DNA of 64,000 bases from Ferrovibrio sp. MS7. GTDB lineage: Bacteria; Pseudomonadota; Alphaproteobacteria; Ferrovibrionales; Ferrovibrionaceae. Both the position numbers and the translations under genes were made by a program. This document shows positions 1 through 64,000 of this stretch, in pieces. The stretch's first letter is position 1; the number at the start of each line of letters is the position of its first letter. The stretch is taken from the NCBI RefSeq assembly GCF_038404985.1, contig NZ_JBBKBA010000002.1:868001-932000 (forward strand), in the 5' to 3' direction. The notes under the pieces were generated by a model, which was not told the DNA's origin, did not search any database, and saw only the letters and a list, made by a program, of their open reading frames with translations.

Positions 1-483
1 CACCCAGACATGAATGCGGTGCTGAGCATCGATACCTCGCGCGGCAACCGCGTGGTCAACCACAAGGGCATCGCCATCACGCCGACGGTGCGCCAGGGCT
101 ATATCCTTCCCGTCAGCCGCGACCTGACCGACATCCTGGAAATCGTCACCGCCGAACCTGCCGTGGTGATGCCGCTGAGCACCCAGGACATCACGCCCTA
201 TGCCAACAACCTCTACCACATCAACTCGATCCTGCAGCCCTCGGTCTATACCGACAAACCGGTGGTAGGCGTGGCGGTGACGGCGCGCGTGGCGGTTCCT
301 GGCAGCGCCACCGGTGCGACACAACTCGACGATATCGAGAAATCGGTACGCTTCTCGATTGAAGTGGCGAAGAATCTCGGGCGCGGCATCTGCGCCTTCC
401 ATGACGAAACCGAATTTGATCGCCTGCAGGCGCTCTATGGCTCGATGCAGCATCTGCAGACAGCGGGGAAAGCTATTCCGTGA
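1..483 (+). CDS. DUF1177 family protein, 5' end outside window
   Basis: The reading frame is open from the first base, so the visible 160 residues are the C-terminal half of a longer protein (family members are about 300 aa). The stretch AVLSIDTSRGNRVVNHKG, followed by TQDITPY, LYHINSILQP and VAVPGSATGAT, is the conserved pattern I associate with DUF1177, a family of unknown biochemical function. The stop codon TGA overlaps the GTG start of the next gene, so it is the upstream member of the molybdenum hydroxylase/F420 operon. Internal Met at position 10 is not the true start because conserved residues precede it. Family assignment is from memory of the conserved pattern; role unknown. Confidence 0.75.
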   Translation, partial: HPDMNAVLSIDTSRGNRVVNHKGIAITPTVRQGYILPVSRDLTDILEIVTAEPAVVMPLSTQDITPYANNLYHINSILQPSVYTDKPVVGVAVTARVAVPGSATGATQLDDIEKSVRFSIEVAKNLGRGICAFHDETEFDRLQALYGSMQHLQTAGKAIP

Positions 484-944
484 ATCTGACTTTGCAGGTC
501 AACGGCCAGGAACACGGTGTCGATGCCGAGCCGTTGACCCCGCTGGCCCGCGTGCTGCGCGAGCAGCTTGGCCTGCGCGGCACCAAGATCGGCTGCGGCA
601 ATGGCGAATGCGGCGCCTGCACCGTCTGGCTCGATGGCCAGGCGGTATGCTCCTGCCTCTATCCGGTCTATCGCGCCGCTGATGGCGAGATCACCACCAT
701 TGAGGGCCTGGCCGATGCCGGGCGACTGAATGCCCTGCAGCAGGCCTTCATCGATCACGGCGCAACGCAATGCGGCTTCTGCACCGCCGGCATGATCATG
801 GCGGCCTGCGCCCTGCTGGCACGCAATCCACAGCCGACCGAGGCCGATGTGATACATGGCCTCACCGGCAATATCTGCCGCTGCACCGGCTATCGCCAGA
901 TCATTGCGGCAGTGCTTAGCGTGGCAGAGCGGGGCGCCGTATGA
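480..944 (+). CDS. (2Fe-2S)-binding subunit of molybdenum hydroxylase (XdhC/CoxS type)
   Basis: This 154-residue protein is the iron-sulfur subunit of a xanthine dehydrogenase-family enzyme and passes electrons between the molybdopterin centre and FAD. It has the plant-type [2Fe-2S] motif at C39, C44, C47 and C59 (GCGNGECGAC) and the second cluster site at C98/C101 (QCGFC) and C133/C135 (ICRCTGYR), so both clusters should be present. The start is a GTG overlapping the previous stop; no better ATG is available. The 3' end overlaps the next gene by 4 bp (ATGA), which supports translational coupling with the large catalytic subunit. Length is normal for the family (150-170 aa). Substrate cannot be told from this subunit. 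Confidence 0.92.
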   Translation: MNLTLQVNGQEHGVDAEPLTPLARVLREQLGLRGTKIGCGNGECGACTVWLDGQAVCSCLYPVYRAADGEITTIEGLADAGRLNALQQAFIDHGATQCGFCTAGMIMAACALLARNPQPTEADVIHGLTGNICRCTGYRQIIAAVLSVAERGAV

Positions 945-3900
945 TGCAGGTGTTGCCGCGCGAAGTCGGTCGCCGCATCCCGCAGAAGGGTGCGAAGCAG
1001 CGCGTGCGCGGCGAAGCCCGCTTCACTCATGATATCAGCCTGCCCGGCATGCTGACAGCGGCGGTGCTGCGCAGCCCACATGCCCATGCCCGCATTCTGG
1101 AGATCGACACCTCGGCAGCACGCGCCCTGCCCGGCATCCATGCAGTGATCACCGCCGCCGATTTCCCCGGCCGGCGCTACCAGCAGCTTGGCGGCAGCTA
1201 TGCCGACCGCTTTCCGCTGGCGGTCGATGTGGTGCGTTTCCAGGGCGAGGAAGTGGCCGCCGTGGCCGCCGACAGCATGGAACTGGCGCAGCAGGCCCTG
1301 CGCCTGATCCGCGTCAGCTATGAACCGCTGCCCGCATTGCTGACGCCGGAAGCCGCGCTGGCGGAAGATGCACCGGCGCTGCATGAAGCAGCCAATATGG
1401 CCGGCGGCCGTAACCTGGCGATCCGCTTCCGCTGCGATTACGGTGCCATCGACCAGGCTTTCGCCGAAGCCGCCCATGTCTTCGAGGATGAATTCAGCCA
1501 TGGCGTGGTGGTGCCCGCCTGCATGGAAACCAATGCCACGGTGGCGAGTTTCGAGGCGAATAGCGGCGACCTGACACTGTGGACCGCCACCCAGGCACCG
1601 TATTTCATCCGCAAGGAAGTGGCCCATGTGCTCGGCCTTGAGGTCGAACGCGTGCATATCCGGGGCGTCGAGGTCGGCGGTGGTTTCGGCGGCAAATCGA
1701 AGATCTGTGAGCAGGAAGCCCTGGCCGCGCGGCTTTCGGTCGCCACCGGCCGCCCGGTACGGTTGCTGCTGGACCGCCGCGAGGAATTCATCAGCGGCAA
1801 GACCGACCATGCCAAGCGCATCCGCATCCGCACGGCGGTTGCGGCCGATGGCACCATCCTCGGCCGCTCGACCTCATTGCAGATCGACAATGGCGCCTAT
1901 ACCGCCTATGCGCCCACCTATGTCGGCGCCTCGCGCCAGCGCACCACCTGCCTCTACCGGGTGAAGACCGCGCATTACGATTGCGACCTCGTCTATACCA
2001 ACAAGGTACCGGGCGGCCAGTATCGTGGCATGGGTGCGCCGCAGACCATCTGGGCTATCGAAAGCCATATGGACCAGATCGCCGAGCGCCTGGGCCGCGA
2101 TCCGCTGGAATACCGCTTAGCACAAGCCAATCGCAGCGGCGACGTGACGCCGCTAGGCTGGAAGATCAGCAGTTGCGGCCTGTCCGATTGCCTGGCCGAA
2201 GTGGCCCGCCGCATCGGCTGGGACGAGAAGCGCAAAACCTCCGGCCTGCATGATGGCAAGTATCGCGGCGTCGGCATCGCGGCGATGATTCATCCCAGCG
2301 GCGGCGTGATCTACCAGGAAGGCAATTATGCCAACAGCCGCGTCGAGCTGCTGCGCAACGGCGAATTCGTGGTGCACACCCAGACCGCCGATGCCGGTAC
2401 CTGGCAGAATACCACGCTGGCCCAGCTCGCCGCCGAGGGCCTCGGCGTGCCGAGCGAACTGGTACGCGTCTCGCACATGGATACCGATGCGGCGCCGCCC
2501 GATCTTGGCAGCGCTGCCTCGCGCGTCGCTTTCGTTTCCGGCAATGCCACCCTGCGCGCCGGCCAGGCCCTGCAGCGCAAGATCGCCGAGCAGCTTGGCC
2601 GGCACTGGAACTGCAATCCTGACGATCTGAGCTTTGCCGATGGCCGGGTGACACTGGCCGATCCGATGCGCAGCGCCAGCATCGCCGAAGTGGCCGCGCT
2701 CTGCGCGCCGCTGGATGCCGAGGCGCGCTATTCAACGCCCGGCGAACGCCCCGATCCGGCTACCGGCATCGGCAATTATGCCGCCACCTATGTGTTCGGC
2801 GCCCAGGCCGTGGAAGTGGAAGTCGATCCCGCCACCGGCAAGGTGACGATCCTGAAGATCGTCGCCGCCCAGGATGTCGGTCGCGCGCTCAATCCCACTG
2901 CCATGGAGGGGCAGATCTATGGCGGCATTGTGCAGGGCATCGGCATGGCCCTGCAGGAAGAATTGATCTTCGAGGAAGGCCGGCCGGTGAACGCCTCCTT
3001 CCTCGACTACAAAGTGCCGCGCATCGGCGATTCAGCCCCGATCGAGATCGCGCTGATCGAGACCAACGATCCGGAGGGCCCGCTCGGCGCCAAGGCCGGT
3101 GCGGAACCAACGATCAACGCCACCATCGCCGCCATCGCCAATGCCGTGGCGCACGCCACCGGCATCCGCTTCAAGCAGTTGCCGATGAGCCCGGACCGCG
3201 TGCTGCCGCAGCTCGTTGAAAAGGAAGGCCGCACGCTGGCGCTGAAGCCATGGAAGCGGCCCTACAATCTGGAAGTCGCCACGGTGCGCGCAGCCTATCC
3301 CGACGCGGTGTTCCCGGTGTTGCGCAAGGTGGGCACCAAGTTTGCCAAACTGCCGAAAACCGGTGTGAAGCCTGACGTGATGACACCGCGCGATGTCGAT
3401 GGTCTTCTGGCCGCACTCAGCCAGCCGGGCCGCAAGGCGCGCATTCTGGGCGGCGGCACGGATTTGTTCGTTGGCCTGCGCCAGGGCATCTACGATACCG
3501 ACCTGCTGGTCGATGCCTCACGCCTGGCGGCTTTGCGCGGTATAACGCAAGCCGATGACGTGCTGCTTATTGGCGCCGCGACACCGCTGGCGGAAATCAC
3601 TGGCTCCGGCCTGGTGCACGAATTGCTGCCGATGCTGGCCGAGGGCGTGGAACTGATTGCCACGCCGCAGATCCGCAGTGTCGCCACCGTCGCCGGCGAT
3701 CTCTGCCAGGAAAAACGCTGCTGGTTCTTCCGCAGCGCCTTCCCCTGCTACAAGCTCGGCGGCACCACCTGCCCCTGCTTCGCCGTGCAGGGCAATTCAC
3801 GCTTCCATTCGATTCTCGGCGCCAAGCGTTGCGCTGCGCCCTGCCCGGCCGACCTGGCGCCGATCTTCACGGCATTGGATGCCACCGCCGTGATCCTTGG

Positions 3901-4333
3901 GCCCCGCGGCGAGCGCCGGGTGAAGATGGCCGACTTCTACCATTGGTCCGGGCTTTCCTGCGTTGCCGCCGATGAAGCCATCCTGCGCTTCGAACTGCCG
4001 CTGCCGCGCGGCACCAGCCATGCCTTCGAGAAATTCGCCGTGCGCCGCAGCGATTTCGCCGAAGCCTCGGTGGCGGTGCGGCTAGGCTGGGATGGCGGCC
4101 ACTTGAACGACGTGCGCATTTCGCTCGGCGCCGTGGCACCGCTGCCGATCCGCGCCACGGCCACTGAACGCGCCCTGCTGGCTGCCGGCAAGCCCAATGC
4201 CGCGGCGATCAGGCAGGCAGCGGAACTCGCCGTGCATGGCAGCCTGCCATTGCGCGACAACACCCATAAGACCCACCTGCTGGTCAATCTGACCGAGCGC
4301 GCCATCACCAGCGCCATCGCGGCGCGCGCCTGA
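941..4333 (+). CDS. Molybdopterin-binding subunit fused to a cysteine-rich FAD subunit
   Basis: A 1130-residue fusion. Residues 1 to about 770 are an aldehyde oxidase/xanthine dehydrogenase catalytic subunit: the molybdopterin loop GGGFGGK is at 246-252, QYRGMGAPQ lines the active site and the conserved Glu is E722 in GAKAGAEPT. Residues about 800-1130 are a CO-dehydrogenase flavoprotein domain with the FAD motif ILGGGTDLF. Normally these are separate polypeptides. The FAD part carries an insert with cysteines at 922, 927, 936, 944, 946, 964 and 968; the C936-x7-C944 spacing resembles the extra [4Fe-4S] loop of the 4-hydroxybenzoyl-CoA reductase beta subunit. With the preceding [2Fe-2S] protein this would make a complete enzyme. 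Substrate unknown; operon context is F420 biosynthesis. Confidence 0.88.
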   Translation: MMQVLPREVGRRIPQKGAKQRVRGEARFTHDISLPGMLTAAVLRSPHAHARILEIDTSAARALPGIHAVITAADFPGRRYQQLGGSYADRFPLAVDVVRFQGEEVAAVAADSMELAQQALRLIRVSYEPLPALLTPEAALAEDAPALHEAANMAGGRNLAIRFRCDYGAIDQAFAEAAHVFEDEFSHGVVVPACMETNATVASFEANSGDLTLWTATQAPYFIRKEVAHVLGLEVERVHIRGVEVGGGFGGKSKICEQEALAARLSVATGRPVRLLLDRREEFISGKTDHAKRIRIRTAVAADGTILGRSTSLQIDNGAYTAYAPTYVGASRQRTTCLYRVKTAHYDCDLVYTNKVPGGQYRGMGAPQTIWAIESHMDQIAERLGRDPLEYRLAQANRSGDVTPLGWKISSCGLSDCLAEVARRIGWDEKRKTSGLHDGKYRGVGIAAMIHPSGGVIYQEGNYANSRVELLRNGEFVVHTQTADAGTWQNTTLAQLAAEGLGVPSELVRVSHMDTDAAPPDLGSAASRVAFVSGNATLRAGQALQRKIAEQLGRHWNCNPDDLSFADGRVTLADPMRSASIAEVAALCAPLDAEARYSTPGERPDPATGIGNYAATYVFGAQAVEVEVDPATGKVTILKIVAAQDVGRALNPTAMEGQIYGGIVQGIGMALQEELIFEEGRPVNASFLDYKVPRIGDSAPIEIALIETNDPEGPLGAKAGAEPTINATIAAIANAVAHATGIRFKQLPMSPDRVLPQLVEKEGRTLALKPWKRPYNLEVATVRAAYPDAVFPVLRKVGTKFAKLPKTGVKPDVMTPRDVDGLLAALSQPGRKARILGGGTDLFVGLRQGIYDTDLLVDASRLAALRGITQADDVLLIGAATPLAEITGSGLVHELLPMLAEGVELIATPQIRSVATVAGDLCQEKRCWFFRSAFPCYKLGGTTCPCFAVQGNSRFHSILGAKRCAAPCPADLAPIFTALDATAVILGPRGERRVKMADFYHWSGLSCVAADEAILRFELPLPRGTSHAFEKFAVRRSDFAEASVAVRLGWDGGHLNDVRISLGAVAPLPIRATATERALLAAGKPNAAAIRQAAELAVHGSLPLRDNTHKTHLLVNLTERAITSAIAARA

Positions 4334-4344
4334 ATGAGGCAAGC

Positions 4345-5067
4345 ATGACCACCCTGACCATAATCCCCGCGCCTGAGCCGACCTACCTGGCGGTGTTCAA
4401 GGGTGAGCCGACCTGGCTCGATGCAATGCGCCAGCGTTTCGCCCGCGTCGAAGAGGGCCAACTGGCGCCGAAACTGCGCGAACTGGTTTTCGTTGCCGGC
4501 TACGTGATCAACCGTTATGCGGCGGCGGCGCAGCACCATCGCCAGCGCGCGCTGGCGGCCGGCGCTACCGATGATGACCTGCGCCTGGTGCTGAAAATCC
4601 TGGATTTCTATCGCGGCCTGCGCGGCTTCCAGGACGCGCAAAAGCTGTTGGGCCTATGGCGTTCCGGCCTGTTCCCGGAAGTGAAGCCGCCGCGCCAGGG
4701 TACGCTGGCCGAAATCTACCAGAAGATTATCGAGACGCGGAAATACATCGCCAATGGCTTCCGGGTCTATAGCGCCGATGGCGAATGGCTGAAGCTGTAT
4801 CTGCAACGCTCGGATGCCATCAAGCTTTCGCCGCGCAGCATCGACGAGCGCGGCGTGCAGCTTCTTTCCATGGCGATCACGCTGAAGAACCATGGCTATT
4901 CGGATAATTTCAACGATGGCTGCATCGAAGTGCATGAGAACAAGACCCGGGCACTTGGCACCAGCGAAGCGGAAGTGCTGGAAGTGGTGCAGATCATGGA
5001 ATTGTGCGATTCCATGACCACGGCCTGGGAAGGCGCCGAATTGCTTGGCCTTGATGGTCGCAATTAG
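4345..5067 (+). CDS. Carboxymuconolactone decarboxylase-like (CMD/AhpD fold) protein
   Basis: This 240-residue protein appears to contain two CMD-like halves. The first, around residues 40-95 (LAPKLRELVFVAGYV then QHHRQRALAAGATDDDL), follows the helix pattern and the H-x-x-x-A-x-x-x-GAT signature of the family. The second, around 170-230, has CIEVHENKTRALGTSEAEV. The AhpD-type CxxC peroxidase pair is absent, so a thiol peroxidase role is unlikely. It lies 11 bp after the fused molybdenum hydroxylase and 36 bp before gnd, inside the same operon. ATG start with GAGGCAAGC upstream. CMD-fold proteins act on lactones or as small redox partners; a lactone-related job would fit the neighbouring sugar-phosphate enzymes, but this is inference. 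Confidence 0.6.
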   Translation: MTTLTIIPAPEPTYLAVFKGEPTWLDAMRQRFARVEEGQLAPKLRELVFVAGYVINRYAAAAQHHRQRALAAGATDDDLRLVLKILDFYRGLRGFQDAQKLLGLWRSGLFPEVKPPRQGTLAEIYQKIIETRKYIANGFRVYSADGEWLKLYLQRSDAIKLSPRSIDERGVQLLSMAITLKNHGYSDNFNDGCIEVHENKTRALGTSEAEVLEVVQIMELCDSMTTAWEGAELLGLDGRN

Positions 5068-5103
5068 GCTTGGCCGCAACTGAGTTACGTGAGGAGAGTG
5101 CAG

Positions 5104-6078
5104 ATGCAGATCGCGATGGTGGGATTGGGCCGCATGGGCGCCAATATGGTGCGCCGCCTGATGCGCACCGGCCATGATTGCGTGGTCTATGACCGCGATG
5201 CCGCCGCCCGCGCCGCGCTGGCCGGCGAAGGCGCCCGCGCCGTGGAAAGCTTGAGCGACTTGGTGCAGGCACTGAAGCCGCCGCGCGCCATCTGGCTGAT
5301 GCTGCCGGAAGGCGCCATCACGCAGCAGAATGTCGATGCCCTGGCCGCCCTGATGGCGCCGGGCGACATGCTGATCGATGGCGGCAACAGCTTCTGGAAG
5401 GATGATATCCGTCGCGCGACAGCTTTGCGCGAAAAGGGCCTGGTCTATCTCGATGTCGGCACCAGCGGCGGTGTCTGGGGCCTGGAGCGTGGCTATTGCC
5501 TGATGATCGGCGGCCCCGATGCCGCCGTGCGGCATCTCGATCCGATCTTCGCCGCGCTGGCCCCGGGCCGAGGCGAAATTCCGCTCACACCCGGCCGCGA
5601 GGGTCGCGATGCCCGCGTCGAGCAGGGCTACCTGCATGCCGGCGGCAATGGCGCCGGGCATTACGTGAAGATGATTCACAATGCCATCGAATACGGCATG
5701 ATGCAGGCGATGGCGGAAGGTTTCGACATCATGCGCCATGCCGGCGACGGCCATGTGGCGGAGGAACTGCGCCTTGATCTCGAAGTTGCCGACATCGCCG
5801 AAGTGTGGCGGCGCGGCAGTGTCGTGACCTCCTGGTTGCTCGACCTCACCGCGACGGCGCTGGCCAAGGATGGCGACCTTGCCGCCTATTCCGGCCAGGT
5901 GAATGACTCCGGCGAAGGCCGCTGGGCGTTGCAGGCCGCTGTTGAGCAGGCCGTGCCGGCGGAAGTACTGAGCGCCGCCCTGTTCGCGCGCTTCCGTTCG
6001 CGGCGCCAGGAGAAATTCGCCGAGAAGGTGCTGTCTGCCATGCGCGCCGGCTTCGGCGGCCATACCGAGAGCAAGTGA
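5104..6078 (+). CDS. gnd: 6-phosphogluconate dehydrogenase, decarboxylating (short, NAD-type)
   Basis: Oxidises and decarboxylates 6-phosphogluconate to ribulose 5-phosphate. The 324-residue protein has the N-terminal nucleotide loop [13 protein letters not shown], the substrate segment [20 protein letters not shown] near residue 120, and the catalytic region [18 protein letters not shown] with Lys and His-Asn. Length (about 300-330 aa rather than 470) matches the GndA/YqeC-type branch, commonly NAD-preferring. The ATG at 5104 is chosen because GAGGAGAG lies 6-12 bases upstream; an in-frame GTG at 5089 would place this ribosome site inside the gene. It sits 7 bp before fbiC, and together with the Fgd homologue downstream gives both oxidative steps of the pentose phosphate pathway. 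Confidence 0.9.
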
Positions 6079-6085
6079 GCCGAGC

Positions 6086-8476
6086 ATGACCCGCCCCCTG
6101 TCTCTCGCGCGCGATCTGGAGCAACTGCCGCTGGCGGAATTGCTCGCCGAGGCGGCTGCACTCCGCGACCAGGGCCATGGCCGGCGGATCAGCTATTCGC
6201 GCAAGGTTTTCATTCCGCTGACCAAGCTGTGCCGCGATGTCTGCCATTACTGCACCTTCGCCGAACGGCCGAGCAAGACACAGCCGGCCTATCTCAGCCT
6301 GGATGAAGTGCTGAAGATTGCTGAGCAGGGCCGCAATGCCGGCTGCAACGAAGCCTTGTTCACCCTCGGCGACAAGCCGGAGGACCGCTACACCGCTGCC
6401 CGTGACGCGCTGTATACCATGGGCATGCCAAGCACGCTGCATTACCTGGCCCATGCTGCTGGCACCGTGCTGGAAAAGACCGGCCTGCTGCCGCATCTCA
6501 ATCCCGGCGTGATGACGCGCGACGAATTGGCGATGCTGCGCCCGGTTTCGGCCTCCATGGGCCTGATGCTGGAAAGCGCCTCAGCACGGCTCTGCCAGCG
6601 CGGCGGGCCGCATTTCGGCTCGCCGGACAAGGACCCTGCGGTACGGCTTGCCACTATCAACGCTGCCGGCGAACTGGCGATCCCTTTCACCAGCGGCATT
6701 CTGATCGGCATTGGCGAAACCCGCGCCGAACGCATTGAGTCGCTGCTGGCACTGGCCGAGCTGCATGCCCGCCATGGCCATATCCAGGAAGTGATCGTGC
6801 AGAATTTCCGCGCCAAGCCCGGCACCAAGCTGGCTGCTGCTGCGGAACCGGACCTCGACGACCTGCGCTGGACCATCGCCGTGGCGCGGCTGATTCTGGG
6901 CCCGGAAATGAATATCCAGGCGCCGCCGAACCTGACGCCGGATGGCTATGCCGCGCTGATCGGCGCCGGCCTGAATGACTGGGGCGGCATCTCGCCGGTG
7001 ACGCCAGACCATGTGAATCCCGAAGCGCCCTGGCCACAGATCGAAGCCCTGGCCCAGGCCACGGCGGATGCCGGGCATCTGCTGGTCGAGCGGCTGGCGA
7101 TCTATCCGCGCTACCTGCGCCAGCCAGCCCGCTGGCTCGATGCGGCCATGCAGCCGGCAGCCTTGCGCGCCAGCGATGGCGAAGGCCTGGCGCGCAGCGA
7201 TAGCTGGGCCCCGGGCCTGCCGCTCTCCGACTGGGCGCTGAGCGATGTGACGCGCCGGCCCTATCTCGCGGCCGTGGATGGCGCGGTGCAGCGCCAGGCC
7301 GCCATCGCCGCGACCGGCAGGCGCCTGGATCAATCCGCATTAGCCATGCTGTTCACGGCGCGCGACCGGGATTTCCGCTTCCTCTGCGAAGCCGCCGACG
7401 AACTGCGTCGCCATAGCGTCGGCGATACCGTGCGCTACGTGGTGAACCGCAATATCAACTACACCAACATCTGCTATTTCCGCTGCGGCTTCTGTGCCTT
7501 CTCCAAGGGCAAGACCCATGAGGCTTTACGTGGCAAGCCTTATGATCTTGCATTGGAAGAAGTCAGCCGCCGCGCCATCGAAGCCTGGGACCGCGGCGCC
7601 ACCGAAGTCTGCATGCAGGGTGGCATCCACCCCGAATATACCGGCGAGACATATCTGGAAATCTGCCGCGCCGTGAAGCGCGCCGTGCCGCAGATGCATG
7701 TGCATGCCTTCTCGCCGCTGGAAGTAAGCCAGGGCGCGCGCACGCTGGGCCTCAGTGTGCCGGATTTCCTCGATCGCCTGCGCGATGCCGGCCTCGGCAC
7801 CCTGCCGGGCACGGCGGCGGAAAGCCTGGACCCTGCGGTGCGCGCGGTGATCTGCCCAGACAAGCTGGATGCCGACGAATGGCTAAGCGTGATGGAAGCG
7901 GCGCACCGCGCCCGCCTGCGCAGCACCGCCACGATCATGTATGGCCATGTCGATGGTCCGGATTCCTGGGCGCTGCATCTGCTGGCGATCCGCGACCTGC
8001 AGCAACGCAGCGGCGGCTTCACCGAATTCGTGCCATTGCCTTTCGTTGCCATGGAAGCGCCGATCTTCCTGAAAGGCGGCGCGCGGCGCGGACCTTCCGT
8101 GCGCGAAGCGATCCTGATGCATGCCGTGGCGCGGCTGGCGCTGCATGGCGAAATCGACAATATACAGACTTCCTGGGTGAAGATGGGCAAGGCTGGTGCC
8201 GAACTCTGCCTGCGTGCCGGCGCCAATGATCTCGGCGGCACGCTGATGAACGAGAGCATCTCGCGCGCCGCCGGCACCCAGCATGGCCAGGAAATGCCGC
8301 CAGCAGAAATGCAGGCGCTGATCCAGGGCATCGGCCGCGTACCGATGCAGCGCGACACGCTCTATCGCCCGGTGAGCCGCGAGCGCCAGTCGGCCGCCGA
8401 GGCAGCCGTCGAATTGCTGCCCATCGTACTTACCCCGCCCAGCGATCCCAAGGCGCTGGCGCGGCACGTCGTCTAG
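6086..8476 (+). CDS. fbiC: FO synthase, CofG-CofH fusion (FbiC)
   Basis: A 796-residue two-domain radical SAM enzyme that builds the deazaflavin chromophore FO from tyrosine and 5-amino-6-ribitylaminouracil. The N-terminal CofG-like domain (about 1-360) binds a [4Fe-4S] cluster at C49, C53 and C56 (CRDVCHYC); the C-terminal CofH-like domain (about 390-796) has its own site at C463, C467 and C470 (CYFRCGFC). Both CX3CX2C motifs are intact, as is the CofH segment EVCMQGGIHPEYTGETYL. The fused form is the arrangement typical of Actinobacteria, where it is called FbiC; archaea mostly keep two separate genes. It lies 7 bp after gnd. Horizontal acquisition of the F420 genes is possible but base composition matches the surroundings. 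Confidence 0.96.
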   Translation: MTRPLSLARDLEQLPLAELLAEAAALRDQGHGRRISYSRKVFIPLTKLCRDVCHYCTFAERPSKTQPAYLSLDEVLKIAEQGRNAGCNEALFTLGDKPEDRYTAARDALYTMGMPSTLHYLAHAAGTVLEKTGLLPHLNPGVMTRDELAMLRPVSASMGLMLESASARLCQRGGPHFGSPDKDPAVRLATINAAGELAIPFTSGILIGIGETRAERIESLLALAELHARHGHIQEVIVQNFRAKPGTKLAAAAEPDLDDLRWTIAVARLILGPEMNIQAPPNLTPDGYAALIGAGLNDWGGISPVTPDHVNPEAPWPQIEALAQATADAGHLLVERLAIYPRYLRQPARWLDAAMQPAALRASDGEGLARSDSWAPGLPLSDWALSDVTRRPYLAAVDGAVQRQAAIAATGRRLDQSALAMLFTARDRDFRFLCEAADELRRHSVGDTVRYVVNRNINYTNICYFRCGFCAFSKGKTHEALRGKPYDLALEEVSRRAIEAWDRGATEVCMQGGIHPEYTGETYLEICRAVKRAVPQMHVHAFSPLEVSQGARTLGLSVPDFLDRLRDAGLGTLPGTAAESLDPAVRAVICPDKLDADEWLSVMEAAHRARLRSTATIMYGHVDGPDSWALHLLAIRDLQQRSGGFTEFVPLPFVAMEAPIFLKGGARRGPSVREAILMHAVARLALHGEIDNIQTSWVKMGKAGAELCLRAGANDLGGTLMNESISRAAGTQHGQEMPPAEMQALIQGIGRVPMQRDTLYRPVSRERQSAAEAAVELLPIVLTPPSDPKALARHVV

Positions 8477-8510
8477 TTCTTCCCAGTATATCGTTGCAAC
8501 GGAGGTTGTT

Positions 8511-9515
8511 GTGCTCAGGATCGGTTACAAGGCATCGGCGGAACAATTCACCCCCTCGGCCCTGCTGGAATTCACCTGCCTCGCTGAAGCCGCCGGCTTC
8601 GATTCCGTGTTCATCAGCGACCATTTCCAGCCCTGGCGCCATACCAACGGCCATGCGCCCTATTCCTTCGCCTGGATGGGTGCCGCCGGTGCTCGTACCA
8701 ACCGGGTACTGATCGGCACCAGCGTGGTGACCCCGACCTTCCGCTATCATCCTTCCGTGGTGGCGCAGGCCATTGGCACACTCGGCTCGATGTTCCCGGA
8801 CCGCATCATCCTTGGTGTCGGCACCGGCGAATCGCTGAACGAAGTGCCAGCCATCGGCATTGAATGGCCGGGCTTCAAGGAGCGTTTTGGCCGCCTGAAG
8901 GAATCCATCACCCTGATGAACCGCCTGTGGCGCGAGGAGCGCGTCAGCTTCGAGGGCGAGTATTATCGTACCGAGAATGCCACCATCTATGATCGGCCGG
9001 AAAATCCGGTGCCGATCTATGTTGCCGCTGCCGGCCCCACCGCCGCCACGCTCGCCGGCAAGGTTGCCGCCGGCTTCATCTGCACCAGCGGCAAGGCGCC
9101 GGCACTCTACCGTGAAACCCTGCTGCCGAATGTCTCGGCAGGCCTCGAAGCCTCGGGCCGCGCCGCCGACAGTATCGACCGCATGATCGAGGTGAAGGTA
9201 TCGTTCGACACCGACAAGCAGCGCGCCCTGGAGGATACCCGCCATTGGGCCGCGCTGGCGCTTTCCGCCGAGGAAAAGACCAGCGTGGAAGATCCGCTGG
9301 AAATGGAGCGGCTGGCCGATGCCCTGCCGCTGGAGCGCGCCGCCAGCCGTTGGATCGTCTCCAACGACCCGGACGAGCAGGTGGAGCGTATCCGCCCCTA
9401 TGTCGAACTCGGCTTCCGCCACCTGGTGTTCCATGCCCCGGGGCCGGATCAGGCGCGCTTCATCAAGCTGTATGCCGAGCAGGTGATACCGAAGCTGCGG
9501 GCGGCTTTCGGCTGA
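8511..9515 (+). CDS. fgd: F420-dependent glucose-6-phosphate dehydrogenase homologue (Fgd, LLM class)
   Basis: A 334-residue luciferase-like TIM-barrel protein that follows mycobacterial Fgd1 over its whole length. Expected reaction: glucose 6-phosphate + F420 to 6-phosphogluconolactone + F420H2. Residues matching the Fgd1 catalytic set are present: H38 and W42 in SDHFQPW, E107 in GVGTGESLNE. The three residues that bind the sugar phosphate in Fgd1 (K198, K259, R283) correspond to K195, K256 and R280, all conserved. The GTG start at 8511 has CGGAGG 6 bases upstream. Neighbours on both sides make F420, so the cofactor is supplied by the same operon. Fgd is best known from Actinobacteria; its presence in a proteobacterial-type operon is the notable point. 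Another sugar-phosphate substrate is possible. Confidence 0.9.
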   Translation: MLRIGYKASAEQFTPSALLEFTCLAEAAGFDSVFISDHFQPWRHTNGHAPYSFAWMGAAGARTNRVLIGTSVVTPTFRYHPSVVAQAIGTLGSMFPDRIILGVGTGESLNEVPAIGIEWPGFKERFGRLKESITLMNRLWREERVSFEGEYYRTENATIYDRPENPVPIYVAAAGPTAATLAGKVAAGFICTSGKAPALYRETLLPNVSAGLEASGRAADSIDRMIEVKVSFDTDKQRALEDTRHWAALALSAEEKTSVEDPLEMERLADALPLERAASRWIVSNDPDEQVERIRPYVELGFRHLVFHAPGPDQARFIKLYAEQVIPKLRAAFG

Positions 9516-9541
9516 GCCGGAACAGCAATATACTGCCGGCC

Positions 9542-9775
9542 ATGATCCATGTGGATGTGAACATGCACGGCGAGCTGCGGCGCTTTCTGCCCGATGGCGC
9601 TGCCAGCCTGCGCCTGGCCCTGCCGGATGAAACCCGCGTCGCCGACCTGCTGGAACGACTGCAGGCGCAGCATGATGTCTGGCTCGCGGCGATCGACAAT
9701 GTCGCCGTCCCGCTGTCGGCTCGACTCAATGATGGCGCTGCGATCGATTTCTTCCCGCATATGGAGGGCGGCTAG
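9542..9775 (+). CDS. MoaD/ThiS-like ubiquitin-fold sulfur carrier
   Basis: A 77-residue protein ending in Gly-Gly (MEGG), the hallmark of MoaD/ThiS sulfur carriers, whose C terminus is adenylated and converted to a thiocarboxylate. The pattern VNMHGELRRFLPDG at the N terminus and PLSARLNDGAAIDFFP before the tail fits a beta-grasp fold. It sits between fgd and cofE (gaps of 26 and 23 bp) within the F420 operon. It may serve molybdopterin synthesis for the molybdenum hydroxylase at the head of the operon, or an unknown sulfur-transfer or conjugation step linked to F420. No E1-like (MoeB/ThiF) or MoaE partner is in the window. ATG at 9542 is the only start that gives a family-sized protein. Confidence 0.75.
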   Translation: MIHVDVNMHGELRRFLPDGAASLRLALPDETRVADLLERLQAQHDVWLAAIDNVAVPLSARLNDGAAIDFFPHMEGG

Positions 9776-9798
9776 GCCGCCGCTGGTTCAGGACCTGC

Positions 9799-10566
9799 AT
9801 GTCACGCCGCATGACACTCACCGCGCTTGCCGGCCTGCCGACCATCCGACCGGGTGATGATCTCGGCGCCTTGCTGGCCGAAGCGATGCATGGCAATGGC
9901 ATCGAGGCCGCTGATGGCGACGTGCTGGTGGTGGCGCAGAAGATCGTGTCCAAGGCCGAAGGCCGCCTGGTGCAGTTGCGCGATGTGACGCCTGGCGAAC
10001 GCGCTGAAGCCTTGGCGACGAAAGCCGGCAAGGACCCGCGCGTGGTGGAGCTGATCCTGCGTGAATCCGCCGATGTCGTGCGCTGCCAGCCCGGCGTTAT
10101 CATCGTCGAGCATCGTCTCGGCATGGTGATGGCGAATGCCGGCATCGATGCCTCGAATGTCGAAGGCAGCGAGGCCGATGAAGCCGTACTGCTGTTGCCG
10201 GAAGACCCGGACCGCAGCGCCGCCGGCCTGCGCGCGGCCTTGCAGCGGCTGCTGGGACGCGATATCGGCGTGGTGATCAACGACAGCTTTGGCCGCGCCT
10301 GGCGCAACGGCACCATCGGCACCGCCATTGGCGTCAGCGGCCCGCCGGCTTTGTGGGACATGCGCGGCATCGCCGACCGCAATGGCCGCAGCCTGCGCCA
10401 TACCGAGGTGGGCATCGCCGACGAAGTGGCGGCGGCAGCGTCGCTGCTGATGGGCCAGGCGGCGGAAGGCCTGCCAGCCGTGCATATGCGCGGCTTCCCG
10501 CTTTCCTTCCGGCCCGGTGATGCCAGCGAATTGCTGCGGAGCAAGAAGCATGACTTGTTCCGCTGA
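9799..10566 (+). CDS. cofE: Coenzyme F420-0:L-glutamate ligase
   Basis: Adds L-glutamate residues to the lactate side chain of F420-0, using GTP and metal ions. The 255-residue protein carries the CofE landmarks: LPTIRPGDDL at the N terminus, DGDVLVVAQKIVSKAEG near 35-50, VIIVEHRLGMVMANAGID in the centre, and VVINDSFGRAWRNGTIGTAIG for substrate and metal binding. It is the stand-alone form: there is no C-terminal nitroreductase-like domain as in actinobacterial FbiB. AGGA lies 6 bases before the ATG. A dedicated reductase for dehydro-F420-0, the role of the missing FbiB domain, is not evident elsewhere in the window, so that step must be supplied elsewhere if the PEP route is used. Confidence 0.95.
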   Translation: MSRRMTLTALAGLPTIRPGDDLGALLAEAMHGNGIEAADGDVLVVAQKIVSKAEGRLVQLRDVTPGERAEALATKAGKDPRVVELILRESADVVRCQPGVIIVEHRLGMVMANAGIDASNVEGSEADEAVLLLPEDPDRSAAGLRAALQRLLGRDIGVVINDSFGRAWRNGTIGTAIGVSGPPALWDMRGIADRNGRSLRHTEVGIADEVAAAASLLMGQAAEGLPAVHMRGFPLSFRPGDASELLRSKKHDLFR

Positions 10567-10581
10567 ACCGAGGAAAGCCAC

Positions 10582-11541
10582 ATGATTGCCGCCCTGGCCG
10601 GTGGCGTTGCCGCCCTTGCCGGTGGCGTTGGAGGCGCGCGCCTGTCGCGCGGCCTGGCACGCCTGCTTGGCGACCACCTGAGCGTGATCGTCAATACCGG
10701 CGATGATTTCGAGCATCTCGGCCTGCCGATCAGCCCGGATCTCGATACCGTGACCTATACCCTGGCCGGCTGCGCCAATCCGGAAACCGGCTGGGGCGTT
10801 GCCAATGAGAGCTGGAATTTCATGGCGCAGCTCTGCGAACTCGGCGGGCCGGACTGGTTCCTGCTCGGCGACCGCGACCTCGCCACGCATGTGTTACGCC
10901 GGGAATGGCTCGGCCAGGGCGACACCTTGACCCAGGTGACGGCACGCCTCTGTCAACGCCATGGCATTGCCAGCCGGATCCTGCCGATGAGCGACGACAT
11001 CGTGCGCACCCGCGTGCAGACGGCGGAAGGCCTGCTGGACTTCCAGGACTATTTCGTGCGCCGCCGCTGCGACGTGGCCATCAGCGGCCTGCAATTCGAT
11101 GGCGCGCGCGAAGCCCGCGTGCCAGCAATGGTAGCTGAAGCCATCGCGGCAGCCGCAGCCATCATCGTCTGCCCCTCCAACCCCTATGTCAGCATCGACC
11201 CGATCCTGGCGGTGGGCGACATGCAGGCGCGGCTGCTGGCCGCCAAGGTACCGCGCGTTGCGGTATCGCCGATCATCGGCGGTGCCGCCGTGAAGGGCCC
11301 GGCGGCGAAGATGATGCGCGAGCTGGGCCACACACCCTCGAGCCTCACCGTGGCGGAGAAATACAGTGGCCTGCTGCATGGCCTGGTGATCGATAAGGCC
11401 GATGCCGCCCTGGCCGATGCCATCGCGGCCACCGGCCTGGCGGTGCGGATCACCGATACGCTGATGCGCGGACCGGAAGACAGCGAGCGGCTGGCGGCTG
11501 AAGTGCTGGAATTCGCCCGTTCGCTGCCGGTGGGTGGCTGA
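10582..11541 (+). CDS. cofD: 2-phospho-L-lactate transferase (F420-0 synthesis)
   Basis: Transfers the lactyl- or enolpyruvyl-phospho group from the guanosine-diphospho intermediate to FO. The 319-residue protein shows the family N-terminal loop LAGGVGGARL, NTGDDFEHLGLPISPDLDT, the GWGVANESWN segment, LLGDRDLATH and the C-terminal block PSNPYVSIDPIL and SPIIGGAAVKGPA. The start is ATG at 10582 with GAGGAAAG upstream. Oddly, the first residues contain an imperfect tandem copy, ALAGGVAALAGGVGG, where the family normally has a single LAGGVGG loop; the DNA shows the same near-duplication of about 27 bases. Gene order cofE-cofD-cofC with a 3-bp gap to cofC indicates one transcription unit. Confidence 0.95.
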   Translation: MIAALAGGVAALAGGVGGARLSRGLARLLGDHLSVIVNTGDDFEHLGLPISPDLDTVTYTLAGCANPETGWGVANESWNFMAQLCELGGPDWFLLGDRDLATHVLRREWLGQGDTLTQVTARLCQRHGIASRILPMSDDIVRTRVQTAEGLLDFQDYFVRRRCDVAISGLQFDGAREARVPAMVAEAIAAAAAIIVCPSNPYVSIDPILAVGDMQARLLAAKVPRVAVSPIIGGAAVKGPAAKMMRELGHTPSSLTVAEKYSGLLHGLVIDKADAALADAIAATGLAVRITDTLMRGPEDSERLAAEVLEFARSLPVGG

Positions 11542-11544
11542 AAA

Positions 11545-12183
11545 ATGCTGCCGCTGGTGCTGATCCCCTGCCGCCCCTTCACCCAGGGCAAGAGCCGGCT
11601 TGCGCCTGTGCTGAACCCGGCTGCACGCGAAGCGCTTTGCCGGCGCTTCCTGCACGACACCCTGGCGCGGATCACCGCGCTGGTGCCCAAGCCAGACATC
11701 CACGTCGTGACTGCCGATAGGGAAGCCACTGCCATGGCTGCAGCGGCCGGCATTTCCACTCTCGACGAAACGCAGGCCGGCCTGAACGAGGCCTTGAGCG
11801 GTGCCATCACGCAGCTAGCGCGGCAGCGACAGGATTTCGCGCAACGCAGCCTGCTGCTGTTGCCGACCGATCTGCCGCTGGCGACACCGGCGGCATTGCG
11901 GGCGGCCCTCGATATGCCGGCGGATATCCTGCTGGTGCCGGATCATGCTGGACAGGGAACCAACCTGCTGCGCCTCGGCCCCGGCATCGCGCCGCGTTTC
12001 AGCTTCCGCTTCGGACCCGGCAGTTTCCTGCTGCATCAGGCGGAAGCGGCGCGCCTCGGCATCACCCCGCACCTGCTGCCCGAGCCAACCTTGGCCTGCG
12101 ACATAGACACGCCGGAAGACTATGCCGCCTGGCAAGCCGTGGCCGAGCCGACTGCCCTCGGGCAGCGTCAGGCCGCGACCTGA
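11545..12183 (+). CDS. cofC: 2-phospho-L-lactate / PEP guanylyltransferase (CofC/FbiD)
   Basis: Activates 2-phospholactate or phosphoenolpyruvate with GTP to make the precursor used by CofD. The 212-residue nucleotidyltransferase has the N-terminal substrate loop IPCRPFTQGKSRLAP, the metal-binding LLLLPTDLPL, and the CofC signature DHAGQGTNLLRL followed by FRFGPGSF. It begins 3 bp after cofD, so translation is probably coupled. Bacterial enzymes of this family have been shown to prefer PEP; the sequence alone does not tell the substrate. Its last 16 bp overlap the 3' end of the convergent lactonase gene on the minus strand, leaving no room for an ordinary terminator between them. Confidence 0.93.
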   Translation: MLPLVLIPCRPFTQGKSRLAPVLNPAAREALCRRFLHDTLARITALVPKPDIHVVTADREATAMAAAAGISTLDETQAGLNEALSGAITQLARQRQDFAQRSLLLLPTDLPLATPAALRAALDMPADILLVPDHAGQGTNLLRLGPGIAPRFSFRFGPGSFLLHQAEAARLGITPHLLPEPTLACDIDTPEDYAAWQAVAEPTALGQRQAAT

Positions 12184-13028
12184 AACCGCGGTGACAGCAG
12201 GCCCGGCGTTTCCACGCGGAAACTGATCAAGCTGCCTGGCTCGGCGTTCTTAGCCAACGAGGTGACGAATACCGTGCGCAGATCCGGCCCGCCAAAACAG
12301 GGCATGGTCGGCGCCGCCACCGGCAGCTTTATGCTGTCCAGCAACCGGCCATCGGGTGCCAGCTTGTTGAGGCAACCGGCACTTACCCCGGCACTCCAGT
12401 AGCAGCCCTCGGCATCCACGGCGGCACCATCAGGCAGACCGGATGCTTCGTCGCATTCGCGCAGCAGGCGCCGTTCCGACAAGGCCCCGGTGGCGCGATC
12501 GAAGGCATAGCTTGCGATATAGGGGCCGCGCGTGTCGGCGTGATACAGAATGCCGCCATCGGGGCTCCAGGCCAGGCCGTTGGAGGCCTTAAGGTCATCC
12601 AGCACAAGCTGCGACTTGCCCTCGGGCGTGACGCGGTAGAGGGCGGCGGTGGGCTGGCGCGGCGAGGCATCGTGGATGCTGCCGATCCAAAAGCAGCCAT
12701 CCGGCCCCACCTTGCCATCATTCAGCCGGTTCATCGGCCGGTCTGGCTCGGGCTGCACCAGGAAACGCAGCGCGCCGGTATCGGGATTGAACAGATGCAC
12801 GCCACTGCGCAGGGCGACGACCAATTCACCTTGGCTAGCCAGTCCAATACTGCCCACGGCACTGGGCATGGCGGAATCGGCAAGGCTTCTGCTTGCCCAG
12901 TCGTAGCGCAGGATTGCTGGGGCCAGGATATCGACGAACCACAGGCATTGCCGCTGTTCGTCCCAGACCGGCGATTCGCCAATCTGCAACGGCCGATCAA
13001 TCAGACGCTCGAATTCCATACCGGCCAT
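12168..13028 (-). CDS. SMP-30/gluconolactonase/LRE family lactonase
   Basis: A 286-residue six-bladed beta-propeller hydrolase of sugar lactones. Residues matching the divalent-metal ligands of the family are present: E18 (GESPVW), N103 (RLNDGK), N150 (SNGLAWSPDG) and D200 (PDGAAVD), so it should be active. Its 3' end overlaps cofC by 16 bp on the opposite strand. The family usually opens gluconolactone or similar rings; next to an Fgd homologue (which makes 6-phosphogluconolactone) and Gnd (which uses 6-phosphogluconate) it is a natural candidate for the middle step, although classical 6-phosphogluconolactonases belong to other families. AAAGG precedes ATG 13028; a second in-frame ATG lies 9 bp inside. 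Confidence 0.9.
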   Translation of the reverse strand: MAGMEFERLIDRPLQIGESPVWDEQRQCLWFVDILAPAILRYDWASRSLADSAMPSAVGSIGLASQGELVVALRSGVHLFNPDTGALRFLVQPEPDRPMNRLNDGKVGPDGCFWIGSIHDASPRQPTAALYRVTPEGKSQLVLDDLKASNGLAWSPDGGILYHADTRGPYIASYAFDRATGALSERRLLRECDEASGLPDGAAVDAEGCYWSAGVSAGCLNKLAPDGRLLDSIKLPVAAPTMPCFGGPDLRTVFVTSLAKNAEPGSLISFRVETPGLLSPRFQVAA

Positions 13029-13275
13029 CTACCTTTCTTGCGCACAACCAGATAGTCGCATGAATACAGCACCCGCGCCACCTGCTGGAACAGCGCCAGC
13101 TTTTTTCAATTTTACAAACACGAATCGAATCGTCACCTGCAACTCAAACAATGTCTCGCAGACCAACTTATTTCATCTGATTCAGAAGCGTGATTTCCAC
13201 ATATTTCGGATGTTAGACTTTGTGCGTTCACATTTGCAGCCCAGTTGCACTGCTGGTTTTAGGGGGAAGATTCCA
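13029..13275. promoter_or_regulatory. Divergent intergenic region, lactonase / amidohydrolase
   Basis: A 247-bp gap between divergent genes, clearly AT-richer than the flanking coding DNA (runs such as TTTTTTCAATTTTACAAAC near 13100). It must hold promoters for both directions. A ribosome site AGGGGGA lies about 9 bases before the amidohydrolase ATG at 13276. I see no clear palindrome or riboswitch-like structure. Confidence 0.45.
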
Positions 13276-14544
13276 ATGCTGAGTATGTCAAAGAATCGTG
13301 TTTTTACCTGGGTCACAGCGGCGCTGGGGGTCTGCGCCGTTTCGCTGGCGATGATGCCGCTTGCCGAAGCGCAACCGATGCGCCGCCAAGGCATGCAGCA
13401 AGGCGATGGCAACGCCCCTGGCGGTATGCATGGTGGTGGCCAGGGTGGTGGGGGACAGGGCGGCGGCCAGGCTGGCCAAGGCGGGATGCCGCGTGAAGAA
13501 GGAGCTGGCCCGCGAGCCAGAGGCGAGGTACCGCGCTGGATAGACACGCATGTGCATCTGGTCAGCGGCGCAACCAACACGACCGGTGACTGGGCCGGTG
13601 CAGTTCAAGTTGCCCTGGCCGATATGGACAAGAATGATATTGGCATCGCCATCGTGATGCCAACACCGCAGCCTCCAGGCAACAATCTCTACGACATTGC
13701 CGACTTCGTCGATGCGATTAAGAAGCACCCGACCCGCTTTGCCTTCCTCGGTGGTGGCGGCACGCTGAACCCAATGATCCTGCAGGACCCGGACGCCGAG
13801 ACCGTGAGCGAAGCGACGCGGAAGAAGTTCACCGATATAGCCAATGGCATCTTGGATGCAGGGGCTACTGGCTTTGGCGAAATGGCGGCCACCCACCTGT
13901 CTCTTAATGAATCCCATGCCTATCATCGTGCGCGCCCTGATCACCCGCTTTTCCTGCTGCTGGCCGAGATCGCAGCAAAGCGTAATGCAGTGATTGATAT
14001 CCATATGGATCTGGTGATCGAGCCGATGCCGACACAGCCTCGATTGCGGGATATGTCGCAGCGCAATCCAGCCTCGCTGGTGCCGAACTTAGCCCAATTC
14101 GAGAAGCTGCTGGCGCATGATCGTGGCGCGCGCATCATTTGGGCCCATGCCGGCATCGATCATACCGGCGAGCTGAATGTAGACGTAATCCGCCGCATGA
14201 TGCAGCAGCATCCCAATCTCTACATGAGCCTTAAGACCATGCCGCAATCGCCACAGCCGAATGCACCGCTGGCTGGCGAAAGCAGGTTAAAACCAGAATG
14301 GCGACGCTTAATCGCCGAATTCCCTGATCGCTTTGTGATCGGTACTGACCGCTTTTATGGCTCGTCGGCCGTGGGCCTGCGCGCTGGTAGTGGCGGCAAC
14401 CAGCGGGCTTCGGCCGGCAATATCTTCTTGGAGCGGACGGTGCCGCTTACCCAGGGCGCGCGCCATCTGCTGTCGCAACTGCCACCACAATTGGCGCAGA
14501 AGGTGGCCGTCGACAATGTGAAGACGGTCTACCGCCTGCCCTAG
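13276..14544 (+). CDS. Exported amidohydrolase (amidohydrolase_2 family)
   Basis: A 422-residue metal-dependent hydrolase with an N-terminal export signal (positively charged MSKNR, a hydrophobic stretch, then AEA-QP near residue 37). After it comes a glycine-rich low-complexity linker of about 45 residues (GGGQGGGGQGGGQ). The TIM-barrel domain starts with the metal-binding H92-x-H94 (WIDTHVHL); later landmarks are GFGEMAATHLS, DIHMDL, IIWAHAGIDH and the C-terminal IGTDRF with the catalytic Asp. The ATG at 13276 is chosen for its ribosome site and signal peptide, although the frame is open from 13060. The natural substrate is unknown. It stands alone between divergent and convergent neighbours. 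Confidence 0.85.
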   Translation: MLSMSKNRVFTWVTAALGVCAVSLAMMPLAEAQPMRRQGMQQGDGNAPGGMHGGGQGGGGQGGGQAGQGGMPREEGAGPRARGEVPRWIDTHVHLVSGATNTTGDWAGAVQVALADMDKNDIGIAIVMPTPQPPGNNLYDIADFVDAIKKHPTRFAFLGGGGTLNPMILQDPDAETVSEATRKKFTDIANGILDAGATGFGEMAATHLSLNESHAYHRARPDHPLFLLLAEIAAKRNAVIDIHMDLVIEPMPTQPRLRDMSQRNPASLVPNLAQFEKLLAHDRGARIIWAHAGIDHTGELNVDVIRRMMQQHPNLYMSLKTMPQSPQPNAPLAGESRLKPEWRRLIAEFPDRFVIGTDRFYGSSAVGLRAGSGGNQRASAGNIFLERTVPLTQGARHLLSQLPPQLAQKVAVDNVKTVYRLP

Positions 14545-14554
14545 GCCAGGATCA

Positions 14555-14583
14555 CCCCTGCTGCGTCTTGTTCGCGGCAGGGG
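14555..14583 (+). terminator. Hairpin between convergent genes
   Basis: CCCCTGC (14555-14561) pairs with GCAGGGG (14577-14583), with a further partial TGCG/CGCG pairing inside. It lies just after the amidohydrolase stop and before the 3' end of the convergent ATPase gene, the right place for a terminator, but no T-run follows in either direction, so it may be a weak or Rho-assisted site. Confidence 0.45.
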
Positions 14584-14653
14584 TTGCATCGCCAGAGCCA
14601 CGGTACGGCCGGGCCGAACCGGCGTTACCAATCCCATATATCAGACAGGCGCT

Positions 14654-15484
14654 TCAGTGCTGGGCACCGGCCTCGATCGCGTCGAACAGGCGGCGCAGCC
14701 GGTTGCAGGCGGCAGCGAAGGTAGGTTCTTCCAGCGTATCAAGATTGCGTGGCCGTGGGATGTCGCAAGCGATATCCTCCACCACCCGGCCCGGCGAAGA
14801 AGACATCACCAGAATGCGGTCCGAGAGAAACACCGCCTCCGGTATGCTGTGGGTGATGAACAACACCGTCTTCTTCGCATCCGTCCAGATGCGTTGCAGT
14901 TCCAGCGACATTTTCTCGCGCGTCATTGCATCCAATGCCGCGAAAGGCTCATCCATCAGCAGCAGTTTTGGGTCATGCACCAAGGCGCGGGCAATACCCA
15001 CACGCTGCTGCATGCCACCAGACAACTCATTCGGATAGTGATTGCGGAAACGATGCAGGCCGACCATCTCGATCAACGCCTCGGCACGCGCGGTATACTC
15101 TTTCTGCGGCAGCTTGAGGGTGCGAACCGGCACCATGACGTTTTCCATCACGGTGAGCCAGGGCAGCAATGTCGGTCGCTGAAAGACCACACCGACATCG
15201 CGGCGCGGCCCGTTCACCGGCACGCCGCCCAGGAGAGCCTGGCCGGCGCTGGGCTTGAGCAGCCCAGACACCACACCCAGCAGGGTGGATTTGCCGCAAC
15301 CTGACGGACCGAGAACCGAAACGAATTCACCATCACGGATCTTGGCCGACAGATTGCTCACCGCCGTGACCGGACCACGCGAGGACGCGTAGGTCACGGT
15401 CATACGGTCAATATCCAGCAGCACCGGCCTCTCGGTCGCCGCCGCAGTACCGCTCACCATACTCGCCCCCGCCGCACTAACCAT
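14654..15484 (-). CDS. ABC transporter ATPase, nitrate/sulfonate/taurine (NitT/TauT) type
   Basis: The 276-residue ATP-binding subunit of an importer of the SsuB/TauB class. Walker A is GPSGCGKST, the signature is LSGGMQQRVGIARAL and Walker B is LLLMDEPF. About 25 residues of low-complexity sequence precede the domain; an in-frame ATG at 15460 is an alternative start. It is the last gene of the minus-strand operon that begins with the FadR regulator at 21564 and follows the second binding protein by 3 bp. It is the only NitT-type ATPase here, so it presumably powers uptake for both binding proteins. Confidence 0.93.
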   Translation of the reverse strand: MVSAAGASMVSGTAAATERPVLLDIDRMTVTYASSRGPVTAVSNLSAKIRDGEFVSVLGPSGCGKSTLLGVVSGLLKPSAGQALLGGVPVNGPRRDVGVVFQRPTLLPWLTVMENVMVPVRTLKLPQKEYTARAEALIEMVGLHRFRNHYPNELSGGMQQRVGIARALVHDPKLLLMDEPFAALDAMTREKMSLELQRIWTDAKKTVLFITHSIPEAVFLSDRILVMSSSPGRVVEDIACDIPRPRNLDTLEEPTFAAACNRLRRLFDAIEAGAQH

Positions 15485-15487
15485 GGA

Positions 15488-16588
15488 TTACTGCCTTGCC
15501 TTGGCTTGCGCCTGCACCTGGACCGTGTCGAACTTGTTGAATTCCGGCACGAACTCGTTGGTGTACAGGCTGTTGATGTCGACCTGCTTGGTGGTCAACT
15601 CGCCACCATCGAACAGCACGTCGATATAGTCCTTCCAGACCTGCGGAGCGTATTCGCCGAAACGACGCGCGCCACCAATATCGGTGAAGTCGAAGTTGCG
15701 CAGCATGCGCGACTGCAGGATATGACGGCCCGAGGCAAGCTGTTCGGCTTCGCTGCCGCCGTCACCACGGGTGCTGGGATAGTATTTCCAGGTATTGCGG
15801 ACGCAGAAATCGATATTCGCCTCGCAGGCCACCACGCCCTTGCTGATGGCCCGGCCGAAACCGGCCAGCAGCTTCGGGTTCGACTTCAGCGTATCCTCAT
15901 GCACCATGAAGCCATTGGAGAGCAGGCCGCGATACTTCTGCGGCTGCTCCAGGCGACGGATCTTCAGGCCGGCGGTTTCGAACTGGGCGATGATCGCGTC
16001 GAAACCATTGAAGGCATCCACATCCTTGTTGGTAAGCGCGCGGATCGCCGGGGCACCAACGCCGGTGGGGACAAAATCATAGTCCTTGCCGGCAGTCATG
16101 CCCATTTCCTTGTACATGCCGCGGGTGATCGGCACATTGCCATTGGCAAGGGCACCAATGCCGATCTTCTTGCCCTTGAGATCGGCAATGGACTTGATCG
16201 GGCTGTTTTCCAGCACCGCGAATTCCCAGATATTGCTGCGCGCCGAATTGTAGAAGAAGCGCACCGGCATGTAGTCCTTGCCGGGCTGGCGGTTGATGAT
16301 CACGATATCCGCGCTGGGAAAACCGATATCGACCGACTTGTTGGCTACCTGCGGTACCAGCAGCGAGGTACCCAGGAACTCGATGATCTCAAGCTCAATA
16401 CCTTCTTCCTTCATGTAGCCCATCTCGATGGCCATGAGGAATGGGGAATAGCTGTAGGTAATGCGTGCCGGCGTGCCAAGCTTCACCTTCTGCTGCGCCA
16501 GTGCCGGCAGGACCGGGGCGGCAAGCAGGATGGCTGCGCCAAGCGCGCCGGTGGCAATACGTTTCAGGGCCGTGAACTTGAACGCCAT
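15488..16588 (-). CDS. ABC substrate-binding protein, NitT/TauT (SsuA/NMT1) type, copy 2
   Basis: A 366-residue periplasmic binding protein with a Sec signal peptide (hydrophobic core then PALAQQ near residue 32). The fold pattern KLGTPARITYSYSPFLMA, GYMKEEGIELEI and VDIGFPSADI is that of the SsuA/NMT1 group binding small organic anions or amines. It is a close paralogue of the protein at 19726-20832: long stretches such as GALANGNVP, FVPTGVGAPAI and the tail KDYIDVLFDGGE are shared. AAGGAGC precedes the ATG. Having two binding proteins for one permease suggests that the transporter accepts two related ligands. Confidence 0.92.
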   Translation of the reverse strand: MAFKFTALKRIATGALGAAILLAAPVLPALAQQKVKLGTPARITYSYSPFLMAIEMGYMKEEGIELEIIEFLGTSLLVPQVANKSVDIGFPSADIVIINRQPGKDYMPVRFFYNSARSNIWEFAVLENSPIKSIADLKGKKIGIGALANGNVPITRGMYKEMGMTAGKDYDFVPTGVGAPAIRALTNKDVDAFNGFDAIIAQFETAGLKIRRLEQPQKYRGLLSNGFMVHEDTLKSNPKLLAGFGRAISKGVVACEANIDFCVRNTWKYYPSTRGDGGSEAEQLASGRHILQSRMLRNFDFTDIGGARRFGEYAPQVWKDYIDVLFDGGELTTKQVDINSLYTNEFVPEFNKFDTVQVQAQAKARQ

Positions 16589-16659
16589 AGGGATGCTCCT
16601 TGTCTGTTCGCGACGCCCAACACGGCGCCTGGTTGCTCCTGTTATTCTCTTTTGGGCGA

Positions 16660-17757
16660 TCAGCCGGTGACTGTCTGTACGATCTGCGCCACGGTCTTAC
16701 CCTCCAGGCCCAGCACATGCAGGTTGCGGCCCTCGGCGTAGAAATCACGATTGGTGAGCAGGCCGGCGAAGCGGATCACTGTATCGGCAGCCGGGGTCGG
16801 CACACCGGCGAGCGGGCCGAGGCAGGCGATGGGCACCAGGCCGCAGGCCACATCCTGCACCAGATAGCGATGCTCCAGCGATTTTGGCGCCGGGGCATAG
16901 CGGAAATGGGTACGACCCATCTCCTGCATGTCTTCCTGCAGGGTCGGGTTATGCAACTGGTAGGTCAGTTCCAGCCAATCGCGCACATTCATGATCTTGG
17001 CGCCATAGGCCGCTGCCACGGCTACGCGCTCGGCATCCAGCTTGGCGATCAGGTCGCACACCGTCGGTACCATGTTGGCGGTGTAGAAATTATAGCTCTC
17101 GTCATTTTCGACGCGACTGACATTGGTGACCATGCCGGCGACATGGAAGATCGCGCCGAGATCGACAAAGCCGGTATGCAGCAGGTTCGGCGCCGTCACC
17201 ATGTTCGGGAAGGCAATGCCAACGCGCTCAAGCACTGCGGCCGAGCGCGCTGCCGGCATCGCCACCAGGTTCCAGCGCGTCTTGATCGTGGTCATGATGA
17301 CCCGGTCTGGCGCCTTCACATGCAGCATGTAGGGATAGGAATCCATCTCGGCAATATCGATCTTTGCCTTGCAGCCAAGGCGATCAAGTGCAGCGCGGAA
17401 CAGCAATGCGCCACCGAAATGGCCCTGGCAGAGCACAATGGTCTGGCCATCTTCGAGCAGCGGCGCCAGGTTACGCGCCACCACCGGATGATCGGTGCCG
17501 TAGGTGCTGACGATCAGCACCGCAGCGCCCTTTACAGCCGCCGCGAGATCCGTGGTTGCCATCTCCACTGGTGCGAAGGTGATATCGCGGCCTTCGACAT
17601 GCAGGCCGCCAGCGGCACGCATGCCCGCCACCTGGGCATCGTCGATATCATGGATGCGCAGGCGAAAGCCGGTGATGCCGAGTTGCGCCGCCAGACCCTT
17701 GCCGCCCATGCCGGCGCCAATGATCGTGATGATGTCCTGTTTGGTGATCGAAGCCAT
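16660..17757 (-). CDS. Opine (octopine/nopaline) dehydrogenase family protein, copy 2
   Basis: A 365-residue NAD(P)-dependent dehydrogenase with an N-terminal Rossmann loop IIGAGMGGKGLAAQLG and a C-terminal helical domain typical of the octopine/nopaline dehydrogenase family (reductive amination of keto acids or the reverse oxidation of opine-like secondary amines). It is a tandem paralogue of the next gene upstream; both share IHDIDDAQVAGMRAAGGLH, IAEMDSYPYMLHVKAPDR or near copies, and HFRYAPAPKSL/HYRYAPAPKSL. AGGACG lies upstream of the ATG. Within this operon the enzyme probably oxidises the imported compound. Ketopantoate-reductase-like chemistry is an alternative. Confidence 0.82.
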   Translation of the reverse strand: MASITKQDIITIIGAGMGGKGLAAQLGITGFRLRIHDIDDAQVAGMRAAGGLHVEGRDITFAPVEMATTDLAAAVKGAAVLIVSTYGTDHPVVARNLAPLLEDGQTIVLCQGHFGGALLFRAALDRLGCKAKIDIAEMDSYPYMLHVKAPDRVIMTTIKTRWNLVAMPAARSAAVLERVGIAFPNMVTAPNLLHTGFVDLGAIFHVAGMVTNVSRVENDESYNFYTANMVPTVCDLIAKLDAERVAVAAAYGAKIMNVRDWLELTYQLHNPTLQEDMQEMGRTHFRYAPAPKSLEHRYLVQDVACGLVPIACLGPLAGVPTPAADTVIRFAGLLTNRDFYAEGRNLHVLGLEGKTVAQIVQTVTG

Positions 17758-17784
17758 GTTTACGTCCTGCTCTGGGGGCTTTTC

Positions 17785-18879
17785 TCAATTGCCGGTGATG
17801 GTGGCGTTGATCTGTGCGATGTTCTTTCCGGAAAGGCCGAGCGCGGCGAGATTGCGCCCTTCCTCATGGAAATTACGCCCGGTAAGCGCATTGGCGATCT
17901 GGATCACCGAGTCGATCACCGGTGTTGCCAGGCCGGCCACGCGGGCCAGGGCCGCCAGCGGCACCAAACCGCAGCCGACATCCTGCACCAGATAGCGATG
18001 GGTCAGTGATTTCGGCGCGGGCGCATAGCGATAATGTGTCACCGCCATTTTCTGCAGCGCTTCATGCAATGTCATGTCGCGGAAGGAATACGTAACCGCC
18101 AGCCAGGTGGGGATATCCACCGTCTTGATGCCGAAGGCCTGTGCCACTGCCAGCCGTTCCCGGTCCATGGCGAGCAGCAGGTTGCACACGCTGGGTACCA
18201 TGTTATTGGCGTAGAAATTGTAAGTCTGATCGCCTTCGACCATGCCGACATTGGTGATCATGCCGCCGACATGCAGGATGCCACCAAGATCGACCAATGC
18301 CGTCTCGAGCATATTGCCGGCGGCCTGCAAGCCTGGAAAAGCGTGAACAATGCGCGCCAGGCAGGCTTCGGTACGCGAAGCCGGTAAGGCTGAAAGATGC
18401 CACTTCTCCTTGATGGTGGTCATGATGACGCGGTCAGGCGCCTTCACATGCAGCATGTAAGGATAAGCATCCATCTCGGCGATATCGACCATGGCCTTGC
18501 AGCCGGCGGCATCCAGTGCCGAACGGAAAACCAGCGGGCCGCAGAAATGGCCCTGGCAGAGCACGATCAACTGGCCATCTTCGAGCAACGGTGCAAGTTG
18601 CCGCGCCAGCGCAGGATGATCGTTGCCATAGGTACTGACGATCAGCACGCCGGCGCCCTTGACGGCCGCGGCGAGATCCGTGGTGGCCATCTCCACCGGC
18701 GCAAAAGGAATATCACGACCTTCGATATGCAGGCCGCCGGCGGCACGCATGCCTGCCACCTGGGCATCGTCAATGTCGTGGATGCGCAGCCGACAACCAT
18801 CGATGCCCAATTGGGCCACCAGCCCCTTGCCGCCCATGCCGGCGCCGATGATCGTCCAGATTTCCTTACCGTTGCTCAC
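17785..18879 (-). CDS. Opine (octopine/nopaline) dehydrogenase family protein, copy 1
   Basis: A 364-residue paralogue of the downstream gene, with the nucleotide loop TIIGAGMGGKGLVAQLG and the same C-terminal pattern. The start chosen is GTG at 18879: GGAGGAG lies 7 bases upstream, whereas a TTG at 18894 would put that ribosome site inside the gene. It follows the permease gene by 18 bp and precedes its paralogue by 27 bp. The two copies differ throughout, so the duplication is not recent. The pair could form a heteromer or act on two related substrates, matching the two binding proteins. Confidence 0.82.
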   Translation of the reverse strand: MSNGKEIWTIIGAGMGGKGLVAQLGIDGCRLRIHDIDDAQVAGMRAAGGLHIEGRDIPFAPVEMATTDLAAAVKGAGVLIVSTYGNDHPALARQLAPLLEDGQLIVLCQGHFCGPLVFRSALDAAGCKAMVDIAEMDAYPYMLHVKAPDRVIMTTIKEKWHLSALPASRTEACLARIVHAFPGLQAAGNMLETALVDLGGILHVGGMITNVGMVEGDQTYNFYANNMVPSVCNLLLAMDRERLAVAQAFGIKTVDIPTWLAVTYSFRDMTLHEALQKMAVTHYRYAPAPKSLTHRYLVQDVGCGLVPLAALARVAGLATPVIDSVIQIANALTGRNFHEEGRNLAALGLSGKNIAQINATITGN

Positions 18880-18897
18880 GCCCCACTCCTCCAAACC

Positions 18898-19686
18898 CTA
18901 CTCGGAAACCACGGTTTCGCTGCTGCTGTTACTTTCCCAGAACACCACGATGCCGTGGAACAGCCGGACCAATTGCGTGCCCGTGATGCCGATGGCGATC
19001 AGGCCGACCAAGGCAGCAAACATGGTTGCGACATCGAAATTCGCCTGCGACGTCGAGACCAGGTAGCCCAGGCCCTTGGTCGAAGCGACGAATTCGGCCA
19101 CCACCGCGCCGATCAGGCTCAGCACCACGCCGATCTGCAGTCCGGCGAAGATATGACCCATGGCGGCGCGCAATTTGAGACGGAAGAAGATTTCCAGCCG
19201 CGAGGCGGAGAACACCTTCATCATGTCAATCAGCGGCTGCGGGGTCTGCTTGATGCCGACGCTGGTATTGATGAACAGCGGGAAGAAGCAGATCAGCGCC
19301 ACCATCACCACCTTCGACAGCATGCCGAAGCCAAACCAGACGATGATCAGCGGCGCCAGCGCCACTTTCGGCATTGACTGCAGGGCAATGATGAAGGGAT
19401 AGACAAAGCGATCGAAATTGCGCGATTCCGCCAGCAAGGCGCCGAATACGATGGCTATGCTGCAGCCGAAGAAATAGCCGATGGCCGTGTTCTGCAGCGT
19501 GAACAGCACATGCGGCCAGTAATCCCCAAGGATATAGCCCTTGTGCAGTTGACGCAGCACGGCCATCGGTTCCGGCAGGATGTAGTTCGGCACTTTGAAC
19601 AGCCGGATCGACACCGTCCAGATAATGATCAACACCACCAGGGTGATCATCGGATAGACTACATTGGCTAGATTGCGACGCAGCAT
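18898..19686 (-). CDS. ABC transporter permease, NitT/TauT (SsuC/TauC) type
   Basis: The 262-residue inner-membrane channel subunit. Hydrophobic segments are visible from about residue 9 (VVYPMITLVVLIIIWTV) and throughout. The EAA-type cytoplasmic loop that contacts the ATPase is around residues 150-180 (FSASRLEIFFRLKLRAAM), and GLQIGVVLSLIGAVVAEF is characteristic of SsuC-like permeases. GAGGAGAG precedes the ATG. Located between the first binding protein and the opine-dehydrogenase pair. Confidence 0.93.
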   Translation of the reverse strand: MLRRNLANVVYPMITLVVLIIIWTVSIRLFKVPNYILPEPMAVLRQLHKGYILGDYWPHVLFTLQNTAIGYFFGCSIAIVFGALLAESRNFDRFVYPFIIALQSMPKVALAPLIIVWFGFGMLSKVVMVALICFFPLFINTSVGIKQTPQPLIDMMKVFSASRLEIFFRLKLRAAMGHIFAGLQIGVVLSLIGAVVAEFVASTKGLGYLVSTSQANFDVATMFAALVGLIAIGITGTQLVRLFHGIVVFWESNSSSETVVSE

Positions 19687-19725
19687 ATCCCTCTCCTCAG
19701 CGCTGAGCGCTCAAAGCTGTGCCTA

Positions 19726-20832
19726 TCAACGGCGGGCCTTCACATCAGCCAGTACCTTGGCGGGATCGAAGGCGTTGATGGCATCGACAAACTGGTTGGT
19801 ATAGAGCGACGCAACATCAATCTGCTTGCTGGTGATCTCACCGCCGTCATAGAGCACATCGATGTAGTCCTGCCACATCTGCGGCTGGTACTCGCCAAAG
19901 CGGCGCGGCGCCTTCGGGTCGGCGAAGGTGAGCATCGATTCCATGCGCTTGGTCACCGTCGGGATCGCTTCGGCCAGGGCCTGTTCATCGGTCTTGTCCT
20001 GTGGCTTGAGCGACGGATACTGCTTCCAGGCGGAGCGGATGCAATGCGGGATGTCGGCTTCGCAGGCCAGGATGGCCTTGGCGACGGCACGGCCAAACTT
20101 GCCGAGCATTTCCGGCCGGTTCTTGATCGTATCCTCGTGCGTCATCATGCCGTTGGAGATCAGGTTGGTGTATTTCGGCGGCTGCTGCAGATAGCGCAGC
20201 TTGATCCCGGCATTAGCCAGGAAGGCAATGGTGGCATCAAAGCCGTTGAACACATCGATCTGGCCAGTGTTCATGGCGTGGATCGCCGGAGCGCCAACGC
20301 CGGTCGGCACGAATTCGTAATCGCGGCCGGCTTCCATTTTCATCTCGCGGAACATCGATCGGGCAATCGGCACATTGCCGTTGGCCAGCGCGCCGACGCC
20401 GATCTTCTTGCCCCGCAGATCCTCGACCCGCTTGATCGGGCTGTTATCCGGCACCACGAAATCCCACGGGTTCTTGCGAGTCACGTTGTAGAAGAAACGC
20501 ACCGGCATGTAGTCGCGGCCCGGCTGGCGGCTGATGATCACCGCGTCGGCACCGGGAAAGCCAATATCCACGCCCTTGTTCGCCACCTGCGGGATCAGGA
20601 CCGAGGTGCCAAGGAATTCGATGATTTCGACCTCCAGGCCTTCCTGCTGGAAGTAGCCCATGTCACGCGCGAGCAGGAAAGGCGAATAGCCGATATTGAC
20701 CCGGGCCGGCGTGCCCATCTTGATCTTTTCCTGCGCATGCACCGCCAGGGGCAGCAGCGACAGGCCGGCAATGACAGCAGCGCGCAAGCAGGACGCGAAG
20801 GCAGAATGGGTGCGGGCAGTGTGTTGCGTCAT
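19726..20832 (-). CDS. ABC substrate-binding protein, NitT/TauT (SsuA/NMT1) type, copy 1
   Basis: A 368-residue periplasmic binding protein. The signal peptide contains AVIAGLSLLPLAVHAQ, with cleavage expected after AHA/HAQ near residue 31. It resembles the copy at 15488-16588 over its whole length. The ATG at 20832 is preferred over a TTG at 20862 because it directly precedes a good signal sequence. It is the first transport gene of the operon, 45 bp downstream of the FadR regulator, and is therefore likely cotranscribed with it. Confidence 0.92.
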   Translation of the reverse strand: MTQHTARTHSAFASCLRAAVIAGLSLLPLAVHAQEKIKMGTPARVNIGYSPFLLARDMGYFQQEGLEVEIIEFLGTSVLIPQVANKGVDIGFPGADAVIISRQPGRDYMPVRFFYNVTRKNPWDFVVPDNSPIKRVEDLRGKKIGVGALANGNVPIARSMFREMKMEAGRDYEFVPTGVGAPAIHAMNTGQIDVFNGFDATIAFLANAGIKLRYLQQPPKYTNLISNGMMTHEDTIKNRPEMLGKFGRAVAKAILACEADIPHCIRSAWKQYPSLKPQDKTDEQALAEAIPTVTKRMESMLTFADPKAPRRFGEYQPQMWQDYIDVLYDGGEITSKQIDVASLYTNQFVDAINAFDPAKVLADVKARR

Positions 20833-20877
20833 GATCCCCCCGGATCTCCTAGGCAGTGACAAAATGCTCCGGCAGCA

Positions 20878-21564
20878 TCACGGCACCACCGGGAAGCGAG
20901 ACAGGAATTCGAGAATGCGGGCATTGGCCCGCACAACATGATCGCGCAGCAGGTTGGCGGCCTGGCGGCCATTGCGTGCCAGCAGGGCATCGACGATGTC
21001 GCCATGCTCGGCCGCCAGCAGCGCATTATTGCGCCCCTTCACCGATTGCAGGCTCACCAGCACCAGCCGCTCGGCCTGCTCCACCAATTCGCGCACCGTC
21101 GCCGCCATCCGTGCCGAACCCGAGGCATCCGCGATGGCGCAGTGAAAATGCCGGTTATAGGCCGTGAAGGCAGAACTATCCCCGCTGAAGCTGCGATAGG
21201 CCTCCAGCGCGGCCAGTTCTTCGTCGCTAGCCTGCCGGGCCGCTTCGCTGGCACAGATCGGCTCCAGGGTTTCGCGGAAACGACAGAGATCGCGGGCATC
21301 GGACAGCGAGATCGGATTGACGCGATAACCCTGGCGCGGCAGCACGGTCACCAGCCGCTCGCGCTCCAGCCGCAACAAGGCCTCCCGCACCGGCTGCTTG
21401 CTCACCTCGTAGCGTGCCGCCAGTTCCTGCTCGCGCAGCGGCTCACCTGGGGCGAGCTGACAGGAGAGCACCTCGTAACGTAGGCGGGCATAAACCGTCT
21501 CTCGCAGCAAAGAGCCTTGCTGTGAAATATCTTGGTTGTCACTCGCTACTACTTTTAGCGACAT
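20878..21564 (-). CDS. GntR/FadR (FCD) family transcriptional regulator
   Basis: A 228-residue regulator: N-terminal winged helix (residues about 20-85, with EQELAARYEVSKQPVREALLRLE as recognition region) and a C-terminal all-helical FCD ligand domain (YNRHFHCAIADASG, then AAEHGDIVDALLARN) with the His and Asp/Asn ligands typical of metal-dependent FCD domains. It heads the operon of two binding proteins, permease, two opine dehydrogenases and ATPase, and probably represses it until the ligand is present. It resembles the FadR protein at 27392-28048. ATG at 21564 has no strong ribosome site. Confidence 0.92.
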   Translation of the reverse strand: MSLKVVASDNQDISQQGSLLRETVYARLRYEVLSCQLAPGEPLREQELAARYEVSKQPVREALLRLERERLVTVLPRQGYRVNPISLSDARDLCRFRETLEPICASEAARQASDEELAALEAYRSFSGDSSAFTAYNRHFHCAIADASGSARMAATVRELVEQAERLVLVSLQSVKGRNNALLAAEHGDIVDALLARNGRQAANLLRDHVVRANARILEFLSRFPVVP

Positions 21565-21630
21565 AAGTCTGGGTTATTCCCTGTATTTTGGCCGAAAACT
21601 CAACCAAAAGAAGAGGCACTGCGCTCTTTG

Positions 21631-21660
21631 TGAAATATCAGAGACAGACTATTGAGTCAA
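21631..21660 (-). promoter_or_regulatory. Promoter and candidate FadR operator upstream of the NitT/opine operon
   Basis: Read on the minus strand, TTGACT (21655-21660) is a good -35 element and GATATT or TATTTC about 15-17 bases downstream a plausible -10. The -10 zone is covered by TGATATTTCA (21631-21640), one base away from the palindromic core TGATATATCA found twice at the other FadR gene. A further copy with one more mismatch (AGATATTTCA on the minus strand, 21533-21542) lies just inside the regulator gene. Suggests autorepression. Confidence 0.5.
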
Positions 21661-21770
21661 ATCGAAATATTAGATCGGCCCCAGGCAGCCCCTTTGGGCA
21701 CAATGAAAGCGGCAGAAATCCGGCATGATTCCCCCGTCCTAAGCGCATAAAAAATCATCTGCTTAAAATT

Positions 21771-21794
21771 CAGGCCGCCATTACTGGCGGCCTG
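21771..21794 (-). terminator. Rho-independent-like terminator after the alpha/beta-hydrolase gene
   Basis: A perfect 10-bp stem, CAGGCCGCCA/TGGCGGCCTG, with the loop TTAC. On the minus strand it is followed by AATTTTAAGCAGATTTTTTA, moderately T-rich. It lies 80 bp beyond the stop of the last gene of the Liv operon and before the FadR promoter, so it likely insulates the two minus-strand operons. The rest of the 21565-21873 gap holds only the FadR promoter region. Confidence 0.65.
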
Positions 21795-21873
21795 ATATGC
21801 GACGGTGCCCGCATCAAGCCTTGGCGGCGCGTCGCGCTGCTCCGTCCCGAGCTGCTGGCTCGGTAGCTAGCAG

Positions 21874-22653
21874 TCAGAACGCCAGGAAGCCACGCACCGT
21901 CTCAATGAAAACGTCGGGCATTTCCAGCGGCGGGCAGTGGCCGCATTGCGCAATCTCGGTGAGCCAGGCGCCGGGTATGCCGGCCGCAAGCTGCCGGCAC
22001 AGAACTGGCGGCGTGGCGGCGTCAAGTTCGCCCACCACCACCAGGGTGGCGTTGCGGATGCTATCAAGCTGGGGCACCAGATCGCAGGCAATCAGCGACT
22101 GGCAGGCAGCAATGAAGGCCTGCGGATCGATACCAAGCAACACCTGGCGGCGTTCCTCAAAGGCTTCGGGATGCTTTGCCAGATAGGCATCGTGAAACAC
22201 CCGGCGCGCGGCGATATCGACAATGCCGCCAAGACCCTCGCTGCCGACCTTCTCTGCCATGACGCGAAACGCCACCTTGCCCTGCTCCGGAAAGCCCGCC
22301 GCCACGTCGCTGAGCACCATCTTGCCGAAGCGCGCGCCGTGGCGCAGCGCCATCGCAACCGCCACGGTGCCGCCAAAGCCATTGCCCATGACGGCGCAAT
22401 CCTGGCCAAGGCCGAAATCGTCGAACACGGTGGCGACGCGATCAGCATAGCCCTCGATGCCCGCCGGGATCGGGGCCGACCCATGGAAACCAGGCAGGTT
22501 GACCAGGGTGACGCGGAACTTCTCGGTCAGCTTCGGTAATACCGGATCAAAGGCGGTGCGATCCGTGAGCAGCGAATGCAGGATCAACAGGTCCGGGCCA
22601 GTGCCGGTCTGCACAGCAGTGAGTTTGCCATCGCGGCTGGTAAGCTTTTGCAT
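21874..22653 (-). CDS. Alpha/beta-hydrolase fold protein lacking the nucleophile
   Basis: A 259-residue alpha/beta-hydrolase. The acid (D211 in VVGELDAATPP) and histidine (H239 in CGHCPPLE) of the catalytic triad are present, but the nucleophile elbow reads G90-N-G-F-G-G, so Gly92 stands where Ser, Cys or Asp is expected. It may not be a hydrolase; lyase or binding functions are possible. ATG at 22653 is chosen because GAGGAAG lies 8 bases upstream. It is the last gene of the Liv-type importer operon, 13 bp after livF, and probably acts on the imported compound or its product. Confidence 0.85.
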   Translation of the reverse strand: MQKLTSRDGKLTAVQTGTGPDLLILHSLLTDRTAFDPVLPKLTEKFRVTLVNLPGFHGSAPIPAGIEGYADRVATVFDDFGLGQDCAVMGNGFGGTVAVAMALRHGARFGKMVLSDVAAGFPEQGKVAFRVMAEKVGSEGLGGIVDIAARRVFHDAYLAKHPEAFEERRQVLLGIDPQAFIAACQSLIACDLVPQLDSIRNATLVVVGELDAATPPVLCRQLAAGIPGAWLTEIAQCGHCPPLEMPDVFIETVRGFLAF

Positions 22654-22666
22654 AACGATTACTTCC

Positions 22667-23383
22667 TCAATGTACGCCGAGATTGGCGGCAATCAGGTTG
22701 GGATCCGCGGCAAGGGCCTCCGGTGTGCCATCGAAAACCACGCGACCGGTGTTGAGAATCGCCACATGGTCGGCCAGTGCAAGCGCGAAGCGGGTATTCT
22801 GTTCCACCAGGATGATCGATAGACCCTCGGTCTTCAGCCGACGCAGGATGGCGCCTACCTCCTCGACGATCTGCGGTGCCAGGCCTTCGGATGGTTCGTC
22901 AAACAGCACCACGCGCGGATTGCCCATCAGCGCACGGGCAATGGCAAGCATCTGCTGCTCGCCGCCTGACATTGAACCAGCCGCCTGGCTCTTGCGTTCG
23001 CGCAAGCGTGGAAACAGGTCGAATACCCGCGCCACATCCCATGCCGCCTTGCCCTGTGTGCCAGCCCGTTCCGCGACACGCAGGTTTTCCATCACGCTGA
23101 GGCTACGGAAGATGCGCCTGCCTTGCGGCACCAGGCCGACACCGCGTCGCGCCACCGCCTCCGGCGGCAGGCCGCGCAGGCTCTCGCCGAACAGCAATAC
23201 CTCGCCATCCCGAGGTGGCGTGAAACCGATGATGGAATGCATTGTTGTCGTCTTGCCGGCGCCATTGCGCCCCAGCAATGCCAGCACTTCGCCGGACTGC
23301 AGGCTCAACGACACGTCATGCAGCGCGCGGCTATCGGCATAATAGGTGTTAATGGCTTGGAGCCGCAGCGCATCAGTCGGCAA
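22667..23383 (-). CDS. livF: Branched-chain amino acid-type ABC transporter ATPase LivF
   Basis: A 238-residue ATP-binding subunit with Walker A GRNGAGKTT, signature MSGGEQQMLAIARAL and Walker B VVLFDEPSEGL, the LivF pattern. It overlaps the upstream livG by 11 bp. First transport operon of Liv type in the window; its ligand is not necessarily a branched-chain amino acid, since such systems also carry aromatic acids, amides and other compounds. Confidence 0.93.
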   Translation of the reverse strand: MPTDALRLQAINTYYADSRALHDVSLSLQSGEVLALLGRNGAGKTTTMHSIIGFTPPRDGEVLLFGESLRGLPPEAVARRGVGLVPQGRRIFRSLSVMENLRVAERAGTQGKAAWDVARVFDLFPRLRERKSQAAGSMSGGEQQMLAIARALMGNPRVVLFDEPSEGLAPQIVEEVGAILRRLKTEGLSIILVEQNTRFALALADHVAILNTGRVVFDGTPEALAADPNLIAANLGVH

Positions 23384-24116
23384 AATACACCTCCCGCACC
23401 CGCGGATGCGCGGTGATGCTGGCGCGATCGCCCTCAGCGATCACCTGGCCGTAATACATCACGGTGATGGACCGGGCCAAGGACAGCGCGATATCCATGT
23501 CATGTTCGATCAGTACCACGGTAATGTCGGCGGGAATGTCGCGCACCAGCGCCTGCACCTCGCTACGCTCCTCGCGTGACAAGCCGGCCAATGGTTCATC
23601 AAGCAGCAGCAATCGGGGTTGCTGCGCCAGTGCCAGGGCAATCTCCAGGCGACGCTTCTCGCCATAAGCGGTTTCCGACAATTTACGGTCGGCCAGGCGA
23701 TGCAGGCCGACGCGCTCCAACGCCGCCTCGGCGCGGGCCGCGAACTCACTGCGCCGGCGCATGCTGGCAATCGGATTGAGCCGCAGCGGCGAAAGGCCCA
23801 ACAGCGAGAGATACACATTCTCGCGCAGTGTGTTGTTGGGAAACAGCGTCAGAATCTGGTAGGTGCGGGCGAGGCCGCGATGGGCGCAGCGATACGGCGC
23901 GGCACCGGTAATATCTTCACCGAACAGCTCAACCCGGCCAGATGTCGGTTTGATATCGCCCGTGATCAGGTTGAACAATGTGGTCTTGCCGGCGCCATTC
24001 GGACCCAGCAGCAACCGGCGGTCACCGACCGGAATCGTCAGGTCGACGCCATCCACGGCCGGCAGCCCGCCGAAACGCTTGCGCAGACCGGTGATCTTGA
24101 GGGCGGGCGCGGTCAT
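23373..24116 (-). CDS. livG: Branched-chain amino acid-type ABC transporter ATPase LivG
   Basis: A 247-residue ATPase with Walker A GPNGAGKTT, the LivG-specific signature variant TAYGEKRRLEIALAL and Walker B LLLLDEPLAGLS. The ATG at 24116 overlaps the livM stop by 4 bp (ATGA), which fixes the start although the frame remains open upstream. Works as a heterodimer with the LivF encoded next. Confidence 0.93.
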   Translation of the reverse strand: MTAPALKITGLRKRFGGLPAVDGVDLTIPVGDRRLLLGPNGAGKTTLFNLITGDIKPTSGRVELFGEDITGAAPYRCAHRGLARTYQILTLFPNNTLRENVYLSLLGLSPLRLNPIASMRRRSEFAARAEAALERVGLHRLADRKLSETAYGEKRRLEIALALAQQPRLLLLDEPLAGLSREERSEVQALVRDIPADITVVLIEHDMDIALSLARSITVMYYGQVIAEGDRASITAHPRVREVYFAD

Positions 24117-25060
24117 GGCGCATTCCTGGCGCCGGGCAACAGGCGTCGGCGCAGGCGATCCAGCCCCGGCACCACGCCTTCCGGCATGAAGATGACGATC
24201 ACAACAAACACAATACCCAGCAGCATTACCCAGCGGGTGACATAGGCGCTGACCACCATTTTCAGCACCACAACGATGAAGGCGCCGACCAGCGGGCCGA
24301 ACAACGTGCCGGCACCGCCGGCAATCACCATCAGCAGGGTTTCCGCCGAGGCCGGCAGGCCGAGTGCGTGCGGGCTGATATACTGGTGGTAATAGACGAA
24401 CACCACGCCGGCGACTGCCGCCCAGAAACCGGCAAAGACAAAGGCCAGCCACTGCACCAGCCAGACGTTATGGCCAAGCATGCGCATGCGGCGCGGTTGG
24501 TCGCGGCTGCCGACCAGGCTGGTACCAAGGCCAGAGCGCGCGAACACGGCAATGCAGCCGATGGCGAGCAGGAAGACGATCGTGGTGAAAAGATAGAAGG
24601 CAACCGGATTGGTGAGCGCGATGCCGAACGGCATCGGGCGCTGCAGGCCCGGCAGGCCATTGTCGCCGCCCGTGACAGTCACCCAGCGATAGGCAACACC
24701 CCACAAAGTCTGACCAAGCGCCAGGGTGATCATCAGGAAGGCGATACCGGTGGCACGCAAAGCCATCAGGCCGAATAGCGCAGCCATCAGCGTGGTGCCG
24801 CCAAGCGCCAGCAGCACCGCCGGCAGATGGCCAAAGCCGCCTTGTGTGTTGAGCCATGCCACCAGATAGGCTGCGGTGCCGAGATAGGCGGCATGGCCGA
24901 GCGAGGTGAGACCGGCATAGCCGACCAGGATATTGAGGCTGGAGGCGAAAATCGCCGCGATCAGAATCTGGCTGGCGACATTGATGTAAAAGGCCTGACC
25001 GATCATCAACGGCACAGCCAATGCCACGGCACCAAGCAGCCAGGGCAATACTCGCATCAT
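24113..25060 (-). CDS. livM: Liv-type ABC transporter permease LivM
   Basis: A 315-residue membrane protein. The segments ILIAAIFASSLNILVGYAG and TSLGHAAYLGTAAYL are the LivM hallmark, and the loop VIAGGAGTLFGPLVGAF near residues 250-270 is the ATPase-contact region. Many hydrophobic helices are evident. ATG overlaps the stop of livH by 4 bp. Ends with a basic tail (RLRRRLLPGARN). Confidence 0.93.
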   Translation of the reverse strand: MMRVLPWLLGAVALAVPLMIGQAFYINVASQILIAAIFASSLNILVGYAGLTSLGHAAYLGTAAYLVAWLNTQGGFGHLPAVLLALGGTTLMAALFGLMALRATGIAFLMITLALGQTLWGVAYRWVTVTGGDNGLPGLQRPMPFGIALTNPVAFYLFTTIVFLLAIGCIAVFARSGLGTSLVGSRDQPRRMRMLGHNVWLVQWLAFVFAGFWAAVAGVVFVYYHQYISPHALGLPASAETLLMVIAGGAGTLFGPLVGAFIVVVLKMVVSAYVTRWVMLLGIVFVVIVIFMPEGVVPGLDRLRRRLLPGARNAP

Positions 25061-25920
25061 TGCTTGGCTCCGAACAGGCCGCTCGGACGCAGCATCAATA
25101 TCAGGATCATCGGCAGGAACAGGATCATGTAGGCAAGGCCGGGCAGCAATGCCTGGCCGAACGTGTAGATGAAGCCGGTGATGAAACTGCCGACAAAGGC
25201 GCCCGCGAGGCTGCCGATGCCGCCGAGGATGACCACGACCAGGGCCAGCGGCAGCATCTCGCCATCGAGACCGGGATAAACCGACAGGATCGGGCCACCA
25301 AGCACGCCGCCCATGCCGGCAAGGCCGCAGCCGAGGCAGAAGACAATGGTGAACAGACGCGGCACCGGAATGCCGACAGCACGCGCCATCTCCATATCAT
25401 CGACACCAGCGCGCACCATGGCGCCGAGCCGCGTGCGCTCAAGCAGCAGCCACAGCAGGAACGCTACCAGCAAGGACAACACGACGACGAAGATGCGGTA
25501 CCCCGGAAAGACAAAATTGCCGAGCCGCACCGGCTGCGACAGGTAGGGTGGCACCGGCAATTGCATCGGATCGCCGGTCCACAGCATCAGACAGAGATCG
25601 GCGATGACGAAGGAGAGACCAAGCGTCACCAGCACCTGGGCCAGCGTGCGACTGGCCAGCCGCCGCAGGATGAAGCGCTCAACCAGGCCGCCCACCACCG
25701 CGATGGTGGCACCGCCGGCAAGAATAGCGAGCGGAAAGCCGAGGCCGGCGCGCAAGGCCGAGAGGCCTACATAGGCGCCGAGCATGAAATAGGCGCCATG
25801 CGTCAGATTGGCGATGCGCATGAGGCCGAAAATCAGCGAGAAGCCAGAAGAGAGCAGGAAAAGCAGCCCGCCCAAGGCAAGGGCATTCAGGCTCTGGATC
25901 AGCCAGAAAGCTAGCGGCAT
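25057..25920 (-). CDS. livH: Liv-type ABC transporter permease LivH
   Basis: A 287-residue membrane protein with the LivH landmarks ALALGGLLFLLSSGFSLIFG at the N terminus, MRIANLTHGAYFMLGAY, and VVILGGIGSLAGAFVGSF near residues 220-240. The ATG at 25920 is chosen because the family begins at this point; the frame is open further upstream without conserved sequence. It lies 46 bp after the binding protein gene. Confidence 0.92.
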   Translation of the reverse strand: MPLAFWLIQSLNALALGGLLFLLSSGFSLIFGLMRIANLTHGAYFMLGAYVGLSALRAGLGFPLAILAGGATIAVVGGLVERFILRRLASRTLAQVLVTLGLSFVIADLCLMLWTGDPMQLPVPPYLSQPVRLGNFVFPGYRIFVVVLSLLVAFLLWLLLERTRLGAMVRAGVDDMEMARAVGIPVPRLFTIVFCLGCGLAGMGGVLGGPILSVYPGLDGEMLPLALVVVILGGIGSLAGAFVGSFITGFIYTFGQALLPGLAYMILFLPMILILMLRPSGLFGAKQ

Positions 25921-25966
25921 GGGCGGGCCTACTTCACAGCAACAGGTTACGATTGACGGACGATGA

Positions 25967-27211
25967 TCACTCGAGATTCCTCGCCAGCGGCCATTCACGG
26001 GAATAGACCGGGTTGGCCAGGAAGGCCGCCGGATCATAGCTCCAGAATTGCGTGGTGCCGGTATAGGTGTGGATCACCTTGTTGGTCAGGCCGTTCGCAC
26101 CCTTCTCCACCTTGCGGATATAGGTGTTGAACACCGGGTTGCCATACTGGTCGATCTTCACCGGGCCCAGCGGGGTTTCCGGCAGATCGAGGCTGCGCAG
26201 CGCCTTCATGAAGGCATCCTTGTCCTCGATCTTGCCCTGCACTTTTTCCATGGCCTTTTCCAGGAAGATGCCGGCGAGATAGGCACCCATGGTGTAGTAA
26301 CCCGGATCGGCCTTGTATTCGGCACGCACGGCCGAGACGAACTTGGCATTCGCCGGGCTTTCCAGTGCGGCACTGTACCAGCCGGCGGAAATCACCCCGA
26401 GCGCTTCATCGCCCATGTTCTTCAGGATGCCCTCATCCACCGTGGTCATGTGACCCAGCACCGGGATGCGGCCCTTCATGCCATATTCATTATACTGCTT
26501 GAGGAACCGCAGGCCGTTGGCACCGGCGAAGCCGGCGAATACCGCGTCCACCTTGGTGTTGATCTGGGCAATATAGGAGCCGTAGTCGGCCACATTCAGC
26601 GGCGGCCACAGCTTCTGCACCACCTTGCCGCCATTTTCCTCGAACACGCGCTGGAAGCCGGCCGACATTTCATGGCCGAAGGCAAAATCGTCGGCGATGA
26701 TGGCAATGCGCTTGTAGCCCAGGGTCTTGGCCGCATAATCAGCCAGGGCATGCACCGGCTGCGCCGAAGTGGACACCGCGCGCACGAACCAGGGATTGAG
26801 CCGGCGCTGGGTCAGATCCTCTGCCGCCGCTGACGGCGAGATGATCGGCACCTGTGCCTGCTGGATATAGTCATTGATCGCCAGCGCCTCGAAAGCGGCG
26901 AGCGGACCGATCACTACATGCACCTTGTTGCGCTCCACCAGTTCCTGGGTCTTGGAGCGGGTATTGGCGGGAACGCCGGCGGTATCGGCAACGATCAGCT
27001 CGATCTGCCGACCGGCCAAACGGCCATTGCGCTCCTTGAGGAACAGCTTGATGCCCTCTTCCATCTGGCGACCACCGGCCGCGAGCGCGCCGGAATTCAC
27101 CGTGAGGAAGCCGACGCGGACCGCTTCCTGCGCCTGCACGGCGCCGGCGAAAGCAGTCGCGCCAAACAGGGTCGCTGCCGCAAGGGCCGCGAATTGGCGA
27201 CGATGTAACAT
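25967..27211 (-). CDS. Liv-type ABC transporter substrate-binding protein
   Basis: A 414-residue periplasmic type-I binding protein. The signal sequence begins MLHRRQFAALAAATLFG (twin-Arg-like RRQF followed by a hydrophobic core) and ends AVQAQE near residue 29. The mature part has VRVGFLTVNSGALAAGGRQ and VHVVIGPLAAFEALA, typical of LivK relatives. GGAGGAAAT directly precedes the ATG at 27211, which decides the start over one 18 bp upstream. It is the first gene of the Liv operon; the promoter overlaps a palindrome bound presumably by the divergent FadR regulator. Confidence 0.92.
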   Translation of the reverse strand: MLHRRQFAALAAATLFGATAFAGAVQAQEAVRVGFLTVNSGALAAGGRQMEEGIKLFLKERNGRLAGRQIELIVADTAGVPANTRSKTQELVERNKVHVVIGPLAAFEALAINDYIQQAQVPIISPSAAAEDLTQRRLNPWFVRAVSTSAQPVHALADYAAKTLGYKRIAIIADDFAFGHEMSAGFQRVFEENGGKVVQKLWPPLNVADYGSYIAQINTKVDAVFAGFAGANGLRFLKQYNEYGMKGRIPVLGHMTTVDEGILKNMGDEALGVISAGWYSAALESPANAKFVSAVRAEYKADPGYYTMGAYLAGIFLEKAMEKVQGKIEDKDAFMKALRSLDLPETPLGPVKIDQYGNPVFNTYIRKVEKGANGLTNKVIHTYTGTTQFWSYDPAAFLANPVYSREWPLARNLE

Positions 27212-27235
27212 ATTTCCTCCCAATTTCATTGTGGC

Positions 27236-27267
27236 ATTGATATATCAATAAATTGAATGATGGGCAA
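27236..27267 (-). promoter_or_regulatory. Promoter of the Liv operon with overlapping palindromic operator
   Basis: On the minus strand a -35 TTGCCC (27262-27267) and a -10 TATATC (27239-27244) are separated by 17 bp, placing the transcription start about 20 bp before the binding protein ATG. The -10 lies within the perfect 14-bp palindrome ATTGATATATCAAT (27236-27249), a likely repressor operator. A second, imperfect repeat, TTATC-AGAT-GATAA, sits near 27280-27293. Confidence 0.6.
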
Positions 27268-27357
27268 GGCGCTTTCTATTATCAGATGATAAATTGTTGC
27301 TTTTTCAGGAAATACCCTCTGATTTACCGCAGCGATAGAGAGACTCGAGTTTTTGGC

Positions 27358-27385
27358 TTGATCGGTGATATATCACAGCTATAAT
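27358..27385 (+). promoter_or_regulatory. FadR gene promoter with operator between -35 and -10
   Basis: TTGATC (27358-27363), a 16-bp spacer and a consensus TATAAT (27380-27385) form a strong-looking promoter. The spacer contains the perfect palindrome GTGATATATCAC (27365-27376), sharing the core TGATATATCA with the operator of the divergent Liv promoter. The predicted transcription start, about 7 bp after the -10, coincides with the ATG at 27392, so the mRNA could be leaderless. Confidence 0.65.
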
Positions 27386-27391
27386 GGCCAT

Positions 27392-28048
27392 ATGAATATT
27401 GAGACCACACACCTCCGCCGCGAGGAGATATATCAGCGTCTGCGCGCAGAGATGTTATCCTGCGCCCTGGCGCCGGGCGCCAATCTGCATGAAGCCGAAC
27501 TGGCGGAGCGTTTCGCGATCAGCAAATCGCCGATCCGTGACGCCTTGATGCGCCTGGAAGCCGAGCGCCTGGTGCTGGTGGCGCCGCGCAAGGGCTATCG
27601 CGTGGCGCCGATTTCGGTGTCGGATGCGCGCGACCTGTTCGGCCTGCGAATGGTGCTTGAGCAGGCGGCGGCGCCGGATGTGGCGGCCAATGCTTCGGAA
27701 GCCGATCTGAAGGCGCTGGACCGCTTCCGCAGCCTGGCGGCCTGGGGCAGCGACGATTTCGTTACCTATAACCGTGAATTCCATTGCGCCGTGGTCGAGT
27801 TGTGCAGCAACCGGCGCATCGCCGAGACCGGGCGATCCGTGATCGAGCAGTTCGACCGCCTGGTGGTGATGAGCATCTCCACCCTGGCCGAACGCAATAC
27901 CGAAGGCCTGATCGCCGAACATGCCGCCATCATCGATGCCTTGCAGGCACGCGATGGTCGCCTGGCGGCGCGGCTGCTGCAGAAGCATATCGAATTCGGC
28001 GTCAAACGCGTGTTGAAGGCGCTGGAACAGGCCGCTGTCATTCCCTGA
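27392..28048 (+). CDS. GntR/FadR (FCD) family transcriptional regulator
   Basis: A 218-residue regulator with an N-terminal winged helix (EAELAERFAISKSPIRDALMRLEAERL as recognition region) and a C-terminal FCD domain (YNREFHCAVVELCSN, AEHAAIIDALQARDG). It resembles the FadR protein at 20878-21564. ATG at 27392 is chosen over a GTG at 27365 because the latter lies within the promoter palindrome. Likely controls both the divergent Liv operon and the downstream molybdenum hydroxylase genes through the two TGATATATCA palindromes. The CoxG-like gene follows after 26 bp. Confidence 0.92.
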   Translation: MNIETTHLRREEIYQRLRAEMLSCALAPGANLHEAELAERFAISKSPIRDALMRLEAERLVLVAPRKGYRVAPISVSDARDLFGLRMVLEQAAAPDVAANASEADLKALDRFRSLAAWGSDDFVTYNREFHCAVVELCSNRRIAETGRSVIEQFDRLVVMSISTLAERNTEGLIAEHAAIIDALQARDGRLAARLLQKHIEFGVKRVLKALEQAAVIP

Positions 28049-28074
28049 ATCTTTCCGTTTGCGCTGGTAGTCCC

Positions 28075-28716
28075 ATGCAATTCGATGTCTCTTTCGTTGT
28101 GCCAATGCCACCCGAGCAGGCTTGGCCGCTGTTGCTTGATGTGCGCCGCATCGCGCCCTGCCTGCCTGGTGCTGAACTCACCGATGTGCTGGGCGACAAC
28201 CGCTACAAGGGCCGCGCCAGGGTGAAGGTCGGCCCGATCGAACTGAGCTTCGCCGGCGAAGCCGAGCTGCGGGATATTGACAATCAGGCCCATACCGCAT
28301 CAGTGGTGGCGCGCGGCGCTGAGGGCAAAGGCCGTGGCAATGCCGCTGCCACCGTGCGTTTCCAGCTCAGCCCCGATGCCGCCGGTACCAAGGTTGTCGC
28401 CATAACCGATCTCCAACTGGTCGGTGCCGTGGCGCAATATGGTCGCGGTGCCGGCCTGATCAAGGAAATCGCCAATCAGCTCACTCAGCAATTCGCCCGC
28501 AATCTGCAGGCGTCGATTGCGGCGGAACAATCCGCCGCCCCGGCCCCGGCGGCAGAATCCGCTCCTGCTTCTGCAACTATGCCGAACGCTGCCGCAGCAC
28601 CGCCGCCGCCCCCTGCCGCAATCATGCCGCCGCCACCTGTAAAGGCCGTTTCAGGACTCAGCCTGGTCTGGGCCGCTCTGCGCGCCATGGTGGCCCGCTG
28701 GTTCGGTCGCGGCTGA
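28075..28716 (+). CDS. CoxG-like SRPBCC family protein
   Basis: A 213-residue protein: residues 1 to about 145 form a CoxG/SRPBCC (START-like) domain (FVVPMPPEQAWPLLLDV, PCLPGAELTDVLGD, VKVGPIELSFAGEAEL), followed by an Ala/Pro-rich low-complexity linker and a C-terminal hydrophobic segment (SLVWAALRAMVARWF) that could anchor it to the membrane. CoxG recruits CO dehydrogenase to the membrane in carboxidotrophs, and relatives accompany many non-CO molybdenum hydroxylases. First structural gene of the Cox-like operon, 21 bp before the FAD subunit gene. Confidence 0.85.
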   Translation: MQFDVSFVVPMPPEQAWPLLLDVRRIAPCLPGAELTDVLGDNRYKGRARVKVGPIELSFAGEAELRDIDNQAHTASVVARGAEGKGRGNAAATVRFQLSPDAAGTKVVAITDLQLVGAVAQYGRGAGLIKEIANQLTQQFARNLQASIAAEQSAAPAPAAESAPASATMPNAAAAPPPPPAAIMPPPPVKAVSGLSLVWAALRAMVARWFGRG

Positions 28717-28737
28717 TAGAAGAGAGTTCAGCGCGCC

Positions 28738-29613
28738 ATGAAGCCAGCCCCCTTCGCCTACCACGATCCGCGCAGCCTGGACGATCTCGTCGGCCTGCTC
28801 GGGCGCTTGGAAAACAGCAAGCTGCTGGCAGGCGGCCAGTCGCTGATGCCGATGCTGAACATGCGCTACGTGATCGCCGATCACGTGATCGATCTCAATC
28901 GCCTGCCGGAGCTTGCCGGTACACGTTATGCCGATGGCATGCTGAGCATTGGCGCCATGACGCGCCAGCGCAGCCTGCAGCGCGATCCCCTGGTGCAGCA
29001 GCATTGCCCGGTGCTGGCCGAAGCACTCGACTGGGTGGGGCATATTCAGACCCGCAGCCGCGGCACCATCGGCGGCAGCTTGTGCCATCTCGATCCAGCA
29101 GCCGAGCAGCCCGGTATCGTGGCGCTCTATGATGGCGAGTTGACCATTCTGGGCCCCGGTGGCGAGCGCCAGACGGCGATGCAGGAATGGGGCCTTGGCT
29201 TCATGATGCCGAACCTTGCGCCTGACGAAGTGCTGACCCGCATTGCCATGAAGCCCTGGAATGAACCGCATGGCTATGGCTTCGTGGAATTTGCCCGCCG
29301 GCATGGCGATTTCGCCATTGTTGGCGCCGGCGTGCTGCTGGCGATCGATGCGCAGGATGTGATCACGCGCGCTGCAATCGCGCTGGTCGGTGTCGATATC
29401 CAGCCGATGCGGCTGCGTGCGGTGGAAACCGCCCTGCTCGGCCAGAAGGCCAATGCCGAAAGTTTCACGGCGGCGGCGGCAGAAGCCAGCAAGATCGATG
29501 CCTTGTCCGATGCCCATATCACCAGCGGCTACCGCCAGAAGCTGGCCGGGGTGATGACCCGCCGTGCCCTGGAACAGGCCGCCAAGCGCGCCCGGGAGGC
29601 CCGCCATGTCTGA
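28738..29613 (+). CDS. FAD-binding subunit of molybdenum hydroxylase (CoxM/XdhB type)
   Basis: A 291-residue flavoprotein subunit. FAD motifs are visible as LLAGGQSLMPMLNMR (about 32-46) and the TIGGSLCHLDPAAE segment near 110-125. It lacks the cysteine-rich insert found in the fused enzyme at 941-4333. It overlaps the following [2Fe-2S] gene by 8 bp. Part of a three-subunit enzyme encoded in the order M-S-L. Confidence 0.93.
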   Translation: MKPAPFAYHDPRSLDDLVGLLGRLENSKLLAGGQSLMPMLNMRYVIADHVIDLNRLPELAGTRYADGMLSIGAMTRQRSLQRDPLVQQHCPVLAEALDWVGHIQTRSRGTIGGSLCHLDPAAEQPGIVALYDGELTILGPGGERQTAMQEWGLGFMMPNLAPDEVLTRIAMKPWNEPHGYGFVEFARRHGDFAIVGAGVLLAIDAQDVITRAAIALVGVDIQPMRLRAVETALLGQKANAESFTAAAAEASKIDALSDAHITSGYRQKLAGVMTRRALEQAAKRAREARHV

Positions 29614-30100
29614 CGCCATCACCCCTCGCCGCATCCGCGTCACCATCAACGGCACCAGCCATGAGCGCAATGTCGAGCCGCGCCTCAGCCTGGCTGATTT
29701 CCTGCGCCACGAATTGTTGCTGACCGGCACCCATGTCGGCTGCGAGCATGGCGTCTGCGGTGCCTGCAGCGTCATTGTTGACGGTGTGCCGGCGCGCGCC
29801 TGCCTGATGCTGGCGGTGCAGGCCGATGGCGCCGAAGTCGAGACCGTGGAAGGCCTGGCAGCGGCAGATGGCAGCCTGCACCCGCTGCAGGAAGCCTTCC
29901 GCGAGCATCATGGCCTGCAATGCGGCTTCTGCACACCGGGCATGCTGATGACCCTGAAGGCACTGCTGCAGGATCAGCCGGATGCCGATGAAGCAGCGGT
30001 ACGCGAAGCGATCTCCGGCAATATCTGCCGCTGCACCGGCTATCAGGGCATTGTCGATGCCGCCCTGGATGCAGCAGCCCAGCTACGCGGAAGGGCTTGA
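29606..30100 (+). CDS. (2Fe-2S)-binding subunit of molybdenum hydroxylase (CoxS type)
   Basis: A 164-residue protein with both [2Fe-2S] sites intact: C46, C51, C54 and C66 in the N-terminal ferredoxin-like part (GCEHGVCGAC), and C106, C109, C141 and C143 in the C-terminal helical part (QCGFCTPGM, ICRCTGYQG). The ATG at 29606 overlaps the end of the CoxM-type gene, and the stop is 3 bp before the large subunit. Confidence 0.94.
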   Translation: MSDAITPRRIRVTINGTSHERNVEPRLSLADFLRHELLLTGTHVGCEHGVCGACSVIVDGVPARACLMLAVQADGAEVETVEGLAAADGSLHPLQEAFREHHGLQCGFCTPGMLMTLKALLQDQPDADEAAVREAISGNICRCTGYQGIVDAALDAAAQLRGRA

Positions 30101-30103
30101 GCC

Positions 30104-32425
30104 ATGGGTGTGCGCTATTTCGGCAGCAAGGTTCACCGCCTGGAAGATCCGCGCCTGCTCACGGGCAAGGGTCGCTATGTCGATGACATTCATCCGCCGC
30201 ATTGCCTGCAGGCAGCCTTCGTGCGCTCGATGCATGCCCATGCCTTGATCAAGGGCGTCGACACGGCAGCAGCACGGGCCCTGCCCGGCATTGCCGCGAT
30301 CTACACCATGGCGGATTTCGCCGGACTGGCGCAGGGTCCTTTGCCGCAAACCCTGCCGGCGCCAATCCTGAAACAATCACACACCTATCACCCGCTGGCG
30401 CAAGGCGAGGTCTGCCATGCCGGCGAGGCCATTGCCATCGTGCTGGCTGAAACCCGCGCCCAGGCCGAGGATGCCGCCGCGCTGGTGGTGGTGGATTACG
30501 AGCCATTGCCGGCAGTGGCTGATTGCCGCGCTGCGATCGGCCCCGATGCGGTGAAGGTGCATCAGGATGCACCGGACAATGTCGTGGCGGTGATGCGCGG
30601 GGCGTTTGGCGATGCAGCGGCGGTATTTGCCGCCGCACCGCATGTTTTTGCTGAGCGCATCGAGATGCATCGTGGCGGTTGCCATTCCATGGAATGCCGT
30701 GGCGTGATCGCCAGCAGCGATGCGCTGAGCGGACAGATGACGCTCTACACCTCTTCGCAATCGCCCTACCTGGTGCGCCGCTTCCTTGCCGCCTATCTTG
30801 GCCGCGAGGAAAGCGAATTACGCGTCATTGCGCCGGATGTCGGCGGCGGCTTTGGCCCCAAGGCTGCCTTCTATGCCGAAGAGGCAGCGCTGATGCTGGC
30901 CGCGTTGAAAATCGGGCGGCCGGTGAAATGGATCGAGGACCGTCGCGAGCATTTTGTCGCTACGACACAGCAGCGCGACCAATATTGGGATGTGGAGGTG
31001 GCAGCCGACGCCGATGGCCGCCTGCTCGCTGTGCGCGGCACCTGCCTGCATGATAACGGCGCCTATGTGCCTTATGGCCTGGTGCTGCCCGCCACCACCC
31101 TTGGCTCCTTCCCTGGTCCCTATGCGTTGCAGGCGCTCGATCTGACCCTGAACGCGGTCTACACCAACATGGTGCCGAACACACCGGTGCGCGGTGCCGG
31201 CCGACCGAATGCCTGCTTCGTGCTGGAACGCCTGGCCGACCGCGTGGCGCGCGAATTGAAACTGCCGCCCGAGGAAGTACGCCGGCGCAGCTTCGTGCGC
31301 AGCGAACAGATGCCCTATGTCACCGGCATGAAGGCGCGCGATGGCTCGCCGGTGCAGTATGACAGCGGCGATTTTCATGCCACGCTCGACCTGGCGCTGG
31401 AAAAAATCGACGCGGCCGGCTTCCCCGAACGCCAGGCCAAGGCGCGCGCCGAAGGCCGCTATCTGGGCCTTGGCATTGCCAGTTGCGTCGAGGATACCGG
31501 GCTTGCCCCCTTTGAAGGCGCCACCGTGCGCGTGCTGCCCACTGGCCGCGTGCAGGTGGAAACCGGCGCCGCCAGCCAGGGCCAGGGCCATGCCACCGTG
31601 CTGGCCCAGATCTGCGCCGACATGCTGGGGGTGCCGCTGGAACATGTCAGTGTCGAGCAGGCCGATACCGGCAAATTCCCGCTCGGCATCGGCACCATAG
31701 CCAGCCGCGTTGCCGTCACTGCCGGTTCATCGGTGCATCTCGCTTCCGTGCAGGTGCGCGACAAGGCGTTGCGCGTTGCCGCCGATATGCTGGAGGCAGC
31801 CGAGGCTGATCTCGAGATCGTGGCCGGGATGGTGAAGGTGAAAGGCGTGCCGCGGCCTTCGGTGCCGCTCGGCGCGATTGCCACCAAGCTGAATGGCATG
31901 CCAGGCATCCCGACGCATAAGGGCATGGACCCGGGCCTGAGTGCCACGGCCTATTTCGACGCCAAGCAGCTCACCTTCTCCAATGGCGCCAATGTCTGCG
32001 AAGTGGAAGTGGATATTGAAACCGGTGCAGTGCGCATCCTGCGCTATGTGGTGGCGCATGATTGCGGCCGCCTGATCAATCCGCGCCTGGTGGACGGCCA
32101 GATCATCGGCGGCGTGGTGCATGGCATCGGCAACGCGCTATTCGAGCGCATGGTCTATGACGAGAGCGGCCAGCCGCTGACCACCAATTACGGCGAATAC
32201 CTGCTGCCGATCGCCACCGAGATGCCACGCATCGAAATTCATCATCTCGAAACACCGGCTACCAACAACCCGCTGGGCATCAAGGGCGCTGGCGAGGGCG
32301 GTACGATTCCGGCGGCCGCTGCCGTGATCGCCGCTGTCGAGAATGCCCTGGCTCCATTCGATGCCAGGATCGCCAAGCATCCCCTGGCGCCCGAGGAAAT
32401 TCTGGGCCTGGTGGAACGCGCTTAA
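30104..32425 (+). CDS. Molybdopterin-binding large subunit of molybdenum hydroxylase (CoxL-like, not CO dehydrogenase)
   Basis: A 773-residue catalytic subunit. Landmarks are GSKVHRLEDPRLLTGKGRYV at the N terminus, GGGFGPK at 247-253 for the molybdopterin, and the catalytic Glu E731 in GIKGAGEGG. The active-site loop is VRGAGR (362-367), lacking the cysteine of the AYXCSFR motif that defines true (form I) CO dehydrogenase, so CO oxidation is unlikely; this resembles the so-called form II group, whose substrates are largely unknown. The substrate may be the compound imported by the divergent Liv system. It ends the operon; a hairpin follows. Confidence 0.92.
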   Translation: MGVRYFGSKVHRLEDPRLLTGKGRYVDDIHPPHCLQAAFVRSMHAHALIKGVDTAAARALPGIAAIYTMADFAGLAQGPLPQTLPAPILKQSHTYHPLAQGEVCHAGEAIAIVLAETRAQAEDAAALVVVDYEPLPAVADCRAAIGPDAVKVHQDAPDNVVAVMRGAFGDAAAVFAAAPHVFAERIEMHRGGCHSMECRGVIASSDALSGQMTLYTSSQSPYLVRRFLAAYLGREESELRVIAPDVGGGFGPKAAFYAEEAALMLAALKIGRPVKWIEDRREHFVATTQQRDQYWDVEVAADADGRLLAVRGTCLHDNGAYVPYGLVLPATTLGSFPGPYALQALDLTLNAVYTNMVPNTPVRGAGRPNACFVLERLADRVARELKLPPEEVRRRSFVRSEQMPYVTGMKARDGSPVQYDSGDFHATLDLALEKIDAAGFPERQAKARAEGRYLGLGIASCVEDTGLAPFEGATVRVLPTGRVQVETGAASQGQGHATVLAQICADMLGVPLEHVSVEQADTGKFPLGIGTIASRVAVTAGSSVHLASVQVRDKALRVAADMLEAAEADLEIVAGMVKVKGVPRPSVPLGAIATKLNGMPGIPTHKGMDPGLSATAYFDAKQLTFSNGANVCEVEVDIETGAVRILRYVVAHDCGRLINPRLVDGQIIGGVVHGIGNALFERMVYDESGQPLTTNYGEYLLPIATEMPRIEIHHLETPATNNPLGIKGAGEGGTIPAAAAVIAAVENALAPFDARIAKHPLAPEEILGLVERA

Positions 32426-32446
32426 GGCAGCAATGCGGGCTGGATG

Positions 32447-32465
32447 TTACCGGGCCTCCCGGTAA
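32447..32465 (+). terminator. Hairpin after the Cox-like operon
   Basis: TTACCGGG (32447-32454) and CCCGGTAA (32458-32465) form a perfect 8-bp stem with loop CCT, 22 bp beyond the large subunit stop and between convergent operons. It is followed by AACGATAAT rather than a T-run, so intrinsic termination is uncertain. Confidence 0.5.
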
Positions 32466-32586
32466 AACGATAATCTGCCGGCAGAGCATGCGGCATGTTT
32501 TGATAATTTACCGCCCGCGTAGACTTGGCTCTCCAGCGGCAGACGAGATGGTGGAGCGCGATACATTTGCTCCGATTTCCTTCAAT

Positions 32587-33390
32587 CTACTGAAATCGCG
32601 GGCGGCGCTTCTCGAGGAAGGCTCTGACTCCTTCGGAGAACTGGGCGCTGCCACAAAGCTCTACGTTGAGATCGCGCTCCAGATCGAGCTGTTCGGATAA
32701 GGTCCGTCGCGACGCTTCGTCAACGGCGCCCCGCAGCAGCGGATACATGTGCCGGGGACCGGCGGCAAGCCGCAACCCCAGCTTGATCGCGGCATCCAGC
32801 AGTTTTTCCTCCGGCTCGACCCGCCAGACCAGGCCCCATTCCAGCGCCTCGCGCGCCGATATGGCCTCTCCGGTCATCATCGCTGCCAATGCGCGGCCAC
32901 GCCCGGCAAGACGGGAGAAGAACCAGCTCGCACCCAGATCGGGCACGATTGCCAGATTCGGCACGAAGGTGAGCTGGAAACTGGCGGTCTCGGCAGCCAG
33001 CACCACGTCGCCGGCCAATGCCAAACCGACGCCACCGCCCGCGGCGACACCGTTGATGGCCGTCACCACCGGCTTCGGCATCCGGGCGATTGCCCTCTGA
33101 ATCGGATTGACCGCCGTGTCGAACAGATTCCGAATGACATGCTCGGGCAGCCCGACCGCTTCTTCCGAGCCCATCAGGCCCAGCAGGCGCTCAAGGCTGG
33201 CGCCGGAACAGAAAGCTTTCCCCCTGCCGGTCAATACTACCGCGCCAACCGCAGGATCGCTGGCCAACGCCTCCAGATGCAGCGCCAGATCGCGCAGGCC
33301 CTCAGGCCCCAGCGGGTTCAGCCGCTCGGGCCGCTCGAAGGTCACGATAGCGACGCCGTCCGGCCGGGTCTGGCTGGAGAATTCCTGCAA
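32587..33390 (-). CDS. Enoyl-CoA hydratase/isomerase (crotonase) family protein
   Basis: A 267-residue crotonase. Oxyanion-hole segments are AFCSGASLERL (about 60-70) and GVAAGGGVGLALAGD (about 120). The catalytic segment reads IVPDLGASWFF, with Asp in the PDxG position as in isomerases such as PaaG rather than the Glu pair of classical hydratases, so double-bond isomerisation is more likely than hydration. The TTG at 33390 is preferred as start because GGGAGGAGG lies 6 bases upstream and the family length (about 260) fits. It is the last gene of the large minus-strand acyl-CoA operon. Confidence 0.88.
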   Translation of the reverse strand: MQEFSSQTRPDGVAIVTFERPERLNPLGPEGLRDLALHLEALASDPAVGAVVLTGRGKAFCSGASLERLLGLMGSEEAVGLPEHVIRNLFDTAVNPIQRAIARMPKPVVTAINGVAAGGGVGLALAGDVVLAAETASFQLTFVPNLAIVPDLGASWFFSRLAGRGRALAAMMTGEAISAREALEWGLVWRVEPEEKLLDAAIKLGLRLAAGPRHMYPLLRGAVDEASRRTLSEQLDLERDLNVELCGSAQFSEGVRAFLEKRRPRFQ

Positions 33391-33449
33391 AGCTGCCTCC
33401 TCCCAGGTCGGCGCGAGACCGCCATGGCCTCGCGCCAATGCCGGCTGCA

Positions 33450-34613
33450 TCAGAACTTAAGGCTCTGCTCGACCAACTCCCACTTGCCGCCCTTGATGGC
33501 ATAGAGCAGCAGCCTGTCGCCACCGAAATGCTTCTGCGGACCGAAGCTGATGGTCGGGCCGCCGAACGGATCCTGATAGCCTTTGATCTGCTCGATGCCC
33601 TTGACGAAGCTGTCGACTGTCAGGTTGCGGCCGGCATTCTCCAGCGCCTTGATCGTGAGATCCGCGGCGAGCCAGCCATAGAGCGCATAGACGGAGGGTT
33701 CCTCACCCTTGCGCTTCATGTATTCGTCGTAGAAGGCCTTGCGCTCCTTGGGCCCGGTGGTCCAGTCAACGGCGCCCATCGGCGTCACCACCTGGAGGCC
33801 TTCCATGGCACCGCCACCGGCCTGCGGCACGATGGGCAGGAAGGGCAACATGTTAGAGGCAATGGTGCCCTGGAAGCCGAGGCTCCTGAGCGTCATATAC
33901 AGCGCGATGGTATCCTTGATCGTGGTGCCGAGATAGACGAAGTCGCAGCCGGCATTCTTGATCGCGGTCGCGGCACCCGCAAACTCGGTATCGGTCGGCT
34001 TATGCGTGCCAACAAGCTTCACCGGAATGCCGAGCTCCTTGGTGACTTCTTCCATGCCACGGCGATTCTCCTCGCCGTATTCCGTTGAATGCGTCTGCAT
34101 GCAGAGCGAGGCGAACTTTTCCTTCTGGTGGAAGTAGCGGATCGCGCCGCTGGCCTGGTTGGCATAGGTGACGAAATAGCTGAAATGCAGAGGATGCAGC
34201 GGCTCGGCCATTGAGGCAGCCGCCGTGAGCGGGAAGATGTAGGGTATCTTGGCGCGGTCGGTGATCGGTATCGTCGCCAGGCCCTGCTGCGTGCCGACCG
34301 CATGGAACAGCGCGAAGACCTTGTCGTTCTGCACCAGCTTGTTGGTGGCGCGCACGGCAAGCGGCACCTGGTATTGCGTGTCTTCGACTACAAGCTCGAT
34401 CTTGCGGCCATGCACGCCGCCCGCCGCATTGGCGGCTTCAAAGCGGATCTGCGACGCGAGGGTGGCGGGCGCACCGCCAATGGCCAGCGGACCCGATAGA
34501 TCGGTATGGCTGCCAAACTTCACCGATGTGGCGGTGACGCCTTGCGTCTGGGCCAATAGTGGGCTGGCGGCAAGCGAGAGCAGGGCGGCCAGGCTAAGTA
34601 GCGACGGTTTCAT
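33450..34613 (-). CDS. Liv-type ABC transporter substrate-binding protein
   Basis: A 387-residue periplasmic binding protein with a clear signal peptide (MKPSLLSLAALLSLAASP, cleavage after LLA-Q near residue 21). The mature domain has VKFGSHTDLSGPLAIGG and FALFHAVGTQQGLATIP, typical of the LivK-like group found with catabolic acyl-CoA operons. GGGAGAAA precedes the ATG. Only this component of the second Liv system is separated from the permease and ATPase genes, by the acyl-CoA ligase. Confidence 0.93.
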   Translation of the reverse strand: MKPSLLSLAALLSLAASPLLAQTQGVTATSVKFGSHTDLSGPLAIGGAPATLASQIRFEAANAAGGVHGRKIELVVEDTQYQVPLAVRATNKLVQNDKVFALFHAVGTQQGLATIPITDRAKIPYIFPLTAAASMAEPLHPLHFSYFVTYANQASGAIRYFHQKEKFASLCMQTHSTEYGEENRRGMEEVTKELGIPVKLVGTHKPTDTEFAGAATAIKNAGCDFVYLGTTIKDTIALYMTLRSLGFQGTIASNMLPFLPIVPQAGGGAMEGLQVVTPMGAVDWTTGPKERKAFYDEYMKRKGEEPSVYALYGWLAADLTIKALENAGRNLTVDSFVKGIEQIKGYQDPFGGPTISFGPQKHFGGDRLLLYAIKGGKWELVEQSLKF

Positions 34614-34651
34614 TGCGGTTTCTCCCTAGTTTTTTGTTGTAGCTATGGCCT

Positions 34652-36505
34652 TCACGCGGCCGAACTGCGGTACATTTCCTTGATCAACTCCGAATACTTG
34701 CGTTCGACAAAGCTGCGCTTCAGCTTCATCGTCGGCGTCAGTTCGTCATCCTCTGCCGTCAGCATCACATCGATCAGTCGGAAGGCCTTGATCTGCTCGA
34801 CGCTGGAGAATTGCTCGTTGGCCTCCTTAACCACCTTGCCGATCAGCCCGACGATCTCCGGCCGGGCACAGAGCGAGCGGAAATTGGAAAACGGAATGGC
34901 ATTCTTCTGCGCATAGGCTTCGACATTCTCGCGGTCGATCATAATCAGGCAGGCGAGATACTTGCGCCGGTCGCCGACCACCACGGCATCGGATATGTAG
35001 GAGGAGAATTTCAGCCGGTTCTCGAGCAGCGACGGGGTGACATTCTTGCCACCCGCCGTGATGATGATGTCCTTGAGTCGGTCGGTGATCTTGAGTTCGC
35101 CACCAGGAAGCAGGGCGCCGACATCGCCGGTATGGACCCAGCCATCGACCAGTGTGGCAGTCGTCGCTTCAGGCATGTTCAGATAGCCCGAGAAATTACC
35201 CGGCGAGCGCACCAGAATCTCATCCTGCGCACCGAGTTTCAACTCGACGCCAGGCATCGGCAACCCGACATGGCCTGGCGGCGATCCCGGGCTGCAGAAG
35301 GTGGCGATGCCCGTTTCGGTCTGCCCGTAGACCTCGCTCACCGGCAGCCCAAGGGCAACATACCATTCCAACAGATCGACACTGATCGGCGCCGCGCCTG
35401 AAAGCCTGATGCGGGTGCGATCGAGGCCGAGTTCCTGCTTGATGTTGCGGAAGACCAGGAAGTCGGCGATCCGGAAGGCGGCATCGAGTAGGCGCGACGG
35501 CTGTTTGTTCTGCATCAGCAGCCTTGCCCGCCGCCGCCCGATACGCATCGCGATATTGTAGCCGGTATGCCCGATCCAGGTCGCCTCATCCATCAGCGTA
35601 GCGATCCTGGAATAGAACTTCTCCCAGATACGCGGCACCGCGAACAGGATGGTGGGCGAGAGCTCACGGATATTCAGGAACACGCTTTCCGAACTCTCAG
35701 CGAAATTGAGCATTGTGCCGACGCGCAACTGGATGCAGAGCGACACGACCCGTTCCGCCAGATGGCAGAGCGGCAGATAGGTAAGAAGCTCATCGCCCTG
35801 CCACGCCGCGAAAGGATCGGGCACTGCCGTCATCTGGAACAGCAGCGCCCGATGCGAAATGCGTGCGCCCTTCGGCTTGCCGGTGGTGCCCGAGGTATAG
35901 ACAAGAACGGCAGGCTGCTCGCCATGGCCGGCTGCGATGCGTGCATCCAGCAGGTCTGGCGCTTTGGCCAGAGCTGCCGTTCCCAATTCTTCGAGCTGGG
36001 AGATCGGCCAGACCCGTTCGTCGCTGAAATTGCGCAGGCCTTTCCAGTCGACGACGAAAACACGCTCAACGCCGGGCAACCGGTCGGCAATGCTGAGATA
36101 CTTGTCGAGCTGTTCTTCGTCCTCGACAAACAGCCAGCGAGTAGTGCTGTCTTCAAGGATATGATGCAGCTGTTCGGCTTGGTAGGTGGGGTAGACGCCG
36201 TTCACTGTGCCGTTGGCCAGGTGCACGGCCATGTCGGTGAAAACCCACTCCTTGTTATCCTCGGACAAGATCGCGACGACATCGCCGGGCCGCATACCAA
36301 GCGCGACAAGACCGGCGGCATAGGCACTCGCATGGCGATGGAAATCGCGCCAGGTATAGCTCTCCCAGACACCGAAATTCTTTTCGCGCAGCGCGGTCCT
36401 GTCGCCCCATTGCTCAACGCGTTTCAGAAACAGCCGGGCAAGCGTATCGCAGTCATCGATCAATATTGGACCGGCTTCGCGCCCGATATGCCGCATCTCA
36501 TTCAT
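34652..36505 (-). CDS. Long-chain-type acyl-CoA synthetase (AMP-binding)
   Basis: A 617-residue adenylate-forming ligase that activates a carboxylic acid as its CoA thioester. The AMP-binding motif YTSGTTGKPKGA lies near residues 200-211, YGQTETG near 410 and the hinge/adenine region GWVHTGDVGAL then ITDRLKDIIITAGGKNV near 480-510. The C-terminal part fits the FAA1-like (long-chain) branch. Its ATG overlaps the livF stop by 4 bp. It supplies the acyl-CoA for the dehydrogenase, hydratases, SDR and thiolase encoded upstream in the same operon. Chain type (aliphatic, alicyclic or aromatic side chain) cannot be told. Confidence 0.93.
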   Translation of the reverse strand: MNEMRHIGREAGPILIDDCDTLARLFLKRVEQWGDRTALREKNFGVWESYTWRDFHRHASAYAAGLVALGMRPGDVVAILSEDNKEWVFTDMAVHLANGTVNGVYPTYQAEQLHHILEDSTTRWLFVEDEEQLDKYLSIADRLPGVERVFVVDWKGLRNFSDERVWPISQLEELGTAALAKAPDLLDARIAAGHGEQPAVLVYTSGTTGKPKGARISHRALLFQMTAVPDPFAAWQGDELLTYLPLCHLAERVVSLCIQLRVGTMLNFAESSESVFLNIRELSPTILFAVPRIWEKFYSRIATLMDEATWIGHTGYNIAMRIGRRRARLLMQNKQPSRLLDAAFRIADFLVFRNIKQELGLDRTRIRLSGAAPISVDLLEWYVALGLPVSEVYGQTETGIATFCSPGSPPGHVGLPMPGVELKLGAQDEILVRSPGNFSGYLNMPEATTATLVDGWVHTGDVGALLPGGELKITDRLKDIIITAGGKNVTPSLLENRLKFSSYISDAVVVGDRRKYLACLIMIDRENVEAYAQKNAIPFSNFRSLCARPEIVGLIGKVVKEANEQFSSVEQIKAFRLIDVMLTAEDDELTPTMKLKRSFVERKYSELIKEMYRSSAA

Positions 36506-37272
36506 CTCCAGGTCTTCCGCTTTTTCCAGCGCCGCTCGCCGCGAATGCCATCATCAGACTTGCCTAGGTAGAACTCCTTGATATCGTCGCTCTCGCGCAG
36601 TTCGCTCGCCGGTGCGTCCATCATGATGCGCCCCACCTCCATGACGTAGCCATGATCGGCAAGGTCGAGGGCGGCAACGGCATTCTGCTCGACAAGGAGT
36701 ATCGTCACGCCGCGCTCGCGATTGATCCGTCGGACGATGCCGAATATCTGCTGGGTGAGCAGCGGCGAGAGGCCAAGCGAGGGTTCATCGAGAATCATCA
36801 GCGACGCGTCGCCCATCAGGCCGCGCCCGATAGCAAGCATCTGCTGCTGCCCGCCCGACAGGAACCCGGCCATGTCGTTGCGCTTGGTTTCGAGATCCGG
36901 GAAATAGCGGTAGACCGTTTCGAGGTCACGGGCCACGGCATCCTTGTCGGCCCGACCCCAGGCGCCAACGGTCAGATTCTCCGCCACGGTCATAAACGGA
37001 AAGACCTCGCGACCCTCGGGGATATGGGCGATACCATGCGCGGCCACGACGTCGGGATTGAGGTTCTGGATTTCCTTGTCGCGAAAGACGACCTGGCCTT
37101 TGCGGCAATCGATGGCGCCGGAAATGGTCTTCAGCAAGGTCGTCTTGCCGGCACCATTGGCGCCAAGAACGCAGACGATACGCCCCTCCGGCACATCGAT
37201 GGACACGCCGCCAATCGCCATGATAGGCCCGTAATAGGTCTCGACATTGCGGGTGCTCAGGAGCGCACTCAT
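36502..37272 (-). CDS. livF: Liv-type ABC transporter ATPase LivF
   Basis: A 256-residue ATPase with Walker A GANGAGKTT, signature LSGGQQQMLAIGRGLM and Walker B LMILDEPSLGLSP. The C terminus is extended by a basic tail (RGERRWKKRKTWR), unlike the livF at 22667. It overlaps livG by 4 bp upstream and the ligase by 4 bp downstream. Second Liv system of the window. Confidence 0.93.
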   Translation of the reverse strand: MSALLSTRNVETYYGPIMAIGGVSIDVPEGRIVCVLGANGAGKTTLLKTISGAIDCRKGQVVFRDKEIQNLNPDVVAAHGIAHIPEGREVFPFMTVAENLTVGAWGRADKDAVARDLETVYRYFPDLETKRNDMAGFLSGGQQQMLAIGRGLMGDASLMILDEPSLGLSPLLTQQIFGIVRRINRERGVTILLVEQNAVAALDLADHGYVMEVGRIMMDAPASELRESDDIKEFYLGKSDDGIRGERRWKKRKTWR

Positions 37273-38033
37273 GCTGCCGTCCCCAGATAGGCTCGCTGCA
37301 CCTCGCGGTTGGCCTGCACTTCGGCAACACTGCCTTGCGCCAGGACGCGGCCGGAAACCAGGGCGATGCAGCGCGTGGCGATCCGGGAAACCAGGCTCAT
37401 ATTATGCTCGACCATCAGGATGGTGATACCGAGTTCCTCGCGGATATCCTTCAGCCAAAAGGCCATGTCCGCCACCTCTTCCGGGTTGAGGCCGGAAGCC
37501 GGCTCATCGAGCAGCAACAGCTTAGGCTCGGCGCAGACCGCCCGCGCCAGTTCCACATTCTTGCGCGCCCCATATGGCAGGTCGCGCACGATCTCGTTGC
37601 GCAGGTGCTGGAGATCAAGCAGATCGAGCACCTCCTCCACCTTGCGCCGGGCGAAGAGTTCGTTGGCGCGAGTCTGGCCGGCAAAGAGAAATTCACGCAC
37701 CCAGTTCGATGGCGTGCGGGCATGGCGCCCGACCAGCAGGTTCTGCAGCACGGTGGCGTTTTCGAACAGCTCGATATTCTGGAATGTGCGCGCTATGCCA
37801 AGTGCCGCGATTTCATGCGGCTGGCACCGTAGCAGGTCATGGTCGCCATAGCGCACGCTACCGGCCGATGGCTGGTAATAGCGGCTCACAACGTTGAAGA
37901 CCGTGGACTTTCCCGCGCCATTCGGCCCGATCAAGGCAAGCGTTTCGCCTGGCATCACGGATAACGAAACGCCGTCCAGCGCCTTGTTGCCGCCGAAGCT
38001 GAGGGCGATGTCGTTGATAGCGAGCACGCTCAT
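37269..38033 (-). CDS. livG: Liv-type ABC transporter ATPase LivG
   Basis: A 254-residue ATPase with Walker A GPNGAGKST, the LivG-type signature LPYGARKNVELARAV and Walker B LLLLDEPASGLNPEE. Its start overlaps the end of livM by 4 bp. The final segment AEVQANREVQRAYLG is the usual LivG C-terminal motif. Confidence 0.93.
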   Translation of the reverse strand: MSVLAINDIALSFGGNKALDGVSLSVMPGETLALIGPNGAGKSTVFNVVSRYYQPSAGSVRYGDHDLLRCQPHEIAALGIARTFQNIELFENATVLQNLLVGRHARTPSNWVREFLFAGQTRANELFARRKVEEVLDLLDLQHLRNEIVRDLPYGARKNVELARAVCAEPKLLLLDEPASGLNPEEVADMAFWLKDIREELGITILMVEHNMSLVSRIATRCIALVSGRVLAQGSVAEVQANREVQRAYLGTAA

Positions 38034-39106
38034 CGGAAACGCTCCGATTTCAGGTATCGCTTCTGGCGTATGAACGTCGCCCGGCGATAGTAGGGATAGG
38101 TCTCGATGAACAGGCGGAGCTTGAGCCAGCGGCCATAGATGCCCTGCGGCTCGAAGATGATGAAAAGGGCAATAACCGCACCAAAGACCAGATATTCGAG
38201 CCCGGCCTGATCCGCCACAGCGGATGGCAGGATGGCGCGCAGAACATCGATGGCATTGGGCAGGAAGCTGACGAAGATGGCCCCGAGAATGGCACCCGAG
38301 ATGGTGCCGAGGCCGCCGACCACGACCATCAGCATCAGCCGCAGGCTTTCAAGCAGATTGAAGGTTTCCGGCGAGAGGTAGAAAAGCAGATGCGCCAGCA
38401 GCGCGCCCGCCACGCCGGTGATCGCGGCGGAGACGAAGAAAGCGCGAACCTTGACGCTGCCGACATTGATGCCGAGCGACTTGGCGGAGGTTTCGCTATC
38501 GCGGACCGCGATCATCGACCGGCCTGCCGGGGCGCGCATCAGATTGGCAACACCCCAGATGACGAAAAGCAGGACGGCAAGGTAGAGATAATATATCTGC
38601 CAATTCTGGCTGAGTTCATAACCGAAGAAAGCGATGGGCGGCACTTTCAGGCCCATATGTCCGCCGGTGATCGGCTCGGCCGCGCCAATCACGCTCTCGG
38701 TTACAATGGCGAAGGCCAGCGTAGCGACCGCCAGATAAAAGCCGTGCATCTTGGATACCGCGCGCCCCAGCGCCGCTCCCACCAGGCCGGCGATCAATCC
38801 AGCGAGTGACAGCGACACAACGAAGGGAATGCCGCGCGTCATCAACGCCGCCTGGGTATAGGCACCGATGCCAAGGAATGCCGCATGGCCGAAGGAGACC
38901 TGGCCGGTGAAGCCAAGCAGCACCATCAGGCCGATGCCCGCCAGCGCGTAGCAGATGAACATGGCGAGTTCGGACAGGAAGTAGGAAGAGACGAAAAGCG
39001 GGGCGGCCAGCGCGATGGCGATCACCAGGCCGACGCGGATCCGCTCGCCCGGATCGACGAGGTGATCAATGTCCTGGTTATAGGTGGTCTTGAACAGAAC
39101 CCGCAT
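38030..39106 (-). CDS. livM: Liv-type ABC transporter permease LivM
   Basis: A 358-residue membrane permease. GIGLMVLLGFTGQVSFGHAA is the LivM hallmark, preceded by a soluble N-terminal stretch of about 30 residues, and VVVGGLGTISGAILGAIF near 265-282 is the ATPase-contact loop. The C-terminal 35 residues are strongly basic and soluble (RRATFIRQKRYLKSERFR), longer than in the LivM at 24113. Confidence 0.93.
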   Translation of the reverse strand: MRVLFKTTYNQDIDHLVDPGERIRVGLVIAIALAAPLFVSSYFLSELAMFICYALAGIGLMVLLGFTGQVSFGHAAFLGIGAYTQAALMTRGIPFVVSLSLAGLIAGLVGAALGRAVSKMHGFYLAVATLAFAIVTESVIGAAEPITGGHMGLKVPPIAFFGYELSQNWQIYYLYLAVLLFVIWGVANLMRAPAGRSMIAVRDSETSAKSLGINVGSVKVRAFFVSAAITGVAGALLAHLLFYLSPETFNLLESLRLMLMVVVGGLGTISGAILGAIFVSFLPNAIDVLRAILPSAVADQAGLEYLVFGAVIALFIIFEPQGIYGRWLKLRLFIETYPYYRRATFIRQKRYLKSERFR

Positions 39107-39110
39107 GGCC

Positions 39111-39983
39111 TCACACCTTCTTCTGGTAGGTTTGCGGGATCAGTCCTTCCGGGCGCACGAACAGCACGACGAGAAGGATGATGTAGGCGTAGACGCCTTT
39201 CAGCGGCGGATAGAAATAATCGAGGAAGGGTTCGCTGATTCCGAGGATGAGACAGCCGATCAGCGCGCCAGGAATGGAACCGAAGCCGCCGACCACGGCA
39301 CCCGCAATGGCCTTGATGCCGAATATAGACATTTCGGTATCGATCTGGGTGATCGGTGCCACCAGGATTCCGGCGAAGGCCGCCACCACGGCGGCAATGG
39401 CCCAGATCACCGAAACCAGCCGGCGGACCGGCACGCGGCTATAATAGGCCGCAAGCTGATTCTGCGATGCAGCCTGCATGGCAAGACCGATACGGGTCTT
39501 GCTGAAGAATGCCCAGAGCAGCAGGCAGATAACGAATGTGCCGGCCATGATCGCCAGCCGGTCCGTGCCAAGCACGATGCCGGCAACCGATATCTGGCCC
39601 TGGAAGGATGATTTCATGACATGCGGAGAGAAGCCCCAGATCATCCCGGCCGCCGCCTTCAGCATCAGCCCGATCGCCACCGTGAGGATAAAGACGGATG
39701 CCTGATTTTCACCAATCATCCGCCGCATCACCAGCATATCGAGCAGGTAGCCGGTGATGGCCATTGTCAGCAGGCCAAGGGCCGCGCCAAACCAGAAACC
39801 AAGGCCCAAGAATTCGGCGAAGGTGAGCACCACGAAGGCGCCCACCATCATGATCTCGCCATGGGCAAAGTTCACGACTTCGGTGGCCCGGTAGATGAAC
39901 ACGAAGCCAATCGCCACGAGTGCATAGCCGCAGCCCTGTGCCAAGCCGATCAGCAGGAGCTGGAGGACGTCAGACGTTGCCAT
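39111..39983 (-). CDS. livH: Liv-type ABC transporter permease LivH
   Basis: A 290-residue membrane permease with GLAQGCGYALVAIGFVFIYR, VVNFAHGEIMMVGAFVVL and AGAVVGGFGSIPGALIGC, all conserved in LivH. It is 4 bp upstream of livM and 27 bp downstream of the SDR gene, so the importer is embedded within the catabolic operon. Confidence 0.93.
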   Translation of the reverse strand: MATSDVLQLLLIGLAQGCGYALVAIGFVFIYRATEVVNFAHGEIMMVGAFVVLTFAEFLGLGFWFGAALGLLTMAITGYLLDMLVMRRMIGENQASVFILTVAIGLMLKAAAGMIWGFSPHVMKSSFQGQISVAGIVLGTDRLAIMAGTFVICLLLWAFFSKTRIGLAMQAASQNQLAAYYSRVPVRRLVSVIWAIAAVVAAFAGILVAPITQIDTEMSIFGIKAIAGAVVGGFGSIPGALIGCLILGISEPFLDYFYPPLKGVYAYIILLVVLFVRPEGLIPQTYQKKV

Positions 39984-40010
39984 GAATGCTATCCCGTGAC
40001 GACAAAGGCT

Positions 40011-40835
40011 TCATATCGAGATGCCACCGCCGACGATGATGGTCTGGCCGGAGATGTAATTGCTTTCCGGGGTGCAGAAGAGGTAGACGCCGCTGGCGGC
40101 TTCATCCGGCGTGCCGGCGCGGCCCATGGGAATCATCGCCTTAAGTCCCTGCGCCACCTTTTCCGGGATGCCGACCTGGACCCGATTGCCCTCGAACCGC
40201 ATCTCGACCTTCTCGTCGCTGGCAATGGTGAGGCGGGTTTCGATATAGCCGAAGGCGACGCAATTGACGTTGACCTTCAGGCGGCCCCATTCCTTGGCCA
40301 GTGTCTTGGTCATGCCGAGGATACCGGACTTGGCGGAGCTGTAATTCACCTGACCCGGGTTGCCGGCAGTACCGGCCACCGAAGAGATGTTGACGACCTT
40401 GCGGATCACTTCCCGCCCCTCCGCGGCCTCGGCCCGCACCGCTTCGGAAATCGGACGATAGGCGGCGCGCAGAATGCGGAAGGGTGCTTTCAGGTGGACA
40501 TCGACCATGGCGTCGAACTGCTCGTCCGTCATGCGGCCGATCATGCTGTCCCAGGTATAGCCGGCATTGTTCACGATGATGTCGACGCCGCCAAAACGGT
40601 CGAGGCCGGCATTGATGAAGCGTTCGGCGAAATCCGCCTCATTGACGCTGCCGGCAACCGCGATGGCCCTGCCACCCTTGCCGATGATTTCGTCGACAAC
40701 AGCGTTGGCGGGATCGGCGTCGAGATCGTTGACCACGACCGCCGCGCCTTCCGATGCCAGTTTATGCGCCAGCGCGCGCCCGATGCCGCGCCCCGAACCC
40801 GTCACATAGGCGGTCTTTCCGTCCAGCTTTCCCAT
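40011..40835 (-). CDS. Short-chain dehydrogenase/reductase (3-oxoacyl reductase type)
   Basis: A 274-residue SDR: cofactor loop TGSGRGIGRALA at 10-21, NNAGYTWDSM near 90 and the catalytic Ser then Y-S-S-A-K (VNISSVAGTAGNPGQVNYSS) near 150-175. In this operon it would oxidise the 3-hydroxyacyl-CoA made by the MaoC hydratase. The ATG at 40835 lies 2 bases after the acyl-CoA dehydrogenase stop; a TTG two codons earlier is less likely. Confidence 0.9.
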   Translation of the reverse strand: MGKLDGKTAYVTGSGRGIGRALAHKLASEGAAVVVNDLDADPANAVVDEIIGKGGRAIAVAGSVNEADFAERFINAGLDRFGGVDIIVNNAGYTWDSMIGRMTDEQFDAMVDVHLKAPFRILRAAYRPISEAVRAEAAEGREVIRKVVNISSVAGTAGNPGQVNYSSAKSGILGMTKTLAKEWGRLKVNVNCVAFGYIETRLTIASDEKVEMRFEGNRVQVGIPEKVAQGLKAMIPMGRAGTPDEAASGVYLFCTPESNYISGQTIIVGGGISI

Positions 40836-40837
40836 AA

Positions 40838-41986
40838 TCAATCCCTGTCCAATGAACGCGCGACCAACTCGCGCATGATCTCGTTCGTGCCGCCATAGAT
40901 GCGCTGCACCCTGGCGTCCCGGTAGAGTTCGGCAATACGGTATTCATTCATGTAGCCGTAGCCGCCATGCAGTTGCAGGCAGTTGTCGACGATGCGGCAT
41001 TGCATTTCGCTGCCCCACCACTTGCCCATGACGGCCCGCTCCGGCTTGAGCGTGCCGGCCTCGAGTTCCTCGACCAGCCTGTCGACGAAGGCGGCGAATA
41101 TCTCGATCTCGCTCTTGGCCTCGGCCAGCTTGAAGCGCGTATTCTGATAATCCATCAGCCGCTGGCCAAAGGCCTTGCGGTTCTTCACATAGTCGAGCGT
41201 GACATCAAGTGCGCAGCGCGAGGCGGCAAGCGCACCAACCGCGATCATCAGCCGCTCCCAGGAAAGCTGCCCCATCAACTGGTAGAAGCCCTGGCCTTCG
41301 GCTTCGCCGATAAGGTTCATGCGCGGAATACGCACATCCTGGAAGGCCAGTTCCATCGTGTCCTGGCGGTCCATGCCGATCTTGTCGAGCTGCCGGCCAC
41401 GCTGGAAACCTTCGGCACCGCCGGTCTCCAGCGCCATGAGTGAAATACCCTTGGCGCCGGCGGCTGGGTCGGTTTTGGCGACAACAATGATGAAATCGGC
41501 ATTGGCCGCATTGGAGATAAAGGTTTTCTGGCCGTTCAGCACATACTGGTTGCCATCCGCGATCGCAGTGGTGCGGACCGATTGCAGATCGCTGCCGGTG
41601 CCAGGCTCGGTCATCGCGATGGCCCCGACCCATTCCCCGGAAGCCAGCTTTGGCAACCAGGCGCGTTTCTGCTCCTCGGTGGCGAAGGCAATCAGGTAAT
41701 GCTGCACGATATTGTGGACGCCCAGGCCCCAGCCGGTATCGCCGATCCGGCCCTGCTCCATGTAGGTCACCAGGTCGAAGCTGCGCGCCAGGCCCGAGCC
41801 GCCATACGCCACCGGCGTTGAGGCGCCCAGGATGCCGAGCGCCCCCGCCTTCTCCCAGAAGGCATGTGGCACGCGGTGCTCGCGCGTCCACTGGGCACGG
41901 TGCGGCTCGTAATCCTGCGCCAGAAATTTCCGAACCGTCGCGCCAAAGGCACGGTGGTCATCGGTGAGCCATGCGGCTTCCGACAT
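40838..41986 (-). CDS. Acyl-CoA dehydrogenase
   Basis: A 382-residue FAD-dependent dehydrogenase introducing the alpha-beta double bond in the acyl-CoA. Landmarks are GAIAMTEPGTGSDLQ near 120, LNGQKTFISNAANAD, and near the C terminus the catalytic Glu in YGGTNEIMREL. The segment QLHGGYGYMNEY marks the flavin-binding region. The ATG at 41986 is preferred because GAGGGAGGCG precedes it; nine further upstream codons are open but not conserved. Electron transfer partners (ETF) are not in the window. Confidence 0.94.
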   Translation of the reverse strand: MSEAAWLTDDHRAFGATVRKFLAQDYEPHRAQWTREHRVPHAFWEKAGALGILGASTPVAYGGSGLARSFDLVTYMEQGRIGDTGWGLGVHNIVQHYLIAFATEEQKRAWLPKLASGEWVGAIAMTEPGTGSDLQSVRTTAIADGNQYVLNGQKTFISNAANADFIIVVAKTDPAAGAKGISLMALETGGAEGFQRGRQLDKIGMDRQDTMELAFQDVRIPRMNLIGEAEGQGFYQLMGQLSWERLMIAVGALAASRCALDVTLDYVKNRKAFGQRLMDYQNTRFKLAEAKSEIEIFAAFVDRLVEELEAGTLKPERAVMGKWWGSEMQCRIVDNCLQLHGGYGYMNEYRIAELYRDARVQRIYGGTNEIMRELVARSLDRD

Positions 41987-42067
41987 ATCGCCTCCCTCTA
42001 CGCCCCGTTTCATGCCGAGGCTGGTTTCTTGCCCGCCGCCTATGTCAGGCGGGTTCTATTCCCGGCC

Positions 42068-42484
42068 TCAACCCGCGCGGACGACAGCCTCGCCGCCGAG
42101 TGTCTGTATGTTGCCGTCGATAAAGGCCGCCAGCGCGATACGCAGCTTCGCCACGCCGTCAACCTCGAAACTCTCGACGACCTTGCCGGTGAAGCGCCCG
42201 GTGGCACCCACCGGAGTGATCGCCATGAAGCGGGTCTCCAGGCTTTCCAGCCGTTCTAGCCCGGCCCAGTCCGTCACCACCCGCGCATAGGGCGCCATCG
42301 ACAGCATGCCTTGAGCAAACACATCATCGAGACCGGCCGCACGGGCGAAATCGGTGTCGATATGGACGGCATTGTGATCGCCCGATGCGCCGCCATACAG
42401 CGCAAGCAGCTTGCGCGTATACGGGCCGAAGGTGATTTCGGGCAGGGTATCGCCCACTTTCGCCTTGCTCAGATCCGTGGCCAT
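42068..42484 (-). CDS. MaoC-like hydratase, catalytic-type subunit
   Basis: A 138-residue hot-dog fold protein. The hydratase signature is present: SGDHNAVHID around residues 35-45 supplies the catalytic Asp and His of (R)-specific enoyl-CoA hydratases, followed by the family GLDDVFAQGMLSMA. The upstream neighbour is a second MaoC-like protein without the Asp, so the pair probably works as a heteromer. It starts 10 bp after that gene. Confidence 0.88.
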   Translation of the reverse strand: MATDLSKAKVGDTLPEITFGPYTRKLLALYGGASGDHNAVHIDTDFARAAGLDDVFAQGMLSMAPYARVVTDWAGLERLESLETRFMAITPVGATGRFTGKVVESFEVDGVAKLRIALAAFIDGNIQTLGGEAVVRAG

Positions 42485-42494
42485 GAGCGCCTCC

Positions 42495-42995
42495 TCAGCC
42501 TAAGCGATGCACGAAGGTGCGACGGATCGCGACAACCTCACCCCGCACGGGATGAGTGAGCGAGGAACGCACATGGCAGAATTCCAGCGCCCCACCCTTC
42601 TTGTCCTCGAAGCCCAGCACCTCATGGGTGATGGTGATTTCGTCGCCGGCGAGCAGATGCCCGGCATACTCGTAGCGTTCAGTGCCATGCAGCAGGTAGC
42701 GCAGATCACAGCGCACCAGATCGAAGATCGGCGTGAAGCCCAGGCGCCGCGCCGCGTTCGTGGTTTCGAGGTCGATGACCATCGGGAAGGTTGGCGGCGC
42801 CACAATTGTTGGGAAGCCGGCCTTGCGGGCCGCCGCCTCATCGAAATGGATCGGATTGGTCTCCCCCACCACATCGCAGAAGAAGGCAATCCGCCCCTTC
42901 TCGACCGGATAGGAAACTGGCTTGGTTTTCGCACCGATGCTGGTGCGGTTGAAGATGCCGCGCGGATTGGCGGCAGGCGCTGCGGTCTCGGTCAT
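42495..42995 (-). CDS. MaoC N-terminal-type (FAS1-like) dehydratase partner subunit
   Basis: A 166-residue hot-dog protein with FFCDVVGETNPIHFDEAAAR near residues 38-57 and the following PTIVAPPTFPMV. The Glu in GETNP replaces the catalytic Asp of the partner at 42068, the usual difference between the structural and catalytic halves in two-subunit MaoC hydratases (for example the mycobacterial HadA-HadB and ChsH2-ChsH1 types). No DUF35 OB-fold domain is attached. ATG at 42995 begins 10 bp after the thiolase. Confidence 0.85.
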   Translation of the reverse strand: MTETAAPAANPRGIFNRTSIGAKTKPVSYPVEKGRIAFFCDVVGETNPIHFDEAAARKAGFPTIVAPPTFPMVIDLETTNAARRLGFTPIFDLVRCDLRYLLHGTERYEYAGHLLAGDEITITHEVLGFEDKKGGALEFCHVRSSLTHPVRGEVVAIRRTFVHRLG

Positions 42996-43005
42996 GATTG
43001 GCCCC

Positions 43006-44187
43006 TCAGCGCGCCTGATACAGCGTGACCACGCAGGCACCGCCGAGGCCGAGATTGTGCTGCAAAGCAGTACGCGCCCCCTCGACCTGGGTCGGACCCG
43101 CCGTACCGCGCAACTGGTGCGTCAGTTCGTAGCACTGGGCGAGGCCGGTGGCGCCGAGCGGATGCCCCTTGGAGAGCAGGCCGCCGGACGGATTGGTCAC
43201 GACCTGGCCGCCATAGGTATTGTCGCCATCGTCGATGAACTTTGCCGCGCCCCCCTCGGGGCAAAGGCCAAGCCCTTCATAGGTGATCAATTCATTCTGG
43301 GCGAAGCAGTCGTGCAGCTCGAGCACGTCCACATCCTTAGGCCCGATGCCGGAGCGTTCGTAGACTGCCTTGGCTGTCGCCGCCGTCATGTCGTAGCCGA
43401 CGACACGCATCATATCGTCATCTTCGAAGGTGGAGGGACGGTCCGTGCGCATCTCCTGCGCCACGATGCGGACACGGTCGTTCAGCCCATGTTTCCTGAC
43501 GAAGTCCTCCGAGCAGATGATGGCCGCTGCTGCGCCGCAGGTCGGCGGGCAAGCCATCAGCTTGTGCATGGCGCCGGGCCATACCACCGGGCTCTGCATC
43601 ACGTCCTCGACCGACACCTCCTGCCGGAACAGCGCCAAGGGGTTGCGCGCGGCATGGCGGCTGGCCTTGGCCCTCACCTTGGCGAATTCCTCAAGCCCAA
43701 TGCCATATTTCTTCATATAGGCGAGACCGGCGCCGCCGAAATAGCGCAGCGCCAGCGGTACTTCGCCATGGCCGACGATACGGTCCGTCGCTTCGTCGAA
43801 GCGCTGGAACGGGCTGGTCCGGTCGTTGAAGTGGGTTCCCAGCGCACCCGGCCGCATTTCCTCGAAACCAAGCGCCAGCGCACAATCGGTCGCGCCACTT
43901 TCCACGGCCTGGCGTGCAAGCCAAAGCGCGGTGGAGCCGGATGAGCAGTTGTTGTTGACGTTGACCACCGGCACACCGGTCATCCCGACGTCATAGACCG
44001 AACGCTGCCCGCTGGTGCTGTCGCCGTAGACATAGCCGGCATACACCTGCTGCACCGCCTCATAGCCCAGGCCGGCATCCGCCAATGCGTTGCGGACCGC
44101 TTGGGCAGCCATTTCATGGTAGCTCAGGGAAGCGCCAGGCTTGGCGAACTTGATCATTCCCACGCCGGCGACGATCGGCTGCGACAT
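43006..44187 (-). CDS. SCP2-type thiolase / lipid-transfer protein
   Basis: A 393-residue thiolase-fold enzyme. The nucleophile is C81 (VNNNCSSGSTAL); the second half has ELHDCFAQNEL and GGLLSKGHPLGATG with the catalytic His, and the end GLGGACVVTLY has the second Cys. These are features of the SCP-x / Ltp group, whose members act as thiolases or, with DUF35 partners, as retro-aldolases on side-chain acyl-CoAs such as those from steroids. It is the first gene of the operon, downstream of a region shared with the divergent LysR gene; GGAGGGAAA precedes the ATG at 44187. Confidence 0.92.
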   Translation of the reverse strand: MSQPIVAGVGMIKFAKPGASLSYHEMAAQAVRNALADAGLGYEAVQQVYAGYVYGDSTSGQRSVYDVGMTGVPVVNVNNNCSSGSTALWLARQAVESGATDCALALGFEEMRPGALGTHFNDRTSPFQRFDEATDRIVGHGEVPLALRYFGGAGLAYMKKYGIGLEEFAKVRAKASRHAARNPLALFRQEVSVEDVMQSPVVWPGAMHKLMACPPTCGAAAAIICSEDFVRKHGLNDRVRIVAQEMRTDRPSTFEDDDMMRVVGYDMTAATAKAVYERSGIGPKDVDVLELHDCFAQNELITYEGLGLCPEGGAAKFIDDGDNTYGGQVVTNPSGGLLSKGHPLGATGLAQCYELTHQLRGTAGPTQVEGARTALQHNLGLGGACVVTLYQAR

Positions 44188-44291
44188 ATGTTTTCCCTCC
44201 CGGCGGTACGTTTTTCTGGAAATCGACCGCGCTTTCGCCAACCACCTTGCCAGGGTTGCGCCATAACACAAATTCAAATTATTCTAGTGAT

Positions 44292-44306
44292 ATTCCATAC
44301 AGGAAT
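44292..44306. promoter_or_regulatory. Candidate LysR-type operator
   Basis: ATTCC-ATACA-GGAAT is a perfect 5-bp inverted repeat containing the T-N11-A pattern of LysR-family sites. It lies 20 bp before the LysR ATG and about 105 bp upstream of the divergent thiolase gene, the classical position for a regulator controlling itself and the divergent operon. The 44188-44326 gap is AT-rich compared with flanking genes. Confidence 0.55.
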
Positions 44307-44326
44307 GGCAGACAGGGAACCCACCC

Positions 44327-45217
44327 ATGAACCTCAATCATCTCCGGCACGTGGTCATGGTCTACAGAATGGGCTCCTTTACCGCCGCCGCGTCGGAGCT
44401 AAATGTCAGCCAGTCCAGCGTCACGAAATCGGTCGCCTGGGTGGAGCAGGCCCTCGGCTATGCGCTTTTCGATCGGCGCGCGCGCGGCGTTTCGGTCACC
44501 GAGGCTGGGCGTAATTTCATTGACCGCGCCGCCCGCATCGTCTCCGACATGGACCGCCTGGCCGCCGATACCGCCGCCGGCCGTGGCGAGCGTAGCGCGA
44601 TCTTACGCGTCGGCGTCGCGCCACCGTCGCTCGAAGGCCTGCTCAATCGCGCCATCCGCATGCTGCTGCGCGAACCCAATCAGTTCCGCCTGCATATGCA
44701 GGCCAGCTCGACGCCAAAGGCGATGGCCCTGTTGAGCCAGGGAGATATCGATCTCCTGGTTGGCCCCACCGATGAACTCAACCGGGAACAGAGTTTCATT
44801 CTGGAGGACCTGCCTGATTTTGTCGGCCGCATATTCTGCCGGCGCGATCACCCCTTGCTGGTCGAGAAAAAAGTCAGTGAACAGCAGATCCGGCGCTATC
44901 CGATCATCTCACCGGACCTTTCGGCGCCGCTGGTGGAGCATCTGGTGCGCACGGTGTATGGCGTCGATAGTGGCTATGTCCACCTGCATATCATCGATAA
45001 CTTCCCCATGGTGGCGAGCATCATCGAGAATACCGATGCGCTGGGCGTAGCCTCTTCCGGCTTTGCCAGAACGCGGACCTTTCTGGACAAATTCCGTATT
45101 GTGCCGAATACGGTCGATCATCCGCTGAAGCTATCGGTGGCGCGCCGGGCGCGATGGCTGCCCTCGCCGCCCATGGCGCTGTTTCTAAAGGCCGTGCGGC
45201 GCTTTCCACCAAACTGA
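44327..45217 (+). CDS. LysR family transcriptional regulator
   Basis: A 296-residue regulator. The N-terminal helix-turn-helix (residues 1-60: MVYRMGSFTAAASELNVSQS, then RRARGVSVTEAGRNF) is followed by a periplasmic-binding-protein-like effector domain (DIDLLVGPTDELN, RRDHPLLVEKKVS). It is divergent from the acyl-CoA catabolic operon and most likely activates it when a pathway intermediate is bound. AGGGA precedes the ATG. Confidence 0.93.
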   Translation: MNLNHLRHVVMVYRMGSFTAAASELNVSQSSVTKSVAWVEQALGYALFDRRARGVSVTEAGRNFIDRAARIVSDMDRLAADTAAGRGERSAILRVGVAPPSLEGLLNRAIRMLLREPNQFRLHMQASSTPKAMALLSQGDIDLLVGPTDELNREQSFILEDLPDFVGRIFCRRDHPLLVEKKVSEQQIRRYPIISPDLSAPLVEHLVRTVYGVDSGYVHLHIIDNFPMVASIIENTDALGVASSGFARTRTFLDKFRIVPNTVDHPLKLSVARRARWLPSPPMALFLKAVRRFPPN

Positions 45218-45748
45218 TCGCTATTGTCGAGAGCCCCGGAACCTGCAGCCGTTGAGCTCTGGTTTATGTGGAAAGCTGTTCAGAGAGCGTATTCTTGCCC
45301 TTGGCCAGTCTCTGCGGTTCGGAGGGTCCGACCAAACCGCTTTGAAACAACGCGAAGGTTGGCGTTGGCCAGGTCTTGGCGTTGGTGTCGGAAACCACGT
45401 TAGTTGACAATTTTTTGGCCGATTCCTGCGAGTCGCACCGAGTAGAATGACAATTTATTACCGTGTTTTCTGACAACTTCCGGAGAAGCGACCAACTTTC
45501 CTGACAATTTCCGCTTCTACCGATTGTCGACCTGTCATTTCACTGCAAGCCTGCCCGTAGGCTCGGCCACCTGCTCACTTTTTTTTGTCGCCACTTCCAG
45601 CGCAGCATGAACCTGGTATTTGGAGTTCTGCGCAACTGCGATGTGAATGCCCGCGCACACCAAATCTACGAATCCATTTGCCGTAACAGTTGCGCTTGTC
45701 TAGCATTGCACAGTGTTGGGTTGAGGTAATTAGTTTGGAGGGATCTCA
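45218..45748. other. Gene-poor, AT-richer junction region
   Basis: 530 bp without a convincing gene. Composition drops from the high GC of the LysR gene to a more mixed DNA, marking the left edge of an apparent foreign segment that runs to about 48300. It contains the TGACAATTT repeat cluster described separately, a T8 run near 45580, and the ribosome site GGAGGG of the next gene. No transposase or integrase fragment could be recognised. Confidence 0.5.
45405..45510 (+). repeat. Cluster of TGACAA(T/C)TT direct repeats, possible insertion-element end
   Basis: Four same-direction copies: TGACAATTT at 45405, 45448 and 45502 and TGACAACTT at 45471. The last two are embedded in a longer shared sequence, TTTYCTGACAAYTTCCG. 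Multiple short transposase-binding repeats of this kind occur at the ends of some insertion sequences (IS21-like elements, for example), so this may be a relic end; no transposase gene accompanies it. Confidence 0.5.
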
Positions 45749-46885
45749 ATGCGCTTGCTCGCACTCCTGGCAGTACTTACTTTTGCTCTACCAGCCTTCG
45801 CAACCGACAGGCTCATCATCTCGATACCAACCCGTCCACAGACACCAGATCCGGATGTTCGAGGAACACTTGAAGCCAAAGAAGACGCCTTCGACGTTGC
45901 TGCGTACTGGTTAGCGTACTTCGGTCGCCATTCGGTCGAGAGGAGAGCTGCGAACGAAGCCCGGGAGAGCGCCGCTAAGTACCTTAAGGATCATCCAACT
46001 GAACATGGCGTATTCTACACGGTTCGCACATTCAAGGATCCATCGCACCACTCATCACCACTAGAGAGTCGATCCGCCATTGTTGATTGGATTGCGGGAG
46101 GAACAACGCCAACCGACGCATTTGCGAAGGCATACTCCCAACCACAGATCAAACAAAATATTCAGGGTGAGGAGCAACTCGAAGTCTATGGCTTCTGGTT
46201 CCAACGAGGTGACGAACCAGGTTCGATTATTGAGTATCCAATGAATGCTAGACAGATTGTGGCGGCCCGTGACGCTTCATTCAACTTAATTGGTGCTCGC
46301 AAGCAACAGGAACTTGAAGCCAGGAAGAAATGGGCTGACGATGCTATAGCTTCTGCAAAGCAGGCTGAGGAAAAAGCTCGTAGTGACGCAGAACGGGCAG
46401 AAGCCGTTCGTCAACGACAGATTTCTGAAGCTCAAAAGGAGCGAGCCGAGGAAGAGCAAAAACTGAGAGCCGCTGTTGAAGCCGAACGCAAAAGAAAGGA
46501 AGAGGAAGCTAGAAAATCTTACGAAAGCTGGTTTAAGCCTCGCACAAAGGAGGAAGCCAGAGAAGACACAAAGCGGCTTTTGGAGTTCGAGAAATTCAAT
46601 AAGACCGCTCTATGCCGACCTGACCCAGAGAGTGGCGGCAGCGGACTATGTGACCAGTGCAGTGGGCCTACCGCCCCACCAATCTGTATGGTTATGTTTG
46701 CCGAGAATCCAATGCTCAACTCAATGCGCTTGGCTCGAGATCGCTTTAAAGCTAATCCGAATTCTCCGGCCGTTAACGGATATAAAGACGTTCTAAAAGG
46801 CCTTCCGAAATCAGCTAGCGGGATCACTTTGTCACGAGGGCAGGAATCGACCAGTATTGGAATGCGCTGGTCTCCGTCCAATTAA
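45749..46885 (+). CDS. Exported coiled-coil protein of unknown function
   Basis: A 378-residue protein I do not recognise. It starts with a clear signal peptide (MRLLALLAVLTFALPAFA, cleavage before TDR). Residues about 180-290 are very rich in Glu, Lys, Arg and Ala with heptad character, a long coiled coil. The C-terminal part has four clustered cysteines (C-x11-C-x2-C-x8-C, around residues 290-315) that could form disulfides or bind metal, and ends with a Ser/Asn-rich tail. GGAGGG precedes the ATG. Codon choice is looser (many A/T third positions) than in neighbouring operons, consistent with horizontal acquisition. Confidence 0.75.
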   Translation: MRLLALLAVLTFALPAFATDRLIISIPTRPQTPDPDVRGTLEAKEDAFDVAAYWLAYFGRHSVERRAANEARESAAKYLKDHPTEHGVFYTVRTFKDPSHHSSPLESRSAIVDWIAGGTTPTDAFAKAYSQPQIKQNIQGEEQLEVYGFWFQRGDEPGSIIEYPMNARQIVAARDASFNLIGARKQQELEARKKWADDAIASAKQAEEKARSDAERAEAVRQRQISEAQKERAEEEQKLRAAVEAERKRKEEEARKSYESWFKPRTKEEAREDTKRLLEFEKFNKTALCRPDPESGGSGLCDQCSGPTAPPICMVMFAENPMLNSMRLARDRFKANPNSPAVNGYKDVLKGLPKSASGITLSRGQESTSIGMRWSPSN

Positions 46886-47003
46886 CTCAACGTTCGGAAG
46901 CTAAGTGGGCCAGCAATGGTAGCCAGGATTACCAGGCACCGCGACGGCGCTACCGCAGATAGTCCTTTATTCTAGAGGTGGAAGTCGACAAAATTGTCCA
47001 ATC

Positions 47004-47786
47004 ATGAACCCACAAGCTCGCAAATACCTCATCAAACGCCTTATCGAGCCCATCGGCGTGATTGGCCCTAGCTTCGAACGTTTCGGAGAAGTGCTTTTCG
47101 ATCACATACTCTCAACGGCCCTAGAACATACCGGCCTCAACATGCTCGGCTTCCCCATAGGCAGAGTACTTGATAGCAGCAGTGCTGATGGCAAGGTTGT
47201 GGCTGAATATTCCGCAGACGCCGATTACTTCACCCGAGGGATGCTCAAGGCAAAGAAGGATCTCACCCATGCTCTATCGCGCCGACCAAACGCGCAGGAG
47301 ATCCTCCTCATTGCCGCGCAGCCAGGTCGCCCACAAATCATCGATACTTTCGTCAAGACTGAGCTAGCAAAGCCAAGAATGAAAGGACGCTCGCTAAGAA
47401 TTTGGAGCGCCGAGAGCATTGCCGAGCAGTTGATAGATAAAATTTTACCCTATGATTCAGCCGTTGAAGAATTATCTACCTTTCTCCCCATACTAACCGA
47501 GATTTGGGAAGAAGCCGCTCGAGATCGCCTGTTTCCCACACCGGATCCACGGCACCAGAAACGTCCCGTTGTGTCTAATGAAATCCATCGCCGCCTCATG
47601 AGCGAGACATGTATCGCCATTGGTGGTATCGCGGGGAGCGGCAAATCGGACGCGGCGGCTGCGTATGGGGCCGACTATCGTGAAAACTACTCCCTTTTGA
47701 TCTGGCTAGATGGTGATGAAGTCAGTCGCGTAGAAGACCTCCGAGCAACACCCCTGATCTACAGCGATTTCAGATTTGGTCATTAG
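47004..47786 (+). pseudogene. Truncated nuclease-STAND-like NTPase (defence-gene remnant)
   Basis: A 260-residue N-terminal fragment. Residues about 1-130 look like a restriction-endonuclease-type fold (VLDSSSADGKVVAEYSADAD, then KAKKDLTHAL), and about 200-215 form a P-loop, IGGIAGSGKSDAA, followed by SLLIWLDGD, as in STAND or other large NTPases used in phage defence. The protein stops about 45 residues after the P-loop with no Walker B or sensor region, far short of family size. A different frame is open for 86 codons from 47753 to a stop at 48011-48013, suggesting a frameshifted or degraded continuation. Base composition is lower in GC than the backbone. Confidence 0.6.
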
Positions 47787-48317
47787 ATTTCCTCCGCCAT
47801 GAGGAAGTCGTCCTCGGCAATAGAATCGAGGTTGCGATCGTGGGGTTGAGAACGGCCGCCGCCACTATTGTTGACAACAATATGCGGCCTCGCAGCGGCT
47901 TGGGCGTCTCTTGGTGCTGTTTGTTATGTGGCTCGGACAACCAGCAGCAGACCTTACCACCTAGCTCTAGCGACGCTGACCAAAATAACAATCACCGTCA
48001 GTACCTTAGTTGAGACAAATTTTCACTTTATGCGAGACCCTACACCACCTAGCTCTGCGGCCAGGGCAGCAAACAAATACTTCGCTTCACATTTGCCTGA
48101 CCCATCAAAATTTACATATCTGGGCGAAGGAGATTGGCCGGAGCAAGAAGTAGAAAATTACATCTGGCAACCGCCCCACCATCGAGGTGATCGAAGGGCA
48201 CATGGTTGCTCATCACCGTAACGACCCTGTTGCGGAATATACTCATTTGGCGGCAATAGCCCGCGCGCGCGCCAAAGTCACATCGCCATCGTCCATGCGC
48301 GGGTGCTATGATGGCTG
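47787..48317. other. Degenerate non-coding or decayed coding region
   Basis: About 530 bp without an intact gene. The first 220 bp may be decayed coding sequence of the truncated NTPase. Near 48070-48165 a short open stretch (reading ASHLPDPSKFTYLGEGDWPE in frame 3) has protein-like composition but no recognisable start or family. GC content rises again from about 48240, where the backbone resumes. Confidence 0.45.
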
Positions 48318-48614
48318 ATGTTAAAAAAGCCCTTTCCGGATGCAGCGCCCGAGGTGCCGCTCAGCCCATCGCTTGCGCGCTGGGAAGGCGAGGGCGGCGC
48401 AAGCAATGAGCTGAGCACCTTGAGCGAGCAGGACCGTCGTGTCCTCGAATGCCTTGGCGCCGCCGTCGTCAATGGCTGGAACGATCTGCCAACGACTGTC
48501 CGCCGCGCCATTTTCCGCAATGCGGTTGCCGAAGCAACGTACGATCCGATGCTGCTGGTGCCACAGATCGCCCGCTTCCTGCATGACCACAAGGACGATA
48601 CGGGTGCGGCGTAA
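48318..48614 (+). CDS. Small conserved hypothetical protein upstream of nhaA
   Basis: A 98-residue acidic protein. After a variable N-terminal third it has a compact helical part (LSEQDRRVLECLGAAVVNGW, then DLPTTVRRAIFRNAVA and QIARFLHDHKDD) that I recall as a small uncharacterised family in Alphaproteobacteria. It ends 12 bp before nhaA on the same strand, so the two may be cotranscribed. No signal peptide or membrane segment. Function unknown. Confidence 0.65.
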   Translation: MLKKPFPDAAPEVPLSPSLARWEGEGGASNELSTLSEQDRRVLECLGAAVVNGWNDLPTTVRRAIFRNAVAEATYDPMLLVPQIARFLHDHKDDTGAA

Positions 48615-48626
48615 AACCCGCAGGCC

Positions 48627-49973
48627 ATGAACGAGAGTCTGAGCCACCTGCCCAAGGAACCGGCCGACCTGTTCACCAAGCCCCTTGCCCGCTTCCTACG
48701 CATCGAGGCTGCTGGCGCCGGCGCCTTGCTGCTCGTCACCCTCTGTGCCGTGGCCCTGGCGAATTCACCCTGGTCCGTCCCGTTCCTGGCTCTCTGGGAA
48801 ATACCGGTGGGCGTAAACCTGGGTGCCATCGAATACATCCGTTCATTGAAGCACGTGATCAACGATGGATTGATGACCCTGTTCTTCTTCATCGTCGCGC
48901 TGGAGTTGAAGCGCGAAATGGTGATGGGCGAATTGAGCAACCCGCGCATGGCAGCACTTTCGCTGGCTGCCGCGCTCGGCGGCATGATCGTACCGGCAGG
49001 GCTCTATTTCATGGTGGCGAGAGGCTCGGCCGGCGCCCATGGCTGGGGCACCGTGATGGCCACCGATACCGCCTTCGTGATCGGCTGCCTTGCCGTGCTT
49101 GGCACGCGGATTCCAATCAATCTGCGCCTCTTCCTGCTGTCGCTCGCCATTTTCGACGATATCGGCGCCATCCTGGTCGTTGCCATCGGCTATGGCGAAA
49201 AACTGCATGGCACGGCTTTGCTGCTTGCCGGCCTTGGTATCGCCATCGTGCCGGCGCTGACCTGGATCGGCATCCGCAGCATCCCGATGTATTTCCTGGT
49301 CGGCGGCCTGATCTGGCTGGCGCTTGATGCTTCCGGCGTCCACCCCACCATTGCCGGCGTTATTCTCGGCCTACTGACGCCGGCGCGCGGCTGGGTCAGC
49401 GACCGCCGCCTGCGTGCGATCCTGAAACGCGTTGCCGCGCATCCGCCGGGGGAAAACCGAAGCGGCGATACCAGCGACCGCCATGACCTGCGCCGCGCCA
49501 GCATCGCCACCCGGGAAAGGCTGTCGCCGGTGGAACGCCTGGAAATCCTGCTGCATCCCTGGGTGGCTTTCGCCATCATGCCGCTTTTCGCGCTGGCGAA
49601 TGCCGGCATCCCGATTTCCCTGGATAAGCTGGATGGTGCCGTGGCCACGGCCATCGTGGTCGGCCTTGTGATCGGTAAGCCCGTGGGGGTGGTGCTGTTC
49701 AGCTTCCTGGCTGTGTGCCTGCGCCTGGCGGCTCGGCCGCCGGATCTGAGCTGGCGCCTACTCGCCGCCGGCGGCCTGCTTACCGGCATCGGTTTCACCA
49801 TGTCTTTGTTTATCGCCGGCCTGGCCTATGGTCCGAACTTACTGAACTCCGCCAAGCTGGGCATTCTGGTGGCTTCGGCGATATCGGGAGTATGCGGATT
49901 GCTGGCATTGCTGTGGCTGACATCGCCGGGCAGGCACGGCAATACCACCATGTCCCAGGCAGCGAATACTTAA
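48627..49973 (+). CDS. nhaA: Na+/H+ antiporter NhaA
   Basis: A 448-residue inner-membrane antiporter that exports sodium in exchange for protons. Features: VINDGLMTLFFFIVALELKR near the N terminus, WGTVMATDTAFVIGCLAVLG, and LFLLSLAIFDDIGAILVVA with the two adjacent Asp residues corresponding to the ion-binding Asp163-Asp164 of E. coli NhaA. The central loop (about 250-300) is hydrophilic and longer than in E. coli. The C-terminal half keeps GIPISL and LLTGIGFTMSLFI. Length is slightly above the usual 390-440. Confidence 0.96.
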   Translation: MNESLSHLPKEPADLFTKPLARFLRIEAAGAGALLLVTLCAVALANSPWSVPFLALWEIPVGVNLGAIEYIRSLKHVINDGLMTLFFFIVALELKREMVMGELSNPRMAALSLAAALGGMIVPAGLYFMVARGSAGAHGWGTVMATDTAFVIGCLAVLGTRIPINLRLFLLSLAIFDDIGAILVVAIGYGEKLHGTALLLAGLGIAIVPALTWIGIRSIPMYFLVGGLIWLALDASGVHPTIAGVILGLLTPARGWVSDRRLRAILKRVAAHPPGENRSGDTSDRHDLRRASIATRERLSPVERLEILLHPWVAFAIMPLFALANAGIPISLDKLDGAVATAIVVGLVIGKPVGVVLFSFLAVCLRLAARPPDLSWRLLAAGGLLTGIGFTMSLFIAGLAYGPNLLNSAKLGILVASAISGVCGLLALLWLTSPGRHGNTTMSQAANT

Positions 49974-49996
49974 CGGCCGCATTCTTGATAAACCGC

Positions 49997-50027
49997 CGGT
50001 CAGATACCATATAGATTCCACTGACCG
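49997..50027. repeat. Inverted repeat downstream of nhaA
   Basis: CGGTCAG (49997-50003) and CTGACCG (50021-50027) are separated by 17 bases, between nhaA and the next small gene. It could be a weak terminator or a regulator site; no T-run follows. Confidence 0.3.
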
Positions 50028-50106
50028 CCGCGCGGATCAGGCGCGCATCACGACAATCCATTGCCGATACTCCGTTTTTCACATCGTGAAGAAGGGTTAG
50101 GGCTGC

Positions 50107-50382
50107 ATGACGACGCGGACGACGGAAACGAAGATCACGTTTGCGCACCCTTTCAGCTTGAGTTGCTTCGACAGCGCACAGCCGCCGGGAACCTATCTCC
50201 TCGTGGTTGAGGAAGAGGAAATCCTCGGCCTGTCGTTTGTCGCTTTCCAGCGCGTATCCACGACATTGCATGTTCCGGCGCTGTCCGTCATCAGCGCTTC
50301 GCATCAAGCCTACCCGGTAAACGCTGGTGAACTGGAAGCGGCCATGGCGGCCGATACGCGCTCTCATCCCGATCCGCTGTAA
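50107..50382 (+). CDS. Small conserved hypothetical protein
   Basis: A 91-residue protein beginning MTTRTTETKITFAHPFSL and containing PPGTYLLVVEEEEILGLSF; the pattern 'HPF.L....QPPGTY...EEE...LSF.A..R' is one I recall from short uncharacterised alphaproteobacterial proteins. No signal peptide or membrane helix. Start ATG 50107; AGGGTTAGGG-like sequence upstream is a weak ribosome site. It precedes ndvB by 75 bp, probably not in the same unit. Confidence 0.6.
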   Translation: MTTRTTETKITFAHPFSLSCFDSAQPPGTYLLVVEEEEILGLSFVAFQRVSTTLHVPALSVISASHQAYPVNAGELEAAMAADTRSHPDPL

Positions 50383-50457
50383 GGATGCGAACCGCCTGAT
50401 ACAAAAATAGGGCCATCCACCGACGCCTAGTCCTGGATATACCCGGAAAAGGCGTCC

Positions 50458-53400
50458 ATGCATTCGCTGCTTCATCGTATCCTGTGGCACCGCCGGCCTT
50501 CGCCCCCCTGGAACGGCTCGGCGCCGGTACGGGAGGAGCTGTTCGGTATCGAACGGCTGGAGCAGCACGCCGCGAGCCTGGCCGCCGCTCAACCCGTCAC
50601 ACCCAATCCGACCGCCGTTTTGTCGCTGCATAAGCGCCTCGACGATAATGCAGCGGTGCTGCTGGCAGCCTATCAGGCCAGCGCCAAGGAACTCGAGAGC
50701 GGCCGCGACGTGGTGCCGGCCTCCGAATGGCTACTCGACAATTACCATCTCGTGGAAGAACAGATCCGCGAGATTCGCGATGACCTGCCACCGGGCTATT
50801 ACCGCCAATTGCCCAAACTGGCCGATGGGCCCTTCGCCGGCTATCCGCGTGTCTTCGGTATCGCCTGGGCCTTCATTGCCCATACCGACAGCCATTTCGA
50901 TCCCAATACCCTGCGCCGCTTCATCATTGCCTATCAGCGCGTTCAGCCACTCACCATCGGCGAATTATGGGCGGTGGCGATCACGCTGCGTATCGTGCTG
51001 ATCGAAAATCTGCGCCGGCTCACTGATCAAATCACCGCTGGCCGCGAGGCCAGAGCCAATGCCGATATGCTGGCCGATCGGCTGCTGATACCGGGAAATG
51101 CCCGTGCCGCCCTTGAGGCCGATATTGCCGCGCGCGACCCATCGGCCCTGTCGGAGCGTTTCGCCGCGCAGCTCGCCAAACGTCTGCGCGATCAGGATCC
51201 ACGCGAAATGCCCGCGCTCGCCTGGCTGGAAGAGCGCCTGAAGCGCCAGAACGAAACCATCGACGATGTGGTGCAGCATGCCCAGCAGCGGCAGGGTGCC
51301 TCCAATGTCACCGTGCGCAATGTCATCACCAGCATGCGCCTGATATCGGATATCGATTGGGCGGAGTTGTTTGAAAGCGTCAGCCTGGTGGATGAACGGC
51401 TACGCGCCGCCAGCGGCTTCGCTGCCATGGATTTCTCCACACGCAACCTCTACCGCAGTGCCATCGAGCAACTCGCGCGCGGCTCACCTGCATCTGAGCT
51501 TGAGGTTGTCGATCGTGTTTTGCAGGTATCGCAAACCGCAATGGCCGTGGCCACCGATGGTGTGGAAGCCGAGCGCAGTGGCGATCCAGGCTTTCACCTG
51601 CTTGCCGCCGGACGCCGCGATTTTGAGCGGCAGATAGAATTCCAGCCAGGCTTTCGCCTGCGCTTCAGCCGAGCCATCGCTCGCCTCGGCATCCGCGGCT
51701 ATATCGGCGTCATTTTACTGACGGCCATGCTCTTGCTCGGCGCCGCTCTATGGCTGCTATCGGCACCCGGCCTTGGCTGGCTAGCCTTGTTCGCCTTGGC
51801 CGGTTTCATGCCGGCGACCGAGCTGGCCACAGCCCTGGTAAATCGCGGCGTCACCTGGAGTCTCGGCGCCAGGACGCTCCCTGGGATTGACCTCGCCGCC
51901 GGTGTGCCGCCATCGCTGCGCACGCTGGTGGTAGTACCTACTTTGCTGACTAGCCAAGCTGATCTGCTTGAACAGGTCGAGCGGCTGGAAGTTCATCACC
52001 TGTCCGGCACCGGGGGTGATCTCAGCTTCGCGCTGCTGACGGATGACGTCGACGCGGATCAGGAGGTAATGGCCGGTGACGCATCCTTGCTCGCTCTGGC
52101 TACCGATGCCATCGCGCAATTGAACATCCGCCATTCCCCAGCGGTAGGCGGGGCCCGCTTCCTGCTGCTGCATCGCCGCCGCCTGTTCAATACCAGCGAG
52201 AACAAATGGATGGGTTGGGAGCGCAAGCGGGGCAAGCTGCATGAACTGAATCGCCTTTTACGCGGCGCCAGCGATACCAGCTTCATCGCCATCGGCGGCC
52301 AGGCTCCGCAAGTGCCTCCCGATGTGCGTTATGTCATCACCCTGGATGCCGATACGCGCCTACCTAGAGATGCGGCCATAAGGCTGATCGGCAAGATGGC
52401 GCATCCGTTGAACCGGCCCCGATTTAGCCAGGCCGAGCAGCGGGTGGTTGACGGCTATGGTATTCTGCAGCCGCGCGTCACCCCATCGCTCCCCATCGGC
52501 CGAGAAGGCTCGCTGTATCAGCGGATATTCTCCGGCCCCAGCGGGATCGATCCCTATGCGGCGGCGGTTTCCGACGTTTATCAGGATCTGTTCGGCGAAG
52601 GCTCCTTCACCGGCAAGGGCATCTACGATGTAGACGCCTTCGAGGCCGCACTCGCCGGCCGGGTGCCTGAGAATACCATGCTCAGCCACGATCTCTTCGA
52701 GGGTGTCTTCGCACGGGCCGGCCTGGCTTCCGATATCGAGCTCGTGGAGGATTTTCCCGCGCGCTATGACGTGGCCGCCAAACGCAGCCACCGTTGGACC
52801 CGGGGCGATTGGCAGCTCCTGCCTTGGCTGCTGGGCGACCGGCTATTGCCCGCCATCGGACGCTGGAAGATGCTGGACAACTTGCGGCGGTCGCTGCTGG
52901 CGCCCTGCATGCTACTGGCTCTTGGCATCTGCTGGCTGCTACCGGAGCCGGCTGGCATGCGAGGCGCCCTGCTGCTTCTGTCCGCTCTGGCCATTCCAGC
53001 TTTTCTGCCAGCCTTCTTTGCCATCCTGCCGCATCGCGCGGGTATGAATCTGCGCAACCATTTCGATATGCTGGGTACCGACCTGCGCGGTGCGGCACTG
53101 CAAACCTTCTTTTCCCTGGCCTTCCTTGCGGATCAGGCTTGGCGCATGGGCGATGCAATCATCCGCACCTTGCTGCGACTGTTCCGCACCCGGCGCCATC
53201 TGCTGGAATGGACCACGACCGCGCAAACGGCTGAGAGCGCGCGCCTGAACCGCTTTGACTTCTATCGCATCATGAGTGGCGGTGTTGTTTTTGCTATGCT
53301 CGCCGCCATCGGCGCCGCAGCCATTGCGCCTGGTTTCTGGCCGCTCGCGCTACTCTGGCTGACGGCGCCAGCGCTAGCTCTTTGGGCCAGCCGCCCGCCC

Positions 53401-56400
53401 GAATTGGCGCCGCACCGGATGCTTTCGGAATCCGATACGCGCGATCTGCGCCTGGTTGCACGCCGTACCTGGCGTTTCTTCGAGACCTTCGTGACCCCGG
53501 CCGACAATATGCTGCCGCCGGACAATTTCCAGGAGGACCCCAAGCCGGTCGTCGCGCACCGCACGTCACCCACCAATATCGGGCTTTATCTGCTTTCAAC
53601 CATCGCGGCGCGTGATTTCGGTTGGGCCGGAGCGAACGAGACTGTCGAAAGGTTGGAAGCGACGCTCGGTGTGATGCAGAAGCTGCCGCGCTTCAACGGG
53701 CATTTCTTCAATTGGTACGGCACCCAGGATCTGGCCGTGCTCGCTCCCGCCTATGTCTCATCGGTCGATAGCGGAAATCTTGCGGGTCATCTGATCGTGG
53801 TTGCCAATGCCTGTGAAGACTGGGGGAACACGGCCTTCCCGGCCGATCTCAAGCAAGGCAGCCTGGATAATCTATGGCTGGTGCGCGAAGCACTCGAGGT
53901 GCTGCCGACCCGAAACGATGAGCAGGCATGGCATCTGCTGTCCATTCTGGCAAAGCTCGAAGCACTACTGAGCGAGGATAACACCATTGCCATGCGGCTG
54001 CCGATTCTGCAGCAACTGGCGGCGGAAGCAGCAACAGCCAGCGGCAGCATATCGTCCGCGCCCGACAATGCCGACTTGGCTTTCTGGGTTGGGGCGCTGG
54101 GCAAGGGACTGGCTGAGCATGAGCGCGACCGGGTGCTGAATGCCGATGCCATGGACAATCTGATGCATCGGTTGCGAGTCCTGGCCAAATCAGCACGGGA
54201 AATGGCACTGGCGATGGATTTCGCCTTTCTTATGGATGCCGACCGAAAATTGCTCTCCATCGGCTTTTCTCATGCCGACAACAATCTTGACCCAAGTTGC
54301 TATGATCTGTTGGCTTCCGAAGCGCGCCTCGCCAGCCTGTTCGCCATCGCGAAAGGCGATGCGGAGACCAAGCATTGGTTCCGGCTCGGACGCGCCACAA
54401 CGCCGCTAGGCAGGGGCTCGGCGCTGATTTCCTGGTCCGGCTCCATGTTCGAATACCTGATGCCGTCGCTGGTGATGCGGGCACCGCTTGGCAGCTTGCT
54501 GGAACAGACCAGCCGCCTGGTGGTGGAACGCCAACAAACCCATGGCCGGGCGAATGGTATTCCCTGGGGAATTTCTGAATCCGCCTACAATGCCCGGGAC
54601 ATGGAATTCACTTATCAGTATTCCAATTTCGGGGTGCCCGGCCTGGGCCTGAAGCGTGGCCTGGCCGATAATATGGTGATCGCACCCTATGCCACGGGCC
54701 TCGCCACAATGGTGAACCCGCAAGCGGCACGGCAAAATTACGCCCAGCTCACAAATATCGGTGCGCGGGGCCGCTACGGCTTCTACGAAGCGCTCGACTT
54801 CACCCGCGCCCGGCTGCCCGATGGCGCCAGCTTTGCCATTGTCCGCAGTTTCATGGCGCATCACCAGGGCATGACCATCGTTGCCATCGCCAACGCCTTG
54901 CAGGACGGTCGCATGCGTACGCGCTTCCATCGCGAACCGATGATCCAGGCCAGCGAACTGCTGCTGCAGGAGCGCATTGCCAGGAATGTGGCGGCGGCAC
55001 ATCCTCGAGCAGAGGAAGTGAAGGCCACGCCGACCGAGGAAGATGCCACCGCAACAACCCAGCGACGCCTGAGTGCCCCCATTCATGGGGCGCCTATCAC
55101 GCATTTGCTGTCGAATGGCCGCTATGCGGTGATGCTCACGGCGACGGGGGCGGGTTACAGCCGCTGGGGCGATATCGCTATTACCCGCTGGCGCGAGGAT
55201 GTCACACGCGACGATTGGGGTTCCTTCATCTTTCTGCGCGATACGCAGAGCGGCCGAACCTGGTCCGCCAGCATGCAGCCCGCCGGAGAAGCGGTGGATA
55301 ATGAGGAAGTTGTGTTCGCCGAGGATCATGCCGAGTTCATCCGGCGCGACGGCTACCTGACCACCGTCACCGAGGTGCTGGTTTCCGGCGAGGATGATAG
55401 CGAGGTGCGCCGCGTTTCGCTCACCAACAGCGACAATCGGGGGCGTGAAATAGAACTGACCTCCTACGCCGAGATGGTACTGGCGAGTCCGGCGGCGGAT
55501 GCCGCCCATCCGGCTTTCTCCAAGCTTTTTGTTGAAACCAGCTATCTTGCCGAATTCGGCGCCCTGGTAGCGACACGCCGGCCGCGCTCTGACGGCGAGC
55601 CGCAAGTCTGGGTCGCTCATTTCGCCGTTGTGGAAGGCACCGTCACCACCAAACCGCAATACGAATCCGACCGCAGCCGCTTTCTTGGCCGGTGCCGGGG
55701 CCTCGCCGGCGCCGCCGCGATTATCGATCATCAGCCATTGTCTGGCAGTGTGGGCACGGTGCTCGATCCGATTGTCTCGTTGCGGTATTGCCTGAGCATC
55801 CCGCCGGGCGGCGCAGCCCGCATCGCTTTCTGGACCGTTGCCGCAGCATCCAAGGACGAACTGCTGGCATTGATTGACAAACACCAAGATCGGAACGCTT
55901 TCGAGCGGGCCAAGACACTGGCCTGGACCCAGGCCCAGGTGCAGTTGCGTCACATCGATATTGAGCCGGACGAGGCAGCGGATTTCCAGCGCCTGGCGGC
56001 GCCGATCCTCTACGCCGATCCACGCTTCCGCGCTCCCGCCGACGCGATCCAGCGTGGTGCCGGCCCGCAATCCGGGCTATGGCTGCATGGCATCTCCGGC
56101 GATCTGCCCATCGTTCTGTTGCGCATTGATGAGATCGAGGATATCGCCCAGGTGCGTCAGTTGCTGCGAGCCCATGAATACTGGCGCATGAAGGGCCTGA
56201 GCGTCGATCTCGTCATCGTCAATGAGCGTGCCTCCTCCTACACGCAGGATCTTCAGATCGCCATCGAAACGATGGTGAGAAGCAGTCAGTCACGACCGCA
56301 TTTCGGCATGCCGCTGGGGCAAGGCACGGTTTTCGCCCTGCGCGCCGATCTGATCACCGCCGAAGTCCGGGCCCTGCTGCAATCGGTCGCCCGTGTCGCC

Positions 56401-58926
56401 CTGGTGGCGCGCCGCGGCCCCATCGCCGACCAGCTTGCCCGCATTCCGTCAACACCGGCCAACCCGGTACCGCCCCGCCGGCCCAAGGCAGCGCCGGCGG
56501 TGCAACCGGCCGCACCGGCCGCGCTTGAATTCTTCAACGGACTGGGCGGCTTCGATAAGGATGGCCGCGAATATGTGACGATCCTCAATGCCGGCCAGAC
56601 GACGCCGGCACCCTGGATCAATGTGATCGCCAATCCGGGCTTCGGTTTCCAGGTGGCAGCTGGGGGCAGCGGGTATACCTGGGCTGAGAATAGCCGTGAG
56701 AATCAGCTAACGCCGTGGTCAAACGATCCAGTAAGCGATCCGGCTGGCGAGGCGATCTATATTCGCGACGAGGTGACCGGCGATCTCTGGTGCGCCACAG
56801 CACAGCCGATCCAGGATGGCGGCAGCTATGTCGCCCGCCATGGCCATGGCTACAGCCGCTTCGAGCATGAGGCGCATGGCATCGCTCTCGACCTGCTGCA
56901 GTACGTGCCACTGGCCGATCCTATCAAGATATCGCGCCTGAGCCTGCGCAATCTCTCTGGCAGGCCGCGCCGCTTGTCGGTCACCGCCTATACCGAATGG
57001 GTACTTGGCACTGCGCGCGGCGCATCTGGCCCCTTCATCATCACCGAGATGGATGATGCCAGCGGCGCGATGCTGGCGCGCAATCCCTGGAGCACCGCCT
57101 TTCCTGGCCGTATCGGCTTTGCTGATCTTGGTGGCCACCAGACTGCCTGGACGGCAGACCGCACGGAGTTCCTTGGCCGTCATGGCAGTCCCGCAGCGCC
57201 GGCTGCCTTGCTGGAGAAAGCACCACTTTCGGGCCGGACCGGTGCCGGGCTGGACCCTTGCGCGGCCTTGCAGCAGGTGATCGAGCTTGGCGTGGGTGAG
57301 GCAATCGAGGTTATTTGCATGCTCGGGCAATGTGCGTCTGCTGAGCAAGCGCGCATGCTGGTCAAGCGCTATCGCAGCACGGACCTGGATGCGGTTTTCA
57401 CCGAAGTGACGGATTACTGGCAGGCGCTGCTGAGCGGCGTGCAGGTCAAGACGCCGGACCGCGCCATGGATATCATGCTGAACGGCTGGCTGCTCTATCA
57501 AACCCTGGCCTGCCGCATCTGGGCGCGCTCGGCCTTCTACCAGGCCAGTGGCGCTTATGGCTTCCGCGACCAGCTTCAGGATGGCATGGCCCTGACCTTC
57601 ACCATGCCGGAGGAAACGCGGCGCCATATCCTGCGCGCGGCAGCGCGGCAGTTTGTCGAAGGTGACGTACAGCATTGGTGGCTGCCGCATTCCGGCCAGG
57701 GCGTACGTACGCGCATATCGGACGACCGTGTCTGGCTCGCCTTCGCAACCGCTAGCTACATTGTCGCCACCGGTGATGCTGCCATTCTGGACGAATGCGT
57801 GCCCTTTCTTGAGGGCCCGGTTCTGCATGCAGGCGAGCATGATGCCTTTTTCCAGCCGATGACCGCGGATATCTCAGCTTCACTGTTCGAGCATTGCGCC
57901 AGGGGCCTCGACCAATGCCTCGATCTCACCGGCGAGCATGGCTTGCCGCTGATTGGCACCGGCGATTGGAATGATGGCATGAATCGGGTCGGCGCCGAAG
58001 GTCGCGGCGAAAGCGTGTGGCTTGGCTGGTTGCTGCTGCGGGCCATTGCACTCTTTGCGCCGCTCGCGGCGAACCGCGATGCCGGGCGCATGCAGCGCTG
58101 GCAGACCCATGCCGATGCGTTGCAGCAGGCACTCGAGCGCGAGGCCTGGGATGGCCAATGGTATCGCCGGGCGACTTATGACGACGGCACCTGGCTCGGC
58201 TCGCAACAGAGTGAGGAATGCCGCATCGATTCCATCGCGCAATCCTGGGCGGCGCTATCGGGTGCTGCCGATTCGGTCCGCGCAGCCACGGCAATGGCAT
58301 CTTTGGACAAGCAGCTTATCCGGCGCGAGGCTGGCCTGGCGCTGCTATTCACGCCGCCCTTCGATCAGACCACCCATGATCCAGGTTATATCAAAGGCTA
58401 TCCGCCGGGCCTGCGCGAAAATGGCGGGCAATACAGCCATGCCGCCATGTGGGCCATTCTGGCTTTCGCCAAGCTAGGCGATGGTCGCAAGGCGGCGGAC
58501 TTGTTTGCATTGCTCAACCCGATCAATCACGCCCGCACTCCGGCCGAGGTCGAGCGCTATAAGGTGGAACCCTACGTGGTGGCCGCCGATGTCTATTCCG
58601 TTTCGCCCCATATCGGGCGCGGCGGCTGGACCTGGTATACCGGCTCGGCTGGCTGGATGTATCGTGCCGGGATTGAGGGTATCCTGGGTATTCGCCGAGA
58701 AGGCGATGTGCTGGTCGTGGAGCCCTGCTTACCGGCAGCATGGCCCGGTTTTTCAGCCACGGTTGCCATGGCCGCAACCCACTACAGCATTCGTGTGGTG
58801 AACCGCGAAGGCCACAGCACGGATATGATGCAGGCGATGCTCGATGGCTCCGCGACTGCCTGCGGTGATGGGCAGGTCCGGATTCCCCTGGATGGCGGAA
58901 AGCACGATGTGCAGATCACGCTATGA
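50458..58926 (+). CDS. ndvB: Cyclic beta-1,2-glucan synthase (NdvB/ChvB)
   Basis: A 2822-residue inner-membrane enzyme that makes periplasmic cyclic beta-1,2-glucan from UDP-glucose; the length matches known NdvB/ChvB proteins. Layout: N-terminal cytoplasmic part; membrane helices around 415-470; glycosyltransferase (GT84) domain with D630-A-D632 in LDADTRLPRD; further helices around 810-960; a glucoamylase-like domain with GIPWGISESAYN and SFMAHHQGMTIVA near 1360-1490; and two GH94-like phosphorylase regions, the second holding GTGDWNDGMNRVG with D2503 and D2506, which sets ring size. GGAAAAGG precedes the ATG. The exporter gene ndvA is not adjacent. Likely roles are osmoadaptation and host interaction. 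Confidence 0.95.
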   Translation: MHSLLHRILWHRRPSPPWNGSAPVREELFGIERLEQHAASLAAAQPVTPNPTAVLSLHKRLDDNAAVLLAAYQASAKELESGRDVVPASEWLLDNYHLVEEQIREIRDDLPPGYYRQLPKLADGPFAGYPRVFGIAWAFIAHTDSHFDPNTLRRFIIAYQRVQPLTIGELWAVAITLRIVLIENLRRLTDQITAGREARANADMLADRLLIPGNARAALEADIAARDPSALSERFAAQLAKRLRDQDPREMPALAWLEERLKRQNETIDDVVQHAQQRQGASNVTVRNVITSMRLISDIDWAELFESVSLVDERLRAASGFAAMDFSTRNLYRSAIEQLARGSPASELEVVDRVLQVSQTAMAVATDGVEAERSGDPGFHLLAAGRRDFERQIEFQPGFRLRFSRAIARLGIRGYIGVILLTAMLLLGAALWLLSAPGLGWLALFALAGFMPATELATALVNRGVTWSLGARTLPGIDLAAGVPPSLRTLVVVPTLLTSQADLLEQVERLEVHHLSGTGGDLSFALLTDDVDADQEVMAGDASLLALATDAIAQLNIRHSPAVGGARFLLLHRRRLFNTSENKWMGWERKRGKLHELNRLLRGASDTSFIAIGGQAPQVPPDVRYVITLDADTRLPRDAAIRLIGKMAHPLNRPRFSQAEQRVVDGYGILQPRVTPSLPIGREGSLYQRIFSGPSGIDPYAAAVSDVYQDLFGEGSFTGKGIYDVDAFEAALAGRVPENTMLSHDLFEGVFARAGLASDIELVEDFPARYDVAAKRSHRWTRGDWQLLPWLLGDRLLPAIGRWKMLDNLRRSLLAPCMLLALGICWLLPEPAGMRGALLLLSALAIPAFLPAFFAILPHRAGMNLRNHFDMLGTDLRGAALQTFFSLAFLADQAWRMGDAIIRTLLRLFRTRRHLLEWTTTAQTAESARLNRFDFYRIMSGGVVFAMLAAIGAAAIAPGFWPLALLWLTAPALALWASRPPELAPHRMLSESDTRDLRLVARRTWRFFETFVTPADNMLPPDNFQEDPKPVVAHRTSPTNIGLYLLSTIAARDFGWAGANETVERLEATLGVMQKLPRFNGHFFNWYGTQDLAVLAPAYVSSVDSGNLAGHLIVVANACEDWGNTAFPADLKQGSLDNLWLVREALEVLPTRNDEQAWHLLSILAKLEALLSEDNTIAMRLPILQQLAAEAATASGSISSAPDNADLAFWVGALGKGLAEHERDRVLNADAMDNLMHRLRVLAKSAREMALAMDFAFLMDADRKLLSIGFSHADNNLDPSCYDLLASEARLASLFAIAKGDAETKHWFRLGRATTPLGRGSALISWSGSMFEYLMPSLVMRAPLGSLLEQTSRLVVERQQTHGRANGIPWGISESAYNARDMEFTYQYSNFGVPGLGLKRGLADNMVIAPYATGLATMVNPQAARQNYAQLTNIGARGRYGFYEALDFTRARLPDGASFAIVRSFMAHHQGMTIVAIANALQDGRMRTRFHREPMIQASELLLQERIARNVAAAHPRAEEVKATPTEEDATATTQRRLSAPIHGAPITHLLSNGRYAVMLTATGAGYSRWGDIAITRWREDVTRDDWGSFIFLRDTQSGRTWSASMQPAGEAVDNEEVVFAEDHAEFIRRDGYLTTVTEVLVSGEDDSEVRRVSLTNSDNRGREIELTSYAEMVLASPAADAAHPAFSKLFVETSYLAEFGALVATRRPRSDGEPQVWVAHFAVVEGTVTTKPQYESDRSRFLGRCRGLAGAAAIIDHQPLSGSVGTVLDPIVSLRYCLSIPPGGAARIAFWTVAAASKDELLALIDKHQDRNAFERAKTLAWTQAQVQLRHIDIEPDEAADFQRLAAPILYADPRFRAPADAIQRGAGPQSGLWLHGISGDLPIVLLRIDEIEDIAQVRQLLRAHEYWRMKGLSVDLVIVNERASSYTQDLQIAIETMVRSSQSRPHFGMPLGQGTVFALRADLITAEVRALLQSVARVALVARRGPIADQLARIPSTPANPVPPRRPKAAPAVQPAAPAALEFFNGLGGFDKDGREYVTILNAGQTTPAPWINVIANPGFGFQVAAGGSGYTWAENSRENQLTPWSNDPVSDPAGEAIYIRDEVTGDLWCATAQPIQDGGSYVARHGHGYSRFEHEAHGIALDLLQYVPLADPIKISRLSLRNLSGRPRRLSVTAYTEWVLGTARGASGPFIITEMDDASGAMLARNPWSTAFPGRIGFADLGGHQTAWTADRTEFLGRHGSPAAPAALLEKAPLSGRTGAGLDPCAALQQVIELGVGEAIEVICMLGQCASAEQARMLVKRYRSTDLDAVFTEVTDYWQALLSGVQVKTPDRAMDIMLNGWLLYQTLACRIWARSAFYQASGAYGFRDQLQDGMALTFTMPEETRRHILRAAARQFVEGDVQHWWLPHSGQGVRTRISDDRVWLAFATASYIVATGDAAILDECVPFLEGPVLHAGEHDAFFQPMTADISASLFEHCARGLDQCLDLTGEHGLPLIGTGDWNDGMNRVGAEGRGESVWLGWLLLRAIALFAPLAANRDAGRMQRWQTHADALQQALEREAWDGQWYRRATYDDGTWLGSQQSEECRIDSIAQSWAALSGAADSVRAATAMASLDKQLIRREAGLALLFTPPFDQTTHDPGYIKGYPPGLRENGGQYSHAAMWAILAFAKLGDGRKAADLFALLNPINHARTPAEVERYKVEPYVVAADVYSVSPHIGRGGWTWYTGSAGWMYRAGIEGILGIRREGDVLVVEPCLPAAWPGFSATVAMAATHYSIRVVNREGHSTDMMQAMLDGSATACGDGQVRIPLDGGKHDVQITL

Positions 58927-58932
58927 TGCGGC

Positions 58933-59370
58933 TTACGGCTCTGCCGCCAAGGCGAGCGCGCTGTCGTTCGCCCAATGCCAGTCTGGCATCCGCGTTACCG
59001 GCGATACGGCGATGGTATCGCTGCCAACCGCCGCGCAGACCCGCATCCGGAATGGCCGCTCGCCACCAGGCAGGCACATATCGCGCATGACACAGCCTAT
59101 GGCCGGCTCGACTTCCGGTGGCGGCAGCAATGCCTGGCAGCTCGCCTTGATGCGCTGGTCCAGGCCCGCCAGAGCGTCGTTGACGGATGGTTCGGCCGGG
59201 CGGCTGTTCTGAGTGGCGGAGGGGGCGCCGGCGAAGGGACCTCGCGCCATCGATTTGCCGCCGCCGCCATCCAAGCCGCCCAGGGCAGCGCTCACCAGCG
59301 GCAGCAACGGCGTGCAACCACTACTGGCAAGGCCGAATAGGAGCATGGCTAGTGCAAGCGGGGCCTTCAT
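58933..59370 (-). CDS. Small lipoprotein of unknown function
   Basis: A 145-residue protein with a lipoprotein signal (LLFGLASSGC, Cys19 as lipidation site). The mature part has four further cysteines (around 78, 93, 98 and 112) likely to form disulfides in the periplasm. The ATG overlaps the stop of the Sel1-repeat gene by 4 bp, so it is the last gene of the CsgG-type locus. Not recognised as a known family. Confidence 0.7.
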   Translation of the reverse strand: MKAPLALAMLLFGLASSGCTPLLPLVSAALGGLDGGGGKSMARGPFAGAPSATQNSRPAEPSVNDALAGLDQRIKASCQALLPPPEVEPAIGCVMRDMCLPGGERPFRMRVCAAVGSDTIAVSPVTRMPDWHWANDSALALAAEP

Positions 59371-60341
59371 AGGTTAGGCCTTGGCGGCGAGGCCGGTTTA
59401 AGCTGCTGCCGCCAAGTCAGGGCTGCCTCGGTGGCGCTGGCCACATCAGCCGGGGATAGCTGCGGCGCCAAATGGTCTATGGCCTTGCCGGCAGCCTGCC
59501 GCAATACGGCATTTCGGCTGGTCGCTACTACCAGCAGCCATTTCAGGGCAGTAACCGGATTGAAACGTTCGTCTACAGGCCGCAGCATCAGTAGCGCAAG
59601 ATTGTATTGCGCTGTGGGCAGGCCGCGGTCGACCGCCATGCCATACCACTTGTAGGCCGCATCGATGTCTTGCGGCACTCGTACATTTGTATAGTGATGC
59701 AATCCCAGGAAATGCTGGGCATCCATGATCCCATTCTCCGCCGCATCCATCATCAGTGCCATGCCGCGCTCGGTCGCTGCGCCACGGTCGTGAATGAAAA
59801 CTGCACCAAGATTGGCCTTGGCTTCGGGCAAACCTTGGGCCACGGCCGCCTCGAACCAATCGATTGCACCGCTCTTGTCGCGAACAACTCCATTGCCGAT
59901 CAGCATGAGCTGGGCCAGAGCATTCTGCGCTCTGGCATGTCCACTACTGGCGGCACGCTGAAACAGATGCGCGGCCTTGGTCCGGTCTAACGCGATCAGC
60001 GCGCCGTGCTGGTACAGCATGCCCAATACGAAGCAGGCACCGGAATGGTTCTGCATGGCAGCAGCGGCAAGTAGCAGGCGGCATTTCTTGCGGCCCACGG
60101 GGCCTAGCTTGCCCACCAGGCCCAGTACACCAAGGCGGTATTGGGCCTCCGCACCACCAGTATTGGCAGAGTGAATCAGCGCGGCAAGCTCAGATGTCGG
60201 CAGCGGCGAAGTCAGATTTGCGTTGAACGGAAGTGCCGCTTGGCGTGCAGCAGCGCCGAAGCTCCGCCGCGCGATGGCGTACATGACCATAGCCAGCATC
60301 CAGCGTCCGTTCATTGCCGATCTCTCTGTCGTTGTCGACAT
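59367..60341 (-). CDS. Sel1-like repeat (TPR-type) protein
   Basis: A 324-residue protein built of Sel1-type alpha-helical repeats: units such as AEAQYRLGVLGLVGKLG, GACFVLGMLYQHGALI, ARAQNALAQLMLIGNG and TAQYNLALLML repeat every 36 or so residues. Such repeats mediate protein-protein contacts, often in secretion or surface assembly. A short hydrophobic segment at the N terminus (MLAMVMYAIARRSFGAA) might be an anchor. ATG at 60341 (AGGTG upstream) lies 7 bp after the preceding gene; an ATG at 60314 is an alternative. The frame is open further upstream but overlaps the neighbour. Confidence 0.8.
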   Translation of the reverse strand: MSTTTERSAMNGRWMLAMVMYAIARRSFGAAARQAALPFNANLTSPLPTSELAALIHSANTGGAEAQYRLGVLGLVGKLGPVGRKKCRLLLAAAAMQNHSGACFVLGMLYQHGALIALDRTKAAHLFQRAASSGHARAQNALAQLMLIGNGVVRDKSGAIDWFEAAVAQGLPEAKANLGAVFIHDRGAATERGMALMMDAAENGIMDAQHFLGLHHYTNVRVPQDIDAAYKWYGMAVDRGLPTAQYNLALLMLRPVDERFNPVTALKWLLVVATSRNAVLRQAAGKAIDHLAPQLSPADVASATEAALTWRQQLKPASPPRPNL

Positions 60342-60348
60342 GCTGCAC

Positions 60349-60753
60349 CTACGGCTGGTTGTTGCTGTTCTTCTGCAGCACCGAAAGCGAGTTATCGACC
60401 TTGGTCTTGGTGCTGGCATCGGCATCCTGGTTACCAGCACTCGTCTGATCCGCTGTCTGCCCCACGGTTGCGGTGGAGCCACCAGTCACGGTCTGATTGA
60501 CCTGATTCATGTTGGCGATCGAGGTCGAGCTTGAGCTGTACTGATTGACATACTGATTCAGCGCACCCATACCGCCGGCGGAAGATGCGCTGTTGCTATC
60601 CATGCGGGCCTGAAAATCGAATTGCGCGGCCATGCTGGGAGCACGAACTGGAAAATTGTAGCCCTCGCGACCCATCTGCTGGGCCGTGGCGGGTTGGCTT
60701 AGCATCGCAAGCGCAGTAAGTACGGCGAACGAAGAGGGTTTTGTCCAAAGCAT
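60349..60753 (-). CDS. Small exported Asn/Gln/Ser-rich protein, candidate fibre subunit
   Basis: A 134-residue protein with a signal peptide (SSFAVLTALAMLSQPATAQ). The mature sequence is rich in Asn, Gln, Ser and Thr (ALNQYVNQYSSSSTSIANMN, QVNQTVTGGSTATVGQTADQ), low in charged and aromatic residues, a composition seen in curli and holdfast-type amyloid subunits (CsgA/CsgB, HfaA). No exact curlin repeat is present, so this is inference from composition and from the CsgG-like gene in the same operon. GGAGGC precedes the ATG at 60753, which is chosen over one 12 bp upstream. Confidence 0.65.
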   Translation of the reverse strand: MLWTKPSSFAVLTALAMLSQPATAQQMGREGYNFPVRAPSMAAQFDFQARMDSNSASSAGGMGALNQYVNQYSSSSTSIANMNQVNQTVTGGSTATVGQTADQTSAGNQDADASTKTKVDNSLSVLQKNSNNQP

Positions 60754-60844
60754 GAGAGCCTCCATTTATTTCGGGTAAGAATGGACATTGGGAGAGAGAG
60801 CGAGATGGGGGGATTTTGCCCTCTCTCCCAGCGCCGACCGTTGG

Positions 60845-61846
60845 TTACGGAACCGCAACCACCGGAGTCTTGACCGTGATGGACGCATTGTTGCCCACCG
60901 CCGTAGCCACCGAGCTCACAACCGGGCGGGTCAAGCTGCCCAGGCCGCTGTAGTTGCTCAGAGTCACGCCAGTCACCTTCGAGTTCGCCTTCACATCGGC
61001 ATAGGCGAACTGGATTACGTCGCCGATCAGCAGGCCGTCACCAGCAGTGGCCGGAGCAACGGCGACAGTCAGGTTGTTCGCAACCGCCGTGGCCGAGCTA
61101 TCGACCGAAGCGTTGAGGATTTCGCTGACAGTCGACTTGGCTTCGACCTTGGCCTTCACCAGGCTGCCGTTCACCGCCATGGAAGCCAGGGCGCCGGCGA
61201 CAGTCAGGTTGGAGTTGTTGGTGCCGAAATTGGGGATCGCGCCAATTTCGCCGCTGCCATCACCGATGGCAAACTGGCCAATATGCAGCTCAGTCGCCAC
61301 ATCCGAACCGATGGTCAGGTTGTTGGCAACCGCAGTCGCGGCGCTGACAACAGACGGCAGATCAGTGGCGGCCGAGAGCACAGCGGAAGCCGGAACTTCA
61401 ACCGTGCCGAGGCTCAGCGAGCCGACCACGGTGCCATTGATGTTGGGGGCTTCATCACCCTCATCCACCGTGCCGGTTACAACGTTGGGGCTCTTGAAGC
61501 TGTCATCCAGTACCACAACGCCAGTGCCGCCGAGGCCGTAATGGAACTGGAAATCGACAGTGCCGAGATCCACAGTGCCAGCAGAGGCAGGCTGAGTGTT
61601 GGTGGTGCCTTCGATGACCGAAGTCGCCATCACATCACCAATATGGCCCTGCAGACCCTCAATCATGGTCATGCCGGTCGGGTTGATATTGATGTTGACG
61701 TTGACATTCTTGACCACGTTCTCGGTCACGGTGGCATCCCACGTCCAATCGACACTGTCGAAGGCGTAGGAAGGGGTGGCGACCGACAGAGAGAGGGCCG
61801 CTACGGACACGCCAGCCAGCAGGCCAGCCTTGAAGATGCCGTTCAT
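60845..61846 (-). CDS. Large secreted repeat protein, holdfast/curli-associated (HfaD-like?)
   Basis: A 333-residue exported protein: signal peptide with cleavage near TPSYA-FD (residue 28-29), then Val/Asn/Thr/Ala-rich, beta-prone sequence. Three copies of a motif occur: AATAVANNLTIG (about 169-180), SATAVANNLTVA (251-262) and VATAVGNNASIT (313-324). An early VNVNININPTG segment is also beta-prone. There are no cysteines visible. The ATG overlaps the CsgG-like stop by 4 bp (ATGA), so the two are translationally coupled. The ATAVxNN motif recalls Caulobacter holdfast attachment proteins, but I cannot be sure of homology. Confidence 0.7.
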   Translation of the reverse strand: MNGIFKAGLLAGVSVAALSLSVATPSYAFDSVDWTWDATVTENVVKNVNVNININPTGMTMIEGLQGHIGDVMATSVIEGTTNTQPASAGTVDLGTVDFQFHYGLGGTGVVVLDDSFKSPNVVTGTVDEGDEAPNINGTVVGSLSLGTVEVPASAVLSAATDLPSVVSAATAVANNLTIGSDVATELHIGQFAIGDGSGEIGAIPNFGTNNSNLTVAGALASMAVNGSLVKAKVEAKSTVSEILNASVDSSATAVANNLTVAVAPATAGDGLLIGDVIQFAYADVKANSKVTGVTLSNYSGLGSLTRPVVSSVATAVGNNASITVKTPVVAVP

Positions 61847-62673
61847 TTTTTAGCTCCTTTGGGTTTCAAGAGAGATTCCTCAGCGTAGTTGGTCCGTTCG
61901 AGCTGGCACTCGGCCGAACTCGGCAAACCCATATATTCCGTCATGATCTGGTACACGGCCATTTCAACAACGGACCTCACACCGAGCTGAAGCGGTTCGT
62001 TTTGAATACGTCCCGCATCAAACTCGACGAGCCTTGAGCCAAAGAAACGAAAGACGTTTGCCTCGACTTCATAACCAAAGATCTGCTTCTGCAGCGAGCT
62101 GACGAAACGGACATCGAAGCTCTGCGAATTGACGACCCGGACATCCAGGCCAACATTGATGACAACCGTGCGCGCACCGCCGCCAATGCCGCCGACCGAA
62201 AGCCGGGCACCTTCACTGACGATGTTGTAATTCAGCTCGGTGAGCGCCCCCATGACCACGAAGTTACTGGCGCGGATGGGTGCCGACGTTTGCGCTGGAG
62301 CCTGGGCCAGCTTCTGTTCGACCATACGAGCCTCAGCAAGCGGAATGCGGAGGTCGAAACGCTCGACCAGATGAACGCGGCGGGTCTTGTAAAAAGCACT
62401 CATCATCATTTCCGTGATGCCTTGCGACAAGACGGCACCGTTATTCGACCGATCAACCTGTCCCGTTTTGTCTGCCACTTCACCGACGGTGAAAACCGGC
62501 AGGCCGTTCGCCGGCAGCTTGGACAGTGCCGACAAGCATTGTGAGTAAGGCGTGTCGTTGTTGGTGACGGGCAAGCCGTAGGTCGGACGGGCTCCCTGGC
62601 TGGAATAGACGTCTTGTGCGGAGCATGCGCTCAAGGACAAAGCCGCCATGGCTACTAAGGGAAAACTGCGCAC
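61843..62673 (-). CDS. CsgG/HfaB-like outer-membrane secretion lipoprotein
   Basis: A 276-residue protein of the CsgG family, which forms a nonameric outer-membrane channel for amyloid fibre subunits. The GTG at 62673 with GGGAGAG upstream begins a lipoprotein signal (SFPLVAMAALSLSAC; lipobox LSAC). Conserved family parts include FTVGEVADKTGQ, EMMMSAFYKTRRVHLVERFD and VMGALTELNYNI, followed by VVINVGLDVRVVNSQSFDV. In Caulobacter the homologue HfaB exports holdfast anchor proteins. First gene of the minus-strand fibre operon; divergent from a LuxR-type regulator. Confidence 0.85.
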   Translation of the reverse strand: MRSFPLVAMAALSLSACSAQDVYSSQGARPTYGLPVTNNDTPYSQCLSALSKLPANGLPVFTVGEVADKTGQVDRSNNGAVLSQGITEMMMSAFYKTRRVHLVERFDLRIPLAEARMVEQKLAQAPAQTSAPIRASNFVVMGALTELNYNIVSEGARLSVGGIGGGARTVVINVGLDVRVVNSQSFDVRFVSSLQKQIFGYEVEANVFRFFGSRLVEFDAGRIQNEPLQLGVRSVVEMAVYQIMTEYMGLPSSAECQLERTNYAEESLLKPKGAKK

Positions 62674-62853
62674 CGGTCTCTCCCGTCTGTTATGGAGAAT
62701 GGCATGTGACCAAATTCGTATCCGCAGGCCATGCGCCATCTCCCTGATCTCCTGTGCGCCACAATAGGGATTGCTGGCGGATACAGAAGGAAACAGGAGG
62801 TTGGATTTCCGCGCAAAGGAGATACGCATTTCCACGGCGCAGTCTCGATAGGG

Positions 62854-62880
62854 GGAGAGCTTCTACTACCGATGCTCTCC
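62854..62880. promoter_or_regulatory. Inverted repeat in the csgG-like/LuxR divergent region
   Basis: GGAGAGC (62854-62860) and GCTCTCC (62874-62880) are a perfect 7-bp inverted repeat with a 13-bp spacer, near the middle of the 324-bp gap (62674-62997) between the divergent operons. Suitable as a binding site of the LuxR-type protein; -10/-35 boxes are not clear. Confidence 0.4.
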
Positions 62881-62997
62881 ATGTAACGCTGCGGTTGATG
62901 CGCAAAACGACTACAATGCGGCGAGGCCTCCCGCATCGAGTTTTCTGGCGGATATGGTGATGCTTGTGCATAATTTGACGACAGCAATAGGAAGAAA

Positions 62998-63657
62998 ATG
63001 TTCACCGGTCGGCGTGTGCTGATTGCTTCGAGAAAAACCGACCTGGCCTGGGCCCTGCATCACGAAGTGATGCGCCTGGCACAATGGAAACTAATCGGCA
63101 TCATCGATCCACGCGTGGGAGATTCGTTCGATCATACCTGTACCATGACGGATCTTGTGCTGATCGAAGCCGATGACCTGATCTGGCTTTGGGATAACAG
63201 GTTGGATGCGACACAGAAGACGCTGGCCAGCGTACGCGCCGTGGTGATCCTCTCGGATCAGCAGATGCTGGATGTGATGAGCAGGGCCCAGCGCAACTGC
63301 GGCCTGCTGCTTCGGGAACAGTACGGCGATGTGCCGATCGACCTGCTGGAATTGGCCATCAAAGGGTATATGTCGATATCGGGCGAGTTACTCCACCGCC
63401 TTATGGCCAATCGCCTGCGCCTGGATATCGTCGGCAGCCTGTCACCCGAGGAGTTGCGTGTGCTGGCCTATATCGGTGCCGCGCTGTCCAACCGCCATAT
63501 CGCCCAGCGCAGCGGGCTGGCGGAAAGCCGGGTGAAGACCCTGGTTCACCTGGTGACGCATAAGCTGCGGATGCATAACCGCACGGCCGTAGCGGTGTTT
63601 GCCGCGGAAAATGGGCTATCACCAGTAACGCCTGGGGTAATCATACCTCTGGCGTGA
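62998..63657 (+). CDS. LuxR-type response regulator (CsgD-like position)
   Basis: A 219-residue regulator. Residues about 145-215 are a LuxR/GerE helix-turn-helix (LSPEELRVLAYIGAALSNRH, IAQRSGLAESRVKTLVHLVT). The N-terminal 120 residues have the outline of a receiver domain (VLIASRKTDLAWALHHEVMR, VVILSDQQM), but the strand expected to carry the phosphorylated Asp reads LVLIEADDL, with Glu at the usual Asp position, so phosphorylation is doubtful, as in CsgD and VpsT. It is divergent from the CsgG-like operon and likely controls it. AGGAAG precedes the ATG. Confidence 0.8.
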   Translation: MFTGRRVLIASRKTDLAWALHHEVMRLAQWKLIGIIDPRVGDSFDHTCTMTDLVLIEADDLIWLWDNRLDATQKTLASVRAVVILSDQQMLDVMSRAQRNCGLLLREQYGDVPIDLLELAIKGYMSISGELLHRLMANRLRLDIVGSLSPEELRVLAYIGAALSNRHIAQRSGLAESRVKTLVHLVTHKLRMHNRTAVAVFAAENGLSPVTPGVIIPLA

Positions 63658-63776
63658 AGCCTTTGCCGCTGCAACTCCGTGATAGCGTGAGCGCAAAGGG
63701 GGAAGAGGCCGTGTCTTGGCTTCCTACCTGGCGGGGATGCACTACTGTCGGGCATCATTGATGGGAGATTTATGTC

Positions 63777-64000
63777 ATGAAGCTAATTCTCACCACGTGT
63801 CTGCCGCTGGGCACCGTCATTCTGGTCGCCGGGCTCACTCTCTTCTCTGGCGGCGCCGCCCTAGCCCAGGCAGGTAATCTGCCCTATCAGGCAGGTGGTG
63901 GCACCGGTGTCAGTTCCGGTGCGCGGCTGGCAATCCTGAATGCGCGCCTGCTGGGTAGCCGGCCGGGCAATCTGGTGCGAGACGGCGCCGGCGGCCTGCT
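63777..64000 (+). CDS. Exported protein, 3' end outside window
   Basis: The first 74 residues are visible. A long signal sequence (MKLILTTCLPLGTVILVAGL and on to AALAQ, cleavage near residue 31) is followed by a Gly/Asn/Leu-rich mature start (NLPYQAGGGTGVSSGARLAI). GGGAG lies 9 bases before the ATG. It follows the LuxR gene on the same strand by 119 bp and may be another surface component. Family not recognised from the fragment. Confidence 0.6.
   Translation, partial: MKLILTTCLPLGTVILVAGLTLFSGGAALAQAGNLPYQAGGGTGVSSGARLAILNARLLGSRPGNLVRDGAGGL

Follow-up and report, generated by a model that had tools for sequence, protein, structure and literature searches.

In the survey by Suvorova, Korostelev, and Gelfand (2015; PMC4494728), the FadR subfamily of GntR regulators is defined by its C-terminal domain, and a TKGT/ACMA operator is common in it without being universal (NanR and BioR deviate). 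Among the divergons with separate double sites described there, a FadR-subfamily regulator gene belongs to one of two divergent operons, and each of two palindromes lies near its own operon. Here, we report a locus with this known architecture and a non-canonical core: TGAT/ATCA (TGAT-N2-ATCA) takes the place of TKGT/ACMA (TKGT-N2/3-ACMA). One operator lies inside the spacer between the -35 and -10 hexamers, whereas the word "promoter" does not occur in the main text of that survey.

The DNA analyzed (the window) is a 64,000-nt stretch of Ferrovibrio sp. MS7 (GCF_038404985.1; contig NZ_JBBKBA010000002.1, positions 868,001 to 932,000, forward strand); sites were also counted in the whole genome (4,576,383 bases; 4.58 Mb). 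FadR1 (27392..28048, plus strand; 218 amino acids) is a GntR-family, FadR-subfamily (FCD) regulator (Pfam GntR, 2.2e-16; FCD, 1.6e-20), and FadR2 (20878..21564, minus strand) is an FCD regulator by Pfam and a paralogue of FadR1 (50% identity). Both carry an N-terminal GntR winged helix-turn-helix (HTH; PF00392; 59.7 and 69.1 bits, cutoff 27) and a C-terminal FCD domain (PF07729; 74.2 and 73.2 bits, cutoff 24.3). The word TGATATWTCA is a palindrome with the 2-nt spacing of the consensus operator and has A in place of its G; membership of the FadR subfamily stands despite this deviation, because it is the C-terminal domain that defines the subfamily.

Divergent from FadR1 lies a minus-strand operon whose first gene encodes a Liv-type substrate-binding protein (25967..27211; Peripla_BP_6, 9.7e-71), starting at 27211 with GGGAGG ahead of it and with an alternative ATG at 27229. 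The remaining genes (21874..25951, minus strand; boundaries approximate) encode two permeases and two ATPases, named by open reading frame (ORF) reading, and an alpha/beta hydrolase, named by Pfam. CoxG-, CoxM-, CoxS-, and CoxL-like genes for a molybdenum hydroxylase lie 3' of FadR1 (28075..32425, plus strand; CoxG and CoxL named by Pfam, CoxM and CoxS by ORF reading). The CoxL-like protein encoded here lacks AYxCSFR, a motif of CO dehydrogenase. Judging by these genes, the pathway substrate may be aromatic or heterocyclic. Downstream of FadR2, two neighboring and similar dehydrogenase-like proteins are encoded amid NMT1-type ABC transporter genes (16660..18894), the second of which (17785..18894) matches an octopine/nopaline dehydrogenase domain.

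The core TGATATATCA occurs at 27238-27247 within O1 (ATTGATATATCAAT, 27236..27249), a candidate operator in the Liv promoter region, and at 27366-27375 within O2 (GTGATATATCAC, 27365..27376), a candidate operator in the spacer of the FadR1 promoter. The related TGATATTTCA (21631..21640, minus strand) is a candidate operator overlapping the probable -10 of FadR2. The original prediction, made from the letters of the window, had placed all three palindromes at these positions and had suggested a genome-wide search for TGATATWTCA. That search returned five exact places, three of them within this cluster (O1, O2, and the FadR2 site) and the others at C4:69722 and C2:154577, compared with 0 matches genome-wide for the motif read backwards. 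With up to one mismatch allowed, TGATATWTCA had 10 matches in the window versus 2.69 expected (highest of 100 shuffles, 9), and TGATATATCA had 29 genome-wide matches per strand versus 13 for the backwards control; because the latter excess is small, only the exact core is selective.

The cluster is present in two other genomes of the same genus (G003 and G007; FadR1 92% identical), in which the regulator gene is again divergent from another operon with a site near each start, and all three sites persist. In an alignment of 27229-27391 across the three genomes, 37 of 38 element columns (the two operators plus the two FadR1 hexamers) were identical, versus 51 of 129 other columns; G003 and G007 are mutually close, so this footprint is nearly a two-way comparison. 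The single changed element column is the outer G of GTGATATATCAC, which G003 and G007 read as ATGATATATCAC, with the core TGATATATCA conserved. The FadR2 site is kept in both as CTGATATTTCACAAAG, together with TTGACT. A FadR2-internal AGATATTTCA near the gene start (21523-21532) reads AGATATTTCT in both.

A possible third operator, O3 (AGATATATCA, 27426..27435), lies inside FadR1 codons 12-15. It is kept in G003 and G007 while the adjoining codons change, and Ile13 remains ATA, a rare codon (it accounts for 10 of the 334 Ile codons counted across 17 genes of the window); across the FadR1 gene, the codon was unchanged at 139 and 136 of 196 conserved residues in the two relatives. The case for O3 as an operator within the FadR1 reading frame is suggestive only.

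Homologues were sought by protein search in 116 relatives, in 397 genomes from across the phylum, in two orders represented by 297 and 300 genomes, and in a plasmid collection (107 records match FadR1; three were taken in). Regulators with at least 172 bits made up a group of 18 genes (FadR1 and FadR2 of three genomes, L087-L091, and L096-L102), and more distant FCD regulators (at most 117 bits) made up 48 controls (53 loci less L063, L068, L071, L073, and L084, which fell under the BLAST limit). Within the interval -250 to +60 relative to the estimated start of each gene, exact TGATATWTCA was found in 15 of the 18 group genes (expected, 0.01 of 18) and a form with at most one mismatch in 17 (expected, 0.6 of 18), versus 0 of the 48 controls for both (expected, 0.06 and 0.7); the shuffles for group and controls were first-order resamplings and not exact dinucleotide shuffles, and the mean G+C of the scanned regions was 0.52 for the group and 0.60 for the controls. 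L087 and L091 have one-mismatch sites only, and the one miss is L101, where a contig end leaves 106 bases with no site in them. The rows are not independent: six belong to this genus, three to a second genus (g251), and two to Methylobacterium. Together they span eight numbered genera as well as plasmids of Methylobacterium and Sinorhizobium, the last two possibly coinciding with numbered ones. A scan of the 25 FCD loci of the MS7 genome for TGATATATCA with at most one mismatch found sites at FadR1 and FadR2 only.

Paired sites also precede relatives (two TGATATATCA at L100, two TGATATTTCA at L102, and TGATATTTCA plus TGAAATATCA at L098), and at L088, L089, and L096 the site directly follows TTGACG, in the spacer, as O2 does. 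The claim that both divergent promoters carry operators is supported by genome rarity, three-genome footprinting, and this recurrence before related regulators. Directly observed are the sites themselves, how rare and how conserved they are, and their association with the regulator group.

Parts of the gene set recur as well. A relative of the Liv binding protein (65% identity) adjoins the regulator of L116, which has divergent Liv genes, and one Liv permease has relatives beside homologous regulators. The L113 regulator neighbors relatives of CoxM (51% identity), CoxS (70%), CoxL (65%), and the hydrolase (66%); a CoxG match was absent from this locus, which has the other Cox-like genes. Alpha/beta hydrolase relatives lie near the regulator at L113, L114 (where the match ends with the contig), L116, L117, L096, and L098, and none was found in the L115 locus.

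In 387 genomes of the class, a search for ATTGATATATCAAT gave 15 sites distributed over 12 genomes, and the backwards control gave 3, each in a different genome; 11 of the 15 loci are AT rich (GC of at most 0.39), and three high-GC loci besides our own were examined. The site at L048 has a flagellar gene alongside, and that at L039 has a dehydrogenase and a CitE-like gene, with no GntR gene within its 3 kb. At L047 (805-1659), in G409, another alphaproteobacterium of high GC, a gene read as GntR-like (805-1497) is preceded by a pair of TGATATATCA copies spaced 147 bp apart, the nearer copy 5 bases before the ATG.

The promoter scan (27150-27450) identified a predicted FadR1 promoter with a -35 hexamer TTGATC (27358..27363, plus strand; identical in three genomes) and a -10 hexamer TATAAT (27380..27385, plus strand; kept in three genomes). 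O2 fills its spacer as had been proposed, GTGATATATCAC at 27365-27376 lying inside the 16 nt (27364-27379) that separate TTGATC from TATAAT. The full layout is TTGATC-16-TATAAT-6-ATG, with the ATG at 27392 and without a Shine-Dalgarno sequence; the TATAAT, the 6-nt gap, the ATG, and the absence of a Shine-Dalgarno sequence are conserved in the three genomes. So short a distance between TATAAT and the ATG predicts a leaderless FadR1 mRNA, with its start at the ATG or at most 2 bases from it. The FadR1 promoter also contains a GTG in frame with the gene (27365; ATG in the relatives), whose use as a start would need another transcript. The scan also gave a second plus-strand candidate, TTGAAT-18-TATTAT (27253-27282), which would yield a leader of approximately 100 nt and is not kept in G003 or G007. 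Shine-Dalgarno-like sequences were read ahead of the probable regulator start at L089 and L102, so the leaderless layout does not hold throughout the group. In this class, mRNAs without a leader are no rarity: they make up 7% in Methylorubrum extorquens DM4 (PMC9320726), and in Zymomonas mobilis they account for 119 of 2,675 start-gene pairs (PMC7566282).

The other two promoters are less clear. By reading, the putative Liv -10 (TATATC, 17 nt behind TTGCCC) and the putative FadR2 -10 (TATTTC, 17 nt behind TTGACT) are both poor hexamer matches. O1 overlaps the probable Liv -10, as had been predicted; the scan of 27150-27450 lists no Liv promoter.

Taken as a whole, the locus is very probably explained as an autoregulated FadR-subfamily (GntR/FCD) divergon in which each operator covers its own promoter; the divergon is real, conserved, and probably autorepressing. 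From the sequence, we infer binding, repression (not activation), an inducer, and leaderless translation, as follows. FadR1 would be a one-component repressor whose dimer binds TGATATATCA, with O2 occupying the FadR1 promoter spacer and O1 overlapping the divergent Liv promoter; because each operator covers a promoter, a bound dimer would keep RNA polymerase off when inducer is lacking. The pathway substrate or an intermediate would release both dimers, and this release would jointly switch on uptake, through the Liv transporter and hydrolase, and breakdown, through the molybdenum hydroxylase. Transcription of FadR1 would start at or near its ATG, the mRNA being translated leaderless, and FadR2 would likewise control its own promoter via TGATATTTCA.

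Recognition residues were compared with those of the known family. The survey (Suvorova 2015; PMC4494728) reports two correlations for site positions 6/14: G/C is preferred when HTH position 28 (E. coli Arg35) is Arg and avoided when HTH position 40 (Thr47) is Pro. FadR1 has Ala/Pro and FadR2 Gln/Pro at positions 28/40, and the combination of non-Arg28 and Pro40 agrees weakly with A/T at site positions 6/14 when TGAT-AT-ATCA is set against TKGT-N2-ACMA, a register of our own setting. This line is weak because 15 of the 25 FCD proteins of the genome share both traits, the other 13 of them without an adjoining site; Arg35 loss plus Pro47 was accordingly retained as no more than a weak line toward explaining the core, and the standing of the autoregulated divergon rests on the sites and not on the residues. 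Relative to E. coli FadR, the GntR HTH with Glu34 and Arg49 is kept, whereas Arg35 is replaced by Ala or Gln, Arg45 by Lys, Thr46 by Ser or Gln, and Thr47 by Pro, and the operator is another one; the E. coli residues used in this comparison, ten in all, match those given in Table 1 of PMC4494728. Lys45 as a site requirement was rejected, since SRxP homologues have the same sites.

Recognition of similar sites by both FadR proteins, as the original prediction had it, gained indirect support from their 50% identity and from homologues that mostly have TGATATATCA or TGATATTTCA. The further step to cross-regulation, with FadR2 also reading O1 and O2 and FadR1 reading the FadR2 site, is conceivable but on balance unlikely. 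In E. coli numbering, the two proteins have Ser44, Lys45, Pro47, and Arg49 in common, and a single base distinguishes their sites, but residues 46 (Ser/Gln) and 35 (Ala/Gln) differ, and Gln46 goes with TGATATTTCA while Ser46 goes mostly with TGATATATCA. All seven Gln46 rows with an exact site have TGATATTTCA (either strand); the Ser46 rows have TGATATATCA at FadR1 of three genomes, L099, and L100, and otherwise TGATATATTA at L091, TGATATTTCA at L102, and no site at the contig-end-cut L101 (these rows leave out FadR2 of G003 and G007). A strict residue code (Ser46 with TGATATATCA, Gln46 with TGATATTTCA) was rejected because L102, the one clear exception, breaks it; the rule is leaky, and shared ancestry may explain it. 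The shared core is itself weak evidence for cross-talk, because the decamer apparently serves a third regulator as well.

Joint action of O1 and O2, with O3, through DNA looping or cooperative binding appears improbable. The O1-O2 spacing is 128 bp here and 129 bp in G003 and G007 despite diverged DNA between the sites, and the O2-O3 spacing is 60 bp in all three genomes; by arithmetic, however, neither is a whole number of 10.5-bp turns, and spacings elsewhere differ (108 bp at L100, 155 at L102, and 67 at L098). Moreover, in the survey, 71 of 100 FadR-subfamily double-site divergons with the regulator gene have separate sites and 29 are common-site (Suvorova 2015; PMC4494728). An origin of the palindromes as AT-rich words arising by chance, or as nothing more than -10-like sequence, is very hard to credit. 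O1 and the FadR2 site do overlap probable -10 regions, and the fifth genomic site, TGAAATATCA at C2:154577-154586 (L002:5578-5587), upstream of flgE (a flagellar-hook-like gene), has no counterpart in G417, a genome of the same species, so isolated sites do arise by chance; against this reading stand the rarity, the footprinting, and the contrast of 17/18 with 0/48. The flgE site was rejected as a conserved operator, being absent in G417 and in G008 (the start was found in three of ten loci compared), and is probably a chance occurrence.

The remaining exact site, TGATATATCA at C4:69722-69731 (L001:5723-5732), lies upstream of a dehydrogenase gene and a fumarylacetoacetate-hydrolase-like gene (by reading). 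It is kept in G417, G003, G007, and G006, the last of which lacks a close homologue of either FadR1 or FadR2 (best match, 33%). In five further genomes of the genus (G008, G004, G001, G005, and G002), the site is absent directly upstream of the dehydrogenase gene, which there follows another gene. In the same five, approximately 2 kb from the dehydrogenase gene, are orthologues of the FCD protein C1:1881032-1881832, the only one of the 25 to share the Lys of FadR1 and FadR2 at the position of E. coli FadR Arg45. Upstream of the gene group, these genomes have TGATATATCA (3/5) or one-mismatch forms, mostly flanked by AAC and AGATG, and a one-mismatch site adjoins the orthologue in 4/5; no such site was found beside this regulator in G000, G003, G006, or G007. 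The C4:69722 site is probably the operator of the unlinked regulator C1:1881032-1881832, and it is likely, on these comparisons, that a third FCD regulator uses the same decamer with other flanks. More tentatively, and with the balance somewhat against it, FadR1, FadR2, and C1:1881032-1881832 may each use TGATATWTCA and be kept apart by the central base and the flanks, with the in-frame O3 held by a rare Ile codon. The proposed distinguishing forms are ATTGATATATCAAT or TGATATATCAC for FadR1, CTGATATTTCACAAAG for FadR2, and AACTGATATATCAGATGGG for the third regulator.

By protein sequence, the best three of seven PDB matches of FadR1 (7xp0, 7u5q, and 3c7j; E values, 4.2e-21, 6.5e-20, and 3.5e-16) are GntR-family, nearly whole-length relatives. 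Literature searches for TGATATATCA and four longer forms gave no GntR regulator among the matches listed, and the matches listed for GATATATC with GntR (a Brucella effector and Toxoplasma gene silencing) were off topic. Nothing was found for GntR, FCD, and operator with ATATATCA, and among the matches listed for Ferrovibrio with transcriptional regulator, nothing concerned this system.

The type of switch is ordinary, even textbook, and the operator word is unusual. A candidate operator is thereby assigned to a group of FadR-subfamily regulators for which the literature searches found no description, and whose members occur within a single phylum but in more than one class, across eight to ten genera. 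As this operator is linked to a recurring set of uptake and breakdown genes, the regulon becomes predictable elsewhere. Because a paralogue and a third regulator have almost identical words, the locus offers a small system for studying how related repressors avoid cross-talk; three regulators on one decamer, if true, would be a natural test case for the insulation of paralogous repressors.
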